Shown: positions 1 through 64,000 of the stretch, in pieces
Numbering within the stretch: the first letter of the stretch is position 1
Layout of the letters: each line of letters begins with the position of its first letter
Assembly: GCA_943736015.1 (NCBI GenBank)
Contig: OX031069.1
Span: 38,102,728-38,166,727, forward strand
Direction of reading: 5' to 3'
Origin: Tridacna crocea
Taxonomy: Eukaryota; Mollusca; Bivalvia; Cardiida; Cardiidae
DNA length: 64,000 nucleotides
Position numbers and translations under genes: made by a program
The notes under the pieces: generated by a model
Database searches by the model: none
What the model was told of the DNA's origin: nothing
What the model saw: the letters and a program-made list of their open reading frames with translations, nothing else

Positions 1-750
1 TTTTGAAAAGATCGAGGGAACATCCTGGTAGCATTATCCACCTGTTTGGCTATATAATTATAAATCTAAACAATCTGAAGCTGCAAATACTTTCACACTG
101 GACAAGTCTATATAAGTGTTGTGTTTTGGGAAGTGACTTTTAAAAACCAATAGATGGCATGATCTTTAATAGCGACAGTCGGAAACTTGTTCACACCCCT
201 GCACTAACTTGGGTTGAATTTTTTATCCTGTGATTGATTGATCGATTGATTGATTTTCCGTCGCCCCAGGTTGCCGAAATGGGCGACGCCAATAGAAGGC
301 GGTTAATTATGTTTGGGGAAGTAGTACTTAACATGGGCGGATCCAGTAGGGGGGGACCGGGGGTCCGGACCCCCCCTGGAATTTTGGCAAAATTGTGGTC
401 ATCGGATTCATGAAATGGTACTGGTTTGATATTGCACAGCATTTATGTAAAATACGGTCTGAAATTTAAAAAAAAAAGGTTCTAAATGTTGAGACCTCCT
501 CATGGTTAAAACTGGAAACGTTGACTTTTCTTGTAAACGGCTTACATCCACTGAAATCCGGAAACCAAAGTATCATATAATAAGACGAGTGTGTTTTCGG
601 TGGGACCCCCCCCCCCACACACACACACCCCATGAGAAAGATATCTGGATCTGCGCATGTGCTAGATACGGGACGAAACTTGTCCAGTCTTATGCCAGTT
701 CCTTTCAAGTGTACAGTTTATAGCAAAGGACCTCAGCTTAACGTTACACC
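1..750. other. Intergenic sequence, no gene seen
   Basis: No convincing exon. It holds a GATT-rich run near 230-255, a G/C-rich palindromic patch at about 345-380 and a poly-C/(CA)n tract at 605-630. These are low-complexity or repeat-derived. The short open frames here have no recognisable domain. Confidence 0.5.
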
Positions 751-880
751 CGAAAGACTATTAGTAATACCAGATGGCCACCTGTGGGGCTCGAACTCAC
801 ACTTCTAGTGGCCCGATAGTTGATGTTTAAAGGCCCCACGCTCTACTACTTTGGCTATTTGGGCTGGTCTTGACCCTGCG
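751..880 (-). repeat. tRNA-derived SINE head, reverse orientation
   Basis: The reverse complement reads like a tRNA gene: an A-box-like AGCCAAAGTAGTAGAGC and a B box GAGTTCGAGCCCC about 55 bases later. The anticodon arm is expanded and lacks a proper stem, so this is a SINE head rather than a working tRNA gene. Confidence 0.5.
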
Positions 881-951
881 ACGGTAAAGAGGGAAGCTTT
901 TTCATGGCCAGGCCACCAGATAAGAGTTTATGAAACTGTCCCAGTTTTTGG

Positions 952-1180
952 TTAACCCTTTACCCTATAAGACATTTATATGGTATCTCTAATTGACCCT
1001 AAATAACAGCAAGGATGAAGCTGTTTTTTATGTGTATATGACACCTTTTGATAGCATAGAAAACATTGTGACAAAAGGTGAAATTGCTCGTGACGAGCAA
1101 TTTCACCTTTTGCCACAATGTTTTCCAAAGGCTCCTACGAGTAATGCGTAGAAATGAGTATCTATGGGGTAAAGGGTTAA
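952..1180 (+). mobile_element. TTAA MITE, family B, copy 1
   Basis: Starts TTAACCCTTTACCC and ends GGGTAAAGGGTTAA, giving inverted ends at TTAA. The centre is a hairpin of about 45 bp (1070-1125) with loop-flanking GCTCGTGACGAGC. TTAA targets and CCC-initiated ends are typical of piggyBac-type elements. It lies about 90 bp upstream of the start codon of gene 1. Confidence 0.8.
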
Positions 1181-1272
1181 CACATTGTTAAACGTTTGTA
1201 GATATAGGGAAGTAGATCTCAAGATTTTACATTGGTGGACAGTCTACGACACGTTTAACTTGTACTATAGGG

Positions 1273-1352
1273 ATGTCGGCTACTTATTTCTTTTTTATTC
1301 TTCTAGGATGTTTAATAAACGTGTACACATATCCATTACACGCTTCTTGTAA
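1273..1352 (+). CDS. Gene 1 exon 1, first part: signal peptide of secreted eight-cysteine protein (broken by insertion)
   Basis: The ATG at 1273 opens a frame whose first 26 residues form a clear signal peptide: MSATYFFFILLGCLI, then polar residues and Cys26. The frame is interrupted at 1352 by a transposon. The other side of the insertion (6168-6176) supplies nine more bases and a GT donor. With the element and one TAA removed, the exon is 89 bp and ends in phase 2, the phase exon 2 at 6909 requires. Read into the element, the frame stops at 1420-1422 (TGA), so this copy should not make the secreted protein. Alternative: the true start lies further upstream and this fit is chance. I think that is unlikely, because signal peptide, TSD and phase all agree. 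Confidence 0.65.
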
Positions 1353-1808
1353 AGCCTGTCTCACACAGAACACGGTTGGGCACACGGTTCCAATACGGTA
1401 TACTCGGTTATACACGGGTTGACTGGTACGAGTATTGAGCTCCAACCGTGCCTGGGGATGAGTTGGTACGATTTAGACTCGAATGTAGCACGAGTATGTA
1501 CGAACAAAGCACGGATATACTCGGTCAAGCAAGGTTTGTCACGGTTTGAACACGATTTGCAAACGATTTTCATACGATTGTTGTACGGTTCCAAGTACGG
1601 TCTAGTAGGGTCTGTTAAGGCCTAGTTCGATTAAACACGACTTTTACTCGATTAACTGGACATTTACAGGGTTTACATACGGTCCCACCGACTTTTGTTC
1701 GAGTTATGCTCGAATTATCACACATTCGTGTATGTTTTGATATAAATTGACTCGTTTTGATGGCTTGGCTTAATAAATTTTCGAATTTTCAACAGAGAAG
1801 TTATAAAA

Positions 1809-2066
1809 ATGGCAGATGACAGAATAAGGGAATTAGAAATCATGATAAGACTGATAGACATTGATATTATTTTGGCCAGAAGGCGTGAGGGGAGACAAGA
1901 ACAAGCCAACAGAAGTAGAAGAAGAAGGAGGCAAGTTTGGACAAGAGAATGGCTCAACAGAAGGGTCATGTTTGGTCGGAGGGCCTTGGTGGCCCTTTTT
2001 GTATTCTCGCTGAGAGAATCTTCCATGGTGGGGATTCTTTTGGGGACCTTCTTCTTTGGAGGCATT
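1809..2066 (+). pseudogene. Relic of PIF/Harbinger-type transposase N-terminus
   Basis: The open frame has an Arg-rich stretch followed by VWTREWLNRR and a glycine two residues later. It resembles the N-terminus typical of PIF/Harbinger nucleases, where RRRRR is followed by W-x-R-x-W-x-x-x-R. After about residue 55 the likeness is lost and no DDE triad is seen, so it is a fragment at best. The frame runs on into the inverted arm. Confidence 0.4.
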
Positions 2067-2067
2067 A

Positions 2068-3592
2068 TCACACTGATCAACGTGAGCCGCGGACACCATG
2101 TGTTCTCGGTACACCAGATCAAATTTTTCCATGGAAGAACCGAAGGTGGTGTAAGTATTTTCATTTTTATGGACCTGATTAACCTAGATAGAAATGTTGA
2201 TTTACAGCAATGTCAAGACGAATGATTGATCTGTTTACACACATACTAGGGAATAATAATACCATCATATAAGCGAGCTGTGGCTTTATGAGCAACTGGG
2301 GTCTTATTGTTTTGAAGTTTGTTGCAGATTTTCGGACAAAATCCCCTAACCATTGTTCATTTTACAAGTTTGTATAATAAGATAAATGTATTACCTGAAG
2401 GAACACAAAATTTCACTTAGAAATGTCCATCCAAAGCGAAGATATACGTTTTTGAATGGACCTGGGTAGAGGAAAATATGCTAAAAAGACACCATTTTCA
2501 TTTTCAGAGTATGCACATGGACACCAGATCAGAAAAGATTTTTGGTAACTGGACACCAACTTTTAAATCATCAATATTTCTTCCTGAAACTCGATGCATG
2601 GGCTGTATACGAAGACTATTTTTGTAAACATTGTCACTACGGTCCATTACCTGATAAAGAGCATGTTCAACGCAATTTCATTACTTGTAGCACTTGCTTT
2701 TTTGAAATATTTGCTATATTACGGCAATTTACGAAGTAGACCTACGATGTTTGATCACAATTGACCGGTCATTGCTTCCAATGCTGGTGCAAGACATGTT
2801 CTTTTTTTTTTACAGCGTTTCAGTTTTATGAATGGCGTATTAAACCATTACCACGCAATCACGAGCTTTAATGTCCCTGGGAAAGATGGCTTCGAAAAAC
2901 ATTGTATATAAAGAAAAAACCCTATTAACTAATACAGAGTGTACATTATTTACCACATTTGGCCTGATTCTTAGTTTGAATAATTTTCAAATCCCTTGGC
3001 CAACTGCCAGCGGGCTCTTAGAATGGCGTTCTACCATTCGTACATTTGCATGTGTGCGTTTGTTCGTCTACGCTTTTATTTCTAAATTTTTTATTTAATT
3101 GACTTCTCCTCAGAAACCACCAAGTGGAAATCAACAAAATTCAACGTGGAGGATTCCATAAATTTCTTTCGAGATACTTCGATCCTTTAAAAAAGATGGC
3201 TTATGTGGAAGGAGCTTATTTTCCGTGTATGGCGCGTTGTGAAAATTGTAAAATTTGTCCTCTCAAAAGAACTCAATCACGAGATTGGCATTGGGTAGCT
3301 TTCTATCACATTCCTTCAATACATTTTTATCTGTTGAAAAACATGGCTTTTGTTGGTGGGACTTATTTTCTCTTTGTGTCATAAAGCGGAAGTACTTGCA
3401 GCTTTTTAAATAAATTCATTGATAGTACATGTATGTAGATCTACATGTATTTCATAACACAGGTGATCACTGATAATGTTTCATTTTATCCAATATGCTG
3501 GGTGATCATGATTATATGAGATATTAATCTTTATTGTTACAAACTTACATAGTTCTTGGAAATGCAGCATTAGTGCTCAGAAATATTTTTGT
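2068..3592 (+). repeat. Left arm of a ~1.5 kb inverted repeat
   Basis: From about ATCACACTGATCAACGTGAG onward this is the reverse complement of 4067-5588, with only scattered mismatches and small indels. It includes a splice-donor-like GTAAGT near 2152. No intact protein is recognised. Confidence 0.8.
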
Positions 3593-4066
3593 ACGTAGTG
3601 TGTTAGGAGATTATTAGAGAGGTTAATTGCAGCCATGGCAAATTACTAAATTAAATCTTTTCTGAAATTCGTCATTTATAAAAAATAAACCACGTCTATT
3701 TCCTGTTTCGGTTTTTTTTATTTCGCTTTATTTACAAAACCATGACGAAACAGACTGTGTATCAGAACAATTACGCTCGAAGAAATAGAATTAGACAGCA
3801 AATTCTGTGGCAGTCTGCAATTTGAACTCACCACTGTTGGAGGGTCTGATGACCTACCTCTCCAATAAATTTCAGAAATACGAAATACAGTAAAACCTGG
3901 CATGTTGGCCACCTGTATTAAGCAAGCAACCTGAATAAACAAGCATACATGTAGTTCCCGACAAATAGCAATGCAAAGACATTCATCTGTATCAAGCAAG
4001 CACCTGCCTTTGGCAAGCTCTTTTGATCGTCCCTTTGGTAATTGATTAATATAGGTTGAACTGTAA

Positions 4067-5588
4067 CTATTTCTGAGCACTAATGCTGCATTTCCAAGAA
4101 CTATGTAAGTTTGTAACAATAAAGATTAATATCTCATATATCATGATCACCCAGCATATTGGATAAAATGAAACATTATCAGTGATCACCTGTGTTATGA
4201 AATACATGTAGATCTACATACATGTATTATCAATGAATTTATTTAAAGAGCTGCAAGTACTTCCGCTTTATGACACAAAGAGAAAATAAGTCCCACCAAC
4301 AAAAGCCATGTTTTTCAACAGATCAAAATGTATGGAAGGAATGTGATAGAAAGCTACCCAATGCTAATCTCGTGATTGAGTTCTTTTGAGAGGAAAAATT
4401 TTACAATTTTCACAACGCGCCGTACACGGAAAATAAGCTCCTTCCACATAAGCCATCTTTTTTAAAGGATCGAAGTATCTCGAAAGAAATTTATGGAATC
4501 CTCCACGTTGAATTTTGTTGATTTCCACTTGGTGGTTTCTGAGGAGAAGTCAATTAAATAAAAATTTTAGAAATAAGCGCGTAGACGAACAAGCGCACGC
4601 ATGCAAATGTACTAAGAGTAGAACGCCATTCTAAGAGCCCGCTGGCAGTTGGCCAAGCGGATTTGAAAATTATTTAAACTAAGAACCAGGCCAAATGTGG
4701 TAAATAATGTACACTCTGTATTAGTTAATAGGGTTTTTTCTTTATAGACAATGTTTTTCGAGCCATCTTTCCCAGGGACATTAAAGCTCGTGATTGCGTG
4801 GTAATGGGTTAATACGCCATTCATAAAACTGAAACGCTGTAAAATAAGAACATGTCTTGCACCAACATTGGAGGCAATGACCGGTCAATTGTGATCAAGC
4901 ATCGTAGGTCTACTTCGTAAATTGCCGTAACATTGCAAATATTTCAAAAAAGCAAGTGCTACAAGTAATGAAATTGCGTTGAACATGCTCTTTACCAGGT
5001 AATGGACCGTAGTGACATAATGTTTACAAAAATAGTCTTCGTATACAGCCCATGCATCGAGTTTCAGGAAGAAATATTGATGATTTAAAGGTTGGTGTCC
5101 AGTTACCAAAAATCTTTTCTGATCTGGTGTCCATGTGCATACTCTGAAAATGAAAATGGTGTCTTGTTAGCATATTTTCCTCTACCCAGGTCCATTCAAA
5201 AACGTATATCTTCGCTTTGGATGGACATTTCTAAGTGAAATTTTGTGTTCCTTCAGGGAATACATTTATCTTATCATACAAACTTGTAAAATGAACAATG
5301 GTTAGGGGATTTTGTCCGAAAATCTGCAACAAACTTCAAAACAATAAGACCCCAGTTGCTCATAAAGCCACAGCTCGCTTATATGATGGTATTATTATTC
5401 CCTAGTATGTGTGTAAACAGATCAATCATTCGTCTTGACATTGCTTTAAATCAACATTTCTATCTAGGTTAATCAGGTCCATAAAAATGAAAATACTTAC
5501 ACTACCTCCGGTTCTTCCATGGAAAATTCGATCTGGTGTACCGAGAACACATGGTGTCCGCGGCTCACGTTGATCAGTGTGATTATGT
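4067..5588 (-). repeat. Right arm of a ~1.5 kb inverted repeat
   Basis: Mirror of 2068-3592. The two arms could fold into a very long hairpin around 3593-4066. High identity suggests either a recent duplication or gene conversion between arms. Confidence 0.8.
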
Positions 5589-6167
5589 AGCAAGTACTCT
5601 GTTGCTTCAAGGTGGCAGCAGGTAGTTGTGTTTTCTGTTGTGTTCGAGTGCTGTATGATCATACACGAGCTATGTACAGACGTAGAGACCGTGTCTGGTC
5701 GTACTTGACCATGTATAATTCGTACCTGAACCGTATTGGTCGTATGGCGATCGTATAAAACCGTGTGTACACTCGTGTGAATCGTGCGGTGATCGTGAAA
5801 TTCTAGTGTTAATCCGGGTGTTGGATGTAGGACTTGGAAACGGTTTCACACGATTCCATACGATTTATATACGATATTGACACGGTTGAGCTCACTCGTG
5901 GAGTGGACTTCATGTGCGGTTGTATATACGGTCTCGTACGGTCTCACACGGTCTCTCACGGTCTTGTACGATCGCTAATACGATCATACACGGACATGGC
6001 ACCCGTGCCAGTTTTTTAAAAGTTTTAAAAATCATACACGGCTTTCACGGATACATTCGAATGGCCCGAGTGTAACTCGGATAAGGCCACGCTTGGTTCG
6101 GTTGTATGTACGGCCTACACGGGTGACCAACCGTATAAGCCGTGTGTTCTGTGTGAGACAGGCTTAA

Positions 6168-6176
6168 AATAAACTG
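6168..6176 (+). CDS. Gene 1 exon 1, last nine bases beyond the transposon
   Basis: After the right-hand TAA come AATAAACTG and a GTGAGT donor at 6177. Joined to 1352, these complete codons K27, I28 and N29 and leave TG in phase 2. The G that opens exon 2 at 6909 makes Trp30. The phase match is the main support for placing the transposon inside this exon. Confidence 0.6.
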
Positions 6177-6601
6177 GTGAGTGTTACATTTACACTTTCT
6201 TCCGGTGAATCTTCTAGAAATGTAGTAAACTTGGCATGCATTTCATCTGTACATAGCTTAGCTTTGCACCAAAATAATTAAATAGCATCTTGCGCCAAAT
6301 AAACCCTTGGGAAATTTTCATTCTGGAAAAAGACCCATATAGATCAAACTGCATATTTCTAGGTCGCTGTTTTTCAGAATTTCTCAGAGGACAGCGTGAA
6401 TCAAAGATTAGACTGCACTTTTCTTGCAGTCTGATATTGATCTAAAACAACCCTCAGTCATTTTTTCGAGCGGTGCACTGGTAAAGTGGAGCTCCGCCGT
6501 GATGCATGATACAAAGCAAGCCATAGCATGGGTTAAAAAATCCATTTTGTCAAGCAATCAAATGCATCATGATGTATGACGATATACTTATTGCAGATGT
6601 A

Positions 6602-6830
6602 TTGACTCGTTACCACTCGAGAAAATTTTAGATCAGTCCAAATTGAAAGCATTTGCAGATGACAATACAAAGGTGATTGAAAAATAAAAAAATGGTTTGG
6701 GAAGGCTAGAAAACATTGTGGGTAAAGGAGAAAATGCTGGTTACCAGCATTTTCTCCTTTTCCCATAATGTTTTTAAACGGCTTCCTTCTCATGGTCGTT
6801 AAAATTCGGGATTGTGTGGTAAAGAGTTAA
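6602..6830 (+). mobile_element. TTAA MITE, family A (intron 1 of gene 1)
   Basis: Consensus layout for the family: a TTAACTCTTTACCA-like end, an AAATTGAAAGCATTTGCAGA block, GAAAACATTGTGGG, the hairpin AAAGGAGAAAATGCTGG/TTACCAGC and its complement, then GGTCGTTAAAA and GTGTGGTAAAGAGTTAA. The hairpin is at 6719-6770. Here the left end has decayed to TTGACTCGTTACCA. Confidence 0.85.
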
Positions 6831-6908
6831 GCCTCTTTTTCACAGTGACTGAAACGTATTGAAACGAAACTGAACCGAGCCTCACTTTTATTTCCTTTTT
6901 TTCTACAG

Positions 6909-7020
6909 GTCATTTCCTTCCGTACCTTGTGAAACATTTAGTTCAAAGGTCCTTGCTCAGGCCCAGGCTTGGGAATCGGTGGATAACTGTGCGAACGGCG
7001 GAGAGAAATGTTTATATAAG
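6909..7020 (+). CDS. Gene 1 exon 2: start of mature secreted protein
   Basis: Acceptor TTCTACAG, donor AAG|GTAAAG. The first base completes residue 30, then residues 31-67 run SFPSVPCETFSSK to CLYK. It supplies Cys37, Cys57 and Cys64. The phrase VPCETFSSKVLAQAQ reads as real protein and is open only in this frame. Both ends are phase-compatible with the neighbouring exons. Confidence 0.8.
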
Positions 7021-7102
7021 GTAAAGCAATAAACGTGGGTTCTCGGTAAAGGTCCAACTCTTCGAGCTCAAAGCGAGTAAAATGCTAAGTTGGATTCTTA
7101 AA

Positions 7103-7941
7103 GCACAGAATTAACCAAAGAAACACTTGTAGTATAGTAATAAGAGCCATATCTTTGCAATTTAAATGTCGTTTTTGTCAAAGAGACACTAGGAGTACCT
7201 ATTGTAGTAAGAGCCAAATTTTTGCAAGTTGAACGTCGTTTTTGTCGAAGAAACACTTCGAGTATAGTAGTGAGTGCCAAATCTTGGCAAGTTGAACGTC
7301 GTTTTTGTCGAAGAGACACTTCGAGTATAGTAGTGAGAGCCAAATCTGTGCAAGTTGAACGTCGTTTTTGTCGAAGAGACACTTCGAGTATAGTAGTGAG
7401 AGCCAAATCTGTGCAAGTTGAACGTCGTTTTTGTCGAAGAGACACGTCGAGTATAGTAGTGAGAGCCAAATCTGTGCAAGTTGAACGTCGTTTTTGTCGA
7501 AGAGACACGTCGAGTATAGTAGTGAGAGCCAAATCTGTGCAAGTTGAACGTCGTTTTTGTCGAAGAGACACGTCGAGTATAGTAGTGAGAGCCAAATCTG
7601 TGCAAGTTGAACGTCGTTTTTGTCGAAGAGACACTTCGAGTATAGTAGTGAGAGCCAAATCTGTGCAAGTTGAACGTCGTTTTTGTCGAAGAGACACTTC
7701 GAGTATAGTAGTGAGAGCCAAATCTGTGCAAGTTGAACGTCGTTTTTGTCGAAGAGACACTTCGAGTATAGTAGTGAGAGCCAAATCTTGGCAAGTTGAA
7801 CGTCGTTTTTGTCGAAGAGACACTTCGAGTATAGTAGTAAGAGCCAAATCTTGGCAAGTTGAACGTCGTTTTTGTCAAAGAGACACTTCGAGTATAGTAG
7901 TAAGAGCCAAATCTTGGCAAGTTGAACGTCGTTTTTGTTAA
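7103..7941 (+). repeat. 63-bp minisatellite, about 13 copies
   Basis: The unit is AAGTTGAACGTCGTTTTTGT + CGAAGAGACACTTCGAGTAT + AGTAGTGAGAGCCAAATCTGTGC. Since 63 is a multiple of three, the array stays open over about 240 codons in one + frame and three - frames. These are not treated as genes. Three adjacent units (7446-7590) share a T-to-G change (ACGTCGAG). Outer units are more diverged, as expected for an array growing from its middle. It lies in the intron between exons 2 and 3 of gene 1. Confidence 0.95.
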
Positions 7942-8166
7942 AAATGGTCAAACAAAGCGGATAGTGTAGAACAAAGACCAGACTGCACGTTTTGTGTTGT
8001 CTGATATTGATCTAAATTGGTCGCAAGGTGCTTTAAGTGTTTAATCAACAAGATTACCCAAGCAATGCCCATGCTGTTTTTGCACGGATACTCAGAATCG
8101 ACTTTGTACGTAGTATCAACTTCCGTTTAACGCTTTTGCTGCTAAGCGCGACTAGCTGACCATATG

Positions 8167-8232
8167 CGGACAGTGTAGATAAAGATCAGACTGCACAGAA
8201 CGTGCAGTCTGATCTTTGATCTACACTGTCCG
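8167..8232. repeat. Palindromic repeat, GGACAGTGTAGAT family
   Basis: A near-perfect hairpin of about 30 bp arms opening CGGACAGTGTAGAT and closing with its complement, centred on TGCACAGAACGTGCA. Other copies lie at 32695-32763, 52006-52070, 11029-11094 and 59230-59290. Probably a very short foldback MITE. Confidence 0.8.
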
Positions 8233-8689
8233 ATAAGGAGATGCTATTCTTCAAAATATACTTTTGTAACAGCAATGCTTGGGTAATTAATATCGAACTA
8301 AAAATTTAATTTTAGTTTTTCAACAGGATAAGGGTTAATGTTCTGAATGTTAACAAAAGTATGACATGGTAGTTCAATTCATGTCAAAGGGTCATTAGCC
8401 GATAGATAGATAGAGCCGGGTCATAAAAGAACTGATCAGTTCAGTGAGTAATCATGGTAGATTCAGAAATAGTCCGCACGTTCCGTGTTGGCCCAACTTG
8501 ATCTACATAGTCCCTTTTGTAAACTTCCGTTAAATGTTCTAAATGTTACAAAAAAGTGACACATAGTTCTGTTTATGTGAAGGGGTCATCCACCATTAGA
8601 TAAGCTGAGTCGAGCCATATAAGAATTGATCTCATTTAAAAGATATCGATCGAATTGTTCGATACCCGGTTCAGAACAACTTTCTCTAC

Positions 8690-8850
8690 GGCGACCTTTT
8701 GCCTCACATACATGTATGAAAAAATAATCAGTGGCTTGAAAAGAAAGTTGCGTCAGTATTTGTGTGAGATAGGAAGCATATCTGCGTAAGCTTTTGAAAT
8801 GGCGTGAAACTCCATTCTAAACAAAGATTCAGAATTAGAAAGCACGGTCC
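8690..8850 (+). repeat. SINE body fragment
   Basis: Contains AGTGGCTTGAAAAGAAAGTTG, then GTGTGAGATAGGAAGC and a GGCGTGAAACTCCATTC tail. This matches the body of the SINE at 46671-46930 and the fragment at 18835-18995. The tRNA-like head is missing. Confidence 0.5.
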
Positions 8851-9018
8851 GTGTGAGCTGAATTTGGTCTAAATCGCAAGCTTCCGTTAGAAGCTCATAT
8901 TGTTAAAAGTGTTACATAGTTCAAGTCAGTCAAGGTGCCATTAGATAAGTCAAGTCGGGTCACATAAGATCGGTACTTCAAGTTTACAAGAGGAGCGCTT
9001 GAGATTCAGTACATCTTT

Positions 9019-9215
9019 TTAACCCTTTCCCAAACAATACGGATCTGGACAGTAGCCTTTTGAAAATATTGTGGGAAAAGGAGAAAATGCTGGTAACCAG
9101 CATTTTCTCCTTTTCCCACAATGTTTTCTACCCTATCATAGACAGAAATCATCTTTTCAGCGAGAGTTGAATTGTCGTCTGCAAATGCTTTCAATTTGGT
9201 CTGGGAAAGGATTAA
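9019..9215 (-). mobile_element. TTAA MITE, family A, reverse, right end worn
   Basis: Starts TTAACCCTTTCCCAAACAAT; central hairpin intact at 9071-9122. It ends at TTAA after a shortened right arm. Confidence 0.8.
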
Positions 9216-9671
9216 GTTTCGTGCAGCTTTGAGGAGAGCGAGAGTATTAAGGTGTTTTCCAAAATAAAAGTACAAGAACAATGAATTTGCAACTGTCTTT
9301 TTTAAAATCGTTGCCATACTTGTACGAAGTTCCCAGTATTTAGATAGATAAGATAAGAAGAGAACGTGCTTTAAAATATAGCCGTGAGTTCGGCAAGGTT
9401 ATGGAATCATGACCATGGCTATGTCACACTTCCATTGGCTGAATTTCAATCTATATATCTGTATTACTTTGCATACACTGATTTGTTAGTTTGTTTGATG
9501 TTAAATGCTGTTTTCAACAATATTGCTGTTCATACAATGATGGCAGGTGCAATTAAATATTCACGTATTCTTGGATGTTATCTTTTTCTAGTGATTCACA
9601 AAACACTTGTCAAACCATTAGTTACATTCACAAATTGGAATTAATGTGAAGCATCAACAGACTTACTAATT

Positions 9672-9863
9672 CTGGCTCGTTTGAAAACATTGTGGGACAA
9701 GAAGAAAATGCTGGTGACCAGCATTTTCTTCTTTTCCCACAATGTTTTAGCGTATCAAGGACCTACCGTATTCTTTGAACTTAATCTGATTTGTTGTCTT
9801 GATACAGATACTGTACTTTGAATTATGACAATTCTAAGGTTTCGTCGTCTTGTAAAGAATTAA
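9672..9863 (-). mobile_element. TTAA MITE, family A, reverse, left end missing
   Basis: Recognisable from GTTTGAAAACATTGTGGGA onward, with hairpin centre GGTGACC and a GTAAAGAATTAA end. The end lies 21 bp before exon 3 of gene 1, so its tail sits in the 3' splice-site region. Confidence 0.65.
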
Positions 9864-9884
9864 GCCCCTTGATTTCTCCCATAG

Positions 9885-9998
9885 ATTACCTCCCAGTCAG
9901 CGAACGAGATTAAAGGAACACATACAACACCAGTGAAGAAATATGTCGATGATATTAGCTTTGCTTTGACCAAGAGTGGCAACGGCTGTAATGTCGAG
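9885..9998 (+). CDS. Gene 1 exon 3: middle of secreted protein
   Basis: Acceptor TCTCCCATAG, donor GAG|GTATTT, both phase 0. Codes residues 68-105, including THTTPVKKYVDDISFAL and Cys102 in SGNGCNVE. The other two frames contain stops. The TTPVKKYVDD-like core followed by a GC pair recalls uncharacterised small secreted proteins of marine invertebrates; that is memory, not a search. Confidence 0.8.
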
Positions 9999-10090
9999 GT
10001 ATTTAGACAACTTTTTGGGGGGCGTGGCTGAATGTGCTGGCTTTTGACCTACTTTTTGCTACTGATGATAGATGAGAAATGGTTTTTTTT

Positions 10091-10216
10091 TCCTTTTCCC
10101 ACAATGTTTTCTACCCTTCCCAAAACAAATTTCTTTTTTTGAACCACATTTATTTTTCGTCTGTAAATGCTTTCAATTTGGGCAAGTCTACAATTTTTTC
10201 GTTTGGCAAAGAGTTA
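10091..10216 (-). mobile_element. Half copy of family A MITE, reverse
   Basis: Begins at TCCTTTTCCCACAATGTTTT, the right arm of the hairpin, and runs to GGCAAAGAGTTA. The left half is absent, so the copy broke at or near the hairpin centre. Confidence 0.7.
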
Positions 10217-10261
10217 CGGAAGACCAATAGGTAGGAGTAACTTATTATTTCTATCATCTCT

Positions 10262-10486
10262 TTAACCCTTTCCCAAACAATCCCTGGTTTTTACGACCCA
10301 CAGATAGAACTCTTTTGAAAACATTATGGGAAAGGAGAAAATGCTGGTAACCAGCATTTTCTCCTTTTCCCACAATGTTTTCTGCTCTACTGGAAACAAC
10401 TTTCAGTTTTTGAGTCACTGTTTTTTTGTTGTCTGCAAGTGCTTTCAGTTTGGGCATGTCCAAAATTTTGTTGTTTGGTAAAGAGC
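10262..10486 (-). mobile_element. TTAA MITE, family A, reverse
   Basis: Starts TTAACCCTTTCCCAAACAAT and ends GGTAAAGAG. The hairpin spans about 10325-10373 with one arm base missing (GGGAAAGG). Confidence 0.8.
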
Positions 10487-10842
10487 CAATAGGCTGCTTA
10501 GAGCGACTCAAGGACCTTTTGTGGACAATTTACGATAAGATATATATACTCTCCCAAAAATACCCTTGAAATAGCAAAGTATATGTTTTGACTAATGGCT
10601 TGAAAGCTGTGTTTTACTTTTTCTAGCACACAGAATGTTAATTTTCCGATCATGAAAGTACAGGACTTATATTAAAGATAAGTTTGATTGGGCAAAATAT
10701 TTTTGAGGAGGCCAGTCATTGCACTTTGTTTACATCTACTTGAATTTTGGTACGATGAAGCGGGAGGGCGGGACGTGGCCAACGAGAGTCGGGGTTGAGT
10801 TAGTGTCAACAAGGTTTCAAAATTTACTTGCACCTCTTTCAG

Positions 10843-10921
10843 GCTTACTCCAGATCTGAAACCTGGTATGCTTATTTGGATTATGGCACCAACTATTGCA
10901 ATCTCCGCAACCTTATCTCAG
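10843..10921 (+). CDS. Gene 1 exon 4: secreted protein, SETWYAYLDYGTNYC segment
   Basis: Acceptor CCTCTTTCAG, donor TCAG|GTAAGT. Enters in phase 0 and leaves in phase 1. Residues 106-131 read AYSRSETWYAYLDYGTNYCN and then LRNLIS; Cys124 is here. The aromatic, acidic sequence with a NYCNL motif is the most distinctive part of the protein. This is the exon I trust most. Confidence 0.85.
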
Positions 10922-11028
10922 GTAAGTATGTCAAGTCAGGGTTTTTACTGTCTGCTTGAAAGTTTCATTCACTCATTTAGCAGGATAAGGGTTAACCCTT
11001 TGGCCGCTAAGTGCGACTCACTGACCTT

Positions 11029-11094
11029 TTGCAGACATTGTAGTTCAAGATCAGACTACACAGAAACGTGCAGTATGATCTTGGGCCCACACCA
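11029..11094. repeat. Palindromic repeat, GGACAGTGTAGAT family, diverged
   Basis: CAGACATTGTAGTTCAAGATCAG is followed by an imperfect complement ending CCACACCATCCG. More decayed than the copy at 8167. Confidence 0.5.
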
Positions 11095-11099
11095 TCCGA

Positions 11100-12290
11100 T
11101 TAGAAGATATATCTATCCTCCAAAAATACATGTACATGTACCCTTCAAACAGCATTTTTTTTTCTATCGGCTTGAAAGTTTTCATCGCGGCGCCGCATGC
11201 GCATATTTTTATTCGCTTTTGAAAAGTACCTATAGTGGCAGCCATATTGTTTACTCGGCTTTCAGTGATTTCGTAATCATTCGGCATACCACGGGTGATG
11301 GGAGCCTATTCGGCATACCTGAGATGATGGGCGCCATCAGATCCCTCGGCTATAACTGGTGGATTGATATGTGTCAGATCGATGCATTCATCGCCCGGAC
11401 GTACAACGGTTTACCGTTCTAAAACTTGTAAGATTCTACTTACAAAAGAAAACTTGAGTTTGAATTATCTATCAAAATATTTCTAACTATATTTCAGTGG
11501 ACAAAAAAATTGTATATTAATTTGTATCAATTCCGATTGAAATTTTCACCGAGACAGATGTGAATAATGTCAGCGAGGTTGTTTATGTCTTTGCTAAACA
11601 ATAATTGTCAGTGTCGGGCTATATATAGAATCACGTGATTCTCATTTCATCACAGAAATCTCCTTGATATAGACGAGGTTAGATATAGGTACGGAATCGG
11701 CCGAGTTGTGACGTGTGATGGGAACCATTATAGATGTAGATACGGAATCGAACGAGTTGTGACGAGTGATTTCGTAATATGATAATTTCGTACCTAGGCC
11801 ATTTCGTACAATTTTCGTAATATCATTCCCACCAATTATTTTTTATCTATGGTCTGTTCGTACTCACCTTGGTCATTTCGTTCCAACTTTGGCATGTCAT
11901 TTCATACCTAGTTTTTGATATCAATTTGGTAATGCAGAAGCTAGTCATACTGCTATTTTATTGTGATGTTTGCCGAATGACTACAACTTTTGTGCATAGC
12001 TGTAATTGAACTTACATGTGCATGTTAAATTTCGGCGAAGTATGGCTATGACTATGTCTTACACATTATTGCCTCTTTCTTTTTTAAGTTTTTAGTTGGA
12101 TTCTAAGGATTGTTAAGGGCTTCTCAGTTCATTTCTCACCCGGCGATTTCTGCATAAATATACTTTGGACAATTTGAAATGTTGTAATGAGCCTTATTTC
12201 AGAAATGACTGATTTGCCGCTCCATTGATGTTGTGCATTAATTTTTTCTTGTTTCTTTTATTTGGCAAGATAAAGATTAATCATATATAA
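11100..12290. other. Last intron of gene 1, no exon seen
   Basis: An open frame covers 11184-11422 on the + strand but shows no family likeness. At about 11690-11790 there is a partly duplicated TACGGAATCG...GAGTTGTGACG segment, and the following 100 bases repeat TTTCGTA/CATTTCGTAC motifs. I see nothing else to call. Confidence 0.4.
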
Positions 12291-12303
12291 TATATGTTTT
12301 CAG

Positions 12304-12395
12304 GTTCTGCTTTGAATGGTACTAGTGGCTTTACAGAGAGCACCAGCGACGATGTCTGTACACAGTATAGTTCTGCTGACTGCAATAAATATTGA
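12304..12395 (+). CDS. Gene 1 exon 5: C-terminus of secreted eight-cysteine protein, with stop
   Basis: Acceptor TTTTCAG and stop TGA at 12393-12395. GT completes Gly132; residues 133-161 start SALNGTSGFTESTSDDVC and end in SSADCNKY, giving Cys150 and Cys158. The assembled protein has 161 residues. Its eight cysteines after the signal peptide (26, 37, 57, 64, 102, 124, 150, 158) could form four disulfides, as expected outside the cell. Function unknown; no enzyme motif seen. Confidence 0.8.
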
Positions 12396-12430
12396 TGACT
12401 TATAAAAGCAGATTTCGTGAATAATAAAGC

Positions 12431-12436
12431 AATAAA
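12431..12436 (+). promoter_or_regulatory. Polyadenylation signal AATAAA of gene 1
   Basis: AATAAA lies 35 bp after the stop codon, with another AATAAA-like AATAATAAA just before it. Spacing fits a short 3' UTR. Confidence 0.6.
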
Positions 12437-12511
12437 CATAAAGTAAAACCTGACGTGGGAAATTGTCTTACTGTTGATGAAGTGTATTACTAGTATAAAA
12501 GACAACTGGCC

Positions 12512-12740
12512 TGTAACTTTTTACCACACCACAAAACCTTAGATTTGTCCTAATTGAAAGCATTTGCAGACGAAAATATAAACATGTCTCAAATGAATAA
12601 ATTTGTCTTTGATAGAATAGACAACATTGTGGGAAAAGGAGAAAATGCTGGTAACCAGCATTTTCTCCTTTTCCCACAATATTTTCAAAAGGATTCCTCC
12701 TCAGGGTTGTGAAAACTCGGGATTGTGTGGTAAAGGGTGA
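12512..12740 (+). mobile_element. TTAA MITE, family A
   Basis: Starts TAACTTTTTACCACACCAC and ends GTGTGGTAAAGGGTGA, with an intact hairpin at 12628-12680. It has a forward body but the GGTAACC centre usually seen in reverse copies, so the centre can flip or mutate. Confidence 0.8.
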
Positions 12741-12989
12741 AAATGGATATAATCGTTTTCTATCAATACATACCTGCACTCAGTTCCCTATTTAGACCAG
12801 ATTTAGTTATTACAGAGCACCACCTCACTCCCGGATCCTTTAATGATTCATTAAAGGCTATTTAACGTCATCTGCAACATTATTTCAGTTACTGTATATC
12901 GTGACAGACAGTGCACCTTTCCTGGAGTTCCTATAATACGTTTGGATTAAAATATCTAATAGAAAATATCTTTTCAAAATGATATTTGG

Positions 12990-13225
12990 AGTTTGATCTC
13001 TTTTTATTCATTTATGTAATACTTTGGATAATATTCTGCTCAAACTACTGGCTTCATTTCCACTTCAACATTGTCGAGACAATGATCAGTGGTGAGAGAG
13101 GAATGGATGTTGTTGCAATGACTATTTACCATCGGTAAGAAGCTCGCCGGGCTTGAGATCTGAACCATTGACCTCATGTTCTCAAGTGCTGTACCCTATC
13201 TACTGCTTCACCGAGGCTCAGCAAA
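12990..13225 (-). repeat. SINE, reverse orientation, decayed
   Basis: Shares with 46380-46640 a cassette: ACTGGCTTCATTTCC, CATTGTCGAGACAATG, then GAGCTCGCCGGGCTTGAG and a worn B box. The reverse complement has the tRNA-like head at about 13140-13225. Confidence 0.55.
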
Positions 13226-13950
13226 ACTGCTTATGAAATGAAACGGAAAATAAACTAAAACCGCAAATATTGTGATTGCGATATTCTCTGTGTAGGATGA
13301 ACTTTACCTCGTCTGACGCATCACTCCCCCAAATATTGGGGGATTGTAGTAATACGTGCAATAAAGTAGCAATGGAGAAAATGGCTTTTATCAATACGTT
13401 TGAAGAAAAATCAGGCCTGTTTTAACCCCAGATTTCTATAAACTGCTGATCATAGCTGAATGAGTCGCACCAGGTAGCTTTCATTGAGTAAATGTTTATT
13501 TTAGTTTGAAATTTAAAGAAACAGTTGTCGCGTAGAAAAGTAGTCCGGTTCTGTACCCAGATGCCCAAATTAGATAGAGGAGTATTTATAGAATGCCATT
13601 GTTAGCGGGAGATAATGAACTCCACCCTAACCGACAGTTTGTATCTATAATCAGACGAAATGCTCTGTACTGTCTGATCTCAATCTATACTCTCCTTTTA
13701 TTAAAGCGGATCGAATTGCGTGTAGTAACTAAAACCCTTTACCAGAGGATGAATATTTATACCCGTATGTATTGGACAGGACTGCAGACAACAGATTGAT
13801 AGTTGTGGCTAATAGTAAAATCTGACTTTGATAGAGTAGAAAACATTAATTTGTTGGTAAAGAGGAAAACGCGAAAGTTATTTCTCAGCGTTTTCCCCTT
13901 CTCTCCATAAAATTTTCAATTTTGCACATTAAAGAAATGTCCTGAGAGAA
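13226..13950. other. Intergenic sequence with decayed repeats
   Basis: No exon. A worn hairpin of family A type lies at about 13838-13915 (GAAAACATTAATTTGTTGGT). The open frame at 13593-13799 has no recognisable domain. Confidence 0.4.
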
Positions 13951-13954
13951 CTGT

Positions 13955-14182
13955 TTATATCTTTTCCAAACGACATAATCTTAGAATAGTTCAGATCGGA
14001 AGCAATTGCATACGACAAAATGAATGTGACTTAATTTAAACTTGTTTTCGGAAGATATGGAAAACATAGTGGAAAAAGAAAAAAATGCTGGTTACCAGCA
14101 TTTTCTCCTTTTCCAACAATGTTTTTAGAAGGCTTCTCTCGTAGGGTCGTAAAAACCAGGAATTTTTTGGCAAAGGGTTAAA
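13955..14182 (+). mobile_element. TTAA MITE, family A, diverged
   Basis: Starts TTTATATCTTTTCCAAACGA and ends GGCAAAGGGTTAA. Hairpin at 14067-14123 with AAAAAGAAAAAAATGCTGG on the left arm. Confidence 0.7.
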
Positions 14183-14199
14183 CATACCCAAACACATAC

Positions 14200-14940
14200 T
14201 TGACCTTTTGTAGGCTCGAACATCTCAACCACCGGACACCTTAAATCTCGGAATCTACACGGTTAGCGGTCAAGGAAAATTTAACGTCTGTATCTGGGAG
14301 AACATGATTTACTTCTTTCCTCGCAATGTTTCCTAGCTTTCAAAGACATTCAATGCAAGTTGAACCAGTTTGCCTCAATATGGTTGTTGGACAAACTGAT
14401 TTTGGAATCCATGATAATGAGATGACTGGGTTGGTATAATATATCCTGGAGACGCCGTAAACCCCCTTTTGTCAGAGCATGGTTCATACAATCAAGAGGT
14501 ACTGTGTTGGGTTCCCTGTGACTAGTCGTTTGGGAGAAATTGTGGACAGGGAACTACAGAATCTCATTTCAGTATCATTGAAACGCTGGTCAGACGTAAA
14601 TAACAACAGCTCTTAACACACACCTATGTATCATTATTTCTACGGTCAAAGATGTTCACTTCTTACCAAACAACAAAATTTTGGACCGGTCCAAATTTAA
14701 AGCATTTAGTTTGAACATATTTTATTCAGTATAATAACAGATATTATTCATGTACAACAACATATTTTTTCCCTTCTTTGAATAATCATTTATAAATCTA
14801 AAACCACGTACTATATACACAATGGAAAAAAATGGAAAAAAAAAAATGAATCGGTGAAAGTAGTTCAGTAATACTCATTTTTAATTATAGCTAATTTTTC
14901 AGGATGATATTTTAGTGGAAATAGCCGTTTTCCATTACAC
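14200..14940. other. Intergenic sequence upstream of gene 2
   Basis: No exon seen. A left-end fragment of family A occurs at about 14660-14705 (CTTACCAAACAACAAAATTT). The last 150 bp before 15113 become less AT-rich and probably contain the 5' UTR and core promoter of gene 2. I see no clear TATA box. Confidence 0.35.
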
Positions 14941-15113
14941 AACTCTTACCTTACTGAAGATAATGATAGGCAGGCGACCGTTTCAGTAGCGAAGTTACTT
15001 CCCGAGAACCGTCCAAGGGCGAACTTTTTTGGGTGCGGAACCAGCCAACACACCGGAAAAGCGTTTCGGCGACGTTGATCGAGAAGAATCAATCGAACTA
15101 AGAGCTGACAAAA

Positions 15114-15663
15114 ATGAATTTTTATCCCAGATTCCAACGGGGTGGGTTTCAACAGCGGCAAAATCCTAGACCCCAGTCGTATAGTTTCAATCCAAGAGGA
15201 AATTTCCGCGGCCGTGGTAACTCGAATTTTCCACGTCAACATGCACCAAATTTCGCCCGAGGAAGAAGTAGGGGAGGTAACCAGAATGCCAACTTACTTC
15301 GTCAAAATACGCAACGCTTCAATAAAGTGAATCAAAAACCATTGATACACCAGCAATTCAGTTATGAAGAGGAAGATTCTGGTCAGTTTTACAGTAAAGA
15401 ATCTGGATATGGTAAAGCAGACATTTACTACAGCAGTGCAAATAGAGGTTCGATGAGTGCTCGCCAAACTAGTCAAGGGAGAAAGGAACAGCAATGGACA
15501 GATGCAATAGGGAGTTATGATGCTGGCGATGAAAGCTATGGCAATTATATACCAGAACCTCCTGATGATTTAGAAGATCCAGTACAACAAGAGGAAGTAG
15601 AGGTGGATGATTATGAAGGGGAGTCATACAATGAAGATCAGTATGAAGAACAGTTTCAGCAAG
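15114..15663 (+). CDS. Gene 2 exon 1: RGG/Gln-rich N-terminus of U1-type zinc-finger protein
   Basis: ATG at 15114 in the context ACAAAAATGA. Residues 1-183 are low complexity: MNFYPRFQRGGFQQRQNPRP, then repeated RGN/RGR/GRSRGG units up to about residue 55, a Gln/Asn part, and a Glu/Asp/Tyr-rich end (EEVEVDDYEGESYNEDQYEE). RGG and Tyr-rich tracts are typical of RNA-binding proteins that enter condensates. The donor CAGCAAG|GTTCAC leaves phase 1; exon 2 continues the same EEQF-type repeat, which supports it. The frame runs another 13 codons past the donor to a stop, probably intronic. Confidence 0.85.
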
Positions 15664-15716
15664 GTTCACATAGATTTCTGATTTCTAGAAATGAACTTTA
15701 GGACAGCTCCATATTG

Positions 15717-15944
15717 TAACCCTTTACTCCATAGATACTCATTTCTATGCATTGCTTGTAGGGGCCTTTGGAAAACATTGTGGCAAAAGGTGAAATTGCT
15801 CATGACGAGCAATTTCACCTTTTGTCACAATGTTTTCTATGCTATCAAAAGGTGTTGTGTACACATAAGAAACGGCATCATCCTTGTTGTTATTTAGGGT
15901 CAGTCAGAGATGCAATAGAAATGCCTTATGAGGTAAAGGGTTAA
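15717..15944 (-). mobile_element. TTAA MITE, family B, reverse, copy 2
   Basis: TAACCCTTTACTCCATAG to GTAAAGGGTTAA, with hairpin GGCAAAAGGTGAAATTGCTC at 15781-15833. Begins 53 bp after exon 1 of gene 2 and abuts the next MITE with one base between their TTAA ends. Confidence 0.85.
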
Positions 15945-15945
15945 C

Positions 15946-16172
15946 TTAACTCTTTACCAAATGGCAAAATTATATACTGGCCCAAACTGAGTGCATTTGC
16001 AGACGACAAATTAAATGTGATGGAAAATTTGAAATTTGGTTATGGTAGTGTAGAAAACATCATGGGATAAGGAGAAAATACTGGTCACCAGCATTTTCTC
16101 CTTTTCCCACAGTTTTCAAAAGGCTTTTTTCTGAGGGTAGTTACAAGTGTGGATTGTGTGGTAAAGTGTTAA
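15946..16172 (+). mobile_element. TTAA MITE, family A
   Basis: TTAACTCTTTACCAAATGGC to GTGGTAAAGTGTTAA. Hairpin centre GGTCACC; the right end of the hairpin lost a few bases (CCCACAGTTTTC). Confidence 0.8.
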
Positions 16173-16214
16173 GCATTGAAAGAGAATTTGTGGAAAAAGG
16201 TGAAAATTCTGGTC

Positions 16215-16800
16215 ATTATTGTATTTCTCCTGCACTGGCCAAAGTCCAGCAGGGCCAGCGGGCTTATGTCAGCTAGTCTAGGGTGCGCCCGCCCATGCGT
16301 GTGTGCGTTCAATTTTATTTCAAACATCTTCTCCTCTAAAACTGTCCACCCAAATTTGATGAAACCTCACAGAAATGATTCTGCCATGGTTCTCTTTAGA
16401 ATTCCTTGAAAGAAGTTTATTCCTTCAAAAACTCTGGTTGCCATGGCAACAAAACGGAAAAATATTGAAACTTTTTAAAAATCTTCTTCTCTGAAACCAT
16501 AAGGCCTAGGGCTACCAAATTTGGCATGTAGCTTTATCTAGTGGACCTCTACCAAGTTCCTTCAAATAATAGCAGTTGTCTACTGAAGGTGCCCGAATCA
16601 TAGCCCTGAGATGAAATTTGGCCCAGTTTTACATGGGCTCATATTGGATTTTTTTTTTTTAAATCTACTTTTACCTAGCCATAAGGCCTAGGGCTACCAA
16701 ATTTTGCATGAAGCTTTATCTAGTGCCTAGTGGTCCTCTACCAGGAGGGCCCAAAAAAAGGTGTCCGTGGTCGTGAGCTAGATTATTTCTGAATTGTTTG
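16215..16800 (+). mobile_element. Helentron-type (HINE) relic, left and core parts only
   Basis: Contains TTTCAAACATCTTCTCCTC, GGTTGCCATGGCAAC and two ~170 bp core units with CCATAAGGCCTAGGGCTACC. These match the cores of 47562-48457 and 21621-23241. No TAGCTCACC start or CTCTTGTT end is visible. Confidence 0.55.
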
Positions 16801-16919
16801 AAAGGATGGGGCTTATACATTGCAGCAGCTTAGTTGCCCGAATTACCATAATCAGCACATATTTTCTATAGCAAATAATTAATATTAATTCAGCATTTAT
16901 GTCTTCTTTTTCATTTAAG

Positions 16920-17002
16920 AAGACAATTATGAAGAGCAGTTTGATAGCACTGTTGAAGGTACCTACAACACTGAAGACTATACAGAGCAGGAATCAGCAG
17001 AT
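16920..17002 (+). CDS. Gene 2 exon 2: acidic Gln/Tyr-rich segment
   Basis: Acceptor TTTTTCATTTAAG, donor GAT|GTAAGT. Residues 184-211 read EDNYEEQFDSTVEGTYNTED and on to QESAD. The first two bases complete Glu184 with the last base of exon 1. Continues the NEDQYEEQF-style composition of exon 1. Confidence 0.85.
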
Positions 17003-17038
17003 GTAAGTCTTTTTCATATTGGTTCCCATGGCACCTTT

Positions 17039-17265
17039 TTAACTCATTACCAAACGACAATATTTTAGGCTTGTCCAAATCGAAAGCATTTGCAGAAGAC
17101 AAAGTAAAAGTGACTGAAAATTTGAAATTTGTTTTGAGAAGGGTAGAAAACATTGTGGTAAAAGGAGAAAATGCTGGTTACCAGCATTTTCTCCTTTTCC
17201 CAGTGTTTTCTAAAGGCTCCTTTCTAAGGGGCATCAAAAGTAGGGATTGAGCGGTAATGGGTTAA
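17039..17265 (+). mobile_element. TTAA MITE, family A, GGTAATGGGTTAA-ended subtype
   Basis: Starts TTAACTCATTACCAAACGAC and ends GGTAATGGGTTAA, a subtype differing from the GGTAAAGAGTTAA form. Begins 36 bp after exon 2 of gene 2. Hairpin 17156-17202. Confidence 0.85.
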
Positions 17266-17848
17266 AATGTAGAACTTTGGTTTTCTTAACAATGCAAGCA
17301 TGATTAGATTAAACCAAAATACGCTCTGATCTTGATCTGCACCGTCCAATGTTTTGTTGTCCTGCACTTACACTGTGCCGGGTTTATCAGCTGAAATTCT
17401 TGATTTCTTTCACTGTTGTGAGACTTTTTACCAATTACAATATCAAAATTTTAGAATGATCCATATTAATGGAATTCACAGTTCTAAGACAGTCCAAATG
17501 TTTTTCAAATAGTTGGCCTTGAAAAGGTAAAAAAAAAAATGGTTGGAAAAAGAAGGTAATGCTGGTTTTTGGCTTTCTCGGGGTCATCAAATTCGGGATT
17601 GTATAGTACAGGCCTGATTTGTGCAAGCTGTCACAAATCAGAATTTACCAAACTGTCAAGTGCTGTCTGGATCAAGGGCTCCTTCGCACTCGCAGACAAG
17701 TCAATGTGGGTAATGGTATGGAATTTGAGTTTGAAAAAAAAAAAATTTGAAAATATTCATAGAGAAAGGAGAAAGTACTGCTTTCCAGTATTTCCTTCTT
17801 TTTCCACATTGTTTTCGAGTGCTTTTTAGCTTATTTTTTCTTTTCTAG
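17266..17848. other. Intron with decayed palindromic repeats
   Basis: Contains a worn GGACAGTGTAGAT-type fragment at about 17315-17350 and two decayed family A copies (about 17420-17615 and 17630-17830), the second ending in TTTCCACATTGTTTTCGAG. Confidence 0.45.
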
Positions 17849-17915
17849 GCAAATACATATACAGCTGATGTAACAGAATCAGCTACGACAGATGATGACC
17901 ACAAAACATTGTCAG
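17849..17915 (+). CDS. Gene 2 exon 3: Thr/Asp-rich linker
   Basis: Acceptor TTTTCTAG, donor TCAG|GTAACT. Phase 0 in, phase 1 out. Residues 212-233 read ANTYTADVTESATTDDDHKT then LS. Short, but phase, splice sites and composition fit. Confidence 0.8.
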
Positions 17916-18068
17916 GTAACTGCTGAATTCTTAACTTGTGGAGAGATTTTCCTGGTAGGATAATTAGAAAGTAATACACCTTGGGAAATGGAAATTATTA
18001 TATACCACAACTTGTATTGTAGAGGAGATTTCGTATTTATAAGGAATGTATAGAATGATGTTTATGAA

Positions 18069-18308
18069 TTAACCCTTTACCAAACAATCCGGGATTGTCA
18101 CAACCCTGTGAAAGATGCCTTTTGAAAAGAGTATGGGAAAAGGAGAAAATGCTGGTTAATACCAGCATTTTCTCCTTTTTCCCACAATGTTTTCTGCATA
18201 TCAATTTGGTATCAAAGCAAGACTGCATCATTTGAATGAAATTGAAATTGTCTGCAATTGCTTTCTATTTGGACAAGGCTAACATTCAGTCATTTGGTAA
18301 AGGGTTAA
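18069..18308 (-). mobile_element. TTAA MITE, family A, reverse
   Basis: TTAACCCTTTACCAAACAAT to GGTAAAGGGTTAA. The hairpin has an enlarged centre, TGGTTAATACCA, instead of TGGTAACCA. Confidence 0.85.
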
Positions 18309-18320
18309 CCAAAGTAACTC

Positions 18321-18549
18321 TTAACCCATTACCACTCAATCCCTACTTTTGACGCCCCTGAGAAAGAAGCCTTTTGAAAACACTGTGGGAAAAGGAGAAA
18401 ATGCTGGTAACCAGCATTTTCTCCTTTTCCCACGGTGTTTTCTACCCTTTCCAGAACAGATTTCTATTTTTCAGTCACCTTTATTTTTTTGTCCGCAAAT
18501 GCTTTCAATTTGGACCAGTCTAAAATTTTCTCGTGTGGGAATGGGTTAA
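18321..18549 (-). mobile_element. TTAA MITE, family A, reverse, TTAACCCATTACC subtype
   Basis: TTAACCCATTACCACTCAAT to GGGAATGGGTTAA with an intact hairpin at 18385-18433. Its right TTAA (18546-18549) is also the left TTAA of the next element. Confidence 0.9.
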
Positions 18550-18746
18550 CTCTTTACCAAACAAAGAAATTTTGGACTTGACCAAATTGAAAGCATTTGC
18601 AGATGACAAAATTATTATTGCTCAAAAGGTGACTGCTCTGTTTGATAGGGTAGCTGGTAACCAGCATTTTCCTCTTTCCCCACATTGTCTTGCAAGGCTT
18701 CTGTTTCAGGGTCGTTAAAACTCGGGATTGTGTGGTAAAGAGTTAA
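18546..18746 (+). mobile_element. TTAA MITE, family A, left hairpin arm deleted
   Basis: TTAACTCTTTACCAAACAAA to GTGGTAAAGAGTTAA. The sequence jumps from GATAGGGTA to GCTGGTAACCAGC, so the left arm of the hairpin is gone. Shares one TTAA with the preceding element. Confidence 0.8.
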
Positions 18747-18834
18747 GACATAACTAGATCAAAAGTCTCAATTTTCTAGGGTAGAAACAAAAATCTGTTG
18801 GATTTGACAAATGTTTTTTTGGCAATTTGAAGCC

Positions 18835-18995
18835 TTTTACCTTTGATGTATGTGAGGAAAGCAATCAGTGAGTTGGAAAGAGAGTTGTGTCAGTGCTGGT
18901 GTGAAAAAGCCAGGAAACACACGCATTTGGACATTGGCAGGTGTGATGTAATCTTAGCTGTTAAAATGGCATTAACCTGCCATACAATCTGTTGG
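18835..18995 (+). repeat. SINE body fragment
   Basis: GTGAGTTGGAAAGAGAGTTG, GTGAAAAAGCCAGGAAACAC and TTAGCTGTTAAAATGGCATT follow the same order as in the SINE at 46671-46930. No tRNA-like head. Confidence 0.55.
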
Positions 18996-19153
18996 ATATG
19001 AATGTCAGTGAAAACCACTGCTACCGGATTCATTATAAAAAATAGGTCTGATTTAGCTCTTGACAGAACATTTCCATGTTTCAACACCTTTTGAAAAAAA
19101 AAGTGGGAAATAGATAAAATGCTGATAACTTGTGTTTTCTCCTTTTTCCAATT

Positions 19154-19380
19154 TTAATCCTGTGCCAAACAACCCCTGGTTTTTACGACCCTTTGATGGG
19201 AGCCTTTCGAAAACACTGTGAGAATAGGAGAAAATGCTGCTAGCCAGCATTTTTTCCTTTTCCAACAATGCTTCCTGACCAGCTGGAAACAAATTTCAGT
19301 TTTTGAGTTGCTTGTATTTTGTTGTCTGCAAGTGCTTTCAATTAGGACCAGTCTAAAATTTTGTTGTTTGATAAAGAGTT
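19154..19380 (-). mobile_element. TTAA MITE, family A, reverse
   Basis: TTAATCCTGTGCCAAACAAC to GATAAAGAGTT, with a slightly worn hairpin at 19215-19268 (GCTGCTAGCCAGC). Confidence 0.75.
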
Positions 19381-19486
19381 TTTTAGAGAAAGATCATCTT
19401 TTGAGCCATGCTCTTTTGTGGTCTGCAACTATTTTTGAAATAATCATGTCTAGAACTATTGCTTGGTCAAGGATTATAAATGTGTT

Positions 19487-19715
19487 TTAACCCATTACCA
19501 CACAATCCCTACTTTTGACGCCCCCGAGAAAGAAGCCTTTTGAAAACACTGTGGGAAAAGGAGAAAATGCTGGTAACCAGCATTTTCTCCTTTTCCCACA
19601 GTGTTTTCTATCCTTCCCAGAGCAAATTTCAATTTTTCATTCACCTTTATTTTATCGTCTGCAATTGCTTTCAATTTGGACCAGTCTAAAATTTTCTCGT
19701 GTGGTTAAGAGTTAA
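19487..19715 (-). mobile_element. TTAA MITE, family A, reverse, TTAACCCATTACC subtype
   Basis: TTAACCCATTACCACACAAT to GTTAAGAGTTAA. Hairpin 19551-19601 is perfect. Very close to 18321-18549 and 63722-63950, so this subtype spread recently. Confidence 0.9.
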
Positions 19716-20032
19716 ACTATTGGTGCAATGGTTTGTTACACCGCCGCAAAAAAAAAAATGTTTTCAGGGGTATACTGGAATCAGCCTGTCTCTCTGTGTC
19801 CGTCCGTGTGTCCATCTATATACAAAATACTACTAATTTTGTGTCATGAACTCCTCCCACAATTCTGGTCCTATTGTACTTTTTGTGTATTTGTTAAATG
19901 GCCTGTTTCTGTCAAATTGCTGGCAGAGGTATTAGGTCACATTCAGTGACAGCTCTAGTTTTCAAACTATGCCACAATATAATCAAAAGGTGTGTTTTAT
20001 GATCTACAACACTGTCATGCTTCCTTTAGCAG

Positions 20033-20217
20033 GCACAGAGAAACAAACCAAATCAGACGGACAAGATTCAGATAAAAAAGTTGACGATGGAAGTAAAGAG
20101 ACAAATCAGGAGGAAGAAAAAGATAAGGAAGACGAAGAAAAAGAAGAAGAAGACAGTGACTCAGATGAAGATACAGGGTTTTGTAAATACTGTAAAATGA
20201 ACTTTTCGTCCACAAAG
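20033..20217 (+). CDS. Gene 2 exon 4: acidic tract and first half of zinc finger 1
   Basis: Acceptor TTTAGCAG, donor AAG|GTAAAT. Residues 234-295: Lys/Asp-rich start, a Glu/Asp/Lys run (EEEKDKEDEEKEEEDSDSDE), then GFCKYCKMNFSSTK. Cys284 and Cys287 are the zinc ligands; the two histidines come from exon 5. An acidic run next to a zinc finger is common in nuclear proteins. Confidence 0.9.
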
Positions 20218-20507
20218 GTAAATAAACAATAAGACAGAGACCTGTGTTAGGTATTTAGATAAGTTATAACTGATGGCAGGAAAAGTCTTTGGCTGTTTTT
20301 TGTATCCACATCAGTCTCCTCTGTCCATGCAGCAAGTTGATTGGGGCCGATTTTTTTTCGTTATTCTTGAATTTTCTGCATGGCTAAGGATAATTCTACC
20401 TCATGGTATAGAGGATATTTGTCTTTTTCGGTGGAGGGGGTGGGGGGGAGAGAGATTTCAGAAGAGAGATTTCAGAAGAAAATTCAGTGCTCTTTGGTAT
20501 AGATATA

Positions 20508-20613
20508 ATTTTGAAGACGACAAATTAAATGTAGCCCAGAGACTTGATATTGTCTTTGAAAGGATAGAAAGCATTTCAGGAAAAGGAGAAAATACTAATA
20601 AGCAGCATTTTTA
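20508..20613 (+). mobile_element. Partial family A MITE, left half
   Basis: GAAGACGACAAATTAAATGT to AGGAAAAGGAGAAAATACT. Ends at the hairpin centre; the right half is missing. Confidence 0.6.
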
Positions 20614-20689
20614 GCTCGGCCTTTTTTCTCGAAAAAAATTATCAAAGTATTGTCCTTCCTTTTATCATCTGCTTCTTAGTTGTGTAAAA

Positions 20690-21000
20690 ACTTTGATTTT
20701 TTGTAAATCTTACTTATCATTACTGGAGATATTTACATAGACTGATCTAACTTTGACATTTTGTAATATCTTACTTATCATTACTGGAGATATTTACATA
20801 GACTGGTCTAACTTTGACATTTTGTAATATCTTACTTATCATTACTGGAGATATTTACATAGACTGGTCTAACTTTGACATTTTGTAATATCTTACTTAT
20901 CATTACTGGAGATATTTACATAGACTGGTCTAACTTTGATATTTTCTAATATCTTACTTATCATTACTGGAGATATTCACATAGACTGATCTCAACTACC
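20690..21000 (+). repeat. 61-bp tandem repeat, about five copies
   Basis: Unit CTTTGACATTTTGTAATATC + TTACTTATCATTACTGGAGA + TATTTACATAGACTGGTCTAA. The three central units are almost identical; first and last differ at several bases. Confidence 0.95.
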
Positions 21001-21166
21001 TATTTATGAGTCAAGCTCTGAGACAAGGGGGCTTAAAGCATCTTCAAAAACTTTCAACCCAGGACAGCCTGCGCAGGCTGAGCTGGGCCGAAACTTTTCT
21101 CTATTGGTCATTTTCTTCATGACTAATGACCAGTTTACCTTGTGATTCAGTAGATTCAGTAGACTG

Positions 21167-21396
21167 TTAAACCCTTTATCACATAAGGCATTTCTACGGT
21201 GTCTGTAATTGACTCTAAATAACAGCAAGGATGAAGCCGCTTCTTATGTGTATATGAGACCTTTTGAAAGCATAGAAAACATTGTGACAAAAGGTGAAAT
21301 TGCTCATTGTGAGCAATTTCACCTTTTGCCACGATGTTTTCCAAAGGCTCCTACTAGCAATGCATAGAAATGAGTATCTATGGAGTAAAGGGTTAA
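21167..21396 (+). mobile_element. TTAA MITE, family B, copy 3
   Basis: TTAAACCCTTTATCACATAA to GAGTAAAGGGTTAA. Hairpin at 21286-21335 with GCTCATTGTGAGC centre. Confidence 0.85.
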
Positions 21397-21462
21397 AAAA
21401 ATAGATACTAAGAATACATAAGTATGTGATTGCTTGCTCTGTACCATGGATAATGAAGATGT

Positions 21463-23310
21463 CTCAACCCTTTACTAGATAAACACTGGTTTCTCTGACC
21501 CTAAGAAGCCTTTTAAAAACATTGTGGGAAAAGGAGAAAATGCTGGTACCAAGGATTTTCTTCTTTTCCCTCAATGTTTTCTACCCTGCAAATTTCAACA
21601 AAAAAACAAATTTTAGTTTTTAGCTCACCTGAGCACAACGTGCTCAAGGGGAGCTTTTAGGATCACCCGGTGTCCGTCGTCCGTCGTGCGTCGTCCGTCG
21701 TGCGTCAGTGCGTCGTGCGTCGTGCGTCGTCAACAATTCTTTAAACATCAACTCCTCCTAAACCGCTGGGCGGATTTGGACCAAACTTGGCTGGAATGTT
21801 CCTTGGGAGGTCCTCTTTAAAAATTGTTCACAGAATTTGATTCCGTCAAAAACTCTGGTTGCCATGGCAACGAAATGGAATTTTTTAGCAAATTCTTTAA
21901 AAATCTTCTTCTCTGAAACCGCTGGCCAGATTTTAAAATAATTTCACACAGATGTTCCTTGGGTGACCCTTTTCAAAAATTGTTCGTGAAATTTTGATCC
22001 GTCAAGAAACATGGCTCTGGTGAATGGGGGCTTCTTGCACTATACAGAAATGATGAAATTCTTAAAAATTCTTCTTCTCTGAAACCGCTGGCCAGATTTT
22101 AAAATAATTTCACACAGATGTTCCTTAGGTGACCCTTTTCAAAAATTGTTCGTGAAATTTTGATCCGTCAAGGAACATGGCTCTGGTGAATGGGGGCTTC
22201 TTGCACTGTAAAGAAATGAAGAAATTCTTAAAAATTCTTCTTCTCTGTAACCGCTGGTCAGATTTTAAAATAATTTCACAGAGATGTTTCTTGGATGACC
22301 CTTTTCAAAAATTGTTCGCGAAATTTTGATCTGTCGAGAAACATGGCTCTGGTGAATGGGGGCTTCATGCACTATACAGAAATGAAGAAATTCTTAAAAA
22401 TTCTTCTTCTCAGAAACCGCTGTTTAGATTTTAAAATAATTTCACAGACTTGTTCCTTGGGTTACCCTTTCCAAAAATTGTTTGCGAAATTTTGATTGGT
22501 CAAGAAACATGGCTCTGGTGAATGGGGGCTACTTGCACTATATAGAAATGAAGAAATTCTTGAAAATTCTTCTTCTCTGAAATGGCTGGACAGATTTTGA
22601 AATAATTTCACAGAGATGTTCCTTGGGTGACCCTTTTCTAAAATTGTTCGCAAAATTTTGATTGGCCAAGAAACATGGCTCTAGTGAATGGGGGCTACTT
22701 GCACTATATGGAAATGAAGAAATTCTTGAAAATTCTTCTTCTCTGAAACCTGTGGTCAGATTTTAAAATAATCTGACAGAGATGTTCCTTGGGGGACCCT
22801 TTCCAAAAGCTGTACATATAATTTTGATCCATCAAGAAACATGGCTCTTGTGAATGGGGGCTACTTGCACTATATGGACATGATGAAATTCTTTAAAATT
22901 CTCTTTCTCTGAAACCCCTGGTCAGATTTCGAAATTATTTCAGAGAGATGTTCCTTGGGTGACTCTTTTCAAAACTTGTTCGTAAATTTTGATCCATCAA
23001 GAAACATGGCTCTCATGGATGGGGGCTACTTGCTCTTATACAGAAATGAAGAATTCTTAAAAATTCTTCTTTTTGAAACTGATGGTCAGATTTCGAAATG
23101 ACTTTTACAGGTGACCTTTTGAAAATTGCTTGGCAGAATTATAAATTTGGTTCCAATGTTTCAATACCTCAAAAAAAAAATAGACTATGGTCATCTCAAA
23201 AATTCAGGTGAGCGATCCAGGGCCATCTTGGCCCTCTTGTTGAGTTATGTGTACATGTATATTGTAGTCTGCTAGTGCTTTCAATTTGGACCTGTCAAAA
23301 TTTGTCGCCC
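21463..23310 (-). mobile_element. Family A MITE, reverse, split by a HINE element
   Basis: Left part 21463-21620: CAACCCTTTACTAGATAAAC, hairpin, then AAATTTTAGTTTT. Right part from 23242 resumes GAGTTATGTGTACAT...CTGCTAGTGCTTTCAATTTG as in intact reverse copies. The 1.6 kb between is the Helentron-type element listed next. Confidence 0.75.
21621..23241 (+). mobile_element. Helentron-associated element (HINE/pearl-like), family 1, copy 1
   Basis: Starts TAGCTCACCTGAGCAC and ends CAGGTGAGCGATCCAGG, hairpin GGGCCATCTTGGCCC, then TCTTGTT. The short inverted pair CTCACCTGA/TCAGGTGAG, a (CGTCCGTCGTG)n microsatellite at 21671-21730, eight or so ~167 bp core units (GGCTCTGGTGAATGGGGGCT) and a 3' hairpin are the DINE-1/pearl layout. 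Non-autonomous; no Rep/helicase gene. Confidence 0.8.
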
Positions 23311-23463
23311 CCTTTTTGCTGGATTATAACTCGAACTGTTTATTGAAGTGTATTGAAAACCCCCTGCAGGAAATCTGTTTCCAGGGGAGGCATTGGTGTT
23401 CACTGACATATCTTTTCTATTCTTCTCTTTCCTCCCTCTTTTTTCATTGTGACATTGATCATG

Positions 23464-23687
23464 TTAACCCTTTACTCCATAGATACTCATTTCTAAGCAT
23501 TGCTTGTAGGAGCCTTTGGAAAACATTGTGTCAAAAGGTGAAATTGCTTGTGACGAGAAATTTCACCTTTTGTCACAATGTTTTCTATGCTATCAAAAGG
23601 TGTCATATATAAGAAATGGCTCCATCCTTGCTGTTATTTAGGTTCAATTAGAGATACCATAGAAATGCCTTATGGGTTAAAGGGTAA
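23464..23687 (-). mobile_element. TTAA MITE, family B, reverse, copy 4
   Basis: TTAACCCTTTACTCCATAGA to GGTTAAAGGGTAAA. One hairpin arm has GACGAGAAATTTC, a single mismatch. Confidence 0.8.
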
Positions 23688-23807
23688 ATGTTATTTCTAT
23701 GCTAATATGTTACTTTCATTTCCTGTTTTTGTATGTTTTGTACTTGAAAAGGCATATAAAGTATTTTGGATTGTATTATATTGTCTTGTATTTGATTTTA
23801 TTTTTAG

Positions 23808-23919
23808 GCTTATCATGCCCACACTCGAGGGATACAACACACGACTCTGGTAATGGAGGCCAAGGCAAAGAAAGGGAATAAACATTATCAGAAAGAAGTA
23901 GTGGATCCAGAAGTTTTAA
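23808..23919 (+). CDS. Gene 2 exon 5: second half of zinc finger 1
   Basis: Acceptor TTTTTAG, donor TTAA|GTGAGA. Phase 0 in, phase 1 out. Starts AYHAHTRGIQH, giving His300 and His306. Together with Cys284/Cys287 this makes C-x2-C-x12-H-x5-H, the U1/matrin-type finger. A basic run (EAKAKKGNKHYQKE) follows. The frame stays open to a TAG in the intron, but the donor is needed for the phase of exon 6. Confidence 0.85.
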
Positions 23920-24223
23920 GTGAGAAACTTGATATCAGTCTTTATAGCATGGCAACCTTTACAGTTATGCACATAGTTGACAATGGTCCATTTCAAATAT
24001 AGACTGCTGTAATGTTATGATGGTCAACTAGATTGAAGTATGATTGAAGTTGGTTCAAAATTGTCAGGAAGAGGACAAATAGAAAATTAAATTACATTGA
24101 ACTATGTTCAATACAGTCAGCTACATTCAACTGCAAGCAAAGTGGCAACAGTATTACCATGTCTAACTACAAGTAACTACTTTACACTTTGTATAAACTG
24201 TGTCCTAAGTATGTACCATATGG

Positions 24224-24472
24224 TGTGCAACACGTGAAAAGGGACATTCGGACATCTGCGTAAAGTGTCGTCTCAGATCAGCCTGCGCAGTCCACGCAGG
24301 CTAATCCGAGACGGCACTTTCCGTTTTAATGCCATTTTCTGTTTTGTGCATGTCTACTGTAGCACAAAATCTAATGTAGTCGTTAAGTGCCGTCTCGGAT
24401 TAGCCTGCGCAGGCTGATCCGAGACGACACTTTACGCAGGTGTCCGAATGTCCCTTTTTGTGTGTTGCACAC
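24224..24472. mobile_element. Foldback MITE, GCCTGCGCAG family, copy 1
   Basis: Inverted ends GTGTGCAACACGTGAAAAGG and its complement, with nested inverted blocks AAAGTGTCGTCTC and AGCCTGCGCAG. Whole element about 250 bp, nearly palindromic. No TSD assigned. Confidence 0.85.
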
Positions 24473-24744
24473 AGTATCAACCTTTAAATCAAACTAAAAC
24501 TAAGGATGCTAGATTAGACAAAAATATTTGAGACTGACCATGCAAGACTTCACAGAAAAGTAGAATTAAACCTCTACCACCGAATATCGATTGTTAATAA
24601 CCTCGAGGGAGAAGGTTAACCCTGAGGTAGGAGGCTTTTGAAAACTGTGATGGAATAGGGTAAAATACTGCTTAACAGCATTTTCTCTTTTCCCAAAAAT
24701 GCTTTCTACCTTTTCTGTGATAACTTTTCCGTTTTGAGCTTCAT

Positions 24745-24940
24745 TTAACTCATTATTTGTGGCTTGTCCAAATTGGAGACATATGCAGACAACAAAATAA
24801 AAGTGACTAAAAATTTAAAATTTGTTTTGTGAAGAGTAGAAAACATTGTGGAAAAGGAGAAAATGCTGGTAACCACAATGTTTTCTAAGGGCTTCTTTCT
24901 CAGGGTCTTCAAAAGTAGGAATTGTGTGGTAATGGGTTAA
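24745..24940 (+). mobile_element. TTAA MITE, family A, right hairpin arm deleted
   Basis: TTAACTCATTATTTGTGGCT to GTGGTAATGGGTTAA. GCTGGTAACC runs straight into ACAATGTTTTCTAAG, so the right arm is lost. Just before it, 24620-24730 is a worn reverse copy. Confidence 0.75.
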
Positions 24941-25030
24941 TTTGATGGCTGCAAATAATTTCAATCTAGACAAGTCCAAAATTTTGTAGTTTGGGAAAGA
25001 GGTAAAGTGCAATTTTTCATTTTGAATCAG

Positions 25031-25233
25031 AGGTGACGATCCCAGAGCCTAAACCTGCTGTCGAAGAAAAAATCACACAGTTAAACGACGATAACATAAT
25101 CTGGATTAGTGATGACCTTGATGAGGAGACTAAACAGACTATCAAAGACCAGGTTAACTTAAAACCGGAGGAAAGAGATCTAAATCCAGATGATATCGGG
25201 AAAAAGCAGTTTACGGATGTCTATTCATGTCCA
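25031..25233 (+). CDS. Gene 2 exon 6: acidic linker and start of zinc finger 2
   Basis: Acceptor TTTTGAATCAG, donor CCA|GTTAGT. AG completes Lys333; residues 334-400 are VTIPEPKPAVEEKITQLNDD to QFTDVYSCP. Cys399 is the first ligand of finger 2. GTTAGT is a weaker donor, but using it makes CPLC with exon 7 and exactly completes a U1-type finger, which strongly supports it. Confidence 0.85.
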
Positions 25234-25546
25234 GTTAGTCATGGATTTTATATACCTTTTACCCTTATTCACACTATCTTCAGTTTTTAAGATGATCCTG
25301 AAAGAAAAGGCTTTTGATAATATTTTTGGAAAAGGAGAAAATGCTGGTAATCAGCATTTTCTCTTTTCCCTTCAATGCTTTATAACATCTCTAGTGACAT
25401 CATATTTAAATCATATTTCCATGTGATTGAATAGCATAGGTTGTTTACCTAGGTAACTACTGCCTCCACTTTCAATTGTAGAGCTAGAAAAAAGTGGTAT
25501 TTTTCACTCATCATAACCATGAAATATCAATCAGTATTCCTCTGTT

Positions 25547-26766
25547 ATTATGCTCCCCGAAGGGCGAGCATATAGTCGCCGCTTCGTCCGTCCGTCCGTC
25601 CGAAGCCATTTCTCCACAACCCCTGGACCAAATTGGATAAAACTTCATATATGAACTCCTTAGGGTAATGCGCTGACGTATCTTTCCCGGTTTTTCCATT
25701 TGACCCCGTGTCATGAAAAAAAGGGGCTTAATGCAAAATTGCATTTTTTACTAATATCTCATTCAGTTTTTGTCAAAATTTCATGAAACTTCATGGTTTT
25801 ATTCTTTATGGAAAGATTCAGCATATGCCCTTGCTATTTTTAATCTAGGCGTTTTTTAAGTTGATGTTCTGTCACGGAAAAAGGGGGTTTCTTGCGAAAT
25901 TCCAATCTTTACTAATGTTTCATTCAGTCTTGGTCAAAATTTCATGAAACTTCATGGTTATATTGTGTTTTCAAAGTTTCACCATGTGCTCTTGTTTCCT
26001 TATCTATGTGTCTTTCAATTTGACCCTCTGTCATGGAAAAAGGGGGTTTCTTGTAAAATGCAAAGGAAAAAGGGGCCTTAATGCAAAATTGCAATTTTTA
26101 CTAATATCTCATTAGTTTTTGTCAAAATTCCGTGAAACTTCATGGTTATATCTTGTTTTACAAGTTTCAAAATGTGCCCTTGTTACTTTCAATCTATCAA
26201 TTATTAATCAGCAAATACCTCTTTCCTTGTTTCTCAATTTGAGGCTGCATCACGGAAAAAGGGGACTTCATGGAAAAAATTGTTTTCCACTTGTATCTTC
26301 TACATCTGTGCTCAAAATTTGTGAAATTTCAAATCTGAACTTGTTGGAACGTTGCCCAGGTACTTCTCTTCCGGTTTCTCAATTTCAGGCTGTGTCACGG
26401 AAAAATGGGGCTCCATGTAAAAAATCGTTTTATGTAATATTTACTACATGACTGCTCAAAATTTTATGAAATTTCGAACTTTGAATTATTATTAAAAAAT
26501 GCCACAAATCACACACCACTTGTATTTATTTCAATGATGCAATATTGCCTTATGGGAAAAGAGAGCTTAAAGGGGGCTTACTGGGCTTATTGTCCTCTAC
26601 AAGTTTGTGTTGGCCATCTCTAAGATAGTAATTGCCTTTTCAATTCAATTTTTGGGGAGCATGAACAGGTCCTTTTAGGATAAAAGAAGTAAATTTATAT
26701 CAATTTCATATATTTTATGACAAACACTTGTTCGGGGAGCATAACCCGTCTCTGACGGCTCTTGTT
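25547..26766 (+). mobile_element. Helentron-associated element (HINE-like), family 2
   Basis: Starts TTATGCTCCCCGAAGGGCGA and ends TTGTTCGGGGAGCATAACC, hairpin CCGTCTCTGACGG, then CTCTTGTT. The inverted pair ATGCTCCCCGAA/TTCGGGGAGCAT, a (CGTC)n run at 25585-25603 and core repeats built on TTTGTCAAAATTTCATGAAA with AAAAAGGGG match the layout of family 1, but the sequence is unrelated. Confidence 0.75.
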
Positions 26767-26816
26767 TCTTAATAATCTACTGAAAAGCATCAATTGTATC
26801 ATGACACATGAACTTT

Positions 26817-27042
26817 TTAATTCTTTACCAAAAGATAATTTTCGACTGGTACAAAGTGACAGCATTTGCAGATGACAAAATAAATGTGATTAAAGAATTG
26901 AAAATTGTTTTAGGAAGGGAAAAAACATTGTGGAAAAAGGAGAAAATGCTGGTTACCAGCATTTCCAATTTTCCCACAATGTTTTCAAAAGGCTTCTTTC
27001 ACAGGGGTGTTAAAAAATCAGGATTGTGTGGTAAATGGATAA
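26817..27042 (+). mobile_element. TTAA MITE, family A
   Basis: TTAATTCTTTACCAAAAGAT to GTGGTAAATGGATAA. Right hairpin arm slightly worn (GCATTTCCAATTTTCCC). Confidence 0.8.
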
Positions 27043-27084
27043 ACACAGTGCAACAAAGGTGTGGTAAAATCTATGTCATTTTAT

Positions 27085-27313
27085 TTAACCCTTTACCATA
27101 CAACAAAATTGCTGATTGGTCCAAATTGAAAGCACTTGCAGACGACAAAATAAACGTAACTCAAAAAGAGAAATTGGTTTCCGGCAGTGTAGAAAACATT
27201 TTGGGAAAAGGAGAAAATGCTGGTTACCAGCATTTTCTCCTTTTTCCACAATGTTTTCAAAAGGCTTCTATCTCAGGGTTACAAAAACCAGGAATTGTTT
27301 GGTAAAGGTTTAA
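27085..27313 (+). mobile_element. TTAA MITE, family A
   Basis: TTAACCCTTTACCATACAAC to TTTGGTAAAGGTTTAA with a full hairpin at 27201-27250. Confidence 0.85.
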
Positions 27314-27433
27314 AATAAGCTGGCTGTGGCTGTTTCATGGCTTCGCTATCTGATATTTTATCAATAAATGTCTCTTGGTGTTAGCAAATTCGTCATTATC
27401 CGCTACTTAACCAAGGAGGAAGGAAATTGTAAA

Positions 27434-28339
27434 TACCGTAAAACGCTGTGTATAACACGCAGGCATGTATAACACGCAGGCCTTTTTCAGCATCAGATCC
27501 AAGGAAAAAAGGTTGTTCGGATGTACAACACGCATAAAAAATTGACCAAAATATCGTAACATCTGAAGCTTACGACGCTATCTTGAAAAATTGTAAATGG
27601 CGATACTTTATCAAAGGGAAATAACCATTTTTAACCAAAGTGGAAATGGTAATGATTCGATGTGTACTCGGGGATTATAAAAACATGCCAGCTTATGACA
27701 TGTTGCAAATTCACACATTGAACTGACGACCATATCATAGTTAATCTCCTATTTTCTCACCTCGATCGACAAATGTGACAGGTGTGAAATAAACATAGAT
27801 CTATATGATGTAAATCACGGTTTTTGTAAAAAGTAGCGATAAATATATATATTTTTAAATCATTCATTTCTTTCTGAATCATTATTTTATTCTTTTGTAA
27901 TTGTTCAATTTTAGCTTTTAACAAAGAATAAAAAAAATATGAGACGAATCAGACGGTAACAGTAAATCAATATCAATTTATCATTCCGGGGTACGTTCGC
28001 CATTGCCAAAATGGCTGATATAATCGGGAAATTACGAATCCTAATCCACAAATTAAGAATGTACAAGTACATTTTAACAAAATTTAAACATAATGTTTTT
28101 TTTTTTAATCGGTAAAAGTTGAAAAGGGATGATGACGAAAGTTAAGGCTGTGGCGAGAGAACTTTGCCGTTTTGTACCTACGCCCCGTCCCCCACCCACC
28201 CACTTTGAACAGGTATACGACCGACTTTCAAGGAGGAGAAAAACATGGTTTTGCCTATTGTAGTGTATAACACGCAGTCCCCAGTTTGAAATTATTCAGA
28301 GCTGAAAAAATGTGCGTGTTATACGCAGCAAAACACGGT
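27434..28339. mobile_element. Non-autonomous ~0.9 kb TIR element
   Basis: Left end TACCGTAAAACGCTGTGTAT followed by AACACGCAGG; right end GTGCGTGTTATACGCAGC then AAAACACGGTA. The inverted ends match over about 28 bp with a few mismatches. The CTGTGTATAACACGCAG block is repeated at each end. No transposase; superfamily not assigned. Confidence 0.65.
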
Positions 28340-28855
28340 AATTTGACTAGGATGTTTTTGATAAAAATTTGTAAATAATTTGCCTATGCTGTCTTCGATA
28401 AAAATTGACAATGATGGAAATATTTCTAATTTTACCAATAAACATATATAAATATGGTGTCTTTTCGTGGTGGACATTAGTTTAAAATTGGCCTGTGTTG
28501 CATTTGAAATGGGATTAGTAGTGGGTGGAGTAAAATATAGAGGATTTGATGTGACTGCAACTCTATGGCTTGATGATATATTCATTCTTCTCTGTCATTT
28601 GAAAGGGAGAAAATATAATAGTAAAATGGTATATCTGTTTTATATTATGTTTGATGGGTAGGCTTTTATTGAGATTTTTATTTTTGTATTTACTGACCGG
28701 GTTTTTGTTTTGGTTAGAAATTTGAACAGCTATGGTTTATTCAAGAGAACATTTTCTGCATACTCTCACACAGTAAGTGCGAACTTGATTTCCTTTGATA
28801 AAGAGTCGGTCACGTTAGAATTGAAATAATCTTCTGTATGGCATGATTTATTGTT

Positions 28856-29295
28856 CATTATTTCATGCTTTCCGGTGGGATATCGAGAAATAGCAGTGAA
28901 AATATTTTTCGATCTTACACTGGTACCACCAGTGAAAATACCGATTTTCACGTTCTTGTTGCCTAGGTAAATTGCGCGTGCCTAACAACCAGATGGGAAA
29001 TATGACGTCATATACCTTACATTTCACGCGCTTGACGTAACGTTGCTATGCGGGAGGGGTACGCCACGGGGAATAAGGGAAAAGAACTGTACTGAATTTT
29101 GATAAAGCTCCTCCCAGAAAGGGTTAAAAGCATAAAATAAATAGAATATTTATTTTTTTCGGTGAAAGATCGAAATTTATTTCATCTCGTGAACACCATC
29201 GGTAATATTTTCACTCGTGGCTGCGCCACTCGTGAAAATATTACCGATGGTGTCCACTCGATGAAATAAATTTCGATCTTACACCGAAAAAAACA
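28856..29295. mobile_element. Foldback repeat, CGGTGAAAGATCGAAAT family, copy 1
   Basis: Contains GTGGGATATCGAGAAATAGC, ACTGGTACCACCAGT, then a long hairpin whose arms start CGGTGAAAGATCGAAATTTA and meet near CTCGTGGCTGCGCCACTCG (29155-29287). A second copy is at 50468-50911. Confidence 0.75.
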
Positions 29296-29545
29296 AATAT
29301 CCTCTATATAAACCACATTGCAATTTATGAGTTGCAATGAATAAACTACTTGGGCTATTGCCCTCGTGGATTATTTACTGTGCCACATAACTCATAAACT
29401 TGGTTTATTGAGTGATAAATCACAATAGGAGGAAGATTATTTTTTAAATAAAGTATACAATTTGTTAGCAATAAATGTGATTCCGTATTTGTTGTAAAAT
29501 GGAGATTTTTGTCATCAATGATTGTGCTTCTGTTTCTATTTTCAG

Positions 29546-29614
29546 TTGTGTGATATCAGATGTACAGGTGCCATCAACTTTAAGATGCATGTGAATGGAA
29601 AACAACACAAAAAT
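29546..29614 (+). CDS. Gene 2 exon 7: rest of zinc finger 2
   Basis: Acceptor CTATTTTCAG, donor AAT|GTAAGT, phase 0 on both sides. Residues 401-423: LCDIRCTGAINFKM, then HVNGKQHKN. Cys402, His415 and His421 complete C-x2-C-x12-H-x5-H with Cys399. GKQHKN is a classic U1-type ending. Confidence 0.92.
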
Positions 29615-30295
29615 GTAAGTCTGTATATTCTTTTTAGAGGAAAAGGAAACAGAGATGTTCATATCTAAGAAAAATGCAGACAACATATTAAGTTTGACCT
29701 TGTAGGAGTACAAAAACTGAGACTTGCCTATATTTAAAAATAATGCAGACTATATATTTATTTTGGCTGAAATAGCAGGAATTGTCTTTTTACAGAGTTG
29801 AAAACAATGAGTAGTATTGCTCCCTTTGCTGAATCTGGAGGGAGATTTATCTTTTGACACAGAATTTTTATCCACAAGAAAAAGGTTTGGCCGAGGTCAG
29901 CCTGAACACACTTTTTTTATTTATTTATTGAAACATAATCCAAGATCAGACTGCACATTCTGTGCTGTCTGATTTTTATCTAACTAAAAGTCCAAATGAA
30001 CTTGCCATCACTATATAAATCTTAACAACTATAAGAAATAAAATAATTTTGAGGTTTAGGCAGAAAAGACCACATTGTCTGACAACTGTGGAATCAGTTT
30101 AGTTCTGTCTTGATTGTTGGTTACATGATGCATTGTGCTGTATTTTGATTGGTGATAAGACATTCAAAATTGGCAGAATGTTCAAGTGAAACACAATTAG
30201 AAATATCAGTATATCTTTGGCGGATCATTTTAGTTATGGTTGTGGACAGATTTCGGTATCGATTAGTTTTGCGGGTAATAGTGATACTAACCTGT

Positions 30296-30524
30296 TTAAC
30301 TCCTTACCACACAATCCCGACTTTTTACGACCCTGAGAAAGAAAGTCTTTGAAAACATTGTGGGAAAAGGAGAAAATGCTGGTAACCAGCATTTTCTCCT
30401 TTTTCAACAATGTTTTCTATTCTTCCAAAGCCGAGTTTAAATTTTTGATTATCATTTACTTTGTCATCTTTAAGTGCTTTCAATTCGGACTAGTCGAAAA
30501 TTTTGTTGTTTGAAAAAGAGTTAA
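30296..30524 (-). mobile_element. TTAA MITE, family A, reverse
   Basis: TTAACTCCTTACCACACAAT to TGAAAAAGAGTTAA. Hairpin 30363-30412, right arm ends TTTTTCAAC. Confidence 0.85.
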
Positions 30525-31255
30525 CCAACCAGATTTATGTCTTTAGTGAAGTTAAAGGTTTTGCCCCCTGCTCACCATGTGGGACTGGAGGTAGGATCAC
30601 TGATCAAATTATGTTTGATGGAACCTGGGTTACGCCTTACGTTGTTTTTTGCTGCACCACAATGTGCAGTTGATGTCCTTCAATGTGGCATTTGAAGGAT
30701 ATCTGGCTTTGACAGCAATTTTCTGGAATTATGGTTTTACATAAAACATTTAGAATACAGCAGCCTTGCAGGTTTTTGAGGTACATCACTGTGACTTGAT
30801 GCCATCTTTTCGCTCTTTGAAGAAGCTTTACCTAAAACTGTATAGTTCAGAAGCTCTTTATACAACTACTGTATTCATATCTACCTAGATTTATGTGGTG
30901 TATGTGAGGCCCATCAGTATAATAAAATCTCTCAATCAATACCAACATTTTATCCAGTCATAGGAATGAAAATGAAGCAAAAATTCCTAAAACATAATTT
31001 GCCTTTTATCCAGTCATAGGAATGAAAATATAGCAAAAATCCGAAAAACACAATTTGCCTAAATGGTCAGTTCAAGTTTGACTGTGAGGAAACTAACAAC
31101 ATTGAATTGCTTCTAATGCTTCAGAAATCCACAATATTGTCGCATTATCACATAGTATACGTGCATTTTCATAATGATCCTGAAAAACAGAGTTGTCTCT
31201 CAGAAGTGGAAAAAAACTATTGGCAAAAAATTAATTCACTTCAGAATTGTGTGAT
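30525..31255. other. Intron sequence without recognised exon
   Basis: A 62-bp direct repeat unit built on TTTTATCCAGTCATAGGAATGAAAAT occurs twice at about 30950-31060. No exon with usable splice sites and phase was found. Confidence 0.4.
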
Positions 31256-31257
31256 CA

Positions 31258-31455
31258 GGGCCCGTATTCACCAACCATTCTCAAGAACGTTCTTGGTCTT
31301 ATTCTTCAAGATTTCCTGACTGTGAAAGTAACAGAACGTCTGATTGGCTAAACCATCCGGTTTAGCCAATCAGACGTTCTGTTACTTTCACATTTGCAAA
31401 ATTCTGAAGAATAAGCCTAAGAATATTCTCAAGAATGGTTGGTGAATACGGGCCC
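31258..31455. mobile_element. Foldback MITE, GGGCCCGTATTCACCAA ends
   Basis: Starts GGGCCCGTATTCACCAACCA and ends with its complement. The inner arms TGAAAGTAACAGAACGTCTG meet at CCATCCGG. About 198 bp, nearly fully palindromic apart from a short asymmetry on each arm. Confidence 0.85.
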
Positions 31456-31723
31456 AGGTAGTTGCTAGACGAGGTACAATCTGTCAACTATGCTTTACTA
31501 TTCAGTATTCGTCTGCGTATGTCATTCTCAATCGTGTAAACTTGAACAAAAATCCATTACAAGAAAGAGAAACCTGTAACAGAAATTGATATATATTATG
31601 ACAATTAAACCAGTCAATGATCGGGGTTGGGGTAGGTCAGAGACATAAACATAGACAACATAGACTTTATTTAATATGCCTCTGGATACTGAGTAGGGGT
31701 ACAATTATTGGAGGGGGGGGTAC

Positions 31724-32162
31724 GGCCTGAACCGATTCAGATTGAAAAATTTCCGGAGCCCTGCTCTAGAGGCCACATTTTCAGTCCAATAATCTTAAAA
31801 TTAATCTTTGAATGTTTGTCTTGGTCTTGATAATATCTTAGGCTATTATGAATATGGGACATGTTGATAAAAAACTAGGTCACAAGATCAAGTCTCGGAA
31901 AACATTATGTACGCCCTACAGGACATATTTTCTCTGAAATACTCTTGAAAGTTTTTCAGAATCTATGTCTGGATAATTTCTACATGTCGAGTAGGCTGCT
32001 GAGACAAATTCTAGAAAAAACTTGTGGGTGTTGTAGAGGCCATAGTTGTTTGCCCAATACTTATGAGTGTTTGTCCTATTATCTTTGAAGAGACTGGAAA
32101 TGGGTCATGTTTGATCAAAAGGCTCAGGTGAGCGACTTCAGGGCCCACATGGCCCTCTTGTT
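31724..32162 (+). mobile_element. HINE family 1 relic, 3' end
   Basis: Ends GGCTCAGGTGAGCGACTTCA, hairpin-like GGGCCCACATGGCCC, TCTTGTT. The left boundary is unclear; no TAGCTCACC start is seen. Confidence 0.6.
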
Positions 32163-32387
32163 TCATGTCTTTACGGCATCATAAAATTACTGACATAGCC
32201 ATGTTTGGATCTGTTGCAGTTGAGAAATTATATTTGGCGAAAATGATTACACTTTGCTTTGTAAGGGCAGAAAATGTTGTGATAAAAGGAGAAAATGCTG
32301 GTTACCAGCAATACCTCCTCTTGCCAAAATGCTTTTGAAAGCCTTTCTCTAGAGCTGTTAAAATGCACAATTGAAAAGGGAAATTGT

Positions 32388-32617
32388 TTAATTCTTTACC
32401 AGACAACCACGACTTTTAATGACCCTGAAAAAGAAAGCTTTTGAAAACATTGTGGGAAAAGAAGAAAATGCTGGTAACCAGCATTTTCTCCTTTTTCCCC
32501 CAATGTTTTCTACCCTTCTTTAATCAAATTCTAATTTTGAATTCACATTTCTTTTGTCGTCTGCAAATACTTTCAGTTTGGACCAGTCTAACATTTTGTC
32601 GTTTGGTAAAGAGTTAA
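32388..32617 (-). mobile_element. TTAA MITE, family A, reverse
   Basis: TTAATTCTTTACCAGACAAC to TTTGGTAAAGAGTTAA. A decayed forward copy (32255-32395) lies directly before it. Confidence 0.85.
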
Positions 32618-32694
32618 CGTAGGCTCACAATATCTTGCTTCACTCCATTGTTGTCTTAACCCTTAAAGTACTGGAACCAAGTTAACTTGGTTTT

Positions 32695-32763
32695 GCGGAC
32701 AGTGCAGATCTAGATCAGACTGCACAGAATGTGCAGTCTGATCTTAGATCTTCACTGTCCGCT
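32695..32763. repeat. Palindromic repeat, GGACAGTGTAGAT family
   Basis: GCGGACAGTGCAGATCTAGA, TGCACAGAATGTGCA centre, and complement to CACTGTCCGC. Near perfect. Confidence 0.8.
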
Positions 32764-33289
32764 ACCTTATTACATGTTATGGAAGAAATGATCTTGAAAT
32801 AACAGTATTAGGGCTGCTTTTCCTACTTGAAAAGGTTTAACTCATTTATTTAGCGCTTTAGTTAAGTGTTAAAGCGTCTTAGCTAACAATAAACCAGTAA
32901 TGGCTCAAATAATAAACCTGTTACCCAAAGGATAGAAAATGAGAACATTCTTATTACTAACAGTGATAAATGATAAATTATGTAGAAACATATATAAAAC
33001 TAAACATGATTGGATATTCAATGTGTACCATATGATTATCCTGCTAAATTACCATTTTTGATTGAGAGACTGATTATGTGCTTAAACATTTATTGTATCC
33101 TCTATAAGAATAAACAAATATGGAAGCTTGCTTTTCTGTACTCTTGAAACAGAAATGCAGATTCTAAACTGCAATTATCTTGAGATTAGATGGAAGGAGT
33201 CAGGCTCCATCATGTAAACATCTGTAAAATATTTATAGCCAAAAGACCAGAGAAGGAGAAAGATAGAGAAACAGAGAGACAGAGAATAC

Positions 33290-33294
<5 letters not shown>

Positions 33295-33338
<44 letters not shown>
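33295..33338 (+). repeat. (GA)n microsatellite
   Basis: About 22 uninterrupted GA units, preceded by a looser AGAGAGACAGAGA stretch. Confidence 0.95.
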
Positions 33339-33340
<2 letters not shown>

Positions 33341-33502
33341 ATTTGAGTCATTGATACATATAATGTTATTCTGCGGATCAATGTGAGGTCATAGATGATA
33401 AAATTAATTTTTCTCCACTTGGATATCTGAAATCTTCTGAAAACCAGATGTATGATGAATATGGAATCAGACTAAGAGTGCATTTTGTAATGGTTTGCTG
33501 AA

Positions 33503-33731
33503 TTAACTCATTACCACACGAGAAAATTTTGGACTGGTCCAAATTTAAAGCATTTGCAGACGACAAAGTAAAAGTGACTGAAAAATAGAAATTTTTTCTG
33601 GGAAGGGTAGAAAACACTGTTGGAAAAGGAGAAAATGCTGGTTACCAGCATTTTCTCCTTTTCCAACAGTGTTTTCAAAAGGCTTCTTTCTCAGGGGCGT
33701 CAAAAGTAGGGATTGAGTGGTAATGGGTTAA
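33503..33731 (+). mobile_element. TTAA MITE, family A, GGTAATGGGTTAA subtype
   Basis: TTAACTCATTACCACACGAG to GTGGTAATGGGTTAA. Hairpin 33618-33672 is perfect (CTGTTGGAAAAGG arms). Confidence 0.9.
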
Positions 33732-33776
33732 GGCCCTAGTTACTTTTCTCCTTACCAAATGTGGTTTGGTAACAAG

Positions 33777-33991
33777 TTAACTCTTTATCATAATTATGAC
33801 AAAATTTTAGACTGGTCCAAATTGAAAGCTTTTGCAGATCACAAAATAAATGTGACTAAAGAATTGAAATTTGTTTTCGGAAGGGAAGAAGACATTGTGG
33901 GAAAAGGAGAAAATGCTGGTCACCTGCAATGTTTTCAAAAGCTTTCTTTCTTAGGGTTGATAAAAGTTGGGATTGCATGGTAAAGGGTTAA
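33777..33991 (+). mobile_element. TTAA MITE, family A, right hairpin arm deleted
   Basis: TTAACTCTTTATCATAATTA to ATGGTAAAGGGTTAA. GCTGGTCACC is followed directly by TGCAATGTTTTC. Confidence 0.75.
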
Positions 33992-34666
33992 AAGACCCAG
34001 CAATATATGAGGGCTAAATTTTTAACAAGTTCAAAAGGTTACAACAACATGAAGCTCAATGCCAAATTTGATAGCCCTGGGATCGTGAGGTGAACAATGT
34101 AAATTCCACTCTGAAAAGTACCTGCTTCACTCAAATTTGATTGGTTTGTCGATCTACGATTAATAGACCTTGGTTAGGCTAGAATACTTTACCTTGATTT
34201 CTATTTATTTTCAACAAACCCAATTAACTCTGAAATACATGCATGTCAACTTCGGATGTACATGTACATATCATAATTTATTATTAACTTGGATACAAGT
34301 TTATCACACCCTTTGTACACTGTCTTGTATCCAATATTTTTTAATTGGGGTTTTTAATAGTCTGTCAGGTGACAGGTTTTTTTTTTTTATTTCTTGAATC
34401 GGGAAACTCCCACTAAAGCATTTCAAGGGTTTGTGAAGCATGCTTGCAATGCTACACGTGTAGAAATGAAACTGCGCGAAATAAATGCTTGTAAACAAAG
34501 GGTATAAAACGGATTTAAAGATTTTTTGAAAAATAGCTTTTCACTGTCCCAATTCTATGGAACAAAAATACTGATCTTGCTTTGAAAATTTTGGTATGGC
34601 CCAAATCTTTGGATCTTGAAAAATACTGGTAATATTTCTGCGATTTTTGATGGTGTCCCAATGCTT

Positions 34667-35010
34667 TAACTCATTACCAAAAAACAAAATTTTAGGTTAA
34701 TTTGCGGACGACAAAATAAAAGTAACTGAATATTTGAAACTTGCTTTGTGAAGGGTAGAAAACTTAGAAAGAAAAGGAGAAATTTTCTTTGGGACTTTAT
34801 ATTGTGGACCTCCATAAGAATTCATGTATTATAGCTCTTAGGTCAAAGGTTGCCTTGCCCTGGGGTCATAACGTTCTTGTGGGATTTTATAAAGGAAACT
34901 TTCTATGTCTTCTAGTTTGAAACCAGTTGGCCAAGAATTGTAATGTTTGTCATGAAGGGCTATTACAAGCCAGTGGAGTGATGTAGGGCCATCATGGCCC
35001 TCTTGGTTTT
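34667..35010 (+). mobile_element. Decayed family A fragment joined to a HINE 3' end
   Basis: 34667-34780 is a worn left half (TTAACTCATTACCAAAAAAC to AAAGGAGAAATTTTC). It runs into sequence ending GGAGTGATGTAGGGCCATCATGGCCC, TCTTGG, the 3' hairpin type of HINE family 1. Confidence 0.5.
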
Positions 35011-35067
35011 ATAGACACTCTACTGTTTATACACCCTACTTTTTCTACAGCAAAGTCTGATACTCAT

Positions 35068-35306
35068 CTAACTCTTTACCGAACGACAAAATTTTAGAGA
35101 TGTCCAAACTGAAAGCATTTGCAGACAACAAAATAAACATAACTTAGAAATTGAAATTTGTTTCTGAGTAGAAAACAGTTTGGTAGAAAACAATGTGGGA
35201 AAAGGAGAAAATGCTGCTAACCGGCATTTTCCCCTTTTGCCACTATGTTACAAAAGGCTTCTATCTCAGGTTCGTAAAATTCAGGGATTGTTTGGTAAAG
35301 GGTTAA
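35068..35306 (+). mobile_element. TTAA MITE, family A
   Basis: CTAACTCTTTACCGAACGAC to TTTGGTAAAGGGTTAA. An extra GAAAACAGTTTGGTA repeats part of the block before the hairpin. Confidence 0.75.
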
Positions 35307-35536
35307 GTACACAGCTTCAAAGAGGTGGGGGCGTTGTCAATTTTGCAGCATGTTCAACACTTAGGATTGATGACAAGTCAGTGCATCAAGTTTCATTCCT
35401 CACTTACTCCAGATCCTACTGAGCAATGAAAGTTATGTGTTGGAAGGGAACTAGTGGCATGAACAAAATGATTGTGCAAAATACTGGTAAAAGAAACTCC
35501 AGTAGCACATGGATAGATGCACTAGCTGCATTGCTT

Positions 35537-35764
35537 TATCCCTTTACCAAACGACAAAATTTTAGACTGGTCTAAATTAAAAGCACTTGCAGACATCAAA
35601 GTAAACGTAATTCAAAAGCTGAAATTTGTTTCCAGCAGGGGAGAAAATATTGTTGGAAAAGGAGAAAATGCTGGTCACCAGCATTTTCTCCTTTTCCCAC
35701 AATGTTTTCAAAAGGCTTCTATCTCAGGGTCGTACAAACCAGGGATTGTTTGGTAAAGGGTTAA
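35537..35764 (+). mobile_element. TTAA MITE, family A
   Basis: TATCCCTTTACCAAACGACA to TTTGGTAAAGGGTTAA. Hairpin 35651-35703 with GGTCACC centre. Confidence 0.85.
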
Positions 35765-36612
35765 CTGGAGAAATGTTCAAATTGATGTTAAACACTAATT
35801 ATCAGAAGCAATTCGGCAATTTCTAAAAGAAATTTTCTTTTTTATTGAAAAAAAAAATAATGTCTTGTAAGAATAATAAAATAGATAACAAAGGTAGTAG
35901 GCCATATCCTCAGCCGTAGCAACAGAGTTCGGGGCTATCGTGGCTGTTGTGCTATGGAAATCAGTTTTATGATATACCAGTATGCTTAGCTTTGGAAGGA
36001 CATTTTGCGAAGGACATTAATTTTGTCTGTATGTTCATTGTGACAAATCGGTGTAATAATGAAATCCACAAAGTAAATTGATTGTGGATGTATGCTATAA
36101 ATATCTTAGTGTGGTATTTATACGTTTTAAATCCACATCTCGTCTTCCTAAAGTACAGGAAGATATACGCTGAATGCTTTTGTGAAACAGTTTAAGAAGA
36201 ATGAGTCTGAAAATAGTTCTTAAAAGTTTCTGAAAAGCATTGTCGTAACACTGTAGTACATGTACAGTGTTTGATTCCTGTTTATGAAATGAAACCTTTG
36301 ACTGGTTTCATATACTACATGCGCTGGAACTACGTGTAAAAGCAAATTCAATGCAAGATCTATTAGGAAGTAAATGATAACCTAATAGACTTGCTTTGAA
36401 TCTGATCTTTATCCAGACTTACAAAATCAGATGGTAACACCAATGGTAGGTATTTGTAGGGTTTTTTTTTTCATGGGATTATCATATTGATGTACATGTC
36501 CATGCAATTTTCTTTTTTCAACAAAGTTTTCCCAGAGATTTTTATTGACCTCTTTGTAGGGATTCAGGTAAAGAACAAAGGTGTGGAGTTATAGGTCTAT
36601 GTGTTGTGCACC

Positions 36613-36822
36613 TTAACTCATCACCAAATGACAATATTTTAGGCTTGACCAAATCGAAAGCATCTGTAGATGACAAAATTAAAGTGACTGAAAATTTGAC
36701 ATTTCCTTTGGAAAAGGAAGAAAACATTGTGGAAAATGAAGACAATGCTGGTTACCACTGTACTTTCAAAAGGCTTCTTTAACATAGATGTTAAAAGTCT
36801 GGATTGTGTGGTAAAGGAGTAA
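36613..36822 (+). mobile_element. TTAA MITE, family A, right hairpin arm deleted
   Basis: TTAACTCATCACCAAATGAC to GTGGTAAAGGAGTAA. GAAGACAATGCTGGTTACCA goes straight to CTGTACTTTCAAAAGG. Confidence 0.7.
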
Positions 36823-37090
36823 CCCTCTGAGAGAAAAACTAGGCCCAACAGATAGTTTCGGTATAGAAATGAAACCAAAATGAGTGCAACTTCAACGTAG
36901 CTCTTAGCCAGAAAGTCAGGGCAAAGTGCACAGTGTAGATCAAAGATCAGCCTGCAAGTTTTGTGCAGTATGATGTTGATCTGTGCTGGACACAAGGCAA
37001 CCAGAGTTGTGAAGTGCTCCTCATGGGTCTGATAACAGACAAAAGTAGACACTGGAGATTTAAAATGATTCATACATTAAATCACACCAT

Positions 37091-37315
37091 TTAACCATTT
37101 TCTCCATAGATACTCATTTCAACACATTGCTTGTAGGAGCCTTTGAAAAACATTGTAGCAAAAGGTGAAACTTGTGACGAGCAATTTCACCTTTTGCCAC
37201 AATGTTTTTATGCTATCAAAAGGTGTCATATACACATAAGAAACGGCTTCATCCTTGCTATTATTTAGGGTCAATTAGAGATACCATAGAAATGCCTTAT
37301 GGGGTAAAGGGTTAA
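37091..37315 (-). mobile_element. TTAA MITE, family B, reverse, copy 5
   Basis: TTAACCATTTTCTCCATAGA to GGGTAAAGGGTTAA; the left hairpin arm is shortened (AAAGGTGAAACTTGTGACG). Confidence 0.8.
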
Positions 37316-37708
37316 AAGAGTGGAAATTATTGTGAAGTGGAAAACCTGTTATTGTAAGGTTGGTCCAAGTATTCTTCACTCGCAGAAAAAGGAATCTGTA
37401 AATCAGGTGAAGAGGAAAAGGAAAAAAGATCAATTTTTTACCTAGCCTTCTTCAGGACTGTCACAAGATTATTTGTTATAAGTTTAGTGGTAATACTTTT
37501 TCATTTTCAAAATTTCAGATAGTGAAATGTCAGTGTGAAATGTTAGTCAATATATAGTATTTGAGACTGACTGTAAATGTCAAAAAATAATAATTTATTC
37601 TTTTCATGCAACATTATGTTGTAAATAAGAGTTCATTGTATTGAAAAGAAAATTGAGATTATACAAGAGAGCAGTGTTTGAATTGGTTTTCTTTTGTTTT
37701 CTTTTCAG

Positions 37709-37733
37709 AATCTTGAGCAAGCCCATAAAGGTG
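37709..37733 (+). CDS. Gene 2 exon 8: 25-bp microexon
   Basis: Acceptor TTTTCTTTTCAG with a strong pyrimidine tract, donor GGTG|GTAAGT. Phase 0 in, phase 1 out. Codes NLEQAHKG (424-431) plus one base of residue 432. Short, but both splice signals are strong and its phases link exons 7 and 9 exactly. Confidence 0.75.
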
Positions 37734-38360
37734 GTAAGTATATCAAAACAGTGGAAGGAGATCAAATGTTGATTCATAATTCCATGCAGCATCTTTGTTT
37801 ACACATTCAAAGTTTTCTTTGATATGAAACGGAAAAGAAAACTGTTGATAACGAAAGGATACAGTCATGTTTATGTTTGTACAACTACATGTACATGGTA
37901 TGTATTGGTGGGGGGAGGGGGAAGGAGGAAAGAAAATAAAAACAGGAAAAAAGGTATGTATGTTCCTTGGACTTACATTGCAGTTGACAGAGATTAACTG
38001 AACCCCAAGAAACCTGGTCTGCTGCATAGTAGATTTCTGCATGATCTTCTTAAGTTATGTCATATTTATTGTTGTGACCTTAAATAAAATACCCCATACA
38101 GATAACTTTTTTTAGCTTAAAAATCACTTATGAAAACATTGTGGCAAAAAAGGAATTACCCAGGATTACTGATTTCTCTTTTTGCCACATACATATATAT
38201 GTATATTCATGATAAGTAAGTGTTTCCTCAAATCATTGATTTTAAATGCTCCCCTGACGTAGGTTTTTACATGAAATTCTCACGGGCACATAGTTACATT
38301 TATGACATTTGCTACAGTAACAGAATTACCCATATAACTTACATTAAAGAGCTACAAACA

Positions 38361-38588
38361 TATCCCTTTATCAGACAACAAACTGTTAGCCTTGACTAAA
38401 TTGAAAACGTCTGCCAACGACAATGTGTAGGTGACTCAAATCATTGAATTTGATCTTGGCATAGTTGAAAACAGTGTGGGAAAAGGAGAAAATGCTGGTT
38501 ACCAGCATTTTCTCCTTTTCCCACAATGTTTTCAAAAGGCTTCTTTCTCAGTGGTGTTGAAAGTCGTCATTGTGTGTTAAAGGGTTAA
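38361..38588 (+). mobile_element. TTAA MITE, family A
   Basis: TATCCCTTTATCAGACAACA to TGTGTTAAAGGGTTAA. Perfect hairpin at 38475-38525. Confidence 0.85.
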
Positions 38589-38859
38589 ATGGTAGGACAT
38601 AGTAGTCATGCTCTGAAAAAAAAGGTGGAATACATCTGCATGAAGTATTGACAGAGGTCAGTTTGGGCTGACTTGGGTTAAAATATGTTGCTATTTGTTC
38701 ATTTTCTGCATGTTCAAGGACCTGTCTACCTGATAATTTAGACAGTTTTAAGACTAAATGGATTTTATGGGTCCGTGATACATATATATAATGAGTTGCT
38801 TAATATAATGCATCGCAGGGATTCATTAAACACCCTTTTGCCAAAGCATGGCACATATG

Positions 38860-39110
38860 GCTTGCAAAATACGAAAAGATGCATTTGGACTTTTGCGTAG
38901 AGTGTCGTCTCGGATTAGCCTGCGCAGTTAGTGCAGGCTTATCCGAGACAACACTTTACGACCACATAAGATTTTGTGCTACAGCAGATTGAGCAGAACA
39001 GAAATTTACACAAAAACGTAAAGTGCCGTCTCTGATAAGCCTACCTGCGCAGGTTAATCTGAGACGACACTTTATGCAAATGTCCGAAAGCCCCTTTTCG
39101 CATGTTGCAG
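38860..39110. mobile_element. Foldback MITE, GCCTGCGCAG family, copy 2
   Basis: CTTGCAAAATACGAAAAGAT to CCCTTTTCGCATGTTGCAG; inner AGAGTGTCGTCTCGGATTAG and complement. More diverged than the copies at 41103-41628. Confidence 0.8.
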
Positions 39111-39244
39111 GCCATATAAAGTCAAATGTTATAGCAAAGTTTTGTCTCCTTTGTCCAGTATTTGTGAGTCAACTTGTCCTTCCATCTTTCTTGAGGGCTT
39201 ATTCTCCACAAGTCTACACTAACTACAGTGTTGTGTGTTAAGAT

Positions 39245-40440
39245 GCAAGATTTCTGCTGAAATCATAAAATTTTCTCCATTGGTTATGACTGATTTTAGT
39301 TAGTTATTATATGGCGCTGACAGGAATGGAAAAAAGTGAACTTCATATCTATAGTGAAAAAGAGAAAATACAACATTTCTGTGTCTGTAGCAAAAGAAGA
39401 GAAAAGGTCAAAAGCAATTCACTAAAGAATGGAAAAAAGATGAAAGCAGTGTTTCTTAGTGAAAGAAGATAAAAATGAAATTCCCGTCTGAAGTGCAGGA
39501 GGAGATAAGGTGAAATTTCTGTCTGTAGTAAAAGAAGAAAAAAAGATGAAATTCATAATTTGAAGAAAACAAGAAAATGGGAGGAAGCACAAGAAAGAGA
39601 ATGGAACAAGGAATCTTGACAGTTTTCTGGTGATACAGGGATCCCAGAGCTGCAGTTATTATCCACTGCATTTTACTGCTACATTGCCTGCCCATTCAAA
39701 TTTGAAGTCAATAAAAGCTGAACTGCTGAAGGATAAATGCAGGACAAGAAAAGTATGACCAGTGAAGATTTACTGTCTTCAACATGTCAGTGGCTGATAC
39801 CATGAGCACCTTTCTTTGTCTTTCCATCTTTCACAAAACAAGTGATGATATTAGTAGATCAGAGGTCTATAGCCATGCAGTTTGATAAAAAATGGAAGGC
39901 ACATACCAATAAATGAAGTGATATCGTCTTCCATCAACATTTAACAGACTCAATATGAATTATTGTAAATGCCATGCTTGACTCTTTACAAAGTGACTTA
40001 ATTTTATACTGATCAAATCTGAAAGCATTTTCCCAATAACAAACCAATTTAGGAATTTTTTTGTTTGTAAGGATAAGAAAGAATGTAGGAAAAAGAGGCA
40101 ATGCTGCTTACCAGCATTACCTCATTTTCTCCCAATTTTCTTACTTAACTCTATTTCCTTGTTCTCAACTGGTCTAATCTGAAACAATGGGCAGACATAC
40201 AAATTAGGAAATTTTTTTGTTAAAAAGGACAGAAAGCATTGTTGGAAAAGGAGAAAATGTTTGTTAACAGCATTTTCTGCTTTTCTCATAACATTTTCAT
40301 ATATTGTTTTCCTTGAGGGTTGTTAAAATGCAGTGTTATGTTGTAAAAGAATAACCAGTTAACACAAAGCATTGTATTTCAGAGCTCTAGATAAGGGGGA
40401 GTGATGCCATTCTGAATCCATTATTTCTCTTCCAAATGCT
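39245..40440. other. Intron sequence, decayed repeats only
   Basis: 39300-39600 is A/G-rich with repeated GAAAAAGA/AGAAGA motifs. Two worn family A copies lie at about 39980-40140 and 40150-40350. No exon seen. Confidence 0.4.
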
Positions 40441-40447
40441 ATGTTGT

Positions 40448-40494
40448 GGGTACTCATTAGAATAGCCTTAGTAAGACAATTCTAATGAGTACCC
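40448..40494. repeat. Short inverted repeat
   Basis: GGGTACTCATTAGAAT and its exact complement flank a 15-base loop. Confidence 0.85.
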
Positions 40495-40540
40495 ATAATG
40501 TAGGATTTAGTGGAGAGTTGGTAATATTTTCAACTTTGAA

Positions 40541-40640
40541 ATCAAATCACTCCCTCTGTCTTGAGCTCAAATCACTCCCTCTATCTTGAGCTCAAATCAC
40601 TCCCTCTATCTTGAGCTCAAATCACTCCCTCTATCTTGAG
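40541..40640 (+). repeat. 25-bp tandem repeat, four copies
   Basis: Unit CTCAAATCACTCCCTCTATC + TTGAG. The first copy has G for A (CTGTC); the last three are identical. Confidence 0.95.
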
Positions 40641-41102
40641 GGTAGTCAAAAGTAGGGATTGGTGGAAATGGATTAATAAATGTATCTTTCAAAAGCTTGA
40701 TCTTTTTAGAATTTGCTCTATCGTACTACACACAATAAAATTTTATTTGATTGAATGTAGTGTTGATAAATGATATTATGGCCACTTTATATAAGGTGTT
40801 TAACTGTTTTAAATTACAGGTGAAAATACATAGACATCCAAATCAATCAGAATGCAAAAGATAAATTGATTGTAGTGCAAATGAAGGGATTTGTCTTTAA
40901 AAGGGCAGAAAACATTTTGGGAACGGGAAAACCCTGGTTTCCATTATTCTCTCCTGTCCCCTAAAATGTTTTCAAAACACTGTCCTAGTTGAATAGATTT
41001 GCTAATGAAAAATTGATGTAGGGCAAAATACTGTGTCTGAACACAGAAATGAAATGTATTTTCATGGCCCGTTAGCCGAGAAGGTCATATTAGGTGCATT
41101 TA

Positions 41103-41373
41103 CATATGGAGTGCAACACACGAAAAGGGTCATTCGGACATTTGCGGAAAGTGTCGTCTCGGATCAGCGTGTTCAGTCCGCACAGGCTAATCCGAAACGA
41201 CACTTTCCGATTTTATGTGATTTTCTGTTTTACGCAAGTCTACTGTAACACAAAATCTAATGTAGTCGTAAAGTGTCGTCTCGGATTAGCCTGCGCGGAC
41301 TGCGCAGGCTAATCCGAGACGACACTTTACGCAAATGTCCGAATGCACCTTTTCGCGTGTTGCGCTCCATATG
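41103..41373. mobile_element. Foldback MITE, GCCTGCGCAG family, copy 3
   Basis: CATATGGAGTGCAACACACG to GCGTGTTGCGCTCCATATG. Well-preserved arms with GTGTCGTCTCGGAT and AGCCTGCGCGGACTGCGCAG. Joined tail to head with copy 4 through a shared CATATGG. Confidence 0.9.
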
Positions 41374-41628
41374 GCCTACAACACGCGAAATGGGGCATTT
41401 GAGCAATTGCGTAAAGTGTTGTTGCAGTTCAGCCTGCGCACACCACGCAGGCTAATCCGAAACAATACTTTCCGCTGTAATGTAATTTCCTGTGTAGCAC
41501 AAGACTAGTGTAGCACAAAATCTGATAAAGTCGTAAACTGCCGTCTCGGATTAGCCTGCGCAGGCTGATCCAAGACGACATGTTACGCAAATGTCGGAAT
41601 GCCCCTTTTCGCGTGTTGCAAGCCATAT
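41369..41628. mobile_element. Foldback MITE, GCCTGCGCAG family, copy 4
   Basis: CCATATGGCCTACAACACGC to GCGTGTTGCAAGCCATAT. Arms are less symmetric than in copy 3. Confidence 0.85.
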
Positions 41629-41896
41629 ATGTGGTGCCGTACTGTGTGTTAAAACGGAGGATTGTATGGTAAATGTTTAATCCAAATGAGTCATTATATA
41701 GATACTTCATGTTTTTGACAGTTATTACTTTAACTCTTTAAAATCCATTTCATGAATACTTAAAGTCACAGCAGTGTCTAAAAATAAACAATTGGGTGTC
41801 TTAAAATGTGTCTAAATGTTACACATACTGTTTATAAGTATTTTGAAGTATTGTATGGTTGGTCCCAGTGTTAGTCACTAGTAAGAAAATGAGATA

Positions 41897-42120
41897 TAAC
41901 CCTTTCCCAAACAATCCCTGGTTTTCACGACCCTGAAAAGAAGCCTTTTGACAACATTGTGGGAAAAGGAGAAAATGCTGGTAACTAGCATTTTCTCCCT
42001 TTCCCACAATGTTTTCTACACTCCCAGAACAAATTTCAATTTTTGAGTCATATTTTCGTTGTCTGCTGATGCTTTCAATTTGGAACCGTCTAAAATTTTG
42101 TCATCTGGTAAAGAGTTTAA
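41897..42120 (-). mobile_element. TTAA MITE, family A, reverse
   Basis: TAACCCTTTCCCAAACAATC to TCTGGTAAAGAGTTTAA. Hairpin 41962-42007. Confidence 0.85.
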
Positions 42121-42259
42121 AAACCAGGTTTAAAGTAAAACAAATTATTAGAGGACCTGGAAACATCTGAGGTAAATTTTTAATGTATTTTCCTGCCATT
42201 GTCAAACATTTGGACCAACGGACCTATAACAGATTGTCATCTTCACAATAATTTCACCT

Positions 42260-44086
42260 TTAACTCTTTACCAAACGACAAAATTTTGGACTTGTTCAAA
42301 TTGAAAGCATGTGCAGACGACAAAATAAATTTGAATCAAAAACTGAAATTCGATTTGGAAAGGGTAGAAAATTTGTGGGAAAAGGAGAAAATGCTGGTAA
42401 CCAGCATTTTCTCCTTTTCCCATAATGTTTTCAGAGGCTTCCTTTTTAGCTCACCTGAGCACAACGTGCTCAAGGGGAGCTTTTAGGATCACCCGGAGTC
42501 CGTCGTCCGTCGTGCGTTGTGCGTCGTCAACAATTCTTTAAACATCAACTCCTCCTAAACCGCTGGGCGGATTTGGACCAAACTTGGCAGGAATGTTCCT
42601 TGGGAGGTCCTCTTTAAAAATTGTTCACAGAATTTGATTCCATCAAAAACTCTGGTTGCCATGGCAACCAAATTGAATTTTTTAGCAAATTCTTTAAAAA
42701 TCTTCTCCTCTGAAACCGCTAGTCAGATTTTGAAATAATTTCACAGATATGTTCCTTGGGTGACCCTTTTCAAAACTTGTTCGTGAAATTTTGATTCGTC
42801 AAAAAATGTGGCTCTGGTGAATGGGGGCTTCTTGCACTATACAGACATGAAGGAATTCTTTAAAAATCTTCTCCTCTGAAACTGCTGGTCGGATTTGGAA
42901 ATAATTTCACAGATATGTTCCTTGGGTGACCCTTTTCAAAACTTGTCTGTGAAATTTTGATCCGTCAAAAAATGTGGCTCTGGTGAATGGGGGCTTCTTG
43001 CACTATACAGAAATGAAGGAATTCTTAAAAAATCTTCTTCTCTGAAACCGCTGGTCAGATTTTGAAATAATTTCACAGAGTTGTTCCTTGGGTTACCCTT
43101 TTAAAAAATTGGTCGCGAAATTTTGATTGGTCAAGAAACATGGCTCTGGTGAATGGGGGCTTCTTGCACTATACAGAAATGAAGAAATTCTTAAAAATTC
43201 TTCTTCTCTGAAACAGCTGGTTAGATTTTGAAATAATTTCACAGACTTGTTCCTTGGGTTACCCTTTCAAAAATTGTTCGCGAAATTTTGATTGGTCAAG
43301 AAACATGGCTCTGGTGAATAGGGGCTACTTGCACTATACAGAAATGAAGAAATTCTTGAAAATTCTTCTTCTCTGAAATGGCTGGACAGATTTTGAAATA
43401 ATTTCACAGAGATGTTCCTTTGGTGACCCTTTTCTAAAATTGGTCGCGAAATTTTGATTGGCCAAGAAACATGGCTCTAGTGAATGGGGGCTACTTGCAC
43501 TATATGGAAATGAAGAAATTCTTGAAAATTCTTCTTCTCAGAAACCCGTGGTCAGATTTTAAAATAATCTGACAGAGATGTTCCTTGGGTGACCCTTTCC
43601 AAAAGCTGTACATATAATTTTGATCCGTCAAGAAACATGGCTCTTGTGAATGGGGGCTACTTGCACTATACGGACATGATGAAATTCTTTAAAATTCTCT
43701 TTCTCTGAAACCCCTGGTCAGATTTTGAAATAATTTCAGAGAGATGTTCCTTGGGTGACCCTTTTCAAAACTTGTTCGTAAATTTTGATCCATCAAGAAA
43801 CATGGCTCTCGTGGATGGGGGCTACTTGCTCTTATACAGAAATGAAGAATTCTTAAAAATTCTGCTTTTTGAAACTGATGGTCAGATTTCGAAATGACTT
43901 TTACAGGTGACCTTTTGAAAATTGCTTGGCAAAATTATAAATTTGGTTCCAATGTTTCAATACCTCAAAAAAAAAAAAAAAAAATAGACTATGGTCATCT
44001 CAAAAATTCAGGTGAGCGATCCAGGGCCATCTTGGCCCTCTTGTTCAGGGTTGTTAAAGGTCGGGATTGTGTGGTAAAGAGTTGAA
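42260..44086 (+). mobile_element. Family A MITE split by HINE family 1, copy 2
   Basis: Left part 42260-42446 with an intact hairpin, up to CAGAGGCTTCCTTT. Right part resumes at 44044 as CAGGGTTGTTAAAGGTCGGG and ends GTGGTAAAGAGTTGAA. The break is inside the CTTTCTCAGGG block. Confidence 0.85.
42447..44043 (+). mobile_element. Helentron-associated element (HINE/pearl-like), family 1, copy 2
   Basis: TAGCTCACCTGAGCACAACG to CAGGTGAGCGATCCAGGGCC, hairpin GGGCCATCTTGGCCC, TCTTGTT. Core of eight or nine ~167 bp units. Almost the same order of core variants as in 21621-23241, so the two derive from one recent source copy. Confidence 0.85.
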
Positions 44087-44210
44087 TAATAAAAGGGAGA
44101 TGAAAAACAGACTTTCTGTCAAGATAATACAATGGAATTTCGTTAAAATTTATTGGAGAAGATTACAGAACGAATGGTTGATATGATTGAGAGTGGTTAT
44201 TCATTTGCAG

Positions 44211-44321
44211 GGCCAATCAAAAAGAGGAAGTTACCAGAAGAAAATTGTGTGGTGGTTGATGTTTCTGAGAGAACGGCCAAATTGGTGAAAATTCTAGAAG
44301 ATGTAGATCAGCCAATTATTG
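44211..44321 (+). CDS. Gene 2 exon 9: basic segment leading into zinc finger 3
   Basis: Acceptor TTCATTTGCAG, donor ATTG|GTGAGC; enters and leaves in phase 1. Residues 432-468 start GPIKKRKLPEENCVVVDVSE and continue TAKLVKILEDVDQPII. KKRK is a possible nuclear localisation signal. The LVKILEDVDQPIIG/LEFITEF stretch before a U1-type finger reads like the lead-in seen in some matrin-type repeats; that is memory only. Confidence 0.85.
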
Positions 44322-44607
44322 GTGAGCAGACCTACTTTAAGTCACTTGTATTGTGGTTCCTATCATGGGAGCTGTTAAGATTTTTTCAGTCAACTTTTAA
44401 ATTGATTTATCACTGATTAAAGTGAGGCTGAAAATTGTAATCCATTAGTTAAGAAGGAAAAAGATATTTAAGAAAAAAGAATCTGTGCGTTTTCAATGGG
44501 CTAGGTAACCTCATAATGTATTTTTAGATTTCGCACCATAATTCTGCAAAGGTCTGTAGTTTGGTTTGGTTATTTCCATTTATTTATCGTTGCTACCGGT
44601 TGCCCAT

Positions 44608-44875
44608 CTTAGTGAGGCCCCCCCCCCAGGAGACGGTTAGTTGTTACGGGGGATAGTGCAAGGATGCAAGTTGAAAGTACTGAGAGCCTTGCCTGGTCCT
44701 TTAACATGCTCATTGTATAGCACCATCGCACGGGACCTGGGTTTAATGTCTCATCCAAAAGACTAGTAGTAATTTTAGTTGGCCAGTCGGGGATTCGAAC
44801 CCACAACCTGTAGTGACCCAAAACATTGTGTTCACGAGTCCTACGCTCTACCTACTGAGCTATATCGGCTGGAAG
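44608..44875 (-). repeat. tRNA-derived SINE, reverse orientation
   Basis: The reverse complement starts CCAGCCGATATAGCTCAGTA with A box TAGCTCAGTAGGTAGAGCG and, after an enlarged anticodon region, B box GGGTTCGAATCCCC. The body then has GATGAGACATTAAACCCAGG and TCCCGTG. Clear tRNA ancestry; the enlarged arm rules out a working tRNA. Confidence 0.7.
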
Positions 44876-45149
44876 GTTTGTAGGCATGTCATGAGGCATA
44901 TTTGTAGGCATGTGAGCAGTAACATGCATCAATTTTGCGTGACTGATGTGTCAAGTGCATTTTTTTCAATCTCTTTCACAAACATTAGTATTTAGAATTT
45001 GTCCAATCTGGAGGAATTACAGTCTCAATTACATGTAAAGCAATTTGTCAAGAAGTGTGTGTAAAATTACCAGCACTTTTTCATTTTTCAAAAAGCTGTC
45101 TTCATCAGTAGCATTGAAACTTAGAATTGCTTGATAAATGGTTAATTCT

Positions 45150-45378
45150 TTAACCCTTTCCCAAACAATCCCTGGTTTTTACGGGTCTAGAATAGTAACC
45201 CTTTGAAAACATTGTGGGAAAAGGAGAAAATGCTGGTAACCAGCATTTTCTCCTTTTCCCACAATGTTTTCTACCCTATCATAGACAGAAATAATCTTTT
45301 CAGCAAGAGTTAAATTGTCGTCTGCAAATGTTTTCAATTTGGTCTAGTCCAAAAGTTTGTTGTTTGGGAAAGGGTTAA
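45150..45378 (-). mobile_element. TTAA MITE, family A, reverse
   Basis: TTAACCCTTTCCCAAACAAT to TTTGGGAAAGGGTTAA; perfect hairpin at 45215-45265. It ends 52 bp before exon 10 of gene 2. Confidence 0.9.
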
Positions 45379-45430
45379 TAGAAATGCTTGGTGAATTAAC
45401 TCTATATTTAAAATCTTTTATTTCTTCCAG

Positions 45431-45570
45431 GCTTAGAATTTATAACGGAGTTTCAGAAACCCAATAAAGCATCTTTGGCAAGGTATGTTTGCAATTTATG
45501 TCAGTCAAGGTGTGACGAGGCGGCCATTGTACCACATCTGATTGGAGTAAAGCACAGACTGAAATACTTT
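45431..45570 (+). CDS. Gene 2 exon 10: zinc finger 3
   Basis: Acceptor TATTTCTTCCAG, donor TTT|GTAAGT. GC completes Gly469; residues 470-515 are LEFITEFQKPNKASLARYVC and NLCQSRCDEAAIVPH then LIGVKHRLKYF. Ligands Cys489, Cys492, His504 and His510 give C-x2-C-x11-H-x5-H, one residue shorter in the middle than fingers 1 and 2. The whole finger is in one exon, whereas an intron splits each of the other two. Confidence 0.92.
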
Positions 45571-45669
45571 GTAAGTGACCTTTTCATGCCAACTTAATGT
45601 AAATAGAAAACTCTCGTCATAACTCTATACGACATGACAAAACTCTCGGCATAACTCAATACTACATGA

Positions 45670-45878
45670 GTTAAAGTAGATGCATCCAAATCGAAAGCAT
45701 TGCAGACAACAATTTAGATTTGGCTTATATGATTGATTTTGTCTTTGTTATGGAAGAAAACATTTTGGAAAAAGGAGAAAATGCTGGTTACCAGTATTTT
45801 TCTCCTTTTCAAAAAATGTGTTTGAAAGGCTTTATTATTAGGTTTATTAAAACTCTGGATTGTATGGTAAAGGGTTTA
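45670..45878 (+). mobile_element. Family A MITE, left end worn
   Basis: TGAGTTAAAGTAGATGCATC to GTATGGTAAAGGGTTTA. Hairpin 45770-45815, slightly mismatched. Lies 100 bp after exon 10. Confidence 0.7.
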
Positions 45879-45936
45879 CCTATTTTATGAAATGAGGTTA
45901 TATGTTCAAATGATTATTTTTGATGAAATCCATTGG

Positions 45937-46166
45937 TTAACTCTTCCCCACACAAGAAAATTTTACACTGGTCCAAATTGAAAGCATTTGCAGATGACAA
46001 AACAAATGTGACTGAAAAATTAAAAATTTGGTTTAGAAAGGATAGAAAACATTGTGGGAAAAGGAGAAAATGCTGGTTACCTGCATTTTCTCCTTTTCCC
46101 ACCATGTTTTCAAAAGGCTTCTTTCTCAGGGTCGTTAAAAGTCGGGATTGTGTGGTAAAGAGTTAA
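45937..46166 (+). mobile_element. TTAA MITE, family A
   Basis: TTAACTCTTCCCCACACAAG to GTGGTAAAGAGTTAA; the terminal TTAA is followed at once by CTCTCTACCAAACTTC, the left end of another, broken copy (46163-46250). Confidence 0.88.
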
Positions 46167-46379
46167 CTCTCTACCAAACTTCAAAATTTTAGACTTGTCC
46201 ATATGGAAAGCATTGGCTGATAAAAAGTTTACTGTGGGGAAAGTTGGAAAGAATACTTTTTCCTAGCCATACAGCATGGGGCTACCATATGTAATCTGTT
46301 GTTTAGAGGAACTCTATCAAGATTTTTTAAAGTAACAATAAAAGCCAAAAGTAAACAAAGCAGGTGTGTAAATGCATCT

Positions 46380-46640
46380 AAATGTATATCATACCATTTT
46401 CAGTTACATTGCAGCAGCCAGTGCAACTATCTGTGCTTATCTGGAGTTTAAGATATTTTTTCAAAGCCACTGGCTGCTTTCCCATATTTTCATTGTCAAG
46501 ACAATGGTAAGCTGTGAGACAGGAAGAAATCCTATTGCAAAGACTATCGTCAATCCTGGGAAAGAAATTGGCAGAGCTTGGGATCGAACCAGTGACCCCC
46601 CTGTTCTGAAGTCCTGTAAGCAGAGACTGAGTTAACAGAG
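46380..46640 (-). repeat. tRNA-derived SINE, reverse orientation
   Basis: The reverse complement has B box GGTTCGATCCC about 45-60 bases in, then GCCAATTTCTTTCCCAGG and a body with CATTGTCTTGACAATG. Head-to-head with the SINE that follows. Confidence 0.65.
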
Positions 46641-46670
46641 CATTGCATATATAGTGAACATTTAGCCTGC

Positions 46671-46930
46671 CCCGGTGGCTTAGTGGTGAGCGTGTCGGAC
46701 TCATGACCTGGTGGTTGTGAGTTCGATACCCCGTTGAGGTGAATTTTCTTTGCGGCGTATTTTCGCCTCTTACCTCTGCTGAAGCATGTGAGAAAAGTAG
46801 TCGGTGGCTTTGGAAAGAAAGTTGTATTAGTACCGTTGTGAGAAAGCCAGAGAACATGTGCGTCATGGACCGCCATGATATGACCTTAGCTGTTAAAGTG
46901 GCGTTAAACCCCTATACAAACAACCAAACT
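46671..46930 (+). repeat. tRNA-derived SINE
   Basis: GCCCCGGTGGCTTAGTGGTG is A-box-like and GAGTTCGATACCCC is a B box. The body includes GTGAGAAAAGTAGTCGGTGG, AGAAAGCCAGAGAACATGTG and AGCTGTTAAAGTGGCGTTAA; the tail is ACAAACAACCAAAC. Confidence 0.75.
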
Positions 46931-46998
46931 TAACATTTTAAAAATAATCCTATTTCTAACTGTAAAAATATTTTGCATGTGTTATCCTTTAAATTTTC

Positions 46999-47244
46999 TT
47001 AACCAATATTGAAGTTAATAGCCCTAAAGTCAAATTATGTACTTGTCTATATTTTAAGCAATTGCAGATATGAAATTGAGTGCAACTCATATGATAGTAT
47101 TTAACTCTGAAAGGGAAGAAAACTTTGTGGGAAAAGGAGAAAATGCTGGTTACCAGCATTTTCTCCTTTTCCCACAAAGTTTTCAAAGACCCCCTTCTTC
47201 GGTAAAACTCACTTCAGCTCCAGATTGTTTAGTAAAGAGTTGAA
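46999..47244 (+). mobile_element. Family A MITE
   Basis: TTAACCAATATTGAAGTTAA to TTTAGTAAAGAGTTGAA. Perfect hairpin (47124-47175) but a diverged left third. Confidence 0.75.
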
Positions 47245-47291
47245 CAATGAGAGATTTCTTGACATGCAGGGCTGCCTTAAACATATTTCAG

Positions 47292-47535
47292 CAAGCAAAG
47301 CGGCCTGAAATTTATGATCATTTGACCAAATACTCCTCCAAAAAGAAGAAAACGGAAATAAATCAAAGTGCTGATGAGCTAGCTCAGGGAGTGGAGAAAG
47401 AAGTTGGAAGGGGTGAGATTAAGGTTAAAGTAGAGGTTGGTGAGTCACAAGAGAGTGTGAAACTGGAGATGGAGGCCACATCACAGGAACTGAAAGAAAC
47501 TGTGGCTAGGTTGGAGAAAAAGTTCCAGAATAAAG
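47292..47535 (+). CDS. Gene 2 exon 11: basic and coiled-coil-like charged segment
   Basis: Acceptor ACATATTTCAG, donor AAAG|GTACCA. Phase 0 in, phase 1 out. Residues 516-596 begin QAKRPEIYDHLTKYSSKKKK and continue with Lys/Glu-rich sequence (GVEKEVGRGEIKVKVEVGES) and a heptad-like stretch ATSQELKETVARLEKKFQNK. The acceptor at 47291 is chosen because the nearer CAG at 47270 brings an in-frame TGA. Fits a KHRLKYF/QAKRPEIYDHL continuation after finger 3. Confidence 0.85.
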
Positions 47536-47561
47536 GTACCAGTAGGAGCGTTTTTCATTTT

Positions 47562-48457
47562 TAGCTCACCTGAGCACGAATGCTCATGCTGAGCTTTTGT
47601 GATCGCCAAATGTCCGTCGTCCATCATGCGTCATCCGTCGTCCACAATTTCTTTAAACATCTTCTCCTCCCAAACCACTAGGCCAATCTTGATGAAATTG
47701 GCAGGGATGTTCCTTGGGTGAAGCTCTACCAAAGTTATTCAAGAGATTGAATTCCAGCCATAACTCTAGCTGTCATGGCAACCAAAAGGAAAAAAATAGC
47801 AAAATCTTTGAAAATCTTCTCTGAAACTAGTAGGCGTAGAGCTATATTTGGTATGTAGCATCTCCTAGTGGACCTCAACCAAGATTGCCCCTGGGGTCAA
47901 AACTGGCTCCGCCCCGGGGTCACAAGTTTAAAACATAGGAACAAAGAAGGAAAACTTTAAAATTCTTCTTCTCTGAAACTAGAAGGGGCAGAGCTTTGAT
48001 ATTTGGTATGTAGTATCTCCTAGTGGACCTCTACCAAGATTATTCATATGATGACCCTGGGGTCAAAAATGGCCCCAAAAGTTTGAAACATAGGAACAAA
48101 GAAGGAAAACTTTAAAAATCTTCTTCTCTGAAACAAGGAGTAGAGCTTTAATATTAAATATGAAGCATCTGCTAGTTGACCTCTACCAAGTTTGTTCACA
48201 TGATGTCCCAGGGGTCCAAACTGGCCCAGCCACGGGGTCACAAGTTCGAAACAAAGGATCAATAAAGGAAAACTTTAAAAATATTTTTCTCTGAAACTTG
48301 AAATCGTAGAGCTTTGATATTTCGTTATATAGCACCTTCTAGCGGACCTCTACCAAATACGATATGATGATCTTTTCGGAAAAGAGGAATTTTCATTGTA
48401 GACCTTTACTGCTTAGTACTCAGGTGAGCAATATAGGACCATCATGGTCCTTTTGTT
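47562..48457 (+). mobile_element. Helentron-associated element, family 1, diverged subfamily
   Basis: TTAGCTCACCTGAGCACGAA to TACTCAGGTGAGCAATATAG, hairpin GGACCATCATGGTCC, TTTTGTT. Core units carry CTAGTGGACCTCTACCAAG and GGGGTCACAAGTT. It starts only 26 bp after the exon 11 donor. Confidence 0.75.
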
Positions 48458-48904
48458 ATACCCTTTAAATACAAAGTCGAGGGGGGGAGGGGTTGAGCAG
48501 TGGCTTCACCATCTGTCTATCAATCAATCAATCCACTTTTCTATTTCTGTGCTGTTTGACCTAGAACCCTGAAACTTTATACAAGTGTTTTTCATGACTC
48601 AAGAATGAGCCCACTTGATTTTTAGTAACATTGATCAAAGGTCAAAACCACAGATGAACTATGTTTGGAAATCATTTCCATACCCTAATTCAAAAGCTCT
48701 TTGACCTAGGACCTTGAAAATTAAAACAGGTTTTGTTTATGACCTATGGAGGTGCCCTATATATATTTTTTTTTATTTTGTGGGGGGGGGCACATGAGTG
48801 ACCAAGGTCACAGGTGAACTGTGTTTTAAAATCTTTACCGTACTGATCAGCTAAAACTGTAAATTCAAAATTAGTAAAACTTCTGGTTGGCTAAACCATT
48901 GTAT

Positions 48905-49133
48905 TCAAATCATTACCAAACGACAATATTTTAGGCTTACCAAAATCGAAAGCATATGCAGACGACAAAATAAAAGTGACTGAAAATTTAAAATTTGTTT
49001 TGTGAGGGGTAGAAAATATTGTGGGAAAAGGAGAAAATGCTGGTTACCAGCCTTTTCTTCTTTTCCCAGAATGTTTTCTAAAGGCATCTTTCTCGGGGTT
49101 GTCAAAAGTCGGGATTGTGTGGTAATGGGTTAA
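48905..49133 (+). mobile_element. Family A MITE, GGTAATGGGTTAA subtype
   Basis: TCAAATCATTACCAAACGAC to GTGGTAATGGGTTAA; hairpin 49020-49071 with a worn right arm (AGCCTTTTCTTC). Confidence 0.85.
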
Positions 49134-49157
49134 TAGAGCATGGCTCATATATGAATA

Positions 49158-50018
49158 CCGTATAACAGGTTTTTTTTACTGCTGTAAAAGTGTACGGATT
49201 TGAGCTAAAAACACATGATTTAAATTTTTACAATTTTATTTTTTACTAATTCGAAACATGCGTAAAAAAATTACAGCATTAAAAATGTCAGTGCATTGTC
49301 CACTCTTTCACTTAAGATTGTAAGTGTATTGTTTGTTTTAAATACAGGTTGAAAGAAAAGTGTCACTCTTTGTTTGGCGTGCGAATAGCGGTAATTGTTT
49401 TGACGTGCGAATAACTGTTTCAACAGATACCTATATGGTCATAATTGATAACTAACTGTGGAGCTAGATTGTCATCTGTCATTACTTTTTTCACTCTGTT
49501 TAGAAAGCCCTCCTTTAGCTCATCGAAATTTTTAACCTCGGGTTTTGCAATTGTACAGCCACGTCTTTGAAACACAAGTCCCATTCGTGACATTATTGAA
49601 GTGGCCCAATACTGAGTCAAATTCTCATCACCGCCATAATCAACGTGTCGTGTTTCATGAAGGTGCCTCGGTTACCTGCTGTCGAGGCATTTTTAACCTG
49701 AATATTCAATTTACGTATAGCATGGGTTGGAATTCTCAGTTATTTTTCCGTTTGGGCACGGAAGCTGGGCTTAAATATACAAACAGAGATAACCGACTGA
49801 GAAAAGCCATATCACACGTAATCAGAACACAAATGAATAAGTTCTTATATTTCGTGTATTTAGTACACAGGTATTACATACTGATAACCCTTTATTTCAT
49901 ATCGATACAATACTACGGTTTTACGCTGTAATTATTTACGTGTCGAATTTTTACGAAGCTTTTTGATGGGTAAAAATTAGTAAAAATTGGCAGCACGTAA
50001 AAAAACCCCGTTATACGG
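49158..50018 (-). mobile_element. Tc1/mariner-pogo-type element of 861 bp, non-autonomous
   Basis: Ends CCGTATAACAGG and CCCGTTATACGG, each flanked by TA (49156-49157, 50019-50020). The inverted ends extend through a run of T or A to CTGCTG/CAGCAC. A TA target duplication is the hallmark of this superfamily. Encodes only a transposase fragment on the - strand. Confidence 0.75.
49420..49620 (-). pseudogene. Fragment of pogo-like DDE transposase
   Basis: The frame reads RMGLVFQRRGCTIAKPEVKN, FDELKEGFLNRV and APQLVINYDHIGI. This resembles the region around the first catalytic Asp in pogo-type transposases, where N-W-D-x-T-G is usual; here it is N-Y-D-H-I-G. The rest of the DDE domain is missing. 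Confidence 0.5.
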
Positions 50019-50029
50019 TATGTGAGGCT

Positions 50030-50276
50030 CATCACGCAAAAAGGGACTATCTGGGTATTTTGTACATCAATTAGATGAAAACAGATCAACAATAGTGCAG
50101 GTCAGTTTAAGTTGATAATTCAAAAATGATTGTTTAACAGGGTACAATGACCACTTTTCATACAGAAAATGTCATTGAAGCCAAAAGTGTCAACCCAGGT
50201 CAGCCTATGCAATTTGCGCAGTCTGACGAGGTTTGACACTATTTGCAGTTCCCAGAAGGTCCCTTTTTGCGTGATG
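50030..50276. mobile_element. MITE with CATCACGCAAAAAGGGAC ends
   Basis: CATCACGCAAAAAGGGA at 50030 and its exact complement ending at 50276. Contains GTCAACCCAGGTCAGCCTAT, a remote match to the GCCTGCGCAG family. A worn relative is at 55695-55860. Confidence 0.75.
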
Positions 50277-50358
50277 GTTCACAGATATGTTGCCATTGAC
50301 CTATGGTTTAATTTTTTACTCCTTTTGCTTATTTTCTTTTGATTTTCTTTGCAATCAG

Positions 50359-50449
50359 ATAAATCTGAAGATGAGCCATCAGAAAAGAGGTCAAGATATT
50401 ATGAAGATTATGATGATTATTATGCTAGGCGGCCGCCACGTGACTATCG
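50359..50449 (+). CDS. Gene 2 exon 12: Ser/Tyr/Arg-rich segment
   Basis: Acceptor TTTGCAATCAG, donor TATCG|GTATGT. AT completes Asp597; residues 598-626 read KSEDEPSEKRSRYYEDYDDY and then YARRPPRDY. Phase 1 in, phase 2 out. Tyr/Arg/Asp repeats are typical of disordered RNA-associated regions. Confidence 0.88.
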
Positions 50450-50467
50450 GTATGTATTACCACTCTG

Positions 50468-50911
50468 TCTTTATTTCATGCTTACCGGTAGGATATCGAG
50501 AAATAGCAATGAAAATATTTTTCAATCTTACACTGGTACCACCAGTGAAAATACGGATTTTCACATTCTTGTTGCCTAGGTAAATTGCACGTGCCTCACA
50601 ACCAGATGGGAAATATGACGTCATATACCTTACATTTCTCGCGCTTGATGTAATGTTGCTATGCGGGAGGGGTATGCCACAGGGAATAAGGGAAAAGAAC
50701 TGTACTGAATTTTGATAAAGCTCCACCCAGAAAGGGTAAAAAGCATGAAATAAATAGAATATTTGTATTTTTCGGTGAAAGATCGAAATTTATTTCATTT
50801 CGTGAACACCATCGGCTATATCTTCACTTGAGGCTGCACCACTCGTCAAAATATTACCGATGGTGTCCACTCGATGAAATAAATTTCGATCTTTCAGCAA
50901 GAAATACAAAT
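50468..50911. mobile_element. Foldback repeat, CGGTGAAAGATCGAAAT family, copy 2
   Basis: Aligns along its length with 28856-29295, including GGTAGGATATCGAGAAATAG and the hairpin at 50775-50905. Starts 19 bp after the exon 12 donor. Confidence 0.75.
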
Positions 50912-50984
50912 ATCCTATATATATTTAGCCACTACCTGTCTCAGGCAGGTTCTTGTATTGTTTTCATACATCTATTTTCCCTGT

Positions 50985-51200
50985 ACCACACAATCCTGTG
51001 TTTTGACTATGCCAAAGAAAGAAGGCTTTGGAAAACATTGTGTGAAAAGGATAAAATGATGATAACCATCATTTTCTCCTTTTTCCACAATTTTTTGGAC
51101 TCTGTCAGTAAAAGAAAATGAAATGTTCCAAATAAAAAAGAACTGAAGTTACAAAGTTCAATTCTGGTTTTAAGATTAATTTCTCCTATTTCCACACTGT
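50985..51200 (-). mobile_element. Decayed family A MITE, reverse
   Basis: TACCACACAATCCTGTGTTT, then a hairpin with AAAGGATAAAATGATGATAA arms at 51045-51093. The right half is scrambled. Confidence 0.5.
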
Positions 51201-51371
51201 TTTCTAACTTATGTTAGATGTGTTCTCCCTTTTGAGCCATTTAATTTTTTAGCTTTGATTTTGTTATTATAAAACCAAATGAAACCAAATTTTGGTTGAG
51301 TTTGTATTGGCTGAAAGGAGAAGATGAGAATAGACACCAACATCATGTGTGTGTGTACACTTGTCTTTCAG

Positions 51372-51485
51372 CCGTGAGTACCCTCCACCTATGGAACACT
51401 ACTTAGACGATTACAGAAGAAACCCTTATGGTTCTGCCTACAGAGACAGATTTGCCTACAGATATATGGACCCTTACTATGAAAG
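51372..51485 (+). CDS. Gene 2 exon 13: Tyr/Arg/Pro-rich segment
   Basis: Acceptor TTGTCTTTCAG, donor AAAG|GTGAGA; phase 2 on both sides. Residues 627-664 read RREYPPPMEHYLDDYRRNPY, GSAYRDRFAYRYMDPYYE. Eleven tyrosines in 38 residues. Confidence 0.9.
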
Positions 51486-51888
51486 GTGAGAAGGGTTATA
51501 TAATTGGAATGAAAAAGGGTTTGAAATACACAGATAGCCATTTTATTCACCAAGAGATGCTTATGAGGACCAGAAACCAATGTTGTTTATACTCATGTGG
51601 GTTGTCTCATTTTGAATATGGTTGTACCCTGAAATTAAGTTTTCAATCTTTTACTGCATCACAAAATCATAGACAAGCCCTAATTGAAAGGATACGACAA
51701 CAACAATTAGAATGTGAACAAAACGATTGATTTTTGTCTATGATAAAAGTAAAAAAAAGAAAGGAATTGGAGAAAAAGCTTGTTACCAGTTTTCTCTACT
51801 TTTTCCCCACTGTTTTCTGAAGGCTTCTTCCACAGAGTCTTTGAAATTTTGGATTGCTCTGTAAAGAATCAGATTTTAGAATAAGACA

Positions 51889-52005
51889 TAACCCTTTACC
51901 ACACAATCCAGACTTTTAACACCTCTGAAAGAAGCCTTTTGAAAACATTGTGGGAAATGGAGAAAATGCTGGTATCCAGCATTTTGTCCTTTTCTCACAA
52001 TGTGT
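51889..52005 (-). mobile_element. Left half of a family A MITE, reverse
   Basis: TAACCCTTTACCACACAATC through the hairpin to TCTCACAATG, where it is replaced by the GGACAGTGTAGAT palindrome. Only the left half and hairpin survive. Confidence 0.7.
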
Positions 52006-52070
52006 GGACAGTGTAGATCAAGATCAGACTGCATAGAATGTGTAAATTGGTCTTGGATCTACACTGCCCG
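52006..52070. repeat. Palindromic repeat, GGACAGTGTAGAT family
   Basis: GGACAGTGTAGATCAAGATC to GGATCTACACTGCCC. Fused directly to the family A half copy before it. Confidence 0.75.
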
Positions 52071-52147
52071 GTAAGAGGATATTTTCCCCCAAAAATTGCT
52101 TTGAAGTAGCAAAATTTGAGATTATGCTTTCAGCTTGAAAGTTTTAT

Positions 52148-52376
52148 TTAACCTTTTCCCAAACGACACACTTTTGGACTAGACCAGATTGAAAGCACTT
52201 GCAGACGACAGTTAATCTTTTGTTGAAAAGATGATTTCTGTCTATGATAGGGTAGAAAACATTGTGGGAAAAGGAGAAAATGCTGGTTACCAGCATTTTC
52301 TCTTTTTCCCACAATGTTTTCATAAGGCTTCTATTTCAGACCCATAAAAACCAGGGATTGTTTGGGGAAGGGTTAA
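52148..52376 (+). mobile_element. TTAA MITE, family A
   Basis: TTAACCTTTTCCCAAACGAC to TTTGGGGAAGGGTTAA. Hairpin 52265-52317. Shares its CCCAAAC/GGGAAAGGGTTAA ends with copies at 9019, 10262 and 45150. Confidence 0.85.
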
Positions 52377-52454
52377 CTTGCTAAGCAGTTTAACGGCTAA
52401 AATTGTCTATGTTATAATGTAAGTAAATGTTACTATATATGTTACTATATATAG

Positions 52455-52748
52455 AATGCTGATTGACGAAAGGAGGCGGCTTGATGCCATGATGGAAAGA
52501 AGATACGTGCTGTCAGATCCAATACTTGAGAGAAAACGGATTGATGATATCATAGCTCGACGCGAATACCTTGAACATCAGGAGCAAAGACGGGTTGATG
52601 ATATTCTAGAAAGGCGTCGACGGCTGCAAGAACCAGGTGTTGACTATGAAAGGCGTAGACGGCTGCAAGAATCGGATGTTGACTATGAAAGGCGTAGACG
52701 GCTGCAAGAATCGGATGTTGACTATGAAAGATTGAAAAGATTTGAACG
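52455..52748 (+). CDS. Gene 2 exon 14: Arg/Glu-rich helix with 13-residue tandem repeats
   Basis: Acceptor CTATATATAG (weak pyrimidine tract), donor GAACG|GTATAG; phase 2 on both sides. Residues 665-762: MLIDERRRLDAMMERRYVLS, ERKRIDDIIARREYLEHQEQ, then three copies of ERRRRLQE-x-x-VDY (52609-52725) and ERLKRFE. Regular RR/DD spacing suggests a long charged helix. The last two 39-bp units are identical, so the repeat is young. The acceptor could be slightly different, but phase fits the ATG frame. Confidence 0.85.
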
Positions 52749-52829
52749 GTATAGTAATAAAAAAGACAACATACAGGAGTTGATCTCTTATATACTTGCC
52801 TAGACTGAAAGGATTTGCTGACAACTCTC

Positions 52830-52967
52830 TTAACACATTACCACACAATCCTACTTTTGACGACCCTGAGAAAGAAGCCTGAAGAAAACATTGTGGGAAA
52901 AGGAGTTAATGCTGGTAACCAGCATCTACTCTTTCCTCACAGTGTTTAAAAACCCTATTTCTTAAAG
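52830..52967 (-). mobile_element. Family A MITE, reverse, right part replaced
   Basis: TTAACACATTACCACACAAT, hairpin with GGAGTTAATGCTGG/CCAGCATCTACTC arms, then TTTAAAAACCCTATTTC. It is cut by the next element. Confidence 0.65.
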
Positions 52968-55216
52968 GTGGCCCTTCAGATTTTGAGACAAAATTTAAAA
53001 AAAAAATACAAAAACATCATTCTTGTACTCCCAAAGCCTTATAATTTTCATTCATTAAACCCACGTAGTCAAAAACAATCCGACAGCTAGATAAATTAGA
53101 GATTTACTACAGCCCAGGTCGACACTGAAGGGAAACACGGTCTATTTTTACATGAGTAACTCGCTCATTTACATACCAGAAATATACAAACGAAGCTTCA
53201 AACATAGAATCCGAAGTTCTAGACATTATGGAAAATAATTTTTATTTGTTATACGCCCGTCGAAGACGGGACGTATTATGGGATCACCCGTGGCGGGCGG
53301 GCGGGCGGGCGGGCGGCGTCCAGTTCTTTGTCCGGAGCATATCTCCAAAATTATACTAGCTAGGGTTATGAAATTTCATGGGTGGATACATCTCATCGAG
53401 GGGGAGTGCAGTGCACAAGAATCATAACTCTTGCTCGCTTAATTTTTGAGTTATTGCCCTTTGTTGTTTTTCATACTTGAATTTTGTCCGGAGCATATCT
53501 CCAAAACTATAGTAGCTAGGATTATGAAATTTCATGGGTGGATAGATCTCATCAAGGGGGAGTGCAGTGCACAAGAATCATAACTCTTGCTTGCTTAATT
53601 TTTGAGTTATTGCCCTTTGTTGTTTTTCATACTTGAATTTTGTCCGGACCATATCTCCAAAACTATACTAGCTAGGGTTATGAATTTTCATGGGTGGAAA
53701 GATCTCATTGACGGGGAGTGCAGTGCACAAGAATCATAACTCTTGCTCGCTTAATTTTTGAGTTATTGCCCTTTGTTGTTTTTCATACTTGAATTTTGTC
53801 CGGAGCATATCTCCAAAACTATACTAGCTAGGGTTATGAAATTTCATGGGTGGATAGATCTCATTGACGGGGAGTGCAGTGCACAAGAATCATAACTCTT
53901 GCTCGCTTAATTTTTGAGTTATTGTCCTTTGTTGTTTTTCATACTTGAATTTTGTCCGGAGCATATCTTCAAAACTATAGTAGCTAGGGTTATGAAATTT
54001 CATGGGTGGATAGATCTCACCGAGGGGGAGTGCAGTGCACAGGAATCATAACTCTTGCTCGCTTAATTTTTGAGTTATTGCCCTTTGTTGTTTTTCATAC
54101 TTGAATTTTGTCCGGAGCATATCTCCAAAACTATACTAGCTAGGGTTATGAAATTTTATGGGTGGATAGATCTCATTGACGGGGAGTGCAGTGCACAAGA
54201 ATCATAACTCTTGCTCGCTTAATTTTTGAGTTATTGTCCTTTGTTGTTTTTCATACTTGAATTTTGTCCGGAGCATATCTTCAAAACTATAGTAGCTAGG
54301 GTTATGAAATTTCATGGGTGGATAGATCTCACCGAGGGGGAGTGCAGTGCACAGGAATCATAACTCTTGCTTGCTTAATTTTTGAGTTATTGCCCTTTGT
54401 CGTTTTTCATACTTGAATTTTGTCCGGAGCATATCTCCAAAACTATACTAGCTAGGGTTATGAAATTTTATGGGTGGATAGATCTCATCGAGGGAGAGTG
54501 CAGTGCACAGGAATCATAACTCTTGCTCGCTTATTTTTGAGTTGCCCATTGTTGTTTTTCATACTTGAATTATGTCCGTAGCATATCTCCAAAACTATAC
54601 TAGCTAGGGTTATGAAATTTTATGGCTGGATAGATCTTACCGAGGGTGTGTGCAGTGCACAGGAATCATAACTCCTGCTTGCTTAATTTTTGAGTTATTG
54701 CCCTTTGTCGTTTTTCATACTTGATTTTTGTTCGGAGCATATCTCCAAAACTATAGTAGCTAGGGTCATGAAATTTCATGGGTGGATAGATCTCATCCAT
54801 GGGGAGTGCAGTGCACAGGAATCACAACTCTTGCTTGATTTATTTTTGAGTTATTGCCCTTTGTTGTTTTTCATACTTGAATTTTGTCGGGTGCATGCCC
54901 CACCTTTACAACTTGGGGTAAGACGGGCGTATCTTGCGACAATTTGCCGCTCTTGTTATGTTATGGAATTTGATAGTCATAAGTCACGTGCAAGTCACTT
55001 AACATTCCCACAATGCTTTTTTGATTTTGGCGGGAAATCTAAAAATAGATTAAGAGGCTACGTAGCCTTTTAAGGGAATACCACCAAGAAATTTTTTTTC
55101 TGTAATTTTATGATTCTTAATTACTGATGATTTGTATTGTTTTTTATATAAATTTCAGTGACATATATATTTTTTAATTTGGTGTCATGTGAAAATTCTA
55201 AATACCCACCTTTAAG
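52966..55216. mobile_element. TIR element CTTAAAGGTGG...CCACCTTTAAGG carrying a nested HINE
   Basis: Short inverted ends TTAAAGGTGG (52966) and CCACCTTTAA (about 55206). Its unique sequence is 52977-53248 and 54958-55205; the 1.7 kb between is the nested element listed next. Superfamily unknown. Confidence 0.5.
53249..54957 (+). mobile_element. Helentron-associated element (HINE-like), family 3
   Basis: Starts TTATACGCCCGTCGAAGACG and ends AAGACGGGCGTATCTTGCGA, imperfect hairpin GCGACAATTTGCCGC, then TCTTGTT. Inverted pair ATACGCCCGTC/GACGGGCGTAT, a (GGGC)n run at 53295-53316, and about ten ~155 bp core units with GTCCGGAGCATATCTCCAAA. Same architecture as families 1 and 2. Confidence 0.8.
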
Positions 55217-55463
55217 GTCGTTAAACTAATGGATTGTTTGGTATAGATTTAATGTGTTTATATTTGTACCTATATGGTCTTTCCTTCAGGGTTGTTGGTT
55301 TACTCTTTACCACACAATCTGGTTTTCTCATGACACTGAAGGAATGGCTTGAAAGAATTGGCAGGGAGAAAAATCTACATGCACATAATAATGAGCTATG
55401 CTTTTATGTGATCTTTGGTACAAATGAAGTCTTGGCACACTCATCTATCGGTAATATCCACCT

Positions 55464-55692
55464 TTAACCCTTTACCTGATATGCCAATTTAAGGCTCCTC
55501 CGTTTCAGCAGCAAATAAAGATAGTAGTAAAATGTCAAAAATATGAGGATATGAATATCTGATTGTGTTGAAAACATTGTGGGAAAAGGAGAAATTGCTT
55601 GTTACTAGCAATTTCTCATTTTCCCCATAATGTTTTTAAAAGCTGTCTGTTGTTGATACATTAATATGAGTATCTATGGAGTAAAGAGTTAA
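55464..55692. mobile_element. Hybrid TTAA MITE mixing family A and B features
   Basis: TTAACCCTTTACCTGATATG to GAGTAAAGAGTTAA. The hairpin has the GTGGGAAAAGGAGAAA stem of family A but the AATTGCTTG/CAAGCAATT-type core of family B, and the TATGAGTATCTATGG block of B. Confidence 0.75.
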
Positions 55693-55941
55693 GGACAAAT
55701 GACTGAACCATGATGTAGACTGGTCCTCTGGCATAGAGAAAATTGACCAATAGCCAGAAGTGCCAACTCAGGTCAGCCTGTTTGTATTTACCCAGTTTGA
55801 TACTTTTGCCAGATGCATTAAGCCCCCTTTTCACAGAGCATGGCTCATTTGTCTGAACAGTATCCATGGAAACAAAAGTATTTTTACAGAAGAAAAGATG
55901 CAGATTAGTGATTAACCTGCTACTGATTTATCATTGTTTAG

Positions 55942-56151
55942 TGCAAGGCCTGCAGCATCAACAGCCACAGCTACAAGGAGTGATGAGAGACCTTCGATGG
56001 AGGAGATGTTGGCTAGAAGGCGGGTGATTGATTATGGAAACAGACCAAGAGTTGAAACAGACAGACCGAGAGCAACAGTGGACACAACATCCGTCGATTA
56101 TGGACTTGGATCCACAGTAGAATCTAAGCCGCCACTTCCGCCTGCCCCTAG
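55942..56151 (+). CDS. Gene 2 exon 15: Ala/Thr, Arg and Pro-rich segment
   Basis: Acceptor TCATTGTTTAG, donor CTAG|GTAATG; phase 2 on both sides. Residues 763-832: ARPAASTATATRSDERPSME, EMLARRRVIDYGNRPRVETD, then TTSVDYGLGSTVE and SKPPLPPAP. Low complexity, probably disordered; PPLPPAP could bind SH3 or WW domains. Confidence 0.88.
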
Positions 56152-56201
56152 GTAATGTCTTCTTGTTAACCCTTCAAGTGCTTGAAACACATCATATACA
56201 C

Positions 56202-56430
56202 TTAACCCTTTACCCCATAAGGCATTTCTATGGTATCTCTAATTGACCCTAAATAACAGCAAGGATGAAGCCATTTCTTATTGAGTATATGACACATTTT
56301 GATAGCATAGAAAACATTGTGACAAAAGGTGAAATTGCTCGTCACGAGCAATTTCACCTCTTGCCACAATGTTTTCCAAAGGCTCCTTCAAGCAATGCAT
56401 AGAAATGGGTATCTATGGAGTAAAGGGTTT
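56202..56430 (+). mobile_element. TTAA MITE, family B, copy 6
   Basis: TTAACCCTTTACCCCATAAG to GGAGTAAAGGGTT. Perfect GCTCGTCACGAGC centre. Lies 50 bp after exon 15. Confidence 0.85.
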
Positions 56431-56719
56431 TTTAATACTTATAGTCTCTGATAGTGTAGAAAATTTTGTGGAAAAAGAAAAAAATGTTAGTTACCAGCAT
56501 TTTCTACTATTTCCTTATTGTTATCAAAGGCCTTCTTCCTCATAGCCGTTAAAAGTTAGGGTTGTGAGGTAAAGTATTAGGGCTTTTTTCTTAGCTGAAC
56601 TTAAGCACTAATTCAACCTTGTTTTTCGTACTGTACTAAAGCAATTATCAGTTACATTTTCCACTAAGTTTATGCTTTTGTGCACACTTTGCTTCAAGTA
56701 CATCCCCATTTAGCTTTGC

Positions 56720-56948
56720 TTAAGTCTTTACCAAACGACAAAATTTTAGACTGGTCCAATTGAGAGCATTTGCAGATGACTAAATAAAAGTGACTGAAAA
56801 ACTTGAAATTTCTTTTGGGAAGGGAAGAAAACATTGTGGGAAAAGGAGAAAGTGCTGGTTACCAGCATTTTCCCCTTTTCCCACAATGTTTTCAGTAGGC
56901 TTCTTTCTCAGAGTCGTTAAAAGTCAGGATTGTGTGGTAAAGGGTTAA
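56720..56948 (+). mobile_element. TTAA MITE, family A
   Basis: TTAAGTCTTTACCAAACGAC to GTGGTAAAGGGTTAA; hairpin 56836-56885. A decayed copy (56450-56580) precedes it. Confidence 0.85.
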
Positions 56949-57237
56949 GCAGAAATCTCTTTGGTCAAGTAGCCTTGTAAATGATCAGGAATGCTGAGCA
57001 AATAAAATAGTTTGAAAAAGAACCAATGAAAAACTCTTTTTGAAATTACTTTTTATTCTCCGGAAGCGTAGTATTATGTTATGACACCGACTGTCTGTCT
57101 GTCTGTTAGCAATTTCTTGTATGTGCAAGTCCTCCTACAGTTTCCAATGGAATAAGTTCAAACTTACCACAATTGATCTGTTTGATGTTTAGCTGTGCAT
57201 ATGACTCTTATTCTCTTAAAATCTGGATCTCTTTAGG

Positions 57238-57345
57238 CTTTCTAGATTTTAACCCATTTCACTGATAAGCCCCTCTTTCTAGATTTTAACCCATTTCACT
57301 GATAAGCCCCTCTTTCTAGATTTTAACCCATTTCACTGATAAGCC
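57238..57345 (+). repeat. 37-bp tandem repeat, three copies
   Basis: Unit TCTAGATTTTAACCCATTTC + ACTGATAAGCCCCTCTT, with copies starting at 57241, 57278 and 57315. The last copy diverges at its end (GCCCGTCTGG). Confidence 0.92.
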
Positions 57346-57717
57346 CGTCTGGGCATATAAGCACCACTCTGGAAAGCTCTTCTTTATTTACCTTGACTGT
57401 TTTCAAAGAAGATGTGGAGATAATAGCCCTTGCATCATTGTCTGTGTTGTCATTATGGGTAAACGATGACATTTTTGTTATATCTCTAATATTTTTGAAG
57501 ATATCTCTAATATTTCTGAAGATATTGCGATTTCGCATATTTAAAAAAAAAACTTTTCTGTTCATGTAATGTACTGCAAGTTCTCTAACAACAAATCTAT
57601 TGAATAAGCAAAATGTCTGTAATTAATAATTTGCAAATTTTTGGACACATGTATATGTCCACATATACAGTTTTCATATAGATTATCTGTACAAAGATAC
57701 TTTCTAAGTTTACTGTA

Positions 57718-57957
57718 TTAACCCTTCCCTTTACCCTACAGTGCCAACCCCTGGAAAGAAGCCTTTAAAAAAAAACATTGTTGGAAAAGCAGAAAATGCT
57801 GGTAACCTGTTACCAGCATTTTCTCCTTTTCCCGCAAATCAAATGATTTCTAATCTATGAAAGACAAATACCGTCATATGAGCTAAAGTTAAATTGTCAT
57901 CTGCAGATGCTTTTAATTTGGACAAGGCTAAAATTTTGTCACCTTGTAAAGGGTTAA
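57718..57957 (-). mobile_element. Family A MITE, reverse
   Basis: TTAACCCTTCCCTTTACCCT to CTTGTAAAGGGTTAA. Hairpin centre is enlarged (GGTAACCTGTTACC), a duplication of the loop. Confidence 0.8.
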
Positions 57958-57998
57958 ACCAGGTTTTGCAGTTTACAGTACCAATCTTATTTTTACAG

Positions 57999-58038
57999 CC
58001 AAGAGCACCAAAGGCAAGCTGAGAAAGCATTACAAGAG
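57999..58038 (+). CDS. Gene 2 exon 16: short Gln/Glu helix
   Basis: Acceptor TATTTTTACAG, donor GAG|GTAAGA. Phase 2 in, phase 0 out. Residues 833-846: SQEHQRQAEKALQE. It sits between two opposite-facing family A MITEs (57718-57957 and 58083-58311), 41 and 45 bp away. Confidence 0.8.
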
Positions 58039-58082
58039 GTAAGACATAGAAATATATGAGCCATGCTCTTTGAACAGATGGC

Positions 58083-58311
58083 TTAACCCTTTACCACACA
58101 GCAGAATTTTAGACCTATCCAACTCAAAAGCATTTGCAGAGGATAACTTTGTAGTGGCTCATATGATGCAATTTTTCTTTGATAGTGTAGAAAACTTTGT
58201 GGGAAAAGGAGAAAATGCTGGTTACCAGCATTTTCTCCTTTTCCCACAAAACTTTCAAAAGACCTCTTCCTCAGGGTCGTAAAAACCAGGGATTGTTTGG
58301 TAAGAGGTTAA
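58083..58311 (+). mobile_element. TTAA MITE, family A
   Basis: TTAACCCTTTACCACACAGC to TTGGTAAGAGGTTAA. Hairpin 58198-58250, arms GTGGGAAAAGG. Confidence 0.88.
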
Positions 58312-58539
58312 TGCATTTGTGAAAAGTATCGACCTAGGTCAGCCTGCACAGTCTATATAGGCTGACCAGAACCTAAACATTTCACAATAGGTCAATGTTC
58401 TATATGTTCAAGAACCATTTTACCTCAGGAGTTAGTTGATTGTTCCAGAGAGGGGCTCAGTTGTTTGTTCCAGATAGGGGCTATTATGGATCCAGAACTA
58501 TTTGATGGCTTGATTGAATTAATGTATTCCGGAGATACA

Positions 58540-58768
58540 TTAACTCTTTACCACGCGACAACATTTTAGACTGGTTCAAATTGAAAGCATTTGCAGACGA
58601 CAAAATAAAGGTGACTGAAAAATTGAAATTTGATCTGAGAAGGGTAGAAAACACTGTGGGAAAAGGAGAAAATGCTGATTACCAGCATTTTCTCCTTTTC
58701 CTACAGTGTTTTCAAACGGCTTCTTTCTCAGGGTCAGCAAAAGTAGGGATTGTGTGGTAATGGGTTAA
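58540..58768 (+). mobile_element. TTAA MITE, family A, GGTAATGGGTTAA subtype
   Basis: TTAACTCTTTACCACGCGAC to GTGGTAATGGGTTAA. The left end is of one subtype and the right end of the other, suggesting recombination between copies. Confidence 0.85.
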
Positions 58769-58784
58769 GTCCCCTTTTGACGGG

Positions 58785-59004
58785 GTATGGCCAGCAACAT
58801 GCACAAACATTTGGGATTCTCAGACATTTGCATAAAGTGTAGTTTTGGATCAGTCTGTGCAGGTTAATCTGAGACTTCACTTTCTGTCATGTATTCTGTT
58901 TCGCGCAAGTCTGCTGTAGGAAAAAATCGAATTTAGTTGGAAAGTGTCGTCTTGGAAGAGCCTGGGCGGACTGAATGGGCTGATCTGAAAGGACACTTTA
59001 TGCA
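58785..59004. mobile_element. Foldback MITE, GCCTGCGCAG family, copy 5, worn
   Basis: GGTATGGCCAGCAACATGCA, CATTTGCATAAAGTGTAGTT and later AAAGTGTCGTCTTGG, GGACACTTTATGCAAATGT. Right end cut by the next element. Confidence 0.65.
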
Positions 59005-59211
59005 AATGTACCATATAATCCTGAGAAAGAAGCATTCTGAAAACATTGTGGGGAAAGGAGAAAATGCTGGTAACTAGCATTTTCTCCTTTTCCCACAATG
59101 TTTTCTACCTTGCCTGAAACAAATTTCAAATTTTCAGTCACTTTTATTTTGTCATCTCCAAATGTTCTCAATTTAGACCTGTCTAAAATTTTGTTGTTTG
59201 GTAAAGAGTTT
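59005..59211 (-). mobile_element. Family A MITE, reverse, left end short
   Basis: ACCATATAATCCTGAGAAAG to TTTGGTAAAGAGTTTA; hairpin 59047-59099. Confidence 0.75.
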
Positions 59212-59229
59212 ACCTAAAATAAAGAAGTG

Positions 59230-59290
59230 GACAGTACAGATTAGAGATCAGACTGCATGTTCTGTGCACTCTGATCTTGATCTATGAGGT
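59230..59290. repeat. Palindromic repeat, GGACAGTGTAGAT family, worn
   Basis: GGACAGTACAGATTAGAGAT to GATCTTGATCTATGAGGTCC. Confidence 0.55.
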
Positions 59291-59895
59291 CCACAAAAGC
59301 TTCTGGTGCCGTCAAAAGTAGAAAAAGATTTAATTGACCTTTTGCACTAAGTAGTCACATAATTAATGGAAAGGCACAGAAAATTTAGTAATTTCTCTTT
59401 AAATGAATTTGTTCTAAGCAGTTTTTTTGGAGAACTCCCATGAAATATGGAAAACCAGCATGAGTTAAGGTTATGATTACATCTGAAAACATAGTAGTAA
59501 AAGGAGACAATAGTTGTCAAAAGGAATGTTTGTTAATTATACTTGTTTAATGTAAGAATTAAAAATAAAAAGTCAACAGTAGAGAAAGTATAAATAAAGC
59601 CAGTTTCACTGAATAAAGGAAGTATTTGAAAGTGTTGTAGGTACGGGAGAAAATGTTATTTGGCAGCACCTTCTTTTTCCACCCTGTTTTATAACTTTTC
59701 GAAAGCATGTATCATTTTAGCCGCATTGACTTTGTTACCTGCAAATGCTTTGAATAAAGCTAAAACTAAAATATTGTTGATTAGGGAAGATTTAACCTTT
59801 TATAGAATGGGAAGTACAGGAATTTGTAAATCAGTTTATAAAAAATCATTAAAACTGAGCATCTTAAGAAAGGGCTAGTGTTTCTACCATTGCAG

Positions 59896-59946
59896 GAGGC
59901 GGCCAAAAATCCAGACATAAATGTGACAGACGTCTTATCCAAACTG
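59896..59946 (+). CDS. Gene 2 exon 17
   Basis: Acceptor TACCATTGCAG, donor CTG|GTGAGT, phase 0 both sides. Residues 847-863: EAAKNPDINVTDVLSKL. With exon 16 it forms one amphipathic-looking stretch. Confidence 0.85.
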
Positions 59947-59971
59947 GTGAGTATGGTGTATAAAGATATGT

Positions 59972-60206
59972 TTAACCCTTTATCAAACAATCCCTCTTTT
60001 TTACAACCCTGAGATAGAAGCCTTTTGAAAACATTGTGGGAAAAGGAGAAAATGCTGGTAACCAGCATTTTCTCTTTTTCCCACAATGTTTTCCATTCTG
60101 CTGGAAACAAATTCCAATTTCAATTTTTGAGTTTTGTTTATTTTGTCATCTGCAGATGCTTTCAATTTGGACTGGCCTAAAATTTTATTGTCTGGTAAAG
60201 AGTGAA
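59972..60206 (-). mobile_element. TTAA MITE, family A, reverse
   Basis: TTAACCCTTTATCAAACAAT to TCTGGTAAAGAGTGAA. Begins 25 bp after the exon 17 donor. Confidence 0.85.
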
Positions 60207-60487
60207 GTCTTTAGCAAAGGACAATTTTTGTCTTGTCTGATTTAAAACTTGCAGACAGAGGCCCAAATGCAGGTCAGATGAATTACTTTTCAGAAACAGA
60301 GCAGAACAGGGTGGGAATAATTGGAAATGCTGTTGTCAACAGATAGTTCCTACCAGTTTTCTTTCTCAGGGTCTGTAAAAGTCAGAGTTGTTAAGGTTAA
60401 CCCTTCTTCATGTATGTGTTGAAAGCTTTATTATGCTTGTTACCAGCAACAAGAACAAAGTTGTGTTTTTTATTTTGCAACTTCAGT

Positions 60488-60721
60488 TTAACCCTTTACC
60501 AAACAACCCCTGGTTTTCTCGACCCTGAGAAAAAAGCCTTTTGCAAACATTGTGGGAAAAGGAAAAAATGCTGATAACCAGCATTTTCTCATTTTTCCAC
60601 AATGTTTTCTGCCTTGTTGGAAACAAACTTCAATTTTGAAGTTAAGATCATTTTGTCATCTGCAAGTGTTTTCAACCAGCTTTGGACCAGTCTAAAATTT
60701 TGTTGTTTGGTAAAGAGTTAA
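60488..60721 (-). mobile_element. TTAA MITE, family A, reverse
   Basis: TTAACCCTTTACCAAACAAC to TTTGGTAAAGAGTTAA. Hairpin arms worn (GGAAAAAATGCTGATAACC). Confidence 0.85.
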
Positions 60722-60794
60722 AGATGTTTATTTTACATCAATTGAGAAACGGTTCTTACAACTTATACTAAACTCTCTTGATTCTGCTTTTCAG

Positions 60795-60806
60795 TACTCC
60801 CAACAA
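60795..60806 (+). CDS. Gene 2 exon 18 (tentative 12-bp microexon)
   Basis: A good acceptor TGATTCTGCTTTTCAG precedes TACTCCCAACAA, then a GTGAAG donor. It would add YSQQ in phase 0 between exons 17 and 19. Exons 17 and 19 also join directly in phase 0, so this could be a cassette exon or a chance match. Confidence 0.35.
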
Positions 60807-60936
60807 GTGAAGGGGCAAATGAAAAGTCCCAAAGTTGACACCTGTTTCAGGGACTTATACTTTTAGCCTTTTGGTTGTGCCCCACCCCAGGCTGACCCTC
60901 AACCTCAACTACAGAAACCACCCTAGGGTTATGGAT

Positions 60937-61167
60937 TTATCCCTTTAGCAAACAATCCCTGGTTTTCACAACCCCGAGATAGAAGCCATTTGAAAATATT
61001 GTGGAACAAGGAAAAATGCCAGTTACTAGCATTTTCTACTTTTCCCACAATATTTTCTACCCTGCTTGAAACAAATTTCAATTTTTGAGTTATGTTTATT
61101 TTGTCGTCTGCAAGTGGTTTCAATTTGGACCAGTCATAAGTTTTGTTGTTTGGAGTCAAAGAGTGAA
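60937..61167 (-). mobile_element. Family A MITE, reverse
   Basis: TTATCCCTTTAGCAAACAAT to GGAGTCAAAGAGTGAA. Hairpin shortened and mismatched. Confidence 0.75.
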
Positions 61168-61259
61168 CTGGTGTAGTTTAAACTTTACAATTATATTCTC
61201 TTTTATCCTTTTGTTTGTCTGCTTGTGTTGCCCGTCATAATTGGTCTTATAATTTACAG

Positions 61260-61367
61260 AAAAGTTCAATGGTAACATCTGAAGATGACGCAGCCATGGC
61301 TCTAGAAATTTCCAATGCTCTATCTCAGGCCCTGCTACAGTACAGACTGCAGAAAGGTTCACAGGAG
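61260..61367 (+). CDS. Gene 2 exon 19: helical segment
   Basis: Acceptor TTATAATTTACAG, donor GAG|GTAATA, phase 0 both sides. Residues 868-903 (with exon 18): KSSMVTSEDDAAMALEISNA, LSQALLQYRLQKGSQE. An Ala/Leu-rich amphipathic helix. Confidence 0.88.
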
Positions 61368-61389
61368 GTAATATCCCTTTATTGTCATG

Positions 61390-61856
61390 TAACAGGGCCG
61401 TAGGAACAGGGGGGGGCCCAGGGGGGCCGGGCCCCCCCAATAATTTGATGATCACCAATAAAATGACCGTGTCAGTATTTCACTGAATATTGCTAGACAA
61501 TCATCGTGCATAAAGAGAATGAAGTAATAGAAAATTCCGAACGATTTAAAATAATTCTAAACAAATGGCGGCAAGCCATGGAATTTTTTCTTCTGCTTTT
61601 GTTATCTGACAGACACCAAACAATTTCTGACGTCACATTTCATTTTGTGTGATTTTCTGCTTTTTCTCCAAATCTCATAATTCACCACATTGTTGAACAA
61701 ATTTCCTTCTTTTTCGATCATTGGTATTAATGGGTGGGTTATTTCTCACTGCATAATCCGTGAAATGTAATATATGTAAAATCAGGACAAGCTGATTCTA
61801 AAATGATGTTGGCCCCCCCCCCCCCCCCATCCAAAATTGCTTCCTACGTGCCTGTG
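61390..61856. mobile_element. MITE with ACAGGCACGTAGGAA-type ends and long G/C homopolymers
   Basis: Left end ACAGGGCCGTAGGAACAGGG, right end CTTCCTACGTGCCTGTG. Adjacent runs are GGGGGGG/CCCCCCC at 61411-61437 and a 17-19 base C run at 61813-61830. Starts about 20 bp after exon 19. Confidence 0.65.
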
Positions 61857-61913
61857 TAATATATACATATAACACCTGATATGTTGTCATATTCTTTTTT
61901 GGGGAGTACAAGA

Positions 61914-62139
61914 TTAACCCTTTACCACACAATCTCGGGTTTTTACGGCCCAGTAGAAGTCTTTTGAAAACACTGTGGAAAAAGGAGAAAATGCTGGTTA
62001 CCAGCATTTTCTTCTTTTTCCACAATGTTTTCTTCCCCATCCAAAAAGAAAATCATCATTTCAGTTGCATTCAAATTGTTTTGTGCAAATCCTTTCAATT
62101 TAGACAAGTCTATAATTTTGTTGTTTGGTAAAGAATTAA
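61914..62139 (-). mobile_element. TTAA MITE, family A, reverse
   Basis: TTAACCCTTTACCACACAAT to TTTGGTAAAGAATTAA. Hairpin 61976-62024 with GGTTACC centre. Confidence 0.85.
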
Positions 62140-62459
62140 TAGAATTTTAAGTCCGAATTCCTCATATAGTATTCACATTCAGAGATTTCCATTTCCTGAT
62201 TCACTTCAGTAGTATAAATGACAACTCACTTGATGTCATTTATTGGTTATCTCAAATGTGAGATAAGTAGTTTAGGACGGTTGTATCACACGGAAAACAT
62301 TGATAGTTTTGGATTAACTCCAGATTGTCTTCATTTTAAGTACTTTGCATAATGCATAAAGGACAGGATGGGTATTTTCAATTTATAAATCAGGTATTTT
62401 GGTTATTAATTTGAAATCTCATTAGATTTGCTATGATTACCAGCTGTATGCATTTAGGT

Positions 62460-62765
62460 CCGAGCTCCAATAGCTCAGTTGGTGGTGTACAGGACTTGAG
62501 AACGGGGGTGGTGGGTTCCATCTCAAGCTCAGCCAATTTCTTTCCAAGGGTTGATGATGGTCTTCATAACAGGATTCATTCCTCTTGCACTGCTGACCAT
62601 TGTTTCTACAATAATTATGCGGGAAAGCAGCCAGTAGCTTTGAAAGAACATTGGGAGGAGTACCGGTAAAAGAAACTCCGAGAAAGCATGGACAGGTGCA
62701 CTGGCCTCCTCAATATATCTGAAATAATGTTGAAATGGGCATTAAACACCATTCAATCAATACAT
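62460..62765 (+). repeat. tRNA-derived SINE
   Basis: CCGAGCTCCAATAGCTCAGT resembles an A box (TAGCTCAGTTGGTGG); the B box is worn (GGTGGGTTCCATCTC). The body shares GCCAATTTCTTTCCAAGG, GCGGGAAAGCAGCCAGTAGC and GGGCATTAAACACCATTC with the other SINEs; tail CAATCAATACA. Confidence 0.65.
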
Positions 62766-62843
62766 TCATGGTTTGTTAATGGCAGTGTTCTTAGGAGATC
62801 CAGAAGGGATAGGTCATGGAGATTTGAGAGAGTGAAATAAAAA

Positions 62844-62864
62844 ATCTGTGTGTGTGTGTGTGTG
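62844..62864 (+). repeat. (TG)n microsatellite
   Basis: About ten TG units. Confidence 0.8.
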
Positions 62865-63009
62865 GAATATGACTATGACATATTGAAATCTTTAAGTGGA
62901 GATGTCTCTATTGAATGTAAGAAGTGGAGATGTGAAATAACTGCTTTATCAATGAAATGGCATGAAACACCAAATAATTATTACAGTAGACTAGTCTATA
63001 CAGCCATAT

Positions 63010-63290
63010 TTTAAATCTTTACCACACATCAAAATTGTAGACTTTTCCAATTTGTAAGCATTTCAGATGACAATATAATTATGGTGGGAATGATGAAATT
63101 CATCTATAATAGGATTGAAACATAAAGGAAATTGAAGAAAACACTGGTGATCATTATTTTCTCCATATTGGCATTTGCCACAGTGTTTTCAACCAACCCT
63201 ATAAGGAAGAAGCCTTTGAAAAAATATCACAGTTATATTTTTTCAAAGGCTTCTTCCTTATAGGGTTGGTTGAAAACACTGTGGCAGATG
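63010..63290. mobile_element. Family A MITE with an added ~55-bp palindrome
   Basis: Left part CTTTACCACACATCAAAATT is a worn forward copy. From TTTGCCACAGTGTTTTCAAC to AAAACACTGTGGCA the sequence is a near-perfect inverted repeat around 63230 (arms about 55 bp), created by head-to-head duplication of the GGAAGAAGCCTTTG part of the element. Confidence 0.7.
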
Positions 63291-63299
63291 CCAATATGA

Positions 63300-63490
63300 T
63301 TGTGATAGAAAGGATGGAATTCATCTTTGATAGGGTTGAAAACAGCATTTCCTCCTTTTTCCACAATATTTTCAAAAGGCTTCTTCCTCAGAAAACATTT
63401 TGGGAAGAGGAGAAAATGGTAGTCACCAGCATTTTCTCCTTTTCCCACAATGTTTTCAAAATGCTTCTTAGGGTCATCAAAAGTTTGAAT
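63300..63490 (+). mobile_element. Rearranged family A MITE fragments
   Basis: GTGATAGAAAGGATGGAATT, a right half of a hairpin, then CAGAAAACATTTTGGGAAGA starts a second hairpin (63395-63450) and tail. Two copies fused. Confidence 0.55.
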
Positions 63491-63496
63491 TTTGTA

Positions 63497-63725
63497 TTAA
63501 TCCTTGACTCCATAGATACTCGTTTCTACGCATTGCTTGTAGGAGCCTTTGGAAAACATTGTGACTAAGGGTGAAATTGCTTGTGACAAGCAATTTCACC
63601 TTTTGTCACAATGTTTTATATGCTTTCAAAAGGTGTCATATACACATAAGAAACGGCTTCATACTTGCTGTTATTTAGGGTCAATTAGAGATACCATAGA
63701 AATGCCTTATGGGGTGAAGGGTTAA
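63497..63725 (-). mobile_element. TTAA MITE, family B, reverse, copy 7
   Basis: TTAATCCTTGACTCCATAGA to GGGTGAAGGGTTAA. Hairpin 63557-63611. Its right TTAA (63722-63725) is also the left TTAA of the next element. Confidence 0.88.
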
Positions 63726-63950
63726 CCCATTACCGCACAATCCCTACTTTTGACGCCCTCGAGAAAGAAGCCTTTTGAAAACCCTGTGGGAAAAGGAGAA
63801 AATGCTGGTAACCAGCATTTTCTCCTTTTCCCACAGTGTTTTCTACCCTTTCCAGAACAAATTTCTATTTTTCAGTCACCTTTTTTTTGTCGTCTGCAAA
63901 TGCTTTCAATTTGGACCAGTCTAAAATTTTCTGGTGTGGTAATGAGTTAA
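63722..63950 (-). mobile_element. TTAA MITE, family A, reverse, TTAACCCATTACC subtype
   Basis: TTAACCCATTACCGCACAAT to GTGGTAATGAGTTAA. Nearly the same as 18321-18549 and 19487-19715. Confidence 0.9.
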
Positions 63951-63986
63951 AGGGTCTAGGGATTATGCATTATGCTTCCCCTTCAG

Positions 63987-64000
63987 GTCCAGGGTATGAA
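63987..64000 (+). CDS. Gene 2 exon 20, start only (window edge)
   Basis: Acceptor ATGCTTCCCCTTCAG with a pyrimidine tract, then GTC CAG GGT ATG AA in phase 0, as exon 19 requires. Residues 904 onward VQGM; the gene continues past the window. Confidence 0.65.

What the first reader, a model, noticed from the sequence alone, without database searches (positions are those of the whole stretch)
1273..6178. DNA transposon sitting inside the signal-peptide exon of a secreted-protein gene
A 4.8 kb element with inverted ends and a TAA duplication splits the exon at codon 27. Removing it plus one TAA gives an 89-bp exon with a signal peptide, an eighth cysteine (Cys26) that makes the total even, a GTGAGT donor, and the phase (2) that exon 2 needs. 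With the element present the frame ends at 1420-1422. The gene should therefore be null on this haplotype, unless the element is spliced out or the gene uses another first exon.
Basis: partly seen in the sequence, partly recalled or inferred. Interest (0 to 1): 0.75.

Follow-up and report, generated by a model that had tools for sequence, protein, structure and literature searches.

The report
Nested transposons split secreted-protein gene exon
A young mobile DNA element, itself carrying a second one, has landed in the exon that encodes the export signal of a small animal secreted-protein gene, most likely switching that copy off; this is a clean example of a familiar kind of mutation.

Summary
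Element 1353-6164 (4812 bp, 21-bp perfect inverted ends, TAA duplication) sits in codon 27 of exon 1 (1273-6176). The exon-1 model, a guess when made, is now confirmed: two paralogues on the same chromosome have the same five-exon gene, and their exon 1 reads ...PLHASCKADW with a phase-2 donor, against ...PLHASCK[element]INW here. All eight mature cysteines, Cys26 included, are shared. The protein hits Pfam DUF1499.

Main correction: this is two elements, not one. A 1.29-kb non-autonomous PIF/Harbinger copy (3 differences in 1294 from another copy, so probably recent) carries inside it a 3.5-kb palindromic element with its own ATTAT duplication, from an abundant family.

With the insert the frame stops at 1420-1422. 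No other leader exon showed up in a limited scan of 9.9 kb upstream to 6908. The allele is most likely a recent loss-of-function allele. Cryptic in-frame splicing is possible on paper, but the routes worked through give an odd cysteine number. No RNA and no second haplotype were seen, so null status and polymorphism are inferred, not shown. Ordinary mechanism, well-resolved case.

The parts
1273..1352 (+). left part of coding exon 1 (signal peptide, PLHASC, first two bases of codon 27), ending in the left TAA duplication (1350-1352)
   Evidence: homologous to exon 1 of both paralogues
1353..2068 (+). left part of the non-autonomous PIF/Harbinger element; starts with the 21-bp terminal inverted repeat; ends with the left ATTAT (2064-2068)
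1809..1982 (+). remnant of the start of a Harbinger transposase (MADDRIRELE...RRRRRQVWTREWLNRRVMFG)
   Evidence: C14:38104536-38104709; matches two transposases of the same genome by blastp that carry DDE_Tnp_4
2069..5581 (.). nested 3513-bp palindromic (long terminal inverted repeat) element, CACACTGATC...GATCAGTGTG, 5-bp duplication ATTAT
2069..3588 (.). left arm of the nested element
   Evidence: arm against arm 35 of 1514 aligned positions differ
4065..5581 (.). right arm of the nested element (reverse complement of the left); loop 3589-4064
5582..6164 (+). right part of the Harbinger element, beginning with the right ATTAT (5582-5586), ending in the right terminal inverted repeat
6165..6176 (+). 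right TAA duplication (6165-6167) and last 9 bases of exon 1; donor GTGAGT at 6177-6182
6909..7020 (+). exon 2 (phase 2 in, phase 0 out)
9885..9998 (+). exon 3
10843..10921 (+). exon 4
12304..12395 (+). exon 5 with stop TGA; AATAAA at 12423-12428 and 12431-12436
7118..7938 (.). 63-bp minisatellite, 13 copies, in intron 2

Best explanation
A non-autonomous PIF/Harbinger transposon of about 1.3 kb, moved by a transposase supplied in trans, inserted at the TAA inside the conserved Cys26-Lys27 codons of the signal-peptide exon of a small secreted DUF1499-like gene. A 3.5-kb palindromic transposon of another family inserted into it (before or after that event, not resolved). The open frame now runs only 23 codons past Cys26 (the first shared between exon and insert), so this allele should make only the signal peptide plus a short tail: a recent loss-of-function allele. 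Shown: the gene model, both elements, both duplications, the close similarity of the outer element to other copies. Inferred: loss of function, recency, transposase in trans, polymorphism in the population. From published mPing work, Harbinger-type elements generally excise precisely, but excision falls with element size, so the nested insert should make reversion less likely (inferred for this case).
For: Two paralogues with the same exons, phases and N-terminus. 21-bp ends and TAA duplication; 12 of 13 copies examined (window included) have identical 3-bp flanks, 11 of these TAA or TTA. Window copy differs from L022 at 3 of 1294 and from L028 at 6 of 1284 positions. 42 facing exact-end pairs in the genome by my own count of the list: 40 of 0.89-1.33 kb, one of 2.5 kb, and the window at 4.8 kb. 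Nine of 12 fetched copies keep the nest site, these nine with a single ATTAT; the other 3 are internally deleted there. The element's ORF fragment is homologous to transposases with DDE_Tnp_4. Limited leader-exon scan from 9.9 kb upstream to 6908: no candidate. Excision literature: PMC4561436 (abstract), PMC10288884 (abstract and section 2.3).
Against: No RNA data. Exons 2-5 are intact, although that says little for so young an insertion. In-frame cryptic splice combinations exist. L022, the closest copy, has unequal 3-bp flanks (TAA/TTA) and L028 has TAC. No full-length transposase of the same subfamily was found: the 41 matches at 85% or more among the 150 scored (of 526 candidates) have open frames of at most 177 aa (introns could hide one). 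No near-identical source copy of the nest was seen: best non-self match 98% over its first 632 bases. The leader-exon scan had no positive control.
Confidence: 0.82

Rival explanations
1. The insert is spliced out, wholly or mostly, as a new intron (introner-like), so that an altered protein is still made. One route: donor 1349 (CTT|GTAAAG, spanning the duplication and the element's first bases) to an exon start at 6158 in the right inverted repeat, giving PLHAS-Y-RLKINW in frame. Another: donor 1398 (ACG|GTATAC) straight to exon 2. A third: donor 1398 to 6162.
For: The combinations are in frame; real donors of this gene family include GTAAAG, GTATTT, GTATCT and GTATAG. Introners that take the 5' site from the duplication and carry the 3' site are described in PMC9860276 (passages).
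Against: The intron would be up to 4.8 kb or more with a hairpin of 1.5-kb arms inside; by eye the acceptors lack a good pyrimidine tract. The first route loses conserved Cys26 (7 mature cysteines), the other two add one (9); these cysteine counts are mine. With several donors, acceptors and phases some in-frame combination is expected by chance (no chance rate computed). [quoted passage not shown]
Confidence: 0.12
2. The gene is used from a different first exon, so the split exon does not matter.
For: Not excluded by DNA alone; the scan covered only 9.9 kb upstream to 6908 and only ATG leaders with a hydrophobic stretch and a GTRAG donor in phase 2.
Against: No candidate in that scan (no positive control, and the rule would have missed the GTATCT donor of the 31.5-Mb paralogue). 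Both paralogues have the homologous exon. PLHASCK occurs only here in 147,816 windows.
Confidence: 0.04
3. The 4.8 kb is a single DNA transposon that carries its own palindromic interior.
For: One pair of matching ends and one TAA duplication bound the whole.
Against: Nine of 12 fetched copies have the uninterrupted site with a single ATTAT, the other 3 are deleted there; the interior occurs on its own elsewhere in the genome with its own 5-6 bp duplications in the 10 of 12 fetched copies where both ends were found.
Confidence: 0.01
4. Assembly error joining an unrelated repeat into the gene.
For: Repeats with near-identical copies can be misjoined in principle; reads were not available.
Against: Perfect target-site duplications at both nesting levels and the exact rejoining of a conserved exon are what transposition gives and a misjoin does not.
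Confidence: 0.01

Closest known systems
PIF/Harbinger non-autonomous elements (Tourist-like MITEs; mPing of rice as the worked example)
   Same: 3-bp TWA-type duplication, short terminal inverted repeats, internally deleted copies that keep the start of a Harbinger transposase, related DDE_Tnp_4 transposases in the genome
   Different: Larger than mPing (430 bp, PMC10288884, section 2.3); this copy carries a nested 3.5-kb element; mobility not tested; no full-length transposase of the same subfamily found
Foldback-type DNA elements with very long terminal inverted repeats (for example Tetris and Galileo of Drosophila, seen in the listing only)
   Same: Nested element is almost all inverted repeat: 1.52-kb arms, 476-bp loop, short duplication, many copies
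   Different: 5-6 bp duplications; superfamily not assigned; three open frames of the left arm and one across the loop gave no Pfam match at E up to 1
Introners (intron-generating transposons; PMC9860276, passages)
   Same: Inverted repeats and a duplication inside a coding exon; possible splice sites at both junctions
   Different: No splicing shown; 4.8 kb against family medians of 30-654 nt; the escape products change the protein

Membership tests
PIF/Harbinger (outer element) | 3-bp target-site duplication, TWA | tested here: met
   Window TAA/TAA; 12 of 13 copies have identical flanks, 11 of them TTA or TAA; exceptions L022 (TAA/TTA) and L028 (TAC/TAC). The TWA rule itself is recalled
PIF/Harbinger (outer element) | short terminal inverted repeats | tested here: met
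   21 of 21 bp
PIF/Harbinger (outer element) | Harbinger transposase with DDE_Tnp_4 domain in the element or an autonomous relative | tested here: inconclusive
   Only the transposase start survives in the element; two relatives in the genome, 55% and 46% identical over the matched stretch, carry DDE_Tnp_4 at E 9.2e-29 and 5.5e-29; no full-length copy of the same subfamily found
PIF/Harbinger (outer element) | mobilised by ORF1 and transposase proteins | not testable with these tools
   needs an excision assay
Foldback-like long-TIR element (nested) | very long inverted arms, short target-site duplication, multi-copy | tested here: met
   Arms 97% alike; duplications of 5 bp (8 copies) or 6 bp (2 copies) in the 10 of 12 fetched copies where both ends were found; L045 was cut short by my own request and L051 showed no recognised right end; 1081 first-look candidates, 40 scored
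Introner | the element is removed as an intron | not testable with these tools
   no RNA; in-frame junctions only on paper
DUF1499 (gene product) | Pfam profile above its gathering score | tested here: met
   Window protein 29.8 bits (exons 2-5) and 29.3 bits (with exon 1) against 22.6; the two paralogues fall below the cut-off, 15.5 and 18.1 bits

The most novel reading that the evidence does not exclude
The nested insert is being tolerated as a newborn intron: the GTAAAG formed by the exon, the TAA duplication and the element's first bases serves as donor and the right inverted repeat supplies the acceptor, so the animal makes a variant protein without Cys26, and the transcript carries a 1.5-kb-armed hairpin of an abundant transposon that could feed small-RNA silencing of that family.
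Probability: 0.06. Interest if true: 0.6.

Novelty: new member of a known kind. Interest (0 to 1): 0.35.

Why it matters
It is a base-exact natural loss-of-function candidate in an uncharacterised secreted-protein family with two paralogues as internal controls, so carriers and non-carriers could be compared directly. The difference counts also suggest that the palindrome's arms were already diverged when this copy jumped: the host element is only 3 of 1294 bases from its nearest fetched copy, while the arms differ from each other at 35 of 1514.

Tried and rejected
Considered and rejected or not supported: a single 4.8-kb element; arms of the palindrome as captured gene exons (open frames in the window arms looked exon-like, but Pfam gave nothing for those tested, and the consensus of 18 arms has no open frame over 93 residues; not strictly excluded); an alternative leader exon (the scan only accepts GTRAG donors and had no positive control). 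Synonymous divergence from the paralogues is saturated (pS 0.83-0.91), so no rate ratio was usable. The 151-nt fold around the right end was not unusual (z -1.07). The literature search was badly worded and useless; DUF1499 alone gave two papers, neither on this animal family as judged from title and start of abstract. A search for Harbinger or MITE insertions in exons was seen as a listing only.

Not answered: a DNA search for a second haplotype copy of intron 1 (window 6180-6700) did not complete. The only evidence on that point is that the protein search gave one match in each of exons 2-5 at this locus, and its other nine matches lie in the two paralogues (eight) and on C7 (one, E 2.4).
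Full report
What was claimed and what is there. The sequence shows it: element 1353-6164, 4812 bp, 21-bp perfect inverted ends, TAA at 1350-1352 and 6165-6167. Joining the flanks with one TAA gives an 89-bp exon ending before GTGAGT at 6177, in phase 2, as exon 2 at 6909 requires. With the insert the open frame stops at 1420-1422, 23 codons past Cys26.

Is the exon real? This was the weak point, because a signal-peptide-like stretch and a GT are easy to find by chance. The window lies in a 1.05-Gb assembly of 31 contigs, C14:38102728-38166727. A protein search with exons 2-5 gave 13 matches: four here, eight in two further loci on the same chromosome, near 25.20 and 31.52 Mb, and one insignificant (E 2.4) on C7. 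Both loci have the same order of exons, and upstream of their exon 2 lies an exon with a signal peptide ending PLHASCKADW and a phase-2 donor. The window reads PLHASCK, then the element, then INW. Full-length proteins are 53% and 54% identical to the window's, with PLHASCK, the Trp and all eight mature cysteines invariant, Cys26 included. PLHASCK occurs once in 147,816 six-frame seven-residue windows of the 9.9 kb upstream plus the window. The exon-1 model can be taken as established by homology.

What the gene is. The joined exons 2-5 match Pfam DUF1499 at 29.8 bits (cut-off 22.6, E 8.6e-7) and with exon 1 at 29.3 bits; the paralogues match the same family below its cut-off (15.5 and 18.1 bits). 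No PDB relative was found at a meaningful E-value. Function is not known; nothing in these searches suggests a toxin or effector (of the two PDB rows, both at noise level with E 0.95 and 0.99, one is named venom allergen 3).

What the insert is. Twelve other copies of its left end were fetched. In these, the outer parts of the window element are joined directly: 9 have the counterpart of 1353-2068 next to that of 5587-6164 with a single ATTAT, and 3 have a larger internal deletion that removes the site. So the middle, 2069-5581, is a separate element with its own ATTAT duplication. It is almost entirely palindrome: 1.52-kb arms, 97% alike, 476-bp loop. It belongs to an abundant family: 1081 first-look candidates, of which the 40 scored were 96-100% identical over 632 bases (two of the 40 are the window's own arms). 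Of 12 further copies fetched, 10 have both ends recognised; these show duplications of 5 bp (8) or 6 bp (2). Of the other two, L045 was cut short by my request and L051 shows no recognised right end.

Superfamily of the outer element. It has 3-bp duplications (12 of 13 copies with identical flanks; 11 of these TTA or TAA, one TAC; L022 is unequal), short inverted ends, and a surviving transposase start. The longer copy L055 reads RRRRQVWTREWINRRVMFGQYDTLLHELNREDP and matches two transposases of the same genome whose ORFs carry DDE_Tnp_4. I file it as a non-autonomous PIF/Harbinger element. The 41 matches of 85% or more to that start, among 150 scored of 526 candidates, have open frames of at most 177 aa, so an autonomous member of this subfamily was not seen; an intron could hide one.

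Age and order. The Harbinger parts differ at 3 of 1294 positions from L022, 6 of 1284 from L028 and 2.4-3.1% from the other ten fetched copies. No mutation rate is known here, so no date is given, but the insertion looks young compared with the spread of the family. L022 and L028 lack the nest, so the nest most simply came after the split from them. The nest's two arms differ at 35 of 1514 positions, far more than the host element has changed, so the arms were probably already diverged when this copy jumped. Against a simple picture of a very recent jump, no near-identical source copy of the nest was seen: the best match outside the window is 98% over its first 632 bases. A cut-and-paste source can be lost, so this does not decide. 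Whether the nest landed before or after the Harbinger element reached the exon is not resolved.

Consequence. A transcript of this allele read in the normal way ends translation in the insert. Exons 2-5, their splice sites and poly(A) signals are intact, but for so young an insertion that is expected either way. A limited scan found no alternative leader (no positive control). Cryptic splicing could rescue the frame on paper: 1349 to 6158 (loses Cys26), 1398 to exon 2 or 1398 to 6162 (each adds a cysteine) (cysteines counted by me). These need RNA. [quoted passage not shown] neither was seen here.

Verdict. The finding is real and correctly read in its main point; the refinement is that two transposons are nested and that paralogues establish the exon. 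As biology it is a probably recent gene-disrupting insertion, a known kind of event, with the species, the allele frequency and the RNA still unknown. Widespread gene presence-absence variation has been reported in a mussel (PMC7653742, passages), which shows that missing genes need not be rare in some animals; that this species is a mollusc is only my guess.

Noticed in passing
window 21700-23241 and 42498-44045: A 1.55-kb block containing a 166-bp tandem repeat (about 7 copies each) is present twice, 94.5% identical, about 21 kb apart.
   Followed up: partly
window, 37 places from 6727 to 63795: A near-perfect 31-base hairpin (GGAGAAAATGCTGGTWACCAGCATTTTCTCC, up to 3 substitutions) occurs 37 times in 64 kb; it appears to be the core of a short repeat family (no chance expectation computed).
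   Followed up: no
window 53327-54896: 156-bp tandem array, 10 copies, 93% matches.
   Followed up: no
window about 15102-61400: Exon-like open frames rich in Arg, Ser and charged residues, by eye with a zinc-finger-like piece at 45412-45594; they may be one large nuclear-protein gene. The 8 pieces tested gave no Pfam match above its cut-off.
   Followed up: partly
L037:2844-3417: Downstream of exon 4 of the 31.5-Mb paralogue lie at least two partial repeats of the end of exon 4 (STNYCNMRTLIEG, SANYCNMRNL), a partial tandem duplication.
   Followed up: no
L022 (C1:12718173-12719466): The fetched copy closest to the window's element has unequal 3-bp flanks (TAA/TTA), as if its duplication was altered or two insertions recombined.
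   Followed up: no
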